Part shown: positions 1-36,339 of the stretch, piece by piece
Position numbering within the stretch: position 1 is the stretch's first letter
Layout of the letters: every line of letters begins with the position of its first letter
Origin: Bacteroidota bacterium
GTDB lineage: Bacteria; Bacteroidota; Bacteroidia; Chitinophagales; Chitinophagaceae
Assembly: GCA_005883765.1 (NCBI GenBank)
Contig: VBAQ01000057.1
Location: 1-36,339 of the forward strand
DNA length: 36,339 nucleotides
Direction of reading: 5' to 3'
Translations under genes and position numbers: made by a program
The notes under the pieces: model-generated
Seen by the model: only the letters and a program-made list of their open reading frames with translations
Told to the model about the DNA's origin: nothing
The model's database searches: none

Positions 1-1
1 T

Positions 2-424
2 CCGATGGGTGATTTTGGGGATGCAGTAAAAACGGGATTCGGGGGCTTATTGAAAGGCCTTTATGGTGTAGGCACCGCTGGCCAGGTTACGTTCACAACC
101 GGATATTCTACATTCAAATGGAAAGACCTTGGTGCCGACGAATCTGGCAACTCATGGATCATTCCTTTTATGGTAGGCTACCGTCATAACTTTAGTGGTT
201 TTTATGTTGAACCGGGCTTGGGATACGCAGTTTTGGGTGACAAATACAAGTACCAGGGTATAAGTGTCTCGGCTTCTGATGGTGCATTTGCTTGGGGAGC
301 CGGTATCGGGTACGCTAAGAATGGTTTTGATGGCGGAATTCGCTACCAGGGTCTGTCCAAGAGTGGTACCGTGTCAATAATAGGCATACATGTCGGCTAC
401 AATTTCACGCTGGGTGGCAGATAA
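2..424 (+). CDS. Outer-membrane beta-barrel family protein, C-terminal part (5' end outside the window)
   Basis: The reading frame is open to the left edge, so the ATG at position 5 is probably internal and the gene is truncated by the window. The visible 139-140 residues alternate glycine/aromatic-rich strands, for example FMVGYRHNFSGFYVEPGLGY and IGIHVGYNFTLGG. They end in a strand with terminal NFTLGGR, as expected of a small 8-stranded outer-membrane beta-barrel. No catalytic motif is seen. A probable intrinsic terminator follows the stop codon. The neighbour downstream is another small beta-barrel protein, but the two do not look like recent duplicates. A structural rather than functional call is all that can be supported. 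Confidence 0.6.
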   Translation, partial: PMGDFGDAVKTGFGGLLKGLYGVGTAGQVTFTTGYSTFKWKDLGADESGNSWIIPFMVGYRHNFSGFYVEPGLGYAVLGDKYKYQGISVSASDGAFAWGAGIGYAKNGFDGGIRYQGLSKSGTVSIIGIHVGYNFTLGGR

Positions 425-448
425 ATAATAACTATAAATATATGGATT

Positions 449-478
449 GAAAAAAGCTGGTCTCCCGGCTTTTTTTAT
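449..478 (+). terminator. Probable Rho-independent terminator of the beta-barrel gene
   Basis: An inverted repeat AAAAAAGCTGG / CCCGGCTTTTTT with loop TCTC and a trailing T run lies about 25 bases after the stop codon at 424. Confidence 0.6.
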
Positions 479-565
479 TTTTTGGTTGGAGGAAAACATT
501 TTTGCATGCGTGAGAAGGGTGGCATGGTTTTTAAATTGAGAGCTTGTTAACCAAAAACAAGTGTT

Positions 566-1150
566 ATGAAAATTATCTTATTTGCTCTCTTACTGCTAGG
601 ATCATGCACTCTCATAAAAGCTCAGGACACACATTTTGGACTAAAGGCGGGTTTAAATATTTCGAGCCTGGATGTAGACCGAGGCGCTGATTATGACGCC
701 AAAGCCGGCTTTTACGTTGGAGCTTTGGCTCACATGCACCTGTCTCCTCATTTTGCTGCGCAACCGGAGCTTGTTTTTTCAACTCAGGGAGGAAAGTACC
801 AAGATGTGAAGTGGAAAATAAATTACCTCAATGTTCCTGTTTTGTTTCAGTATATGGCTGGCAATGGATTTCGGTTACAGACAGGCCCTCAATTGGGCTT
901 CGCTGTGTCATCGAAGGTGGAAAGCGGCGACGTAGAGGTCGACAACAATGATGATGTGAAAACCTTTGATTTTTCATGGAGCTTTGGCGCCAGTTATATT
1001 GGAGCTCAGGGGTTGGGAGTGGATGCCAGATTCAATCTGGGGATCACCAACATTTATGAGCCCGATGTTCCCGAAGTTCGTAACAGAGTTTTCCAGGTGG
1101 GAATCTTCTATCAGTTCATGAACACAACCGTGCATGGTCGCAGACGATAA
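566..1150 (+). CDS. Porin family / PorT-like outer-membrane beta-barrel protein
   Basis: The 194-residue product starts with a clear signal peptide (MKIILFALLLLGSCTLIKAQ, cleavage probably after KAQ). The sequence then begins DTHFGLKAGLNISSLD, the opening strand of the PorT-like beta-barrel family common in Bacteroidota. Repeated amphipathic strands follow (FYVGALAHMHLSPHFAAQPELVF, GFRLQTGPQLGFAV), ending in VFQVGIFYQF. It is therefore predicted to be a small outer-membrane barrel; substrate and role are unknown. The cysteine in GSC near residue 14 is within the signal sequence, and a lipoprotein cannot be fully excluded. The gene is followed by a strong terminator, so it is probably a single transcription unit. 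Confidence 0.75.
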   Translation: MKIILFALLLLGSCTLIKAQDTHFGLKAGLNISSLDVDRGADYDAKAGFYVGALAHMHLSPHFAAQPELVFSTQGGKYQDVKWKINYLNVPVLFQYMAGNGFRLQTGPQLGFAVSSKVESGDVEVDNNDDVKTFDFSWSFGASYIGAQGLGVDARFNLGITNIYEPDVPEVRNRVFQVGIFYQFMNTTVHGRRR

Positions 1151-1165
1151 ACGTGTGGTTTCAAG

Positions 1166-1206
1166 AATAGTAAAGCCCTTTTCACAGGGCTTTACTATTT
1201 TTATTT
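1166..1206 (+). terminator. Rho-independent terminator after the PorT-like gene
   Basis: A perfect 13-bp inverted repeat (AATAGTAAAGCCC / GGGCTTTACTATT, 1166-1178 and 1187-1199) with an 8-nt loop, followed by a T-rich tract. It separates the beta-barrel gene from pyrR. Confidence 0.8.
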
Positions 1207-1220
1207 AAAATTTTGTCTGC

Positions 1221-1745
1221 TTGAAATCAATTCTTAGCGAACAGCAATTAGAGATCACCATAAAGAGATTGGCTCACCAGGTTTTAGAGAATCACATCGA
1301 TCTGTACAATACCGTTCTCATCGGCATCCAGCCAAGGGGCGTTTATTTATCTGATCAAATTGTGGGAGAAATAAAAAAACACATGCCCGAAAATGAAATA
1401 AAGTACGGCAAGCTCGATATCACTTTTTACCGGGATGACATCCACAAAGAGTTGCACGTGGCCAATCAAACCAATATTCTCTTTTCCATTGAGGGCAAGA
1501 ATGTCGTTCTGATCGACGATGTTCTCTACACGGGTCGTACCATTCGGGCTGCGCTGGACGCCCTGATGGATTTGGGGCGCCCCGAAAAAGTAGAGCTGTG
1601 CGTATTGATAGACCGCCGGTTCAGCCGTCAATTTCCGATTCAGCCGGATTATGTAGGCAAATCAATTGATTCGATCATCTCCCAAAAAGTAAAAGTGTAT
1701 TGGAAAGAAAAGGATGGGAAGGAAGAAGTGGTGATGGTGGAATGA
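1221..1745 (+). CDS. pyrR: PyrR: bifunctional pyr operon regulator / uracil phosphoribosyltransferase
   Basis: The 174-residue protein is PyrR-like over its whole length. It begins MKSILSEQQLEITIKRLAHQ and contains IGIQPRGVYLSDQI and the PRPP-binding loop VVLIDDVLYTGRTIRAALDA (residues about 94-113). The family catalyses uracil + PRPP to UMP. In Gram-positive bacteria it also binds pyr mRNA to control attenuation; whether it does so here cannot be read from the sequence. The start is TTG at 1221, chosen because the family's N-terminal helix begins there and no in-frame ATG precedes it. It lies upstream of pyrB in the same direction, but the spacer between them has been rearranged. The length fits the family (about 175-180 residues). 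Confidence 0.9.
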   Translation: MKSILSEQQLEITIKRLAHQVLENHIDLYNTVLIGIQPRGVYLSDQIVGEIKKHMPENEIKYGKLDITFYRDDIHKELHVANQTNILFSIEGKNVVLIDDVLYTGRTIRAALDALMDLGRPEKVELCVLIDRRFSRQFPIQPDYVGKSIDSIISQKVKVYWKEKDGKEEVVMVE

Positions 1746-1747
1746 GG

Positions 1748-1790
1748 ACGGGGGACAAGGAACAAGGTACAAGGAACAAGAAACAAGGCA
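1748..1790 (+). repeat. Short-word repeat (ACAAGG words) downstream of pyrR
   Basis: Degenerate tandem units of the type GGAACAAGGTACAAGGAACA. A counterpart in inverted orientation (CCTTGTCCCTTGTTCCTTGT) lies at 2207-2226. The same word (GGACAAGGTACAAG) occurs at 4862-4875 in front of the NUDIX gene. This is intergenic filler; no coding signal is seen. Confidence 0.7.
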
Positions 1791-1839
1791 AGTAAAGGGA
1801 ACGAGTCTCCGATTTGAAGAGTGAATTAAAATAAGCTCG

Positions 1840-2199
1840 ATGTCTCAAGAGTTAGAAGACCGCTTTGAAAAGTTTCGCAAGATCTGTTGTGCCTTTTCCG
1901 CTATCTTCGCCCTTTGATGAGCCTTTCTACCAAACACCTGTTGGGCATTAAAGATCTTAGTAAAGACGACATTTCTCTCATCCTTCAAACAGCAGATCAA
2001 TTCATCCGATGACATTGGCAAAGCAGATGAAAAGATGAAAATCAGAATATCCAGAAGAGAGGCAAAGGGATGTGCTGTTTTCCTAAGATTAGTACTGCTT
2101 TATGGAAATAAAACCTTGGAATTCGAGCGAGCAAAAATCCGACAAGAAACCGTGCAGATTCGCAATATATTATCCACAATTCTAAAGAAGCTTGGATGA
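1840..2199 (+). pseudogene. Four-helix-bundle protein (S23 / 23S rRNA intervening-sequence family), broken by a piece of pyrB
   Basis: An ATG at 1840 opens MSQELEDRFEKFRK, typical of the N-terminus of this family, but the frame ends after 25 codons inside an inserted 118-bp copy of the pyrB promoter and start (1887-2004). From 2005 the same frame resumes as SDDIGKADEKMKIRISRR... and ends ...ILSTILKKLG with a stop at 2197-2199. These last about 64 residues match my memory of the C-terminal two helices of four-helix-bundle proteins. About 40 residues of the middle are missing, close in length to the inserted piece. The family has no assigned biochemical role. It is non-functional as it stands. 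Confidence 0.6.
1887..2004 (+). repeat. 118-bp direct repeat, copy 1: duplicated pyrB promoter and first codons
   Basis: Identical to 2224-2341 except at two positions (G1916/A2253 and C1970/T2307). It carries the candidate -7 box TATCTTCG (1902-1909), an ATG at 1917 and the first 29 codons of pyrB, then runs into stop codon TGA at 2010-2012. If transcribed and translated it would give a 31-residue truncated PyrB peptide. Confidence 0.9.
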
Positions 2200-2223
2200 C
2201 GCTGTTTCCTTGTCCCTTGTTCC

Positions 2224-2341
2224 TTGTGCCTTTTCCGCTATCTTCGCCCTTTAATGAGCCTTTCTACCAAACACCTGTTGGGCATTAAAGATCTTAGTAA
2301 AGACGATATTTCTCTCATCCTTCAAACAGCAGATCAATTCA
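2224..2341 (+). repeat. 118-bp direct repeat, copy 2: the functional pyrB promoter and 5' end
   Basis: The partner of 1887-2004 at an offset of 337 bp. This copy continues into the intact pyrB gene, so it is taken as the original. Confidence 0.9.
2239..2246 (+). promoter_or_regulatory. Candidate pyrB promoter -7 box
   Basis: TATCTTCG is one base off the Bacteroidota -7 consensus TAnnTTTG. It lies only 7 bases before the pyrB ATG, implying a nearly leaderless mRNA. The duplicated upstream copy preserves it. Confidence 0.4.
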
Positions 2342-3189
2342 AAGAAGTTTTACAGCGACCTATCAAAAAAGTTCCCTCACTTCGTGATGTGACTATCGTC
2401 AACTTGTTCTACGAAAATTCAACACGAACAAGAATTTCATTTGAACTGGCTGAAAAGAGGCTTAGCGCTGATACAATCAATTTCAGTTCTTCAGGTTCAT
2501 CAGTTTCAAAAGGAGAAACACTTCTTGATACCGTCAACAATATTCTTTCCATGAAGGTGGATATGGTAGTGATGAGGCATAGTGCCAGTGGAGCACCACA
2601 TTTCCTGGCAAAGCATATTCCTGCCGCAATCATCAATGCAGGAGACGGCACCAATGAACATCCTACGCAGGCCTTGCTGGATGCTTTTTCCATCAGGGAA
2701 AGAACAGGTGGTCTTGAAGGAAGAAAAATTGCTATTGTAGGTGACATCATGCACAGTCGCGTCGCTCAAAGTAATATTTACCTCCTAAAAAAAATGGGCG
2801 CGGAAGTGACCGTGTGTGGCCCACCGACTTTAATTCCGAAATATATTTCTGAAGCTCTTGGAGTGCAGGTAAATTACAATTTGAAGAGAACGTTAGAATG
2901 GTGCGACGTAGCAAATGTATTGCGCATTCAACTGGAAAGACAAAACCAGGTTTTATTTTCTTCGCTGCGCGAGTATAATATTGTGTATGGAATTAAAAGA
3001 CAGATGCTGGATGAATTAAACAAGGATATTGTGATCATGCACCCCGGCCCCATGAATCGCGGAGTAGAAATTGATAGTGATGTGGCCGACAGCAGGCAGT
3101 CGATTATCTTACAGCAGGTAGAAAACGGAGTTGCGGTAAGAATGGCTGTACTGTACCTCCTTGCAGGTAGAGGTTTTGACAACAATTAA
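2254..3189 (+). CDS. pyrB: Aspartate carbamoyltransferase, catalytic subunit
   Basis: This is the committed step of pyrimidine synthesis: carbamoyl phosphate + aspartate to N-carbamoyl-aspartate. The carbamoyl-phosphate signature FYENSTRTRISFELAEKRL is at residues about 53-71. HPTQALLDAFSI and the C-terminal HPGPMNRGVEI are also present. The 311-residue length fits the family. The start is ATG 2254 (MSLSTKHLLGIKDL), the position that aligns with the family N-terminus; an in-frame TTG at 2224 would add ten unlikely residues. No pyrI regulatory subunit is nearby. Its first 29 codons also exist as a truncated copy at 1917-2012. Confidence 0.95.
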   Translation: MSLSTKHLLGIKDLSKDDISLILQTADQFKEVLQRPIKKVPSLRDVTIVNLFYENSTRTRISFELAEKRLSADTINFSSSGSSVSKGETLLDTVNNILSMKVDMVVMRHSASGAPHFLAKHIPAAIINAGDGTNEHPTQALLDAFSIRERTGGLEGRKIAIVGDIMHSRVAQSNIYLLKKMGAEVTVCGPPTLIPKYISEALGVQVNYNLKRTLEWCDVANVLRIQLERQNQVLFSSLREYNIVYGIKRQMLDELNKDIVIMHPGPMNRGVEIDSDVADSRQSIILQQVENGVAVRMAVLYLLAGRGFDNN

Positions 3190-3222
3190 TAATTATCAGT
3201 TAATAATTATTAATTTTTAAAC
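3186..3222. repeat. AT-rich short-word palindromic spacer (TTAATAATTA words)
   Basis: The words TTAATAATTATCAGTTAAT and AATTATTAATT form an imperfect palindrome between pyrB and coaD. The same AATTATTAATT word forms a perfect palindrome in the tRNA cluster at 32152-32176. Confidence 0.6.
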
Positions 3223-3229
3223 TGTATTT

Positions 3230-3700
3230 ATGCAACGAGTCTGTTTGTTTCCTGGCACATTTGATCCGGTTACCCTGGGTCATGTTGATATTATAGACCG
3301 GGCCATTCCTCTCTTCGAAAAGATAATTGTGGGGATTGGGAAAAACACAACCAAGGCTCCTATGTTTACTCCAGAGCAACGACTAGGATGGATACGAGAG
3401 ATCTACAAGAACGAAACACGGGTGGAAGGCGCCATTTATGAAGGATTGACTGTTGATTTCTGTAAAAAGGTAAATGCAAAATTTATTTTACGCGGAATTC
3501 GCTACGTGAGCGATTTTGAATATGAAAAAACAATTGCCGATGCCAACCGCACCCTTGATGGCAGCATTGAAACAATTTTTTTGACAGGCGAACCTAAATA
3601 CACTTCAGTCGCCTCCACAATCGTCAGGGACATTATTCGTAACGGCGGTGACGCCAGTCATTTTCTTCCGGAAATAGTTTTTGCCTCAATAAAAAAATAA
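3230..3700 (+). CDS. coaD: Phosphopantetheine adenylyltransferase (CoaD)
   Basis: CoaD catalyses the penultimate step of coenzyme A synthesis: 4'-phosphopantetheine + ATP to dephospho-CoA + PPi. The nucleotidyltransferase signature FPGTFDPVTLGHVDII (residues 7-22, a TxGH form of the HxGH motif) is clear. RGIRYVSDFEYE is also present. The C-terminal loop reads TSVASTIVRDI, corresponding to the ISST-like ATP-binding motif. The length of 156 residues matches the family. It lies 40 bp behind pyrB on the same strand. No Shine-Dalgarno sequence is apparent. Confidence 0.95.
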   Translation: MQRVCLFPGTFDPVTLGHVDIIDRAIPLFEKIIVGIGKNTTKAPMFTPEQRLGWIREIYKNETRVEGAIYEGLTVDFCKKVNAKFILRGIRYVSDFEYEKTIADANRTLDGSIETIFLTGEPKYTSVASTIVRDIIRNGGDASHFLPEIVFASIKK

Positions 3701-3800
3701 TGACGAGGTACAGGTCATGCAACCCGATTTTTCCATCCGATCAATTGGCCATTCCATGGAGCGTTTCCCTGGCTTCATTTTTTCACAAAAATATTGAGCA

Positions 3801-4226
3801 ATGATCTGGTTCGATAAAGAGCTATCGATAGAAAAATTAAAACCATTGGGACCAAATACAATGGCTGAATACGTGGGGATTGAATGGACAGAGGTCGGAG
3901 AAAATTATCTAAAGGCAAAGATGCCCGTTGATCATCGAACTATTCAGCCTTACGGGCTCCTGCATGGCGGGGCTTCCTGCACATTGGCCGAAACGGTCGG
4001 TAGTGTAGCATCAGCGATGGTGGTAGACCATTCAAAGTTTTATTGCGTAGGACTGGAGATAAATGCGAATCATGTACGAAGTGCGAGAGAAGGTTTCGTG
4101 ACAGGCATAGCCATGCCGCTGCACTTAGGGAGTACAACACACGTATGGGATATAAAAATCTATGACGAGAAGGAAAAGCTTGTTTGCGTAAGTCGCCTGA
4201 CTGTTGCTATTCTCAAGAGGCCGTAA
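3801..4226 (+). CDS. Hotdog-fold thioesterase (PaaI / MenI-like)
   Basis: This is a 141-residue single hotdog domain. It contains the hallmark YGLLHGGASCTLAETVGSVA (residues about 52-71), with the acidic catalytic residue in LAETVGS. NANHVRSAREGFVTGIA follows, where acyl-CoA thioesterases contact CoA. The family hydrolyses acyl-CoA or aryl-CoA esters. The closest characterised relatives include 1,4-dihydroxy-2-naphthoyl-CoA hydrolase (MenI) and EntH, but no menaquinone gene is adjacent, so the substrate is open. The 3' end overlaps the convergent NUDIX gene by 14 bp. Confidence 0.85.
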   Translation: MIWFDKELSIEKLKPLGPNTMAEYVGIEWTEVGENYLKAKMPVDHRTIQPYGLLHGGASCTLAETVGSVASAMVVDHSKFYCVGLEINANHVRSAREGFVTGIAMPLHLGSTTHVWDIKIYDEKEKLVCVSRLTVAILKRP

Positions 4227-4854
4227 AGTCTTTATGCTTTGCAGATTCAATGATGTCCGAGATCAGTGGAAATGCCTTTGACAAGTACAAACTGATTTCG
4301 CTGACGTTTATCCATTTAATGTCAGTAATGTCTTCTTCAGTTTGCGGAATAAGTTTTTGCTCTCCAGACACCTTCATCGTGAACCAGTTGCTTTCCTTTA
4401 GAATGTATTTTGTTCCTTCATGATAGGTATGATAAGTAACGGTCAAGGGAAAACCCAGCTCAACATTTTTCAAACCGGTTTCTTCCTCCACCTCGCGAAG
4501 TGCACAATCTTCTAATTTTTCATGTGTATCTAGTTTTCCCTTAGGCAGATCCCATCTCCCTCTTCTAAGTATCATCAGGATTTTACCAGAATCGTTTTTC
4601 ACCAGGCCCCCGGCTGCCCTAATGAGACTAAATTTCTTTAGAAATGCTTTCTTTAATTCTTCAAAACGGGGATGCAAGAATATCCCGGCGTGGACCTGCG
4701 GTTGTTGCATCTCATGGATCATTGTTCGTATCGTGTGGGCATTCAATTCATCAATAAGGAGGGCGTCATCGTGGTGCACAAAAGGTTCGATCGTTTCGTC
4801 AATGACATCGCATAAGAACAAAGGCTTGTCGTTAAAGTAGATCTTGATAAACAT
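4213..4854 (-). CDS. NUDIX hydrolase
   Basis: The 213-residue protein has a complete Nudix box, GKLDTHEKLEDCALREVEEE followed by TGL (residues 106-128), matching G-x5-E-x7-R-E-U-x-E-E-x-G-U. It should therefore hydrolyse a nucleoside diphosphate linked to another moiety with a divalent metal. An N-terminal extension of about 80 residues (MFIKIYFNDKPLFL...) precedes the Nudix fold; I do not recognise it. ATG 4854 is chosen because upstream in-frame codons run into an ACAAGG word repeat. The gene is convergent with the thioesterase and divergent from pyrE. The substrate is unknown. Confidence 0.85.
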   Translation of the reverse strand: MFIKIYFNDKPLFLCDVIDETIEPFVHHDDALLIDELNAHTIRTMIHEMQQPQVHAGIFLHPRFEELKKAFLKKFSLIRAAGGLVKNDSGKILMILRRGRWDLPKGKLDTHEKLEDCALREVEEETGLKNVELGFPLTVTYHTYHEGTKYILKESNWFTMKVSGEQKLIPQTEEDITDIKWINVSEISLYLSKAFPLISDIIESAKHKDFTAS

Positions 4855-4935
4855 AAACAGTGGACAAGGTACAAGATAAAAGATTCCGGGATAAGTCACC
4901 TGTGTCTTCTACCTCCATCTTCTTAACTTAGCTGC

Positions 4936-5571
4936 ATGACCAATGAAAAAGCAATCGCTGAAAAGCTCTTACAAATAAATGCGGTCAAGTTAAACCTGGA
5001 AGAGCCTTTTACCTGGGCGAGCGGATGGAAAAGTCCCATTTATTGCGACAATCGGCGTATTCTATCATTCCCCTTCATAAGGGACTACATAAAATCAGAA
5101 TTGTCCAATATTGTTTTTGAAAAATTTCCTGAAGCAGAGCTCCTTGCCGGAGTAGCTACAGCTGGAATTGCGTGGGGAGCTATAGTGGCCGATCAATTAA
5201 AGTTGCCTTATATCTATGTTCGTCCCAAGCCTAAGGAACACGGCCTTGGCAACCAGATTGAAGGCTATTTTGAAAAGGGACAACGGTCGGTCGTCATTGA
5301 AGATCTTGTTTCTACAGGTAAGAGCAGTTTGCAAGTTGTGGATGTTTTGAGAGCAGTGGGCGTGGAAGTGGTGGGGTTGGTTTCCATTTTTACCTATGAT
5401 TTTCCGCTTGCCTCTGAGGCATTTGCAAAAGCACGTTTAGAATATCAGCCCCTCACAACTTACCCAGTTTTGATAGAACTTGCCATTGAAAAAGGTATTG
5501 TCTCTCCGGATCAGCAGGAAATTTTGTTAAAATGGCGAAATGATCCTGCCAACTGGAATCGGGTTTTGTAA
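4936..5571 (+). CDS. pyrE: Orotate phosphoribosyltransferase
   Basis: PyrE catalyses orotate + PRPP to OMP, the fifth step of pyrimidine synthesis. The 211-residue protein has the PRPP-binding signature VVIEDLVSTGKSSLQVVDVL (residues about 119-138), ASGWKSPIYCDNR near the N-terminus and the flexible loop region RPKPKEHGLGNQIEG. It is the third pyrimidine gene in 5 kb (pyrR, pyrB, pyrE), although unrelated genes lie between them. It lies 24 bp upstream of the HMA-domain gene and may be co-transcribed with it up to the terminator at 5974-5999. Confidence 0.95.
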   Translation: MTNEKAIAEKLLQINAVKLNLEEPFTWASGWKSPIYCDNRRILSFPFIRDYIKSELSNIVFEKFPEAELLAGVATAGIAWGAIVADQLKLPYIYVRPKPKEHGLGNQIEGYFEKGQRSVVIEDLVSTGKSSLQVVDVLRAVGVEVVGLVSIFTYDFPLASEAFAKARLEYQPLTTYPVLIELAIEKGIVSPDQQEILLKWRNDPANWNRVL

Positions 5572-5595
5572 ATTGTGGGCAAATAAAACCAGGGT

Positions 5596-5958
5596 ATGAA
5601 AGAATTTCTTTTTTCTGCAGTGGCTGTTGCCGGCATTTCTTTTTTTGCCTCCGGTCAAACAAAAGCACTATTGACAGCAAAGATCAGCACTCCAACCGTG
5701 CAATGCGATGAATGCAAACAAAAAATTGAGACGTATTTAAAGAGATATGACGGCGTTACCTATGTCAACGTAAATGTGAAAAGAAAGGAGACGACAGTAA
5801 AATATCTCACGGATCGCACCAATATTGAAAACATAAAGACAGCAATTGCCAATGCCGGATATGACGCTGACGATATTCCTGCTAATGGTGATTCATACAA
5901 GCAGCTTCCCAAATGCTGCAAAAAGCCCGAAGACGGAGGAGGTCACAAAAAACAATAG
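5596..5958 (+). CDS. Exported heavy-metal-associated (HMA) domain protein
   Basis: A 120-residue protein with an N-terminal signal peptide (MKEFLFSAVAVAGISFFASG, cleavage near GQT). One HMA fold of about 65 residues follows, with the metal-binding CxxC in VQCDECKQKIE (Cys38/Cys41) and the typical VTYVNVNVKRKETTVKY strand. The tail has a further CC pair (LPKCCKKPED) and a His/Lys-rich end. The family binds soft metals such as copper for transfer. An exported single-domain form suggests periplasmic metal binding, which is inferred from the fold. It ends in a strong terminator that is the insertion site of a group IIC intron. Confidence 0.8.
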   Translation: MKEFLFSAVAVAGISFFASGQTKALLTAKISTPTVQCDECKQKIETYLKRYDGVTYVNVNVKRKETTVKYLTDRTNIENIKTAIANAGYDADDIPANGDSYKQLPKCCKKPEDGGGHKKQ

Positions 5959-5973
5959 AACTCTAAAGATTTG

Positions 5974-5999
5974 ATCCCGCTAAAAGCGGGATTTTTTTT
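5974..5999 (+). terminator. Rho-independent terminator of the HMA gene; target of the intron
   Basis: ATCCCGC / GCGGGAT stem with a TAAAA loop and eight T residues. The intron 5' end (GTGTG at 6001) begins immediately after the T run. Group IIC introns are known to insert behind such terminators. Confidence 0.9.
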
Positions 6000-6000
6000 G

Positions 6001-7972
6001 GTGTGTCAGGCATGTTTATTATCTATAGGGTGCAAGTCCCGAATGAGCGTTGTAGTGCGTATCATTAGCCAAGAGCAAGGGTGTCCACTGTGAAGTGGAA
6101 TCTGAAGGAAGCTGGCGGCAAACACTCGAGCTTACGAACAGGAACTGTATAAGAGGCAGGGTTACATGGGTGATGTTGCCAAAGAAACAAAAGCCCGACA
6201 CTGCACAGAATGTAATCAGGTAGATACAGAGGCTGCATGAGTGGAAAGAAATAAACTTACCCTGAGAGATCTTACAGTAAGTTGGCCGAGGGAGAAGCGC
6301 AACCTGAAGCGGCAACGACTTATAGCAATATAAGAGGGTATTGTAAGAAGTCAGCAGACGTCATAGTAAGCCGGCAACGAGCTACAACCGAATCAAACGG
6401 CAATGTGGAGGTCTCACATAAGGACAAAGGACGAAATGTTAGAAGGAAAGGACTATCAGAGAAATTATCAATGACGAAAAGGAAAGAAAGCACAAACGCA
6501 TAAGAGAACTACTTATCTGAGGATAGGCCGGAAGCTGAAAGTAAAAGATAAGAGGAGCTTAGTCAGAGATAAGAATAAATGATGGAACTGCCCGGATGCG
6601 CTATCAGTTAAAGTAAGATGCTGGAAAGAATTATTGACAGAAGAAACATTGAGAAAGCCCTTGTAGCGGTAGAACGCAATGGGGGAGCGGCGGGTATAGA
6701 CAATCTGCAGAGCGATGAACTTCGCCAATTTTTATATACCCACTATCAAAGTTTATGTCAGCAAATACTGGAAGGCACGTACAAGCCAAGGCCTGTGCGA
6801 AAGGTAGAGATACCTAAACCACAAGGCGGAGTAAGAATGTTGGGCATACCTACTGTAACAGACAGGATGCTGCAACAAGCCATACACCAGGCGTTGAGCC
6901 CGGTGTACGAAGAACAATTTGACAAAAACAGTTTTGGATTCCGTCCCGGCAAAAGTGCACATCAGGCGGTAATAACTGCCCAGCAGTACATTAATGCAGG
7001 ATATGACTGGATAATAGAACTGGATTTAGAAAAGTTCTTCGATACAGTAAACCATCAAAAACTGATGGCATTACTAAGTAACACAGTAAAGGACAAACGT
7101 ACATTAAAATTGATCAATGCTTATTTGCGAAGTGGAATAATGGAAGGCGGCGTGGTAAGCCAGCGAGTAGAAGGCACACCACAAGGCAGTCCGTTAAGTC
7201 CACTGCTTTCTAACATCATCTTGCATGAGTTAGACAAAGAGTTGAATAAGCGAGGTCACAAATTTGTGCGGTATGCGGATGATTGCAGTATTTATGTAAG
7301 GAGTGAAAAATCGGCGAAGCAAGTAGCGGAGAGCATCATCAATTACATTGAGAAGAAGCTGCGACTAAAAGTAAACAGAGAGAAGACCAAGATCAGCCGT
7401 CCCACAGGAAGCCAGTTATTAGGCTTTTCATTTTACAAGAAGAAAGAAAAGTATGAAATACGAATCAGCAAGAAATCACTGAGACGTATCAAAGAGAAGT
7501 GTAAACGAATCACCAAATCAAGCGACCCAACACCACAGCAATCAAAACTGAAAAAGTTAGAGGCTGTGATACGCGGATGGGTAAATTACTTTAAGATAGC
7601 GAAAGCGAAGAAAAGTATGCAACAGCTTGATGAAATGATACGAACACGACTCAGAATAACAACATGGCGAAAGTGGAAGCGGGTAAAGACAAAGGTGAAC
7701 AACTTGATCAAATTAGGAGTGGCAAAATCAAAAGCATATATGTGGGGCAACAGCAGCAAGGGAGCTTGCAGAATTGCTCATAGTCCGATACTACGCCAAA
7801 CGCTGGATGGTGAATACTGGCGTCAGGCAGGTTACCGAGGCTTCTACAATTATTACAATTGGCAAACTGATGGGCAGCCATCATTATTCTAACAAACCGC
7901 CGTGTACCAGACCGGTATGCACGGTGGTGTGAGAGGACAGGTAGCGCACTAATTGCTACCTTCCTACTCGAT
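6001..7972 (+). mobile_element. Group IIC self-splicing intron with its own maturase
   Basis: The proposed 5' end GTGTG at 6001 matches the bacterial GUGYG start. Bases 6001-6617 are non-coding and hold ribozyme domains I-IV, including the familiar stretches GGGTGCAAGTCCCGAATGAG and GGAATCTGAAGGAAGC. After the reverse-transcriptase gene comes a domain V-like hairpin at 7895-7927 (ACCGCCGTG / CACGGTGGT with inner TACC / GGTA and a TG bulge). The linker GTGAGAGG and a domain VI hairpin (AGGTAGC / GCTACCT) follow. The 3' end is taken as ...CCTACTCGAT at 7972. Its position behind a terminator and its GsI-IIC-like protein both indicate class C. The boundaries are inferred by motif, not by alignment. 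Confidence 0.85.
6618..7892 (+). CDS. ltrA: Group II intron reverse transcriptase / maturase (class C)
   Basis: The 424-residue protein begins MLERIIDRRNIEKALVAVER and has RT blocks in order: GFRPGKSAHQAV (107-118), ELDLEKFFDTVNH (134-146), EGTPQGSPLSPLLSN (185-199) and the catalytic YADD (219-222). The X/maturase domain follows around residues 310-370 (IRGWVNYFKIAKAKKSM), with the GIIM-type C-terminal region. No HNH endonuclease domain is present, which is normal for class C. From memory it resembles the GsI-IIC reverse transcriptase along its length. It aids splicing of the host intron and retrohomes it to terminator sites. All motifs are intact, so it may be active. Confidence 0.95.
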   Translation: MLERIIDRRNIEKALVAVERNGGAAGIDNLQSDELRQFLYTHYQSLCQQILEGTYKPRPVRKVEIPKPQGGVRMLGIPTVTDRMLQQAIHQALSPVYEEQFDKNSFGFRPGKSAHQAVITAQQYINAGYDWIIELDLEKFFDTVNHQKLMALLSNTVKDKRTLKLINAYLRSGIMEGGVVSQRVEGTPQGSPLSPLLSNIILHELDKELNKRGHKFVRYADDCSIYVRSEKSAKQVAESIINYIEKKLRLKVNREKTKISRPTGSQLLGFSFYKKKEKYEIRISKKSLRRIKEKCKRITKSSDPTPQQSKLKKLEAVIRGWVNYFKIAKAKKSMQQLDEMIRTRLRITTWRKWKRVKTKVNNLIKLGVAKSKAYMWGNSSKGACRIAHSPILRQTLDGEYWRQAGYRGFYNYYNWQTDGQPSLF

Positions 7973-8027
7973 CGCAAAATTTTGCCCCTATATTTATTTA
8001 AGATTTAAACTTCCAACACGTGGTCTC

Positions 8028-9602
8028 ATGCCTATTTTCCTGAAACGTCTCGTTTGCATTTTACTTTCAGCAACTGCGTTTTCGGTTAAGGCACAAAACT
8101 CGTCGAAAGGCGAGATCATTTACCATCTTTTTCAAAGAAGCTTTTATGATAGTAATGGTGATGGTCACGGAGATCTCAATGGCGTCGCCCAGAAACTTAA
8201 CTATCTGCAGGAGTTGGGAGTAACCTCCATTTTATTGCTTCCCTTATATGAATCCGTTTATTACCATAACTATTTCGCAGTGGATTTTCATAAGATTGAC
8301 CCGGAATTTGGAACGATGCAGGACTACATAAATCTCGTAAAGGAGGTACATCGTCGGGGGATGAAGGTCTATATGGATATGGAAACACAGTATGTAACAG
8401 AAGATCAGCTGTGGTGGAAAGACTCGTATGGAAATCCGAGATCAAAGTACAGTGATTACATCTTGTACAATGACACTGCTAACAGGAAACCAGAGAGCAT
8501 CATTTTCGGGCTTAATGAATTGTCGGGCTACGATGGAACAAAAAGAAAAGTAGCGACCGCTAACCTGAATAGCAAAGATTTCCAGGAGTATAATTTCGAG
8601 CTTTTCAAATATTTCGTCGATCCAAACAAAGATGGAAAATTTGATGATGGGGTTGACGGATTTCGTTTAGACCACATGATGGATGATCTTGACTTTAAGG
8701 GGAGACTCACCGGTCTTTTAACGAGATTCTGGGACCCATTATTGAGCAAATTAAAACAAATCAATCCCAGACTTCGTATCGTCGCAGAGCAAGCTGTGTG
8801 GTCTTCATATGGGAACGAGTATTTTCAAAAAGCAAATGTTGATCGTGTTTTTGCATTTCAACTGCAAGGAGCAATTGCCACATTTGATAAAAACAGAATT
8901 GCTGCCATTGCGGACACTACGTTAAACATGATCACACAGAATAAACAGCAGGTGGTCTTTATTGAGAATCACGATATGCAGCGCTTCGCGTCTGTTGTGA
9001 ATAAAAACCTGGCAAAAGAAAAAATCGGCGCAACATTAAATCTTATGATCGGCGGCGTTCCTTCGATCTATTACGGGCAGGAGCTGGGAATGTTCGGCAA
9101 GAATGGCGCGGGAAAATATGGCATGACTGATGCCAATGACATTCCTATCAGGGAAGCTTTTGAATGGTATAAAACAGATACCGGGAAGGGAATGGCATTG
9201 TGGTATAAGAATACCGGTCCGTGGTGGGACAGCACCAATTTGAAACCGGGTGATGGCATTTCATTGGAGGAAGAAAGAAAAGATCCTAGCTCTTTGTTTA
9301 ATTTTTATAAAACAATGATTCACCTGCGCCAGTCGAACCCTGCGTTGATCTTTGGGAAGTATCAAACCCTGACCAATGATAATGACAACGTATTTTCCTT
9401 TGTCCGAAAGGAAAAAAATGTAGTTTGTGTGGCGGTTAATCTTTCTGATCGGCCACAACGAGCAGCAATCCACCTTTTTGAAATCGATCGGCCAGTGAAG
9501 AGCCTCATCCAACTACTTGGAAAGGAAAATGGAAAGATCTCAGGAAAGAAATTAATATTGGATTTGCCCGCATATGGCATTGAGGTTTGGGAAATAAAAT
9601 AG
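8028..9602 (+). CDS. Secreted GH13 alpha-amylase family glycoside hydrolase
   Basis: The 524-residue protein has a signal peptide (MPIFLKRLVCILLSATAFSV, cleavage near KAQ). A (beta/alpha)8 GH13 domain follows. The calcium-type loop DSNGDGHGDLNG (41-52) is present. The catalytic residues can be placed: nucleophile Asp215 in GFRLDHMMDD, acid/base Glu254 in IVAEQAVW and Asp316 in FIENHDMQRF. GVPSIYYGQELGM also fits. Conserved region I (normally DxxxNH) reads DMETQYV, so the usual Asn-His pair is absent. The start at ATG 8028 gives the signal peptide; an upstream in-frame ATG lies inside the intron 3' end. It is probably periplasmic and acts on alpha-glucans; specificity is unknown. Confidence 0.85.
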   Translation: MPIFLKRLVCILLSATAFSVKAQNSSKGEIIYHLFQRSFYDSNGDGHGDLNGVAQKLNYLQELGVTSILLLPLYESVYYHNYFAVDFHKIDPEFGTMQDYINLVKEVHRRGMKVYMDMETQYVTEDQLWWKDSYGNPRSKYSDYILYNDTANRKPESIIFGLNELSGYDGTKRKVATANLNSKDFQEYNFELFKYFVDPNKDGKFDDGVDGFRLDHMMDDLDFKGRLTGLLTRFWDPLLSKLKQINPRLRIVAEQAVWSSYGNEYFQKANVDRVFAFQLQGAIATFDKNRIAAIADTTLNMITQNKQQVVFIENHDMQRFASVVNKNLAKEKIGATLNLMIGGVPSIYYGQELGMFGKNGAGKYGMTDANDIPIREAFEWYKTDTGKGMALWYKNTGPWWDSTNLKPGDGISLEEERKDPSSLFNFYKTMIHLRQSNPALIFGKYQTLTNDNDNVFSFVRKEKNVVCVAVNLSDRPQRAAIHLFEIDRPVKSLIQLLGKENGKISGKKLILDLPAYGIEVWEIK

Positions 9603-9630
9603 ATGAAATAATATTGGATAAGCAAGTCTT

Positions 9631-10398
9631 ATGATCGTTCAAAATACATTTGATGGACAAGTAGCGGTGATCACTGGCGCTGGCCAGGGAATAGGCTTTG
9701 AAATTGCAAGGCAATTGTGCGAGCAGGGTGCAAGGACTATATTAAATGATATCGATGAAGACCTTGCCCGGAAAGCCGCAAAAAAAATTGAAGGGGAAAA
9801 TGGTCAATGCATTCCTATGGCCGGTGATGCGGCAGATATTTTCTTTATCAATGCCATGGTTGAAGAAGCAGTAAAAAAGTTTGGCGCCCTCACAATTGCA
9901 ATTGCCAACGCAGGGGTCACTATTTTTGGTGATTTTTTTACGTATACGTCAGACTCTTTGGAAAGGCTAATGAACATCAACCTTGGGGGTAGTTTTTTCC
10001 TTGCACAGGCCGCATCCAGTCAAATGAAAACGCAACGGTCAGGGGGTAGCATCCTGTTGATGTCATCGGTGACGGGCCACCAGGCGCATAAAAACTTAGC
10101 TGCTTACGGCATGACCAAGGCTGGAATTGAAATGCTGGCAAAGACCCTGGTGATCGAACTTTCGCAATTCAATATTTCTATCAATACGGTTGCTCCGGGA
10201 GCAACAATTACCGAACGAACCACCGGCGATGCGGAATTTGTCAAGACCTGGTCACAAATCACTCCCATGGGGCGACCGGCCGAAGTAAGCGATATTGCTA
10301 ACGCCGCACTATTCCTCGTATCTCCCTCATCGCGGCACATTACCGGGCAAACCCTTGTCGTTGATGGGGGTTGGATATCTATAAGCCCCCCGCCGTAA
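9631..10398 (+). CDS. Short-chain dehydrogenase/reductase (SDR), FabG-like
   Basis: A classical SDR of 255 residues: cofactor motif TGAGQGIG (15-22), NAGV (93-96), catalytic serine in MSSVTG (about 145-146) and YGMTK with Tyr159 and Lys163. It ends with the family's substrate-loop and VVDGGW. It should be an NAD(P)(H)-dependent oxidoreductase. The acidic residue after the second strand (LNDID) favours NAD(H) over NADP(H), as an inference. It follows the GH13 gene by 28 bp on the same strand and may be co-transcribed, which would hint at sugar or polyol oxidation, but the substrate cannot be assigned. Confidence 0.85.
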   Translation: MIVQNTFDGQVAVITGAGQGIGFEIARQLCEQGARTILNDIDEDLARKAAKKIEGENGQCIPMAGDAADIFFINAMVEEAVKKFGALTIAIANAGVTIFGDFFTYTSDSLERLMNINLGGSFFLAQAASSQMKTQRSGGSILLMSSVTGHQAHKNLAAYGMTKAGIEMLAKTLVIELSQFNISINTVAPGATITERTTGDAEFVKTWSQITPMGRPAEVSDIANAALFLVSPSSRHITGQTLVVDGGWISISPPP

Positions 10399-10520
10399 GT
10401 AAATACATGGGGGATTCATCAATTCTGGATAGTAAAGTTTCTAAAAAAAATTGCGCAGATTTTGGTAGTGGTTCTATGCTGATTTTAAAAATGAATGTAG
10501 TACTTTTAAAAGCTAAATTC

Positions 10521-10649
10521 ATGATGATGAAAATGAAAAACCTTCTGTTTATTCTTACACTGATTTTCTTTTTGGTTGGCTGTAGCCGTGCCGTCACCCC
10601 TGCCCAGGCAGCCAGCGGCAAATATCACCATTGCAGACCAGTTAGATAA
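10521..10649 (+). CDS. Very small predicted lipoprotein (42 residues)
   Basis: Three consecutive ATG codons (10521, 10524, 10527) open a 42-residue frame: a hydrophobic segment NLLFILTLIFFLVG, then Cys21 in a plausible lipobox LVGC, then SRAVTPAQAASGKYHHCRPVR. Such tiny lipoproteins with a VTPxQAA-like tail occur, from memory, across Chitinophagaceae, so I call it coding despite its size. No function is known. It lies between the SDR gene and a small minus-strand gene. Translation from the first ATG is assumed. Confidence 0.55.
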   Translation: MMMKMKNLLFILTLIFFLVGCSRAVTPAQAASGKYHHCRPVR

Positions 10650-10661
10650 AGTTTGCTGAAC

Positions 10662-10808
10662 CTACGAGTTACCGAATAAATTTCCAACTGCTCCTTCGAG
10701 CATGGGAAACTTTTCGACTACAAAATTTTTGATTGTTTCAATTGCTTTTTTGGCTTGCTCATCTGTCAGGCCGGCCTCCGTTTTTAATTTATCAATTAAC
10801 TCTTGCAT
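10662..10808 (-). CDS. Small helical protein of 48 residues, unknown function
   Basis: The minus strand reads MQELIDKLKTEAGLTDEQAK, then a helix through AIETIKNFVVEKFPMLEGAV, ending GNLFGNS. Composition is Lys/Glu-rich and amphipathic, with the helix-turn-helix spacing of DUF2267-like small proteins. From memory, near-identical short proteins are common in Bacteroidota, which supports coding status. It sits between clpX (10912) and the tiny lipoprotein, converging with the latter. No function can be assigned. Confidence 0.65.
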   Translation of the reverse strand: MQELIDKLKTEAGLTDEQAKKAIETIKNFVVEKFPMLEGAVGNLFGNS

Positions 10809-10850
10809 AAAATCGGTTAATGGTTTAAAGATTCGTGCTTAAAGTTAGTG

Positions 10851-10881
10851 AAATAAAAAAACGCCGGAGAATTCCAACGTT
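10851..10881 (-). terminator. Probable Rho-independent terminator of clpX
   Basis: On the minus strand AACGTTGGA / TCTCCGGCGTT forms a 9-bp stem (two G-T pairs) followed by a run of seven T residues, about 30 bases after the clpX stop. Confidence 0.65.
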
Positions 10882-10911
10882 AAATAGCGGCATTCGATTT
10901 TAATGTGGCGT

Positions 10912-12150
10912 TTAGGCGACTTTCAACAGGCTCAACTTGCTCTTGTCAAACTTGCGCCTTGCGTATTCAAGATCGAGAGTAAAACTGGTTTCCTTCGACG
11001 ATGGTAGCTCAAACATGGCGTCTGTTAAGATACCTTCGCAAATGCTACGCAGTCCCCTTGCTCCTAATTTGTATTCAACTGCTTTCTCTACCATAAAACC
11101 CAATACCTCTTCTTCTATTGATAATTTTATCCCCTCCAGTTCAAAAAGCTTTTTGTACTGTTTCAACAATGCATTCTTGGGTTCCGTGAGTATGGCGCGA
11201 AGTGTATTCGCATCCAAAGGATCGAGGTGGGTAACCACAGGCAAACGCCCTAATAATTCAGGGATTAGGCCAAATGCTTTCAGGTCCTGCGCATTTATAT
11301 AGCGAAGCAGGTTTTTCTTCATGCTCTCCTGCTGTACTTTGTCAACATTAAAACCGATCGTATTTGTTTGCACGCGCCGGGCAATGATCTTATCGATTCC
11401 GTCAAAGGCTCCCCCGCATATGAACAGGATATTTTGGGTGTTGATCTTAATGAGCTTTTGCTCAGGGTGCTTACGGCCGCCTTGTGGCGGAACTAAAACA
11501 TCGGTGCCTTCCAGTAATTTCAACATACCCTGCTGCACACCCTCACCGCTTACGTCACGAGTAATGGAAGGATTATCTCCTTTGCGGGCAATCTTGTCGA
11601 TTTCATCGATGTAAACGATCCCGCGTTCAGCACCACTGATGTCATAATTACAAACCTGCAACAGCCTTGTCAAAATACTTTCTACGTCTTCGCCCACATA
11701 GCCTGCTTCTGTGAACACAGTGGCATCGACTATGGTAAATGGAACATTCAGCATGCGGGCAATACTCTTTGCAAGCAAAGTTTTGCCTGTTCCTGTTTCG
11801 CCGACCATAATGATGTTGCTTTTTTCAATCTCGACATCATTATTATTGTCTGCATTTTTTTGCTGCAGCCGTTTGTAATGATTATATACTGCAACAGCCA
11901 AAACCTTCTTGGCTTCTTCCTGTCCTATTACATATTCATCAAGGAATTTTTTTATCTCGACAGGTTTTTTTACAGTTAGCTTAAAGGATGACGCTGTCTT
12001 TTCGTCCCGTATCACTAACTCCTGCTCGATTATTTCGCGGGCATGCTCGACGCAGTTTTCACAAATATGTCCTTCCTGTCCCGCAATGAGAATTTTAACT
12101 TCATCGCGGCTACGCCCACAAAACGAACAATGCAGAGGATTTTTTGCCAT
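10912..12150 (-). CDS. clpX: ClpX, ATPase subunit of the ClpXP protease
   Basis: The 412-residue AAA+ unfoldase feeds substrates to ClpP in the cytoplasm. The N-terminal zinc-binding domain has Cys8, Cys11, Cys30 and Cys33 (CSFCGRS...HICENC). Walker A is GETGTGKT (117-124) and Walker B is in [15 protein letters not shown]. The pore and sensor regions ([27 protein letters not shown]) are typical. It follows the two clpP genes on the same strand after 115 bp, with its own candidate promoter (12193-12200). The length and ending (SLLKVA) are normal. Confidence 0.97.
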
Positions 12151-12192
12151 TAGTCTAAATATTCAACGGATTAGAAAAGGGTTTGGTAGAGG

Positions 12193-12200
12193 CAAAATTA
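12193..12200 (-). promoter_or_regulatory. Candidate clpX promoter -7 box
   Basis: On the minus strand TAATTTTG matches the Bacteroidota -7 consensus TAnnTTTG, about 43 bases before the clpX ATG. It would let clpX be transcribed separately from the clpP genes. Confidence 0.45.
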
Positions 12201-12265
12201 TAAAACCATATTGATTGGGAAGGCATTATTTAGCCCAAACCTTTAAAAAACTCGTTAATAGGGCT

Positions 12266-12898
12266 TTATATCTTATCAATAACATTATCGACAATGCCGT
12301 ACTCAACAGCTTCTTTGGAATCCATCCAATAATCGCGATCAAAATCTTTCATAATTCTTTCCACCGTTTTACTGCAATTTTCGGCGAGGATCCTTGCACC
12401 AATTTCCTTAACTCTTTGTGTCTGCCTGGCCTGAATTTCAAGGTCGGCACTCACTCCCTGGATATGACCTCCCAGAGAAGGCTGATGTATCATAACCTCG
12501 CCGTGAGGATAAATCAGACGACGGCCCTTCACTCCACCACTCAACAAAATACTTCCCATGGAAGCTGCCAGCCCCATGCAGATAGTACTGACGGGACTCT
12601 TGATCATTCGCATCGTGTCATATATAACCATCCCGCTGGTAACTACTCCACCAGGGCTGTTGATGTAAAATTTTATTTCTTCTTCCGTTTTATCCGCATC
12701 GAGCAATAACAATTTGCTCACCACATCCTTTGCGCTCTTATCATCTACTACTCCCCACAGGTGCACACTGCGATTTTCAAAAAATAATTTCTCCAGCTTC
12801 TTACTGAATATCATCAGGTCGGACTTGGGCCTTTCTTCCGGAACTTCTTCTTCATCATCGCTGCGCCAGTTGGTGTATAAAAAATTGTTACGAGACAT
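12266..12898 (-). CDS. clpP: ClpP protease subunit, second paralogue (acidic N-terminal extension)
   Basis: A 210-residue ClpP-fold serine peptidase. The catalytic residues appear intact: Ser113 in GLAASMGSIL, His138 in VMIHQPSLGG and Asp185 in KDFDRD. The mature core starts near residue 40; the first 35 residues are unusual, with an acidic patch SDDEEEVPEERP. It is the second of two adjacent clpP genes, only about half identical by eye to the first, so the protease may be a heteromeric ClpP1P2 barrel. It lies 134 bp after the first clpP and 115 bp before clpX. Confidence 0.92.
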   Translation of the reverse strand: MSRNNFLYTNWRSDDEEEVPEERPKSDLMIFSKKLEKLFFENRSVHLWGVVDDKSAKDVVSKLLLLDADKTEEEIKFYINSPGGVVTSGMVIYDTMRMIKSPVSTICMGLAASMGSILLSGGVKGRRLIYPHGEVMIHQPSLGGHIQGVSADLEIQARQTQRVKEIGARILAENCSKTVERIMKDFDRDYWMDSKEAVEYGIVDNVIDKI

Positions 12899-13032
12899 AA
12901 AATTTATCGTTTATCGTTTTTTTGTTTTTTGTTACCGGCCGGCCCGTGTTCCGGCAGGCAATCGGAGTTGATAATGGTCATTTCGTTGGGTAAATTCTGC
13001 CGATCGGAAAAAGCTTGTGATATAAGAAGATG

Positions 13033-13728
13033 TTATTCATTCTTCTTTTCTTTCTTTGGATTGATCAGCAAGACTTCATCCACCAGGCCATATTCTTTTG
13101 CTTCCGCTGCCGTCATCCATTTATCACGATCAAAATCAGTTTCGATCTGGTTTACCGACCGACCTGTATGATAATTTACAATTTCATACAATTCATTTTT
13201 CAGTTTCCTGATTTCTTTGACCGTGATCTCAATATCGCTCGCTTGTCCACCGATCGCTCCACTGGGCTGGTGCATCATGATCCGGGCGTGTTTTAATGCC
13301 GCCCTTTTTCCTTTTGTACCGGCGCCTAATAATACACAAGCCATTGACGCCGCCATGCCAATGCAGATAGTTGCTACATCAGGAGATACATACTGCATGG
13401 TGTCGTACATTCCGAGGCCAGAGTACACGACTCCGCCAGGGCTGTTGATGTACATGTTGATATCTCTTGTTCGGTCAGTTGAATCAAGAAAAAGTAATTG
13501 TGCCGTAACGATGTTCGCAACTTCATCGTTGATGGGATAACCGAGAAAAATAATGCGATCCATCATTAAACGGCTGTAAACATCCATGACAGCCACATTC
13601 ATGGGGCGCTCTTCAATAATATTTGGAGTAAGTGCCGTCACCAGGCCAGTTGCATAACCGTGCAGGGTATTGCTGGAAATGCCACGATGTTTGACAGCAT
13701 ATTTTTCAAATTCTGAATTAAATCCCAT
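13033..13728 (-). CDS. clpP: ClpP protease subunit, first paralogue
   Basis: The 231-residue serine peptidase has Ser128 in GMAASMACVL, His153 in MMHQPSGAIGG and Asp198 in QIETDFDRD, so all three catalytic residues are present. INSPGGVVYSGLGMYDTM is the oligomer/substrate strand. The start is ATG 13728 (MGFNSEFEKYAVKHRG); an in-frame upstream start at 13788 would add a hydrophobic stretch not seen in the family. It ends in a lysine-rich tail. It follows the trigger factor gene on the same strand, the classic tig-clpP-clpX order, here with two clpP genes. Confidence 0.93.
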   Translation of the reverse strand: MGFNSEFEKYAVKHRGISSNTLHGYATGLVTALTPNIIEERPMNVAVMDVYSRLMMDRIIFLGYPINDEVANIVTAQLLFLDSTDRTRDINMYINSPGGVVYSGLGMYDTMQYVSPDVATICIGMAASMACVLLGAGTKGKRAALKHARIMMHQPSGAIGGQASDIEITVKEIRKLKNELYEIVNYHTGRSVNQIETDFDRDKWMTAAEAKEYGLVDEVLLINPKKEKKNE

Positions 13729-13897
13729 AAGAATATTTATTTGTAGAAGAATTAAGCCATCAAATATCCGTCCAATTGGCAAAACCACAAAATACTGACA
13801 CGAATTACACTAATGGGCCACACATAATTACTGATGAGAAGACGAATTGGCATTCCCTATTAACGGAACGAATAAACTTTATTACGGATGAAACTTT

Positions 13898-15273
13898 TTA
13901 ATGATGGTGATGTTGGTGTGCTTCCACTAACTTTGTAAATTCTTCTGCGGTTATTTGTTTTTCCTCGGGATTTAACTGGATTTCCGCCCAATCAAAAATT
14001 TTCTGCCCTTGAATTCGGTTGTAAGCGTCTTCAAGATACTTGCGATCCTTCATCATTTTTTCGACGTAGTCTTTCACCCACGCTTGCTCTTCATCCAATT
14101 GTCCCATTCCCATGTATCCAAATAACTGTTGCCTGGCAAAATTCCGTATCTCATCCTGCGTAACCTGTATGCCGCTCTCTGAAACGATTTTGTCGGAAAT
14201 CAATGTCCATTTCAATTGATTGATAAAAACCGGGAATTCTTTTTCCACGTCCTCATCGCTCTTTGATTTTTCGCCTTGAGTTTTCATCCATTTTTTTAGG
14301 AAATCTTCCGGGAATTTTAATTCGGTGTGATCCAATAATCATGATAAGCCTGGTGTTGCAATTGATGTCTTGCTTGCCCATCCCAGTGCACCTGGATCTC
14401 TTCGCTGACCTTATTCCTGAAATCGGCTTCAGATGTGACATCACCATTTGGGTAAAGCTGTTTAAAAAAATCTTCATTCAATTCTCTTTTTTCTAACAAG
14501 CCGATTTTTGTGATCAGCACCTTGAAGTTCTTATCTGCTGACGCTTCGTCATCTTTACCCAATCCAAGATCACCCATGATCCATTCTCTCTCTTTGTCCT
14601 CAAAACCTGTCTTTAACTTTATGATGATAAAATCATTTTTTGCTTTACTCATCAGGTCCTGCCGTATGTTTTGGGCAAAATATTTTACAAGCAGGGAATT
14701 GTCTTTTGTGATGCCGTCCGGTAGATTATTCCCGTTCTCGTCAACTTCACTGAATGTAACGTTCAAAACATTTTCCTCGGTGGTGACGGTATCCTCATCC
14801 TTCATATTTCCATACCTGTTTTGCAGTCGTGCAATTTCGCTATTGATCATCTCGTCGGTCACCTTCACTTTATATCTCGTCGTTTTGGTCTTGCCCAGGT
14901 CAGCCAGCTTAAAATCAGGTTTCAATCCAATTTCAAAAGAAAAATGATAGTCAGTCGGGCTATTTACATCCAGTTGACGGAGATTGAGCTCATCCGGCAA
15001 AGGCTGAGCAAAAATGTCGACCTTCTCTGTTTCAAGATATTTTACCAGTTCGCGATCAATAGAGCGGAGTACTTCATCTGTAAATAAGGAACTGCCATAC
15101 ATTTTTTTGATCAGGCCGGCAGGCACCATGCCCTTACGAAAACCCGGAATGTTTGCTCTTTTGCTGTACTCTTTTAATGATTTTTCAAAAGCCGGCAGGT
15201 AATCATCTTTTGATAAAGACACGGTCAGCTTATCGTTTAACAAACCTATATTTTCTCTTGTAACTGTTGCCAT
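13898..15273 (-). pseudogene. tig: Trigger factor, interrupted by an apparent single-base frameshift
   Basis: The first frame (15273 down to 14317) encodes MATVTRENIGLLNDKLTVSL, the ribosome-docking signature GFRKGMVP, a divergent PPIase-like segment and part of the C-terminal chaperone domain. It then stops after AYHDYWITPN. The rest continues in the next frame from about 14335 as LDHTELKFPEDFLKKWMK to a stop at 13898. One missing base near 14335-14340 would restore AYHDxLDHTELKFPEDF, which fits the family. The joined protein would be about 458 residues and ends in HQHHHH, a natural histidine-rich tail. Trigger factor catches nascent chains at the ribosome. This is either a sequencing error or a true break. 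Confidence 0.85.
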
Positions 15274-15311
15274 AAAAAACTCATCTTTGTTCAACAAATA
15301 AATAAAAGTTG

Positions 15312-15393
15312 TGCGGGTGGAGGGACTCGAACCCCCATGCCTTGCGGCGCCAGATCCTAAGTCTGGTATGTCTACCAATTTCACCACACCCGC
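15312..15393 (-). tRNA. tRNA-Leu (anticodon TAG)
   Basis: Acceptor stem GCGGGTG / CACCCGC, long variable arm, T arm GGGGGTTCGAGTCCCTC region and anticodon loop CTTAGGA with TAG. The CCA end is not encoded. It lies 38 bp ahead of the trigger factor start codon on the same strand, probably in one transcript. Its first 27 bases are repeated upstream. Confidence 0.95.
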
Positions 15394-15445
15394 TCTTTAC
15401 GTTCGATCAAACAAATATTTTAATATCGTTGCGGCGTCCCGCCCT
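15367..15445. repeat. 79-bp direct repeat, copy A (contains the 5' third of tRNA-Leu)
   Basis: Identical to 15455-15533 over 79 bases. It covers the first 27 bases of tRNA-Leu and its upstream flank. The spacer between copies (GCGGCGGGA) completes a TCCCGCC / GGCGGGA hairpin at 15437-15454. Confidence 0.95.
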
Positions 15446-15454
15446 GCGGCGGGA

Positions 15455-15533
15455 TATGTCTACCAATTTCACCACACCCGCTCTTTACGTTCGATCAAAC
15501 AAATATTTTAATATCGTTGCGGCGTCCCGCCCT
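15455..15533. repeat. 79-bp direct repeat, copy B (tRNA-Leu 5' fragment)
   Basis: An exact copy of 15367-15445. It holds a tRNA-Leu 5' remnant (15455-15481 on the minus strand) without the rest of the tRNA, upstream of the intact gene. Confidence 0.95.
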
Positions 15534-15580
15534 TCTGAAACTCTTGAACTCTGAAGCTCTTAAACTTTCAAAATGGGCTG

Positions 15581-15588
15581 CAAATGTA
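15581..15588 (-). promoter_or_regulatory. Candidate promoter -7 box for tRNA-Leu / tig
   Basis: Minus-strand TACATTTG matches TAnnTTTG. It lies upstream of both the tRNA-Leu fragment and the intact tRNA-Leu, so a transcript would include the duplicated fragment. Confidence 0.45.
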
Positions 15589-15628
15589 GGCCAATTCCGA
15601 TAAAGAAAGAGGAAGCTTTTGCGTAAAT

Positions 15629-17860
15629 TTGTCAACTGTGGAAACCGTTGCACAAATACCTAAATATAACCTAAGCGAGGAACAGGAAAAAAAGCTGATA
15701 CTTCGTGAATATCGTGCGTTGCTGCGCAGTTTGAAATCAAAGCTCAAGCCCGGTGACCGAAAGACGATCCGCCTTGCTTTCGAAATGGCCGCCGATGCAC
15801 ACAAAACCATGCGCCGAAAAAGTGGCGAACCCTACATACTTCACCCGTTAGCCGTCGCAAGAATTTGCGTAGAAGAAATTGGTCTCGGTATTCGCTCAAC
15901 GATTTGCTCGCTATTGCATGATACGGTCGAGGATACGGACATATCGCTCGAAGAAGTTGAAAGAGATTTCGGAAATGAGATCGCCAGGATCGTCGATGGA
16001 CTTACAAAAATTTCTAATGTTATAGACGTCAATGCATCCAAGCAGGCAGAAAATTTTAAAAAGATATTACTCACTCTCACTGATGACCCGCGTGTTATCC
16101 TGATTAAATTGGCTGACCGTCTCCACAACATGCGTACTCTCGAGAGCATGAAAAGAGAGAAGCAATTGAAGATCGCTTCAGAAACAGTATATGTATATGC
16201 ACCATTAGCTCACCGCATGGGCTTATATAATATCAAGACGGAAATGGAAGACCTCGCCATGAAATTTCTGGAGCCCGAGACTTACAAAGAAATTGCGCAA
16301 AAACTCGCTGAGACAAAAAGAGAACGAACAAAATATATCAATGAGTTCATAAAGCCCCTCGATGAGAAACTCGAAAAAACCGGGTTTGATTTTGAAATTT
16401 ATGGTCGACCTAAGAGCATTCATTCCATTTGGACCAAGATGAAGAAAAAAGGAGTGGCTTTTGAAGAGGTGTATGATCTTTTTGCGATCCGCGTTATCTT
16501 AAAGTCTCCGGCAGAAAGAGAAAAGGAAGATTGCTGGAAAGTATACTCCCTGATAACGGATGAATACACACCCTCTCCGGAAAGATTGAGAGACTGGTTG
16601 AGCAATCCGAAGAGTAATGGGTACGAAGCGTTGCACACCACGGTAATGGGGCCTGAAGGCCGGTGGGTAGAGGTGCAGATACGGACAAAAAGGATGAATG
16701 AAATTGCGGAGAAAGGTTTGGCAGCCCACTGGAACGGTCCTGATGAAAGTCGCTTTGACAAATGGTTCCAGCAAATACGCGAGGTCATTTCGGCCGAAGG
16801 CACGGATGGAATTGATTTTCTTCAAGACTTCAAAACCAGTTTTCTTGCTGAAGAAATTTATGTGTACACTCCGAAAGGTGATGTTAAGATGCTGCCGGTT
16901 GGTTCAACAGCATTGGACTTTGCATTTTCTATTCATAGCGCCATTGGCGTGAAATGCATTGGTGCAAAACTGAACCATAAACTTGTTCCTATCAGCCAAA
17001 AATTACGCAGCGGTGACCAGGTTGAGATCATTACGAGTAATAAACAAAAACCATCAGAAGATTGGTTGACCTTCGTTGTTACTGCAAAGGCAAAAAGTAA
17101 AATAAAGGACGCGTTAAAAGAAGAGAAGCGAAAAATAGCGGAAGATGGAAAGTACACTTTGCAAAAGAAACTGGAAGGAACTGGTGCAGCATTTTCTCAA
17201 CATAATATTGATGAGGTTGTAAGCTGGTACAAGCTGAGCTCACCCCTGGACCTTTTTTACCAGGTTGCCATTAAGAACATTGACCTAAAAGATTTGAAGG
17301 AATTTAAAGTGCATGGAGACAGGCTTGAACCACCCAAACCGGTGAAACAATTACCTGAGTTAAAACCAGAAGTAGTTCCGACAATTTCAAAAAAAGAAAC
17401 CGAGCTAATTATTTTCGGCGAAAGCAGTGATAAAATTGTTTATAATCTAGCTAATTGTTGTAAGCCCATACCGGGAGATGACGTGTTTGGTTTTGTCACC
17501 ACGGGTAAAGGATTGACAATTCATCGCACGAACTGTCCGAATGCAGCGAAATTACTAGCCAATTATGGACATCGGGTTGTGAAAACAAAATGGGCGAAGA
17601 ACAAAGAGATCTCATTCCTGACCGGTTTGCGAATCATTGGACTAGATGATGTTGGAGTAGTAAATAAGATTACCAATCTTATTTCCGGAGAAATGAAGAT
17701 CAATATAGCTGCCATAACGATCGAAGCAAAAGAAGGCTTGTTTGAGGGGAATATGAAAGTGTATGTGCATGACAAAGAAGAGCTCGACGATCTTGTGAGC
17801 AAGCTGAGAGCACTGACGGGTATACATTCTGTTGATCGTTTTGACACCGAGACGCTGTGA
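15629..17860 (+). CDS. spoT: Bifunctional (p)ppGpp synthetase / hydrolase (RelA/SpoT)
   Basis: The 743-residue stringent-response enzyme makes and degrades (p)ppGpp. The HD hydrolase domain is intact: His58, His72, His97-Asp98 and the ED of HDTVEDT. The synthetase domain has GRPKSIHSIWTKMKKKG and GYEALHTTVMG...VEVQIRT. A TGS domain (IYVYTPKGDVKMLPVGSTAL, around residue 410) and a C-terminal ACT domain follow. Both activities should therefore be present, as usual for the single long RSH of Bacteroidota. The start is TTG 15629, giving MSTVETVAQIPKYNLSEEQE. It is transcribed divergently from tRNA-Leu/tig. Confidence 0.95.
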   Translation: MSTVETVAQIPKYNLSEEQEKKLILREYRALLRSLKSKLKPGDRKTIRLAFEMAADAHKTMRRKSGEPYILHPLAVARICVEEIGLGIRSTICSLLHDTVEDTDISLEEVERDFGNEIARIVDGLTKISNVIDVNASKQAENFKKILLTLTDDPRVILIKLADRLHNMRTLESMKREKQLKIASETVYVYAPLAHRMGLYNIKTEMEDLAMKFLEPETYKEIAQKLAETKRERTKYINEFIKPLDEKLEKTGFDFEIYGRPKSIHSIWTKMKKKGVAFEEVYDLFAIRVILKSPAEREKEDCWKVYSLITDEYTPSPERLRDWLSNPKSNGYEALHTTVMGPEGRWVEVQIRTKRMNEIAEKGLAAHWNGPDESRFDKWFQQIREVISAEGTDGIDFLQDFKTSFLAEEIYVYTPKGDVKMLPVGSTALDFAFSIHSAIGVKCIGAKLNHKLVPISQKLRSGDQVEIITSNKQKPSEDWLTFVVTAKAKSKIKDALKEEKRKIAEDGKYTLQKKLEGTGAAFSQHNIDEVVSWYKLSSPLDLFYQVAIKNIDLKDLKEFKVHGDRLEPPKPVKQLPELKPEVVPTISKKETELIIFGESSDKIVYNLANCCKPIPGDDVFGFVTTGKGLTIHRTNCPNAAKLLANYGHRVVKTKWAKNKEISFLTGLRIIGLDDVGVVNKITNLISGEMKINIAAITIEAKEGLFEGNMKVYVHDKEELDDLVSKLRALTGIHSVDRFDTETL

Positions 17861-17948
17861 TATTCGCCGCTCACTGTCTCACTCGAATTTTTCCGATGAA
17901 TTATTATTCACATTTCAGAATATTTCAAAAAAGCAATTTCCCAATAAT

Positions 17949-17956
17949 TATTTTTG
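17949..17956 (+). promoter_or_regulatory. Candidate purA promoter -7 box
   Basis: TATTTTTG matches TAnnTTTG, 57 bases before the purA ATG, in a 153-bp spacer with no other signal that I can see. Confidence 0.4.
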
Positions 17957-18013
17957 CCAGCGCTAAAGGAAGGTAGAAACACTCGATTGACAATTCTAAA
18001 TAATCAATACTAA

Positions 18014-19279
18014 ATGGTTGATGTAATTCTTGGCCTCCAATGGGGTGATGAAGGGAAGGGAAAGATTGTTGATTTTTTTGCAAACGATTATGATCTGATA
18101 GCCCGGTTCCAGGGCGGGCCTAACGCCGGCCATACTTTGTACGTAAACGATAAAAAGATAGTGCTACACCAGATACCTTCTGGTGTTTTTCATGAAGGGG
18201 TCATAAATCTCGTGGGAAATGGGGTTGTACTTGATCCGGTAACGTTAAAAAGAGAATGCGATACAGTTTCATCTTTTGGGATCGACTTTAGAAAAAATTT
18301 ATTTATCGCTGAGCGTACACATCTTATTCTTCCAACCCATCGTGCCCTGGATAAAGCGGCCGAACTTTCAAAAGGCAATGATAAGATAGGATCAACTTTG
18401 AAGGGCATTAGTCCGGCTTATATGGATAAAACCGGCAGAAATGGTCTGAGGGTCGGAGACCTGTTGGATAAAAATTTCACAACCGCGTATATCAAACTTA
18501 GGTTAAAGCATCAAAAGCTTCTAGACAATTATGCATTCAACGAGGATATTTCTGCGTGGGAAGAAGAATTTTTTGAAGCGGTAGAATTTTTGAAGCACTT
18601 GAATATTGTCAATGGTGAATATTTCATTAATTCCAAGTTGCAACAGGGCAAAAAAGTTTTGGCGGAAGGTGCGCAGGGCAGCATGCTTGATATAGATTTC
18701 GGGACTTTTCCTTTTGTCACGTCGTCCAGCACCATAACGGCCGGCGTGTGCAGTGGCCTGGGTGTAGCACCACAAAAAATCGGCGAAGTGATTGGAGTTA
18801 CTAAAGCCTATTGTACCCGCGTGGGCAGCGGCCCGTTTCCTACGGAACTAAATGATGAAACGGGCGAAAAATTACGACAAGTGGGTAATGAATTTGGGGC
18901 AACAACCGGCCGACCACGTCGCTGCGGTTGGATCGACCTGGTCGCTCTTCGATTTGCTTGTATGGTAAATGGTGTTACAAAACTTGTTATGACAAAAGCT
19001 GATGTTCTGGATGTTTTTACGGAATTGAAAATTTGTACGTCGTATAAACTGAATGGTAAGGATAGCACAGAGATCCCTTTTCAAATGACCAGGATCAATA
19101 TTGAACCAGTTTATAAAGACTTCATGGGGTGGAATGTTTCCACAAGTGCAGCGAAACTGCCGGAAGAATTGCCTGTAGCCATGAAACAGTACGTTGAATT
19201 TATTAACGAGACTGTTGGCATTCATATTCAATACATCTCAAATGGCCCGGGCAGGGAACAGATAATTTCGTTACGATAA
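18014..19279 (+). CDS. purA: Adenylosuccinate synthetase
   Basis: PurA catalyses IMP + aspartate + GTP to adenylosuccinate, the first committed step to AMP. The 421-residue protein starts MVDVILGLQWGDEGKGKIVD with the P-loop-like GDEGKGK and catalytic Asp; NAGHT carries the catalytic His. TGRPRRCGWIDLVALRFA and ISNGPGREQIISL are further family signatures. Length and ends are normal. It lies between the (p)ppGpp synthetase and the acidic protein gene. (p)ppGpp is known to inhibit PurA in other bacteria, so the adjacency to spoT may be meaningful, though that is inference. Confidence 0.97.
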   Translation: MVDVILGLQWGDEGKGKIVDFFANDYDLIARFQGGPNAGHTLYVNDKKIVLHQIPSGVFHEGVINLVGNGVVLDPVTLKRECDTVSSFGIDFRKNLFIAERTHLILPTHRALDKAAELSKGNDKIGSTLKGISPAYMDKTGRNGLRVGDLLDKNFTTAYIKLRLKHQKLLDNYAFNEDISAWEEEFFEAVEFLKHLNIVNGEYFINSKLQQGKKVLAEGAQGSMLDIDFGTFPFVTSSSTITAGVCSGLGVAPQKIGEVIGVTKAYCTRVGSGPFPTELNDETGEKLRQVGNEFGATTGRPRRCGWIDLVALRFACMVNGVTKLVMTKADVLDVFTELKICTSYKLNGKDSTEIPFQMTRINIEPVYKDFMGWNVSTSAAKLPEELPVAMKQYVEFINETVGIHIQYISNGPGREQIISLR

Positions 19280-19417
19280 GTATAGCCTAACTTATATATG
19301 TTAGTTTAGGCAAACGCTAGGTACAATTGCGCAAAGAGAAGGCAAAAAAATAATTTTTAAAAAATTTGGCGATTTAAAAACTTCGTTGAAATTTACACTT
19401 TACTAATCCTATAGATT

Positions 19418-19852
19418 ATGGCGAGTAAATCCGACAAGGCGAAAAAATCCTTAGGAAAAACAAAAACCGAATCCAAGGAGCCGGAAAAAAAGGCTTCTTC
19501 AAAACCAAAAAAACAATTAGAAGAAGACGACGATGATCTTGATGACGATGATGAGATGGATAGCCCCGCATCAAAAAAAAGCAAAGTCGTAGCCTCTCCA
19601 AAAAAGACTTCTGCAGAAGAGGACGATGACGATGATGTGGAGGAAGAAGTGGATGAATGGGATAAGGTAGAAGAGGAGGAAAATTGGGATCCGGATTTTG
19701 AAGAATTTGATATTCCAAAATCGAAGGCAAAAAAAAGCGGAGGTAAGAAAGGCGCCGACGATGATGATGATTTTAAACTCGATGAGGAGTTTAAGGACAT
19801 GGATCTTTTCAATGAGCGCGGTTTTGATGATGATGATGAAGACGACTTCTAA
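19418..19852 (+). CDS. Highly acidic low-complexity protein with Lys-rich blocks
   Basis: The 144-residue protein has a basic Lys/Ser-rich start (MASKSDKAKKSLGKTKTESK). Long Asp/Glu runs follow (EEDDDDLDDDDEMD, AEEDDDDDVEEEVDEWD). It also contains the non-repetitive block EENWDPDFEEFDIPKSKAKK, a second Lys/Gly linker and the tail DEEFKDMDLFNERGFDDDDE. It is predicted to be disordered and strongly charged-segmented. From memory, orthologues in Chitinophagaceae keep the WDPDFEEFDIPKSK block while the Asp runs vary, which argues for a real gene. No enzymatic domain is seen and no function is known. It starts 14 bp ahead of pabB and may share its transcript. Confidence 0.75.
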   Translation: MASKSDKAKKSLGKTKTESKEPEKKASSKPKKQLEEDDDDLDDDDEMDSPASKKSKVVASPKKTSAEEDDDDDVEEEVDEWDKVEEEENWDPDFEEFDIPKSKAKKSGGKKGADDDDDFKLDEEFKDMDLFNERGFDDDDEDDF

Positions 19853-19866
19853 TTTTTCTATAAAAG

Positions 19867-21168
19867 TTGAATCACGCAACCAGCACCAACTGCATTTTTC
19901 CTGTTATTAATTTTACACAAGTAAAAGAAAAGGTGTTGAACTGGGCAGATCGGTTCAACACTTTTTGTTTTTTGGACAATCATCAATACAAGTCCAGGCT
20001 GCATACGGTTGAATGCGTACTTGCCGCAGGTGCCGCAAATTTTCTAATGGCAGATACAGGAAATGCCCTTGAGAAATTGCAGGAATTTATTTCTGCGGAT
20101 CGGAGATGGCTATTTGGCCACCTGGGGTATGATCTGAAGAATGAGATTGAAAATGTTCATTCTTCGAACTTAGACAAGGTTCAATTCCCTGATCTTTATT
20201 TCTTTCAGCCGGAGATCTTGATAAAGTTTGATGGCAAGCAAATGTTCATTAAAAGTTCAAACAGGGATGCTGGGGAAATATATGATGAAATTTTGAGGGC
20301 TGGAGATCCAAGCCCCGTTATACCGGGCCCAATAAACATTCAGAGCCGGATCGGGAAGCAAGAGTATATTTCTATTATTCAGAAATTAAAACGGAATATT
20401 CTTCGAGGTGATTGTTACGAAATAAATTTTTGTCAGGAATTTTTCGCCGAGGATGTTATTATCGATCCAGTAGATGTTTATAAGAAATTGTCCGCTGTAT
20501 CGCCGAATCCATTTTCGGGGTTTTACAAACTCGCTAACAAGTATTTGCTGTGCGCAAGTCCTGAAAGATTTTTAAAGAAGAAAGGGAATAAGCTCATATC
20601 TCAGCCAATAAAAGGAACTTCCAAAAGAGATCGTGATAAAGTTGAAGACGATGAGTTTAAAGAGGAATTGCGGCAAAGCGCAAAAGATCGTTCGGAGAAT
20701 GTAATGGTGGTAGATCTTATCCGAAATGACCTTTCAAAGATTTGCCTGGAAGGCACGGTAAAAGTAGATGAACTCTATGGAGTTTATTCCTTCCCGCAGG
20801 TGCATCAAATGATCTCAACAATAAGTGGAGAATTAAAACCGGATATTTCGTTTAAAGAAATAATAAAAGCAACTTTTCCAATGGGCTCAATGACGGGCGC
20901 GCCAAAGAAAAGGGTGTTGGAACTGATCGAGCAATATGAAAAAACGAAACGGGGAATTTTCTCCGGCGCTATTGGTTATATAACCCCTGAAGGTGATTTT
21001 GATTTCAACGTTGTGATAAGAAGCATCATGTACAATGCGAATAACAGCTATCTTTCTTTTCAAACAGGATCAGGTATCACTTTTTACAGCGAGGCTGACA
21101 AAGAGTGGGAGGAATGTTTGCTGAAGGCAGAGGCCATTAGGGAAGTGCTCGTGCGTAATCAAGTTTAA
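19867..21168 (+). CDS. pabB: Aminodeoxychorismate synthase component I (PabB-like chorismate-binding enzyme)
   Basis: The 433-residue member of the anthranilate synthase I / PabB family converts chorismate with ammonia for p-aminobenzoate (folate). The motif is PIKGT (247-251). The lysine here (Lys249) is characteristic of PabB, whereas TrpE has PIAGT. DLIRNDLSKICLEGTV, FPMGSMTGAPKKR and FQTGSGITFYSEADKEWEEC are the metal- and substrate-binding regions. The N-terminal domain is short. The start is TTG 19867, 14 bp after the acidic gene; a later start cannot be excluded. No glutaminase (PabA/TrpG) gene is in the window. The stop overlaps the convergent transglycosylase gene. Confidence 0.88.
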   Translation: MNHATSTNCIFPVINFTQVKEKVLNWADRFNTFCFLDNHQYKSRLHTVECVLAAGAANFLMADTGNALEKLQEFISADRRWLFGHLGYDLKNEIENVHSSNLDKVQFPDLYFFQPEILIKFDGKQMFIKSSNRDAGEIYDEILRAGDPSPVIPGPINIQSRIGKQEYISIIQKLKRNILRGDCYEINFCQEFFAEDVIIDPVDVYKKLSAVSPNPFSGFYKLANKYLLCASPERFLKKKGNKLISQPIKGTSKRDRDKVEDDEFKEELRQSAKDRSENVMVVDLIRNDLSKICLEGTVKVDELYGVYSFPQVHQMISTISGELKPDISFKEIIKATFPMGSMTGAPKKRVLELIEQYEKTKRGIFSGAIGYITPEGDFDFNVVIRSIMYNANNSYLSFQTGSGITFYSEADKEWEECLLKAEAIREVLVRNQV

Positions 21169-22214
21169 TCGCTTACTGGAGCCAGTAACAACCTTAGAGA
21201 TTCTTCCAAAATTTGATATTTTTTGGTATTGAACGTGTCCATTTTATCGGCAGGCAACCGCAGGTCAAACGTTCCTTTCACTGCGATCTGCTTATCGAAG
21301 TTCGGATTGTAGCGGTTGAAGCTGGCAATATCCATCATGATATTTTTAGCGAGAATAATTGAATTGTATTTACCCGAAATGGTTTGAAGTTTTGAATTTT
21401 GAAGCTCCGCGTCACTTAGAATATTTTTTCCTTTTTCGGGAATGTCTTTTGCTTCTTCCTTAGTAACTGTTGTAATGCCACCATTGCCTTCCATGATATA
21501 ATGGGTGGCTATGAATTTTTTTACATGATTGCGGCTCTCTTCAGGCAGATAATTTTGAAGATCCCAAAAATTGCGGCTACCACTTTTTCTGATGGCATGA
21601 TCTACATTTCCAACTCCGCCGTTGTAAGCAGCAATGACCAGGAGCCAGTCGCCGTAAGTTGAAAAAAGTTCTTTAAGGTATCTTGCCGCGGCATGAGTGC
21701 TTTTATAATAATCTGTCCTTTCATCGAGATAAGGACTCACTTTAAGCCCCATTCGCCGGGCGGTACCCGGCATAAACTGCCACGGACCCACAGCGCCGGC
21801 CCACGACAGGGCAAATGACCTTAGGTCGGATTCAATTACCGCAAGATATTTTAACTCACCGGGAAGCCCGTGAGCATTGAGAATTTCCTGCATCATGTCA
21901 AAATAAGGCCTGCCCCAGCCTTTCATTTGTTCTAACTGCCTTGAGTGCCGTAGCATATAATCCTGGACGAAGCTGATTGCTCTTGGATTCAATTGGATGG
22001 AATAATTTTCGACGTCGGTCGGAGTCGTCACAAATAGGTCTCTGAATGCTCTTCTCGGGTCATTGAGGGTCTTCTTGATGGCTTCGTTGTGAACACCTGT
22101 GTCACGTTGAGTCGTTGGGAGAGGATCTGTTTGTTGTGAGCCGGCTACCTCTGGATACAAACACGCAAGCAAACCGGAAACTATATGGAACAAAAAATTT
22201 TTGACTAACCTCAT
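21165..22214 (-). CDS. Lytic transglycosylase, SLT domain (MltD-like)
   Basis: A 349-residue exported protein with an N-terminal signal (MRLVKNFLFHIVSGLLACLY; the LLAC could be a weak lipobox). It has a GH23 goose-lysozyme-type SLT domain at residues about 105-235. The catalytic glutamate is in YLAVIESDLRSFALSWAGAV, followed by GPWQFMPGTARRMGL and the VIAAYNGGVGNV motif. Such enzymes cleave the peptidoglycan glycan strand to 1,6-anhydro products in the periplasm. Unlike E. coli MltD, no LysM repeats are present; the C-terminal about 100 residues resemble a degenerate MltD tail (YNPNFDKQI...TFDLRLP). It is convergent with pabB with a 4-bp overlap. Confidence 0.88.
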   Translation of the reverse strand: MRLVKNFLFHIVSGLLACLYPEVAGSQQTDPLPTTQRDTGVHNEAIKKTLNDPRRAFRDLFVTTPTDVENYSIQLNPRAISFVQDYMLRHSRQLEQMKGWGRPYFDMMQEILNAHGLPGELKYLAVIESDLRSFALSWAGAVGPWQFMPGTARRMGLKVSPYLDERTDYYKSTHAAARYLKELFSTYGDWLLVIAAYNGGVGNVDHAIRKSGSRNFWDLQNYLPEESRNHVKKFIATHYIMEGNGGITTVTKEEAKDIPEKGKNILSDAELQNSKLQTISGKYNSIILAKNIMMDIASFNRYNPNFDKQIAVKGTFDLRLPADKMDTFNTKKYQILEESLRLLLAPVSD

Positions 22215-22314
22215 TACGATTCATTTTATCAGGAGACTTTATCTGTCCGATTGATCTTTCTACCTAGGCCCTGGGCGAAGCCGCTACGCCTCCAGCTCCA
22301 ATGAATTAGGTTTT

Positions 22315-23757
22315 TTAGTGGACTGAGAGCTCCATTAATTGCTTCGAAACCTGCAACAAAGATACTTCATTAAACTCGCTGGTCATTGCCTGGAGGCCAA
22401 AAGGCATGCCAGCACTGTGTTTGAAGAGGGGAAGAGAAATTGCGGGACAGCCTACAAGGTTTGCCATAACAGTGAAAATGTCGGCGAGATACATGGCGAT
22501 AGGATCATTCATCTTTTCGCCGATCTTGAAAGCAGGGCTGGGCGAAGTCGGCATTAAAATAAAATCATAATTTTTAAAGATCTCTTTTGTCTTCTTTACA
22601 AGTAATTGTCTTACCTGCTGAGCTTTTGTAAAATAAGCATCATAATAACCGGTACTCAAAACAAATGTGCCTAGCATGATGCGCCTCTTGACCTCTTTGC
22701 CAAAGCCTTCCGAACGGTTGAATTTATAAAATTCAGTGAGATCAGAGACGGTTTGCTTGGTTCTGTACCCGTATCTCACTCCATCATACCTCGAAAGATT
22801 TGACGATGCTTCGGCTGTAGTTAGCACATAGTAAGCAGGCACGATGTAATCCAGGTAGTCAAATTGCACCGCCTCGACGGCGTGATCATTTTCTTTCAGT
22901 TTCTCTATGGTATTCTTGATTGACCTGGCAATTTCTTTGTCAAGACTCGGGTGGTCGAGAGCTTCATTAAAATAGGCAAAATGATATTTCTTATTTTGGT
23001 TTTCGGATAGCTTCCCGGCGTAATTGGCGGCTTCACTTTGTGAAACTGTTGCGTCATAAGCATCCGGACCCGAAATCACTTGAAGTACTTTAGCCACATC
23101 ATCAATGCGATTTGCAAAAATTCCGATCTGGTCAAATGAGGAAGCGTATGCTATCAGGCCGTGGCGTGATACGCGGCCATAGGTCGGCTTTAATCCAATT
23201 ATGCCACAGAAATCTGCAGGCTGACGCACGGATCCGCCCGTGTCACTGCCCAAAGAAACCATGCAAAGACCTGCCTGCACTGCCACAGCAGAACCACCCG
23301 AGGAACCACCGGGAATCCGTGTTTCATCCAGTGCATTCAAGACTTTTCCATAAGCGGAATTTTCGTTGGTTGACCCCATGGCAAATTCATCGCAATTACA
23401 GCTTCCAATTATGATAGCTTCCTCTCGTAACAATTTTTCTGTAGCGGTGGCGGAATAGATGGAAGTAAATCCATTTAGAATTTTAGAAGAAGCAGTGAGA
23501 CGATGCTCCTTGTAAGCAATAATATCTTTTAGAGCGATTACCACACCGTGCAATGAACCCATCGGCTTGCCGGCATTCCGTTTCATATCAAGCTGGTCAG
23601 CCTTCCTTAAAGCTTCATCAGCATACACTTCAACAAAGGCATTCAGATGTTTTGTGGAATCAATTTGTCTAAGAAAGTGTTCAACTGCTTGCCGGCAAGT
23701 CACAATGCCGTCACGCAATTGCGCATGAAATTGCCCAATGGAAAAAAACTCAAACAA
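22315..23757 (-). CDS. gatA: Asp-tRNA(Asn)/Glu-tRNA(Gln) amidotransferase subunit A
   Basis: This is the glutaminase/amidase subunit of GatCAB, which converts misacylated Glu-tRNA-Gln or Asp-tRNA-Asn. The Ser-cisSer-Lys triad is in place: Lys77 (VIALKDII), Ser152 (PGGSSGGSAVAV) and nucleophile Ser176 (GSDTGGSVRQPADFCG). The zone DEFAMGSTNENSAYG is a GatA hallmark distinguishing it from general amidases. The 480-residue length is normal. gatB and gatC are not in the window. It follows tatA by about 55 bp in the same direction. Confidence 0.95.
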   Translation of the reverse strand: MFEFFSIGQFHAQLRDGIVTCRQAVEHFLRQIDSTKHLNAFVEVYADEALRKADQLDMKRNAGKPMGSLHGVVIALKDIIAYKEHRLTASSKILNGFTSIYSATATEKLLREEAIIIGSCNCDEFAMGSTNENSAYGKVLNALDETRIPGGSSGGSAVAVQAGLCMVSLGSDTGGSVRQPADFCGIIGLKPTYGRVSRHGLIAYASSFDQIGIFANRIDDVAKVLQVISGPDAYDATVSQSEAANYAGKLSENQNKKYHFAYFNEALDHPSLDKEIARSIKNTIEKLKENDHAVEAVQFDYLDYIVPAYYVLTTAEASSNLSRYDGVRYGYRTKQTVSDLTEFYKFNRSEGFGKEVKRRIMLGTFVLSTGYYDAYFTKAQQVRQLLVKKTKEIFKNYDFILMPTSPSPAFKIGEKMNDPIAMYLADIFTVMANLVGCPAISLPLFKHSAGMPFGLQAMTSEFNEVSLLQVSKQLMELSVH

Positions 23758-23812
23758 AAGCAGGCGCTTTTATTGATGAATAAAAAATAAGAGAGGAGTT
23801 GCTATTGTTGGA

Positions 23813-24025
23813 TCAGGAAGGAGTCTTTGTTTCATTCACGCTGTTCACATTATCTTCAATTTCTTTTCTCACATTATTTTTCGCATCGTTGAATTCACGA
23901 ACTCCACGTCCTAAACCTCTCATTAGCTCGGGAATTTTGCGACCACCAAATAACAATAAAACAATTACGAGAATAATGATAATCTCCTGCGTACCCAGCA
24001 CACCTAATAAATTAGCTTGTATCAT
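23813..24025 (-). CDS. tatA: Sec-independent protein translocase subunit TatA/TatE
   Basis: A 70-residue protein with one transmembrane helix ([20 protein letters not shown], residues 14-33). The invariant FGxxKxPE hinge and the amphipathic helix [17 protein letters not shown] follow, then a hydrophilic tail. TatA oligomerises to form the export passage for folded proteins carrying twin-arginine signals. No tatC is adjacent. It lies between rplL (after the terminator) and gatA, so it needs its own promoter. Confidence 0.93.
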
Positions 24026-24113
24026 AGTTTTAAATTAGTGATCAAATATACTAAGGTCTTTAACACTATTCAAGATTAATCGGTTATTAACCAAATTACA
24101 ACGAGAAGGTGAC

Positions 24114-24141
24114 ATAATAAAAAAAGGCCCTACCAGGGCCT
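24114..24141 (-). terminator. Rho-independent terminator of the rplKAJL operon
   Basis: AGGCCCT / AGGGCCT stem with a 3-nt loop and T run on the minus strand, 20 bases after the rplL stop. It marks the end of the operon before tatA. Confidence 0.85.
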
Positions 24142-24161
24142 CTTTCAACGATCAAGTTTTA

Positions 24162-24545
24162 TTACTGAACTTCAACGTCAGCGCCAGCTTCTTTGAGCTT
24201 GTTGGCAACTTCGTCTGCCTCACCTTTGGCCACTCCTTCTTTTACGTTCTTCGGAGCACCATCAACCAGTTCTTTTGCTTCTTTTAAGCCTAAACCGGTT
24301 AAATCTTTTACCACTTTAACCACGTTTAGTTTATTTGCGCCAGCAGCTTTCAATAATACATTAAAAGAAGTTTTTTCTTCAGCAGCAGGGGCGCCAGCAC
24401 CACCTCCGGCAGCAGGACCGGCCACGGCTATAGCAGCAGCCGCCGGCTCAATACCATATTCTTCTTTTAAGATTTTCGCTAATTCGTTTACTTCTTTCAC
24501 TGACAGGCTTACCAGCTGTTCAGCAAATGATTTTAGATCTGCCAT
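24162..24545 (-). CDS. rplL: 50S ribosomal protein bL12 (L7/L12)
   Basis: A 127-residue stalk protein: N-terminal dimerisation helices ([20 protein letters not shown]), an Ala/Gly/Pro hinge ([20 protein letters not shown]), then the conserved factor-binding C-terminal domain with [20 protein letters not shown] and [16 protein letters not shown]. It recruits translation GTPases to the ribosome. It is separated from rplJ by an unusually long 190-bp repeat-filled spacer, and it is followed by a terminator rather than rpoB. Confidence 0.98.
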
Positions 24546-24628
24546 TGTTTTACATTTTTAATAACCGCCTTCTTAGTTTTTTACTCCGGCGGAGGTTTAT
24601 GTTGTGTTCCCACTTCTACCCGGGAACT

Positions 24629-24735
24629 TAGGATTTACGATTTAAGATTTACGATTTCGGATTTATTCCCACGTTCGAATCCCGAAAGATTTTTCGATTC
24701 ATTAAAATCTATAATCTGAAATCCGAACTCTGAAA
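24629..24735. repeat. Short-word palindromic spacer between rplJ and rplL
   Basis: The words GATTTACGATTT and GATTTCGGATTT in the left half face inverted words (AAATCTATAATCTGAAATCC, GAACTCTGAAATC) in the right half, so the stretch can fold on itself. It lies inside a ribosomal protein operon immediately after the rplJ stop. Confidence 0.7.
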
Positions 24736-25266
24736 TCAAGCTTGAGCTTTTTCTTCCAATGCCTTTATGAGGCTTGCCAATTTACCGCCTGCATTTAGTG
24801 CCGAGATCACATTTTTAGCAGGTGATTGCAACAATCCGATAATTTCACCGATAAGATCTTGCTTGCTTCGCAGAGTTGCAAGAGCTTTTAGTTGGTTATC
24901 ACCGGAAAATACGTCACCATCAATAAATGCTGCCTTCAACACAGGCTTGTCAATATTTGTCTCCTTGCGAAAAGAAGTGATGATGAGTGCCGGCTCCTTT
25001 GGATTCTCGCAAAACATCAAAGCAGTTACGTTGTGCAGCGCATCATACACACCGGTATATCGCTGCGAGTCCAATGACTCCAAAGCCTTTCTTATCAGGG
25101 TATTTTTCGCCACCTTCATTTCAACCCTCTTGTTAAAGCACGCACGTCGCAACTTTCCAACCTGCTCCACAGTCAGTGATTCTGTATCGGTAACGTAGAA
25201 GTTATTATACTGAGAGAATTTGTCTTTCAGTAATTCAATCACTTCATTTTTTTGATCCTTGGTCAT
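24736..25266 (-). CDS. rplJ: 50S ribosomal protein uL10
   Basis: The 176-residue base of the ribosomal stalk, which holds L12 dimers through its C-terminal helix. Family features: KNEVIELLKDKFSQYNNFYV at the N-terminus, LRRACFNKRVEMKVAKNTLI and a C-terminal helix ending ASLIKALEEKAQA. It lies 55 bp after rplA. In other bacteria the L10-L12 complex represses its own mRNA leader; the 55-bp leader here is not obviously the standard structure. Confidence 0.97.
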   Translation of the reverse strand: MTKDQKNEVIELLKDKFSQYNNFYVTDTESLTVEQVGKLRRACFNKRVEMKVAKNTLIRKALESLDSQRYTGVYDALHNVTALMFCENPKEPALIITSFRKETNIDKPVLKAAFIDGDVFSGDNQLKALATLRSKQDLIGEIIGLLQSPAKNVISALNAGGKLASLIKALEEKAQA

Positions 25267-25321
25267 AATCTTTGTATTTGTTATCCTTCGGTTCAGGTGT
25301 TATCCTGAGCTTGTGGAAGGA

Positions 25322-26017
25322 TTAATGAACAAACGCTTTAGTGTCGATCGAGATACCGGGGCTCATGCTGCTGGCCATGCTGATCCCCCTCAGATAAGCT
25401 CCCTTGGCAGATGAAGGACGAGCCTTAATGATTGCATTGAGCAATTCCTGGCTGTTCTCTGCAATTTTGTCCGGAGTGAAACTCACCCGGCCAATTGATG
25501 CATGTATAATTCCTGCCTTGTCAACTTTAAATGCGATTTTGCCTCCTTTTACCTCGTTCACTGCCGCAGCGACATCGTTGGTAACAGTACCTGTCTTTGG
25601 GTTTGGCATCAGGTTCCGGGGACCAAGTATTTTACCCAATTTGCCGATTTTTGGCATCACGGATGGAGTAGCGATGATGACATCAACATCGACCCAGCCC
25701 CCCTCTATTTTTTGGATGAATTCATCCAGGCCAACGAATTCTGCACCTGCCGATTTAGCGTCAGCCTCCTTGTCCGGGGTGCAAAGCACCAGTACTTTTT
25801 TTGTCTTACCTGTTCCGTGCGGCAGTGTAACTGTGCCACGGATCGCCTGGTCGGCTTTTTTCGGATCTACTCCCAGGCGTATATGTAGGTCAACGGACGC
25901 GTCAAATTTCGTCGTGTTTACCTGCTTTACTAATGAGGAAGCTTCCTTAAGAGAATAGGCTTTATTTTTTTCAAGCTTGCTTTCGGCAGTCTTTCTTTTT
26001 TTACTGATGAACGCCAT
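25322..26017 (-). CDS. rplA: 50S ribosomal protein uL1
   Basis: A 231-residue L1 with [37 protein letters not shown] and [21 protein letters not shown]1 binds 23S rRNA at the L1 stalk and in many bacteria represses the rplKA mRNA. It lies 27 bp downstream of rplK in the same operon. Confidence 0.98.
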
Positions 26018-26044
26018 GATCGATCGATTTAAAATTGTAAAGGA

Positions 26045-26491
26045 TTAATTTTCCCATGGAGCGTTACCCTCAACGGTTAAGCCCATGCTGCGAGCAGTAC
26101 CGGCAACCATTTTCATGGCGCTTTCAATAGTAAAGCAATTCAGGTCAGGCATTTTATCTTTTGCGATTGCCTCTACCTGGGACCAGTTCACTTTACCAAC
26201 TTTGGTACGATTACTCTCTTTGGAACCTTTTTGGAGTTTTGCGGCTTCCATCAATTGAACGGCAGCAGGGGGAGTCTTAATTACAAAATCAAAACTCTTG
26301 TCTGAATAAACTGTAATGATAACGGGAAGTACTTTACCCATTCTATCCTGCGTTCGTGCGTTAAACTGCTTGCAGAATTCCATGATGTTAATGCCCTTGG
26401 AACCTAATGCAGGACCGATCGGAGGTGCAGGATTAGCCTGACCACCCTTGCACTGAAGCTTTACAAAGCCAGTGATTTCTTTTTTTGCCAT
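26045..26491 (-). CDS. rplK: 50S ribosomal protein uL11
   Basis: A 148-residue L11: [40 protein letters not shown] and the C-terminal rRNA-binding domain with [12 protein letters not shown]. It forms the GTPase-associated centre and is needed for RelA activation on ribosomes. It is the first gene of this rplKAJL block, about 150 bases downstream of a candidate promoter (26644-26651). Confidence 0.98.
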
Positions 26492-26595
26492 TGTGTTCGA
26501 TTTATTGGTTCAAACGACTTTTATTCCGATAACCGGAGTACTTAGTCTCCCAAACTCATCCAATGTCCCGATTGGAAATGTCGCGATTTCCATTC

Positions 26596-26620
26596 TCCCG
26601 CCGTTACAAGTTTGGCGGGA
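26596..26620. repeat. TCCCGCC hairpin in the rplK leader
   Basis: TCCCGCC / GGCGGGA with an 11-nt loop, inside the proposed 5' leader of rplK. The same arms occur at 15437-15454. Confidence 0.7.
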
Positions 26621-26643
26621 AAAGAAAGAGCTTATTGGGGCCG

Positions 26644-26651
26644 CAAAGATA
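26644..26651 (-). promoter_or_regulatory. Candidate rplKAJL promoter -7 box
   Basis: Minus-strand TATCTTTG followed by CGGCC matches TAnnTTTG exactly and is identical to the rpsU box at 34512-34519. It lies about 150 bases before the rplK ATG, giving the split-off ribosomal operon its own start. Confidence 0.5.
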
Positions 26652-26743
26652 AGGTGCAGTATCGAATGTAAAAAACGTTTGGACAAATATTTCTCTCAGT
26701 TGAGGGAACTGCAGCTAGTGGTACAAGGCACAAAGTTCTGCAG

Positions 26744-29278
26744 TCACCGGGGCATTTTCTTTTTTTTGAAGTTCAGGTAGTCTAAGAAATAGATCACTTT
26801 AACAGAGAGATTGTTATTCTGGTCAGACGCGATCGTATTGTTGAAGTTTCGGAAATATTTGTACCGAATATCGTCGTCGAAGGTATTAGCTTGATTTTTC
26901 CAGACTATATTAATAAAGCTGCCGGGCGCGAATTCGAGCGTATAGGTCGCATCAATATTAAAAATGTTATAATTCTGATGCTCCATCGCAACATCAGCGT
27001 GAATGGTAGGTTGTAGCGTTCCGTCCTTTTGCAGGTCATATAATTGTTTTTGCTTCACCTGGCTCCAGTAATGCCTGGCTCTGAAAGTTATTCCTGACCT
27101 GTTATTAAAACTATATTTCAGGGTCAGTATGTTCGAAATTGTTTGTCGGTCCCGGCGTGAAAAAATAATATCCTGCAACACTGGTTTTCCGTTGACCAGT
27201 ACCACGTTTCCATTTGCATCCTCCTGGTAATACTTGCTGTAAAATCCCGCATCATTTCTCGCAGGATTGAAAACCAAGTCGTGACCTATGGAAAATTTAT
27301 TGCTGAATCGATACTGATGTGACAAATCGAACTCATGATTAGGGCTGTTGAACAAACTCCTCTGCCCAAAGAAATAATTAAAATTCACATAGTATTTTTT
27401 TGAGCTGCTTGTTCCAAACCATGGGTTAAATTGGATTCTCTGCGGTGACCGAAATGACCATCCTTGCTCGTGAGGCTCATAAAAATCATTTCCTTTTGAA
27501 ACATAGCCGACGAACATACCTACAAACCAGAGGTTTCTTAACTGTGCATTTGCATTGATATTGGTTCTATAGACCTGGAATTTCGTTGGCAATTTTTGGT
27601 CATTAAATTCTTTGTATAGTAAACTGTAATAGTTATTAAAGTTAATACCAAGGTTGTTGTACCAGGTAGTTTGCTTGAGCCAATGGTAACCCGCCCAGAA
27701 ATAATGATCAAAGAAATTGTTATTGGTAAAGTAGCCGAGGTCGTTGCTGCTGTACTTATCGTTAGTCAAGTCTTCTTCAAAATTGAAATTGAAATTACCA
27801 CTGGTCTTTCCGAAATAAACAACATGGCTGTAACCCGTCTGTGTCTTGCCGCCGGGTAAATATCCAATTAAATTGCTGTTGTAAAGCTTCCCGCCAACAT
27901 TCCACGTATTCGATTTGTCATTGAGATCGAATAATACTGCTGACACGTTCGCATCATAATCACTACCGCTTCTTAATACGTCGGTATTGACAAAACTTAT
28001 GCTTGAATTATGTTTCAATGACTGATCAAGTACAATGATGCTATAATTCGTGAGCGGGCTCGTTTGGATTTTTCTACTGTTTTTTTGATCATCTTGTATT
28101 AAGGCATATTGAGCGGAAGTAATAGCATTGAAAAACCCTATGCCCAATCCACTTTGGAGTCGTCCTGAAATTTTAGTGGCATTAATTAGCTTCGTTTCGG
28201 TTGGGTTTTTTACAACATGTTCATTACCGTTTATATGGGGGAAAGAACTTGAAGTATCCTGAATATCTCCAAAATGGATTGGAGTTCCACCGACGCGTCT
28301 TGAATAAAATAGATTTCCTTTTCCAAAGAGCTCCGTGCCTTCAGTAAAAAAACTTCTGTTTTCATTGAACTTGACTTCAAATGGACTAAGGTTCAGTACC
28401 TGATTGTCGCTTTGCACCTGTCCAAAATCAGGAATGAGCGTCATATCTAATGTCATCGCCTGGCTAATTCCATATTTTACATCCATGCCCCCGTTTACTG
28501 ATGACGTCCAATCATTTTTTCCCGGTGTATTAAAAGGGTAGTGATTTACATAAGTAGAGAAATAAGGAGAGAATTGTAAACGAAGCGGCGGCTTAATGTG
28601 AGAGATATCGGTCCATAGAGCTTCTTGTGTAAGAAAACCATTCACGTTTGGCACGTTTGGATTGATGGGATTCCACGTAAACTGTTCTTCTGTTTTCCTT
28701 CTTCTGCGGGTGATATTAAATCCCCAAGTCTGTATATCTTTCTTTCCAAATCGAATAGCAGAGTAGGGAATGAACATTTCAAAGCTCCAGCCATCATCAT
28801 GAATTACTGCGCCACTTTTCCAAACAGCATTCCATGAAAAGTCTTCTGAATTCCCATTTAGGGATGGAGGAGACATCTTTGCATCCCACTGTTCATTCAA
28901 AGGAGTAACGAAGTATTCAAAACCATTTAACTTGTCATAATAAGTATCGAAAATGATACCCACATAATCATTCGCGCCGTAGCCATCGCGGCCCTTTAAT
29001 TCCCTGGCAATACTGTCTTTTGTTTTTTCGTGACAGTAACCGCCAAAATAAATACCATTATCATCATACATCAGCCAGGCCTCAGTTCTTGCTTCGTAAT
29101 TTTCTTTGTCGCCAATTTTAGGTCGAAACTCGATGAGATCTGTCATCATGGCTGCGTCCTTCCATGCGCTATCCTTAAGCAGTCCATCAATTTTCACGGG
29201 CAGCATTGTCCTTTTTGCGGGTAAGGTTCTGGCGTTTGAGAAAAAACAAAACAGGGAAGCGAGATGGCAAGAATGCAC
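26744..29278 (-). CDS. DUF5916 outer-membrane protein with CBM9-like N-terminal domain (signal peptide out of frame)
   Basis: The 844-residue product begins, after a short non-homologous stretch, with RTLPAKRTMLPVKIDGLLKD. This is the start of a CBM9-like beta-sandwich (KIDG, SAWKDA, EAWLMYDDNGIYFG, GFEYFVTPLNEQWD, DDGWSFEMFIPYSAIRFG). A DUF5916 domain follows (GMDVKYGISQAMTLDMTLIP, FFTEGTELFGKGNLFYSRRV) with many beta-barrel-like strands to the end (FEYF, SVKVIYFLDYLNF). A typical signal peptide (MRTKFRAQLIFFMCILAISL, ATG at 29316) is encoded just upstream in another frame. A missing base near a six-T run (about 29234-29239) would join them. The role is unknown. The gene sits between nusG and rplK. 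Confidence 0.8.
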   Translation of the reverse strand: MHSCHLASLFCFFSNARTLPAKRTMLPVKIDGLLKDSAWKDAAMMTDLIEFRPKIGDKENYEARTEAWLMYDDNGIYFGGYCHEKTKDSIARELKGRDGYGANDYVGIIFDTYYDKLNGFEYFVTPLNEQWDAKMSPPSLNGNSEDFSWNAVWKSGAVIHDDGWSFEMFIPYSAIRFGKKDIQTWGFNITRRRRKTEEQFTWNPINPNVPNVNGFLTQEALWTDISHIKPPLRLQFSPYFSTYVNHYPFNTPGKNDWTSSVNGGMDVKYGISQAMTLDMTLIPDFGQVQSDNQVLNLSPFEVKFNENRSFFTEGTELFGKGNLFYSRRVGGTPIHFGDIQDTSSSFPHINGNEHVVKNPTETKLINATKISGRLQSGLGIGFFNAITSAQYALIQDDQKNSRKIQTSPLTNYSIIVLDQSLKHNSSISFVNTDVLRSGSDYDANVSAVLFDLNDKSNTWNVGGKLYNSNLIGYLPGGKTQTGYSHVVYFGKTSGNFNFNFEEDLTNDKYSSNDLGYFTNNNFFDHYFWAGYHWLKQTTWYNNLGINFNNYYSLLYKEFNDQKLPTKFQVYRTNINANAQLRNLWFVGMFVGYVSKGNDFYEPHEQGWSFRSPQRIQFNPWFGTSSSKKYYVNFNYFFGQRSLFNSPNHEFDLSHQYRFSNKFSIGHDLVFNPARNDAGFYSKYYQEDANGNVVLVNGKPVLQDIIFSRRDRQTISNILTLKYSFNNRSGITFRARHYWSQVKQKQLYDLQKDGTLQPTIHADVAMEHQNYNIFNIDATYTLEFAPGSFINIVWKNQANTFDDDIRYKYFRNFNNTIASDQNNNLSVKVIYFLDYLNFKKKKMPR

Positions 29279-29443
29279 ATGAAAAAGATGAGTTGTGCAC
29301 GAAATTTCGTTCTCATGATTGAACTGGGTAATGGTTTATACTTTGGGTCTTCAGCCTTTACGAAGTTAGACGCATCACGAAAAATTTTGTTACCGTTTAT
29401 CATAACAAAGCGAAATAGAAAATTCTTTAAGATAGTGTTAACG

Positions 29444-29475
29444 TAAAAAAAAATCGCCCCATTTGGTGGGGCGAT
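29444..29475 (-). terminator. Rho-independent terminator after nusG
   Basis: ATCGCCCC / GGGGCGAT stem with a 7-nt loop and nine T residues on the minus strand, 21 bases after the nusG stop. It separates nusG from the DUF5916 gene. Confidence 0.9.
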
Positions 29476-29495
29476 AGGTCTTGGTATTCTTTTTA

Positions 29496-30083
29496 TTAAC
29501 TGATCTTTTCGACCTGCATATAATTCAACTCCACAGGCGTTGAACGACCAAATATTTTTACTGTAACTTTTAGTTTTTTCTTTTCATCATTTACTTCTTC
29601 GATCACTCCGTTAAAATCATTGAATGGCCCCTCAATAATTTTGATGGTTTCACCTACAATAAATGGCTCACTCATGCTTACGCCCCCAGCCTCAGCCATT
29701 TCATCCATTTTGCCGAGCATCTTATTCACTTCCGCCCTGCGGAGCGCTATCGGATTTTCTTTTCCCAGGAAATGAATCACATTCGTAGTGTTCTTGATTG
29801 TGTCCCGCAAATCGTCGCTCAATTTGCCCTCACCAATTTCTATCATTACGTATCCCGGGTAATAATTTCTTTCACGCATCACCTTTTTACCATTCTGCAC
29901 TTTATAAACTTTTTCTACCGGCAAAAAAACCTGCTTCACTATATTTCCCCATCCCCCACGTGCAATTTCCTTATCCAGATATTCCTTCACTTTGCGTTCT
30001 TTACCGCTCACTACACGCAGCACATACCACTTTGTTTCCTGGTTAGCTGTGTTCGCATTTTGAATATTAGTTGCCTCTTCCAT
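29496..30083 (-). CDS. nusG: Transcription termination/antitermination factor NusG
   Basis: A 195-residue NusG. The NGN domain has KWYVLRVVSGKERKVKEYL, QVFLPVEKVYKV and RERNYYPGYVMIEI. The C-terminal KOW domain has GETIKIIEGPFNDFNGVIEE. It binds RNA polymerase, and S10 or Rho. An insert between the domains is short. It lies 2 bp after secE in the usual secE-nusG pair. Confidence 0.97.
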   Translation of the reverse strand: MEEATNIQNANTANQETKWYVLRVVSGKERKVKEYLDKEIARGGWGNIVKQVFLPVEKVYKVQNGKKVMRERNYYPGYVMIEIGEGKLSDDLRDTIKNTTNVIHFLGKENPIALRRAEVNKMLGKMDEMAEAGGVSMSEPFIVGETIKIIEGPFNDFNGVIEEVNDEKKKLKVTVKIFGRSTPVELNYMQVEKIS

Positions 30084-30085
30084 TA

Positions 30086-30280
30086 TTAAAAAAAGAATTT
30101 ATAGACTTGTTTTAAAATATTGCCAGTCGCAAAATCCATTGCCCACACCATGGCAGTGATGACCAATGTCGCAGCCAGCACGATCATAGTCGACTGTTGA
30201 AGCTGGGCCCACGTAGGCCAGCTTACTTTTTCCATCAGCTCCTTATAGCTTTCCCTGAAATAAGTTGAGATCTTATTCAT
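30086..30280 (-). CDS. secE: Preprotein translocase subunit SecE
   Basis: The 64-residue single-span form of SecE: an amphipathic helix ending KELMEKVSWPTWAQLQQST (the conserved VSWP), then one transmembrane helix (MIVLAATLVITAMVWAMDFA). It stabilises SecY in the inner membrane. The start is ATG 30280 (MNKISTYFRE); an upstream in-frame ATG would add 11 residues without family support. Confidence 0.93.
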   Translation of the reverse strand: MNKISTYFRESYKELMEKVSWPTWAQLQQSTMIVLAATLVITAMVWAMDFATGNILKQVYKFFF

Positions 30281-30323
30281 GTTATTAGTTTGAAAACGAA
30301 AAAATCTTTGCACGGGCAGAGAG

Positions 30324-30347
30324 GTTCCCTGCCTGCTGGCAGGGAAC
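30324..30347. repeat. Perfect 10-bp hairpin in the tRNA-Trp to secE spacer
   Basis: GTTCCCTGCC / GGCAGGGAAC with loop TGCT. It lies between two copies of the 12-mer TTTGCACGGGCA (30307-30318 and 30384-30395); the second copy overlaps the 3' end of tRNA-Trp. Confidence 0.8.
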
Positions 30348-30387
30348 TCCCGGATCCGTTTTTGGAAAATTTAAAAGAACGTTTTTG

Positions 30388-30458
30388 CACGGGCACCTGG
30401 ATTCGAACCAAGATCAACGGTTTTGGAGACCGCTATTCTGCCGTTGAACTATGCCCGT
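30388..30458 (-). tRNA. tRNA-Trp (anticodon CCA)
   Basis: Acceptor ACGGGCA / TGCCCGT, anticodon loop CTCCAAA with CCA and T arm GGTTCGAATCC. It lies between tuf and secE as in many bacteria. The CCA end is not encoded. Confidence 0.95.
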
Positions 30459-30462
30459 AGAA

Positions 30463-30500
30463 AGCCAAAAGCTATCCCGACTCGTCGGGACAGCTTTTAG
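30463..30500 (-). terminator. Strong hairpin after tuf, possible terminator
   Basis: AAAAGCT-TCCCGA / TCGGGA-AGCTTTT (13 bp with one internal mismatch, loop of 4), 80 bases after tuf. The trailing T run is short, so it may be an RNA-processing or repeat hairpin that lets tRNA-Trp-secE-nusG be read through. Confidence 0.5.
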
Positions 30501-30580
30501 TATCTTATGTCGCAAAGATATTAAATCCTCGGTAAAGCCATGCGATTCGAAGCTAAAAGTTCGAAGCTCGCTGCTTTTCC

Positions 30581-31771
30581 TTATTTCAATATCTCAGTCA
30601 CTTGTCCTGCACCCACCGTACGTCCTCCCTCACGGATCGCGAATTTCAGACCTTTTTCCATTGCGATCGGTTGAATCAACTTTACCGTCAACGCCGTATT
30701 ATCTCCAGGCATTACCATTTCAGTTCCGCTTGGCAATTCTACTTCACCCGTAACATCTGTCGTACGGAAGTAAAATTGAGGACGATATTTATTAAAGAAT
30801 GGAGTGTGACGTCCACCTTCTTCTTTACTCAGAACATACACCTCGCACTTGAATTCAGTATGCGGTGTAATTGAAGCAGGTTTACAGATAACCATGCCAC
30901 GACGGATATCTTTCTTTTCAATACCGCGCAACAACAATCCGGCGTTATCTCCGGCTTCACCTTCGTCCAGGATCTTCCGGAACATTTCAACACCGGTTAC
31001 GACCGAGCTTAATGGTTGCGGTATAAGGCCAACAATTTCTACTGACTCGCCAGTTTTAATTTTTCCTCTTTCAATACGGCCAGTAGCCACTGTGCCACGA
31101 CCGGTAATTGAGAACACGTCTTCAACGGACATCAGGAATGGCTGATCAATTGGGCGAGGAGGTAATGGAATATAGCTGTCTACGGCTTCCATTAATTCAT
31201 CGACAGCCTTCACCCATTTTTCTTCACCAGCCAGGGCGCCTGTAGCAGAGCCCTTGATGATTGGCGTATTGTCGCCATCAAAACCATAAAAGTTGAGCAG
31301 ATCGCGAATTTCCATTTCGACCAGTTCCAGCAACTCCGGATCGTCAACGAGGTCAACTTTGTTCATGAAAACCACCATGCGAGGTACACCTACCTGGCGT
31401 GCCAAAAGAATGTGCTCCTTTGTCTGAGGCATCGGACCATCCGTTGCCGCAACAACCAATATAGCACCGTCCATTTGGGCAGCACCCGTGATCATATTCT
31501 TCACATAGTCTGCATGGCCAGGGCAGTCAACGTGTGCGTAGTGACGATTGGCTGTCTGGTATTCAACGTGAGCTGTATTAATGGTAATACCGCGTTCTTT
31601 TTCCTCAGGTGCGGCGTCAATCTCGTCATATTTTTTGGCTTCTGCCAAACCTCTTTTTGAAAGTATAGTAGTAATAGCAGCAGTCAAGGTAGTTTTGCCA
31701 TGGTCAATATGACCAATCGTACCAACATTAAGATGTGGTTTGTTCCTTTTAAAGGTCTCTTTCGTTGCCAT
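30581..31771 (-). CDS. tuf: Translation elongation factor EF-Tu
   Basis: The 396-residue GTPase delivers aminoacyl-tRNA. G motifs: GHIDHGKTT (P-loop), [28 protein letters not shown] and GSATGAL. Domain II/III signatures include [13 protein letters not shown] and the ending [15 protein letters not shown]. It is the only tuf in the window, downstream of the tRNA cluster. Codon use looks more constrained than in neighbours, as expected of a highly expressed gene. Confidence 0.99.
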
Positions 31772-31796
31772 TGTTATCCGTTTTAGGTTGTTTTTA

Positions 31797-31804
31797 CAAA
31801 TTTA
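31797..31804 (-). promoter_or_regulatory. Candidate tuf promoter -7 box
   Basis: Minus-strand TAAATTTG matches TAnnTTTG, about 25 bases before the tuf ATG. It may act in addition to read-through from the tRNA cluster. Confidence 0.4.
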
Positions 31805-31913
31805 AATTTATGTTACCAGCAGCCCCACACGTGCGGGATTACGTCGCCCGGAAGGGGTTTCTTCGGAACGCTCTTCTGCGTTCTTTTCTTCAGCACTTAC
31901 TCAAATGGTCTTG

Positions 31914-31985
<72 letters not shown>

Positions 31986-31990
31986 TTCTT

Positions 31991-32068
31991 GAGTCATTGA
32001 AGTCAGTGGGTCATATAAGTCATAGGGTCATAATCTGAATTTTCTGACTTATTTGACTTTTTTGACTC
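31991..32068. repeat. Short-word palindromic spacer (GTCA/TGAC words)
   Basis: The left part repeats AGTCA and GGTCA (GAGTCATTGAAGTCA...). The right part repeats TGACT (CTGACTTATTTGACTTTTTT, GACTC). The outer ends GAGTCA / TGACTC are complementary, making an imperfect 78-nt palindrome between two tRNA genes. Confidence 0.75.
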
Positions 32069-32074
32069 AGTTAG

Positions 32075-32147
32075 AGCGGAAGACGAGGTTCGAACCCGCG
32101 ACCTACAGCTTGGAAGGCTGTCGCTCTACCAACTGAGCTACTTCCGC
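32075..32147 (-). tRNA. tRNA-Gly (anticodon TCC)
   Basis: Acceptor GCGGAAG / CTTCCGC, D arm GCTCAGTTGGTAGAGC, anticodon stem ACAGC / GCTGT with loop CTTCCAA and T arm GGGTTCGAACC. Confidence 0.95.
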
Positions 32148-32151
32148 AAAT

Positions 32152-32176
32152 AATTAATAATTCATAATTATTAATT
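32152..32176. repeat. Perfect 11-bp palindrome in the tRNA-Gly / tRNA-Tyr spacer
   Basis: AATTAATAATT / AATTATTAATT with a CAT loop. The same word occurs at 3186-3222. Confidence 0.8.
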
Positions 32177-32186
32177 CAAAGATCTG

Positions 32187-32269
32187 TGGGCAAGGATGGA
32201 TTCGAACCACCGAACTCCGAAGAGGGCAGATTTACAGTCTGCTGCCGTTGGCCACTTGGCTACTTGCCC
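32187..32269 (-). tRNA. tRNA-Tyr (anticodon GTA)
   Basis: Acceptor GGGCAAG / CTTGCCC, long class II variable arm, anticodon stem GCAGA / TCTGC with loop CTGTAAA (GTA) and T arm GGTTCGAATCC. Confidence 0.95.
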
Positions 32270-32274
32270 AATCG

Positions 32275-32353
32275 ACAAAATTTCCAAATTCTAAATCTCA
32301 AATTCCAAAAGAAAGTTCCGACTGAGATTTGGAATTTGTATTCTGGAATTTTG
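32275..32353. repeat. Short-word palindromic spacer (AAATTCC words)
   Basis: The outer arms CAAAATTTCCA / TGGAATTTTG and the inner arms AAATCTCA / TGAGATTT are complementary. It fills the whole gap between tRNA-Tyr and the decayed tRNA copy. Confidence 0.75.
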
Positions 32354-32358
32354 CCCCG

Positions 32359-32434
32359 AGCCACTTCTCGGAATCGAACCAACGACCTTCCCGATTTCAC
32401 ATCGGGATGCTCTACTGTCGATGCCTAAACTGGC
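32359..32434 (-). pseudogene. Decayed tRNA-Thr copy with a replaced anticodon arm
   Basis: The 3' half and T loop are nearly identical to the adjacent tRNA-Thr(TGT). The acceptor has a G-G mismatch (GCCAGTT / AAGTGGC), the D stem is broken (GGCA opposite GAGC) and the T stem has one mismatch. Between the shared flanks GAGCA and AGGTC the anticodon arm is TCCCGAT-GTGAA-ATCGGGA (32389-32407). The loop lacks U33, so no normal anticodon can be assigned. It lies 4 bases behind the intact gene. Confidence 0.75.
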
Positions 32435-32438
32435 TTGG

Positions 32439-32511
32439 AGCCACTTGTCGGAATCGAACCAACGACCTACTGATTACAAATCAGTTGCTCTACCAGCTGA
32501 GCTAAAGTGGC
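32439..32511 (-). tRNA. tRNA-Thr (anticodon TGT)
   Basis: Acceptor GCCACTT / AAGTGGC, D arm GCTCAGCTGGTAGAGC, anticodon stem CTGAT / ATCAG with loop TTGTA centred on TGT and T arm GGTTCGATTCC. All arms pair. Confidence 0.95.
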
Positions 32512-32536
32512 AATGAATTTCAGATTTTTTACCCAT

Positions 32537-32610
32537 GCTCACATTTAGCATTTCAACTAGCGATCCTTCCAGTTTCCATCGGGATCTCTTACCGGCTGTA
32601 CTAATGTGGC
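32537..32610 (-). pseudogene. Second, more decayed tRNA-Thr-like remnant
   Basis: It begins GCCACATTAGTACAGCCGGT, similar to the D-side of tRNA-Thr(TGT), and ends ATGTGAGC, an imperfect acceptor partner. The middle contains TCCCGATGGAAACTGGA, an eroded form of the TCCCGAT hairpin seen in the other decayed copy. The T loop is degraded. It lies first in the proposed tRNA transcript. Confidence 0.55.
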
Positions 32611-32693
32611 ATTTTTCCAAGACTTAAATGTCCGCCATTGCTCCAGCTACAGCGGATGAGACAATAAAGAACTACCCCCAAATTTTGGGAAGG

Positions 32694-32701
32694 CAAAGGT
32701 A
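32694..32701 (-). promoter_or_regulatory. Candidate promoter -7 box of the tRNA-tuf operon
   Basis: Minus-strand TACCTTTG matches TAnnTTTG, with a T-rich element (ATTTTTC) about 16-20 bases upstream. It lies about 85 bases ahead of the first tRNA-like element. Confidence 0.5.
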
Positions 32702-32747
32702 AAGGAATTTGGCAATTGAAAAATATTTTGGAGGCTTTTTAAAACTG

Positions 32748-32780
32748 AAAATCAAAAGAAAAGACCTCCATTGAGGTCTT
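32748..32780 (-). terminator. Rho-independent terminator of hpf
   Basis: AAGACCTC / GAGGTCTT stem with loop AATG on the minus strand, followed by TTTCTTTTGATTTT. It lies about 16 bases after the hpf stop. Confidence 0.75.
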
Positions 32781-32796
32781 AAAATGTATTAGAACT

Positions 32797-33096
32797 CTAA
32801 GCAGCTTGTTTTTGTTTTTTTCGTTTTATTTGGTTTACTATTGAGTCAAAAGCATTGTCAAAAGATTCTTCGAATGATTTGCTGGTTGATTTTACAAACA
32901 GTTGATGCCTGGGCACCTGTATTCTGATTTCTGCGATCTTATCTTTTATCTTGTGCACCACATTGTCCAGTTTCAGAAACACATCTACCTTGATGATGCG
33001 GTCGTGGAAAGTATTCAACTTTTCCATTTTTTGATTAATGTGATTCATCAGCTTACTGTCCGCATCAAAGCGTACTGTTTGAATGTTAACGTTCAT
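32797..33096 (-). CDS. hpf: Ribosome hibernation promoting factor, short form (HPF/RaiA family)
   Basis: The 99-residue protein has the beta-alpha-beta-beta-beta-alpha fold of the family: MNVNIQTVRFDADSKLMNHI, DVFLKLDN, EIRIQVPRHQLFVKSTSKSF and a C-terminal basic helix IVNQIKRKKQKQAA. It binds the 30S A/P-site region to silence ribosomes in slow growth. No long-HPF C-terminal dimerisation domain is present. ATG 33096 is chosen over 33108 because MNVNIQTVRF is the family start. It is transcribed with the ribosome-related genes around it. Confidence 0.9.
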   Translation of the reverse strand: MNVNIQTVRFDADSKLMNHINQKMEKLNTFHDRIIKVDVFLKLDNVVHKIKDKIAEIRIQVPRHQLFVKSTSKSFEESFDNAFDSIVNQIKRKKQKQAA

Positions 33097-33257
33097 AGTT
33101 AATCGCATTTTTACAGTGAAACAATAAATAAAGAACTTTATTAACGGGTAATTTTTTTTTCACAAGGTATATACTTTGGTCTCCTATGAAGTTACCACGA
33201 AACGATTTTTTTTCCAAAAAATTACCCTAAAATATTTATAGTTATTAAGTAAAAAAA

Positions 33258-34160
33258 TTATGCCTTTGGGTGGGCCTTTTTATACGCATCTTTTAGTTTT
33301 TCAATAGTATTATGCGTATATACCTGCGTGGCAGCTAGGCTGCTGTGTCCCAGCAGATCTTTTATCGCATTGAGGTCAGCCCCATTGTTGGACAAATGTG
33401 TTGCGAAACTGTGCCTGAGAACATGAGGGCTTTTTTTATGAATTGTTCCAATCTCTTGTGTTAAGAAGGACCTGACGATTAGGTACGGATATTTCGAATA
33501 CATTTTTTTCCCCTTCTCAGTCACGAGAAATACGTGATCTGAATTCTGAAAATTTTTCCTTTTTTGTTCTATGTAATCTTTCATCGAATTCATCACCTCA
33601 TCACTGGCAGGTATGATTCTTTCCTTGTTCCCTTTGCCCAACACCTTTATCTGTCTTTTACGAAAATCAATTTGGTCCTCTTTAAGATTTACCAGTTCAC
33701 TCAATCGCATACCGGTGCTATAAAAAATGGTGATCAGCATTTTAGTGTTCAGGCTTCTCCAGTCCTCAGAATTTTTTAATAAATCCATTAATTTACCCGC
33801 GTCCTCAGGTTTGATGAAATCGGGGAGTCGTTTTCCAATTTTCGGAGATATTACTTTAGTCATCGGCGTCTCTTCCAATCGTCCTTTTTTTACAAGGTGC
33901 TTAAAGAACGATTTTAAAGACGATATTTTTCTTTTTATCGTTTTAGAGCTAATACTATTTTCCTTCATACTGGCAAGCCAGCTCCGTATGTGGTTGTGGG
34001 TAATTTCAGATACAAGGATCCTTCCAAATTCCAGTTCCAGGTAATCAAAAAATTGAATCAGGTCATCCTGGTAAGAGCGAATAGTGTGCGGTGAATACCT
34101 TTTTTCAAATTTCAGATAGTCAACAAAGAATTGAATCACGGTTTGTGTTAGCTCAGGCAT
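33258..34160 (-). CDS. Tyrosine recombinase XerC/XerD family
   Basis: The 300-residue protein has an N-terminal SAM-like core-binding domain (FFVDYLKFEKRYSPHTIRSY). The catalytic domain has all active-site residues: Arg152 (TGMRLSELVNL), the Lys of LGKGNKER, His246 and Arg249 (HVLRHSFATHL), His272 (LLGHSSL) and nucleophile Tyr281 (QVYTHN). Size and position between rpsU and hpf, a common Bacteroidota order, point to a chromosomal dimer-resolution recombinase rather than a phage integrase. XerC versus XerD cannot be told here. No dif site was recognised in the window. Confidence 0.9.
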   Translation of the reverse strand: MPELTQTVIQFFVDYLKFEKRYSPHTIRSYQDDLIQFFDYLELEFGRILVSEITHNHIRSWLASMKENSISSKTIKRKISSLKSFFKHLVKKGRLEETPMTKVISPKIGKRLPDFIKPEDAGKLMDLLKNSEDWRSLNTKMLITIFYSTGMRLSELVNLKEDQIDFRKRQIKVLGKGNKERIIPASDEVMNSMKDYIEQKRKNFQNSDHVFLVTEKGKKMYSKYPYLIVRSFLTQEIGTIHKKSPHVLRHSFATHLSNNGADLNAIKDLLGHSSLAATQVYTHNTIEKLKDAYKKAHPKA

Positions 34161-34199
34161 ATTATTTCACAGCCCTACCGGCAGACAGACAAGACTGGC

Positions 34200-34240
34200 A
34201 CAAAGAAAGATAGCTGCAAAGCTATAAACTTTGCAGCTAT
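34200..34240 (-). terminator. Hairpin after rpsU, probable terminator or attenuator
   Basis: A perfect 12-bp stem ATAGCTGCAAAG / CTTTGCAGCTAT with a 7-nt loop, followed on the minus strand by CTTTCTTTG. It lies 22 bases after the rpsU stop and before the xer gene. The T tract is interrupted, so termination may be partial. Confidence 0.6.
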
Positions 34241-34262
34241 CCAATAAATTAAAACAACCAGA

Positions 34263-34460
34263 TTAACTTTCAATCTTTCCGCTGGCAATTTTTTGCCTGT
34301 AGACCGCCTTCAGTACTTGGTTGCGACGCCTTACAGAAGGCTTTGTGAAACTCTGCCTTTCACGCAACTGCAGAAGAATTTTTGACTTCTCAAATTTCTT
34401 TTTATACTTTTTGAGGGCCTTATCTATGTTTTCACAATCTTTAGAGTCGATTATCAGCAT
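34263..34460 (-). CDS. rpsU: 30S ribosomal protein bS21
   Basis: A 65-residue S21: LIIDSKDCENIDKALKKYKK, FEKSKILLQLRERQSFTKPS and SVRRRNQVLKAVYRQK. It binds near the 3' end of 16S rRNA. In Bacteroidota it helps cover the anti-Shine-Dalgarno sequence. It is preceded by a perfect Shine-Dalgarno sequence in a small hairpin, unlike the other genes here, which suggests autoregulation by S21-deficient ribosomes. Confidence 0.97.
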   Translation of the reverse strand: MLIIDSKDCENIDKALKKYKKKFEKSKILLQLRERQSFTKPSVRRRNQVLKAVYRQKIASGKIES

Positions 34461-34468
34461 AATTTTTT

Positions 34469-34484
34469 ATACCTCCTTAGGTAT
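34469..34484 (-). promoter_or_regulatory. Perfect Shine-Dalgarno of rpsU inside a small hairpin
   Basis: The minus-strand RNA reads AUACCU-AAGG-AGGUAU, a 6-bp stem with loop AAGG. It contains AAGGAGGU, complementary to the 16S rRNA 3' end, with 9 bases between the AGGU and the AUG. It is the only strong Shine-Dalgarno I saw in the window. The hairpin would partly hide it. Confidence 0.75.
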
Positions 34485-34491
34485 TTTTTAA

Positions 34492-34509
34492 TCCCGATTT
34501 TTATCGGGA
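34492..34509. repeat. TCCCGAT hairpin in the rpsU leader
   Basis: A perfect 7-bp stem TCCCGAT / ATCGGGA with loop TTTT, directly between the rpsU -7 box and its Shine-Dalgarno hairpin. The arms are the same as in the decayed tRNA at 32389-32407. Confidence 0.8.
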
Positions 34510-34511
34510 GG

Positions 34512-34519
34512 CAAAGATA
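34512..34519 (-). promoter_or_regulatory. Candidate rpsU promoter -7 box
   Basis: Minus-strand TATCTTTG matches TAnnTTTG exactly, about 52 bases before the rpsU ATG. The resulting leader would contain the two hairpins at 34492-34509 and 34469-34484. Confidence 0.5.
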
Positions 34520-34612
34520 ACAGGAATAGACATAAAATCCAAGCTACGCGGCAATTTGGGGCCCCCAACTCCGGAATTTGTCTGAACCGCCCTCTTTGAA
34601 GAGATTTGTGCC

Positions 34613-35203
34613 ATGTTTACAGGAATAGTCGAGACAATCGGCGTTGTAAAAAGCATTGATATCAGTGGCGGCAATAGAGTTATTTGGATCGAATCAAATA
34701 TTTCCGCCGAACTTAGAATAGACCAGAGTGTAAATCATAGCGGCGTTTGCCTCACCGTAGAAGAAGTTTTATCGGACAGCCACCGGGTGACTGCCATCCA
34801 GGAAACACTAAGTAAAACCAATCTTCGCCATTGGAAGATTGGTGATTTGATAAACCTTGAACGTAGTCTAAAGCCAGATGCCAGACTTGATGGTCATTTG
34901 GTGCAAGGCCATGCAGATGCTACCGCAACTTGCACTGCGAAAAAAGAAACGGAGGGCAGTTGGGAATACGAATTCAGTATCGCAAAGAAATTTGCTGAGT
35001 TAGTAATCGAAAAAGGATCTGTTTGCTTAAACGGCATTAGCCTTACAACCTTTGATGTCAAAAAGAAAACTTTCAAAATTGCCGTCATTCCCTACACCTA
35101 TGAGCATACCAATATTAAAGCAGTCCACAAAGGAGAAATTGTGAATATCGAATTTGATATCATCGGGAAGTATGTATTGAGAAGACTATCTTTGAAACGA
35201 TAA
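34613..35203 (+). CDS. ribE: Riboflavin synthase alpha subunit
   Basis: The enzyme dismutates two 6,7-dimethyl-8-ribityllumazine molecules to riboflavin. The 196-residue protein has two lumazine-binding repeats: the first starts MFTGIVETIGVVKSI with GVCLTVEEV, the second has LDGHLVQGHADATATCTAK and GSVCLNGISLTTFDV. The duplicated barrel and length fit the family. It is transcribed divergently from rpsU, with 30 bp to the acyltransferase downstream, so the two may be co-transcribed. No FMN riboswitch is visible in the short leader. Confidence 0.95.
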   Translation: MFTGIVETIGVVKSIDISGGNRVIWIESNISAELRIDQSVNHSGVCLTVEEVLSDSHRVTAIQETLSKTNLRHWKIGDLINLERSLKPDARLDGHLVQGHADATATCTAKKETEGSWEYEFSIAKKFAELVIEKGSVCLNGISLTTFDVKKKTFKIAVIPYTYEHTNIKAVHKGEIVNIEFDIIGKYVLRRLSLKR

Positions 35204-35233
35204 CACTGTAATTACTAACCCCATTTAGACTGC

Positions 35234-36322
35234 ATGGCTGAAGCTGCCCCCCAAAAGCCATATTACCCGGCACTGGATGGATTGAGAGGCTTGGCTATTC
35301 TGCTCGTTATTTTGTATCACAATTTTCATTTTATTAATCACTTTTTTTTCGCCTGGCTGGGCGTAGACCTTTTTTTTGTTTTGTCAGGTTACCTCATTAC
35401 GTCTATTTTATTGAAATCGGTTAATTCCGCCCTCTATCTTAGAAATTTTTACTGGAGAAGGATCCTGAGAGTTTTTCCTCTTTACTATCTCTGCCTTATC
35501 ATTTTTTTGGTGGCATTGCCTTTATTGGGTTTTTATAAAAAAGAACTTCAATTCTACGTTGACAACCAGTTGTGGTTTTGGTTTTATTTGCAAAACTGGC
35601 TGCTCTGCTTCAATTTTCCCCCGATGGGTAATTTGTTAAATCATTTTTGGTCGCTGGCGGTAGAAGAACAGTTTTATTTGGTATGGCCATTCGTTATATT
35701 ATGGCTCCGCAATCCCAAAAAGCTGTTGATGTTCATGATGGGTGTGCTGATCGTGCTATTGGTTGTCCGTTCAATTGTCTGGATGTACAAGCTTCCGCAG
35801 TTTAATTACACGAACTTCTATACTTTCACGCGCATTGATGGCATTTGCATTGGTTGTTCAATTGCTCTTCTGCATCGGATTAACTTCAATTTTTTGCGCA
35901 AGAACACTGCAGCTATAGTCATTGCGCTCGCCATCCTTAATTTTGGATTTTATTTTCTGAATCGTTCTGGCGATTTCCCTTACCTGGCATTTGTTGGGTA
36001 CACTACTTTTGCGGCCATGTTTGGCCTTTTAATCCATGAAGCAGTGACCGGTGATACCAGGATCATTAATAAAATACTTGAGCTTCAAGTGCTCAAATTC
36101 TTTGGGATGATTTCATATGGTCTGTACGTTTTTCACTGGCCCGTTTATATGATCACGCAGCCGGGGCTAAAGAATTTTTTTTTGCAAGACTTAAATCTAT
36201 CCGAACAAATGAGCAAGCTCGGAACATCGTTGCTTGCCACGATGCTTGCTATTGTCATAAGTGTGATCAGTTATTACGCCTATGAAATGAAATTTCTGAA
36301 ACTCAAGGAAAAATTTAGGTAA
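35234..36322 (+). CDS. Membrane acyltransferase, acyltransferase-3 (OafA/OatA-like) family
   Basis: A 362-residue polytopic protein with about ten hydrophobic helices. The family's N-terminal block YPALDGLRGLAILLVILYHN includes the conserved Arg and His. FFAWLGVDLFFVLSGYLITS and NHFWSLAVEEQFYLVWPFVI follow, the last holding the second conserved motif. Such proteins transfer O-acetyl or other acyl groups to cell-surface sugars across the inner membrane. No extracellular SGNH domain is attached, so the acceptor is unknown. It ends 17 bp before the window edge. Confidence 0.9.
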   Translation: MAEAAPQKPYYPALDGLRGLAILLVILYHNFHFINHFFFAWLGVDLFFVLSGYLITSILLKSVNSALYLRNFYWRRILRVFPLYYLCLIIFLVALPLLGFYKKELQFYVDNQLWFWFYLQNWLLCFNFPPMGNLLNHFWSLAVEEQFYLVWPFVILWLRNPKKLLMFMMGVLIVLLVVRSIVWMYKLPQFNYTNFYTFTRIDGICIGCSIALLHRINFNFLRKNTAAIVIALAILNFGFYFLNRSGDFPYLAFVGYTTFAAMFGLLIHEAVTGDTRIINKILELQVLKFFGMISYGLYVFHWPVYMITQPGLKNFFLQDLNLSEQMSKLGTSLLATMLAIVISVISYYAYEMKFLKLKEKFR

Positions 36323-36339
36323 TGTCGACAGGCATCTTC

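Follow-up and report, generated by a model that had tools for sequence, protein, structure and literature searches.

Extended Shine-Dalgarno sequence and a small predicted hairpin in the rpsU leader of a Chitinophagaceae bacterium

Hairpins that sequester a Shine-Dalgarno (SD) sequence are a well-known means of translational control, in which the SD is made less accessible by a stem that covers part of it. In Flavobacterium johnsoniae, reporters and biochemistry show that ribosomes lacking ribosomal protein bS21 prefer the mRNA of its gene, rpsU, by way of an extended SD, and the same paper describes an effect of the bS21 mutation Y54A on strong-SD reporters and predicts the same rpsU autoregulation for about half of the Chitinophagales (PMC9976891). 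In Chryseobacterium-type species with an altered anti-SD, the letters upstream of rpsU are described as changing to match (PMC8710568). Autoregulation of rpsU by bS21-free ribosomes is thus already published and is not new. The main text of PMC9976891 does not contain the word "hairpin" and has "stem" once, in another sense; in the open-licence literature searched, we found no report of an SD hairpin on rpsU in Bacteroidota. What is new here is only the small hairpin predicted over the SD, in part of the family.

The rpsU gene described here lies in a window of 36,339 nucleotides, positions 1 to 36,339 of contig VBAQ01000057.1 of a Chitinophagaceae genome (GCA_005883765.1); its features are collected in Table 1. 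Its product matches Pfam PF01165 with 53.8 bits and is the one S21 match in this draft genome of 403 contigs. The closest solved relative is 7jil chain z, a 30S ribosomal protein S21 (E 2.9e-15), and in the gap-free alignment to this chain Tyr54 is kept. The start codon is the ATG that begins at 34460 on the minus strand. Downstream on the same strand are a xerC-like integrase gene, an hpf-like gene (PF02482), tRNA genes, and the genes for EF-Tu and NusG, which we take to be tuf and nusG from their sequences, and a riboflavin-synthase-like gene (PF00677) diverges from rpsU on the opposite strand. Elsewhere in the window, a group II intron spans 6084-7892: Rfam matches assign 6084-6256 to group-II-D1D4-3 and 6316-6432 to D1D4-1, and a reverse transcriptase/maturase reading frame comes next, at 6618-7892.

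Table 1. Positions of the rpsU gene and of its leader elements in the window
Feature	Coordinates	Strand	Remarks
Terminator-like hairpin, 3' of rpsU, ahead of xerC	34208..34242	-	
rpsU, ribosomal protein bS21, 65 aa	34263..34460	-	Open reading frame; PF01165; single S21 match in genome
Extended SD AAGGAGGUAU	34469..34478	-	10 bp to own 16S tail, -14.8 kcal/mol
Predicted SD hairpin AUACCU-AAGG-AGGUAU	34469..34484	-	6 bp, -5.4 kcal/mol alone; 4-bp core UACC/GGUA recurs in relatives
3' arm AGGUAU	34469..34474	-	Then 8 nt to ATG
5' arm AUACCU	34479..34484	-	Letters identical to part of 16S tail
TCCCGAT palindrome TCCCGATAAAAATCGGGA	34492..34509	-	Close to the probable 5' end of the mRNA (inferred start site); dispersed-palindrome copy
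-7-like box TATCTTTGC	34511..34519	-	Presumed Bacteroidota-type; TAnnTTYG(C/T) string

The 3' end of the 16S rRNA of the same genome was read as GGCTGGAATACCTCCTTTTTAGAG / GGAATACCTCCTTTTTAGAG, with AUACCUCCUU as its tail. The first-pass annotation had reported a strong SD on rpsU and the absence of SDs at the other genes of the window, and both statements hold. The duplex of AAGGAGGUAU with the own 16S tail (13 nt), as calculated with ViennaRNA, lies below the -13 kcal/mol threshold of PMC9976891, which was set with another program. The comparison set comprised 33 non-overlapping ORFs of at least 90 aa in the window, with the first ATG crudely assumed as start. Their best SD pairing is -7.3 kcal/mol, only three reach -7 and none reaches -10, so that rpsU outranks all 33 of these window ORFs. 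Genome-wide, AGGAGGT N4-9 ATG is not enriched, with 43 matches versus 38 for a reversed-pattern control; rpsU itself is outside these 43, its spacing in that pattern being 10 nt. The 10-mer AAGGAGGUAU occurs seven times in the genome versus 12 times in the reversed control, and its location alone sets the rpsU copy apart. The spacing from GGUAU to ATG had been called ideal. At 8 nt it falls within the family range of 4-13 nt (mode 7), which is normal but nothing special.

The locus thus resembles F. johnsoniae rpsU, as described in the main text of PMC9976891, in an extended SD matched to its own 16S tail beyond -13 kcal/mol, in SD-poor neighbours and in the Tyr54-bearing bS21. By this analogy, the extended SD of rpsU most likely serves to let S21-lacking ribosomes make more S21. 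Autoregulation by S21-free ribosomes had also been suggested in the first-pass annotation; the anatomy and the precedent support this idea, which is already known.

The rpsU leader is short. From 5' to 3', it consists of TATCTTTGC, the palindrome TCCCGATAAAAATCGGGA, an A-rich stretch, AUACCU, AAGG, AGGUAU, AAAAAAUU and AUG. We take TATCTTTGC to be a Bacteroidota-type -7 box, and 269 of 278 rpsU leaders have a TAnnTTYG(C/T) string no more than 75 nt from the start. A pyrimidine-C-pyrimidine group (YCY) stands 3' of this box in 251 of the 269 leaders (34502-34519 in the window; leaders L003-L295), with or without SD and in many families of the class, and is perhaps a start-site feature of the rpsU promoter. 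At other genes, one of three box sites carries YCY, a number too small to weigh. Since the group is also present in SD-less leaders of other families, YCC after the -7 box was ruled out as a pairing partner of the SD.

A second hairpin, built on TCCCGAT, had been noted upstream. It is present, but it is unlikely to be part of the control. TCCCGA-N2-10-TCGGGA has 105 copies in the genome, against two for a reversed-pattern control, and TCCCGATAGCTATCGGGA is a frequent form among the listed copies. Three copies lie in the window (34492-34509, 32389-32407 and 30475-30490), where 0.01 are expected. Among 15 copies inspected, 10 are between ORFs and five inside, by crude ORF calling. Over 97 family genomes the copy number is patchy, from 0 to 105, with at least one copy in 92. 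Dispersed REP-like palindromes are a known class, which the TCCCGAT hairpin resembles as part of such a 105-copy set, and the copy at rpsU is an ordinary member of it. The same-genus leader L007 lacks this hairpin, and we rejected the hairpin as a control element on these two grounds. Of the 153 distinct family leaders, six have a 5' hairpin with an energy of -3 kcal/mol or below, and its sequence differs among them; the count passed over leaders in which no box was recognised or the stretch was shorter than 12 nt.

The hairpin that the first-pass annotation had placed over the SD, with 6 bp and the SD in its loop and 3' arm, is recovered as a prediction. It would cover the 3' half of the SD, with AAGG as the loop. 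In folds that start at 34507 or 34509 and run no further than about 40 nt into the coding sequence, the predicted pair probability of arm and SD is 0.81-1.0. With 71 nt of coding sequence it is 0.54-0.61, and the minimum-energy fold is then a different one; adding the 21 nt that precede the -7 box, which are probably untranscribed, gives 0.19-0.59. The predicted hairpin thus dominates the short-leader folds but not every longer fold, and this context dependence lowers our confidence in the readings that use the hairpin and raises it in the alternative that the hairpin has no effect. When the SD was kept and the upstream letters were shuffled, none of 100 shuffles matched the pairing probability of the window. 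For the short leader, the total folding energy carries little weight, since 15 of 200 shuffles fold equally well. The arm was also considered as an extension of the SD, and this was ruled out: the arm is unpaired with the 16S tail, and an A there would make a stronger match (-17.0 vs -15.8).

The letters AAUACCU are common to the leader and the 16S tail, as they would be if the AUACCU arm were an rRNA mimic, a repressor site for free bS21 or for the bS21-bS18-bS6 pocket. However, any sequence that pairs with an SD resembles the anti-SD, so the likeness is expected, and the feedback in F. johnsoniae is already explained by bS21-free ribosomes. We regard such a mimic as the least credible of the explanations.

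We compared the leaders of 278 rpsU loci, 173 from the family and 105 from other families of the class. After merging of identical last 45 nt, the family loci gave 153 distinct leaders, from the genomes whose bS21 is most like that of the window (listed top matches plus the best 80), so that the fractions below are not unbiased. A strong SD (-13 kcal/mol or below) is present in 119 of the 153. GGUAU lies within a site of -10 kcal/mol or below in 120 family leaders (120 of the 121 with such a site); these 120 are the strong-SD leaders of the arm counts, and 33 leaders are without a GGUAU SD. A strict motif, defined after inspection of the leaders as U(A/G)CC facing GGUA across a loop of 3-10 nt, is found in 56 of the 120, where 7.6 are expected (sd 2.7; no more than 20 in any of 1000 shuffles); the loop is mostly 6 (39 leaders) or 5 (11 leaders). 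The motif lies no more than 30 nt from the start codon in 58 of the 120 SD leaders versus one of the 33 others, and this single match is part of a promoter box.

Two broader tests gave weaker results. Counted as contiguous pairs from the first G, in the first chance test, at least four pairs are present in 64 of 120 leaders (39 expected) and at least five in 37 (20 expected), an excess weaker than that of the strict motif. In a shuffle test of pairing probability, six of 120 leaders are individually significant at p 0.05 and 12 at p 0.1. The mean SD pairing is 0.57 versus 0.47 in the shuffles, a difference hard to read since the null also shuffled promoter letters, and this test counts against the hairpin as much as for it.

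The conserved part of the stem is small. In the 71 leaders whose (A/G)CC lies at loop 5-8, the base facing the A of GGUA is U in 55, whereas the fifth pair is unconserved (A or G in 39), and positions 5-8 outward are A in 58-64. Without conditioning, 68 of 77 have A or G before CC. We consider the SD hairpin a prediction that recurs in some members of the family, with only 4 bp conserved. Compensatory changes across relatives had been put forward as a check on the stem. One-sided G for A, which would leave a G-U pair, is seen in six of the 71 leaders, themselves chosen for A or G at that position. Two-sided covariation cannot appear, since the 16S tail fixes the SD side of the stem: all 29 readable family tails begin AUACCUCCUUUU (a further locus, L324, has no tail) and GGUAU is nearly invariant, so the comparison cannot decide.

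The arm is absent from 64 of the 120 strong-SD family leaders. Outside the family, it is absent from all 16 strong-SD leaders among the 105 loci, which were those among the matches listed and were scored by the best of five tails, not by their own tail. In this respect these leaders differ from the window. Since so many strong-SD leaders do without it, the arm appears not to be needed for bS21 feedback, and the hairpin looks like a lineage-specific modulator rather than a required part. Armless leaders being the majority also favors the alternative that bS21 feedback works through the extended SD alone and that the hairpin is an inherited leftover that hardly affects output, which we consider a serious possibility, if not the one we lean to. 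This alternative does not readily account for an arm that interrupts an A-rich tract, is missing where the SD is missing, and keeps a fixed distance (among 74 cases of (A/G)CC preceding GGUAU by a loop of 5-9, the loop is 6 in 47 and 5 in 11).

Among 93 genus-labelled genomes from 63 genera, 42 have SD and arm, 38 have the SD without the arm, and 13 have no such SD. By genus, 22 have only leaders with the arm, 29 only an SD without the arm, nine no such SD, and three are mixed. In genus g35, the leader L240 has neither SD nor arm, and both elements are present in L016 and L294. In a 16S tree built from 29 genomes, seven of eight arm-labelled tips fall in one group of nine, with g58 elsewhere, and there are at least four changes between arm and no arm over the 27 labelled tips. 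This was a quick tree, with seven of 26 inner branches starred, two of 29 tips unlabelled and some genus labels carried over from congeners. The arm-bearing genera thus belong mostly to one 16S clade, with few independent origins, and because of this the leader counts overstate the statistics.

The hairpin energies of the 56 motif leaders range from -3.0 to -6.0 kcal/mol, and that of the window ranks third. These values are small relative to an SD-anti-SD helix of about -15 kcal/mol, which, like the context dependence of the window prediction, speaks for a hairpin of little consequence. A marginal stem of this order over the SD would also suit an RNA thermometer, in which warmth melts the hairpin and raises bS21 synthesis. 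Thermometers of the fourU kind pair through a run of U, which is lacking here; the conserved part is limited to 4 bp, and the same-strand neighbours, the xerC-like, hpf-like and tRNA genes, include no heat gene. We consider a thermometer very improbable.

On balance we lean slightly toward bS21 feedback through the extended SD that is tuned by the small SD hairpin in this organism and part of the family. Of this, the SD, its match to the 16S tail, and the arm and its recurrence are observed, and the hairpin is predicted. In such a scheme, ordinary ribosomes of the phylum would use the extended SD poorly, bS21, bS18 and bS6 holding the 16S tail. In bS21-lacking ribosomes the tail would be free to form the 10-bp pairing, rpsU would be translated and bS21 restored, as shown in F. 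johnsoniae and as we infer here. The predicted hairpin would hide GGUA(U) of the SD and leave AAGG exposed in the loop, and a free 16S tail might bind this AAGG first and then displace the arm, as in toehold opening. By subtraction of one predicted energy from the other, SD pairing would bring a net gain of about -9.5 kcal/mol with the hairpin instead of about -15, and leaky use by complete ribosomes should therefore fall. The hairpin may in this way lower leaky initiation and shift the threshold of the response, although such a set-point role is a guess. It would differ from the usual SD-sequestering hairpins, which likewise place a stem over part of the SD, in that most ribosomes here are expected to be SD-blind already and the hairpin would act on a special subset of ribosomes.

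A more specific version of the tuned feedback is speculative, and we think it rather unlikely: that one Chitinophagaceae clade has placed a toehold switch on the specialised-ribosome feedback, a hairpin that repeats the SD-anti-SD helix within the mRNA, with the arm as a copy of the 16S tail and AAGG as the loop, so that only a freed tail can start displacement. If this were true, the leader would be a sensor of ribosome composition with an RNA-encoded set point. The locus contributes detail to one of the few clear examples of specialised ribosomes in bacteria, and the leaders with SD and arm, with SD but no arm, and with no SD form a natural set for asking how mRNA tunes the response to ribosome composition. 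If the hairpin is idle, the site is an ordinary instance of the published mechanism.

Two groups of unusual leaders were seen elsewhere in the survey. Nine Chitinophaga rpsU leaders (L062, L063, L068, L074, L084, L087, L089, L090 and L096) have AAUAAGAGGCAAAAAUU in common and carry neither SD nor arm. In L185 and L234, both outside the family, two SD-like blocks stand in tandem before rpsU, AAGGAGACU and then AGGAGGUG.
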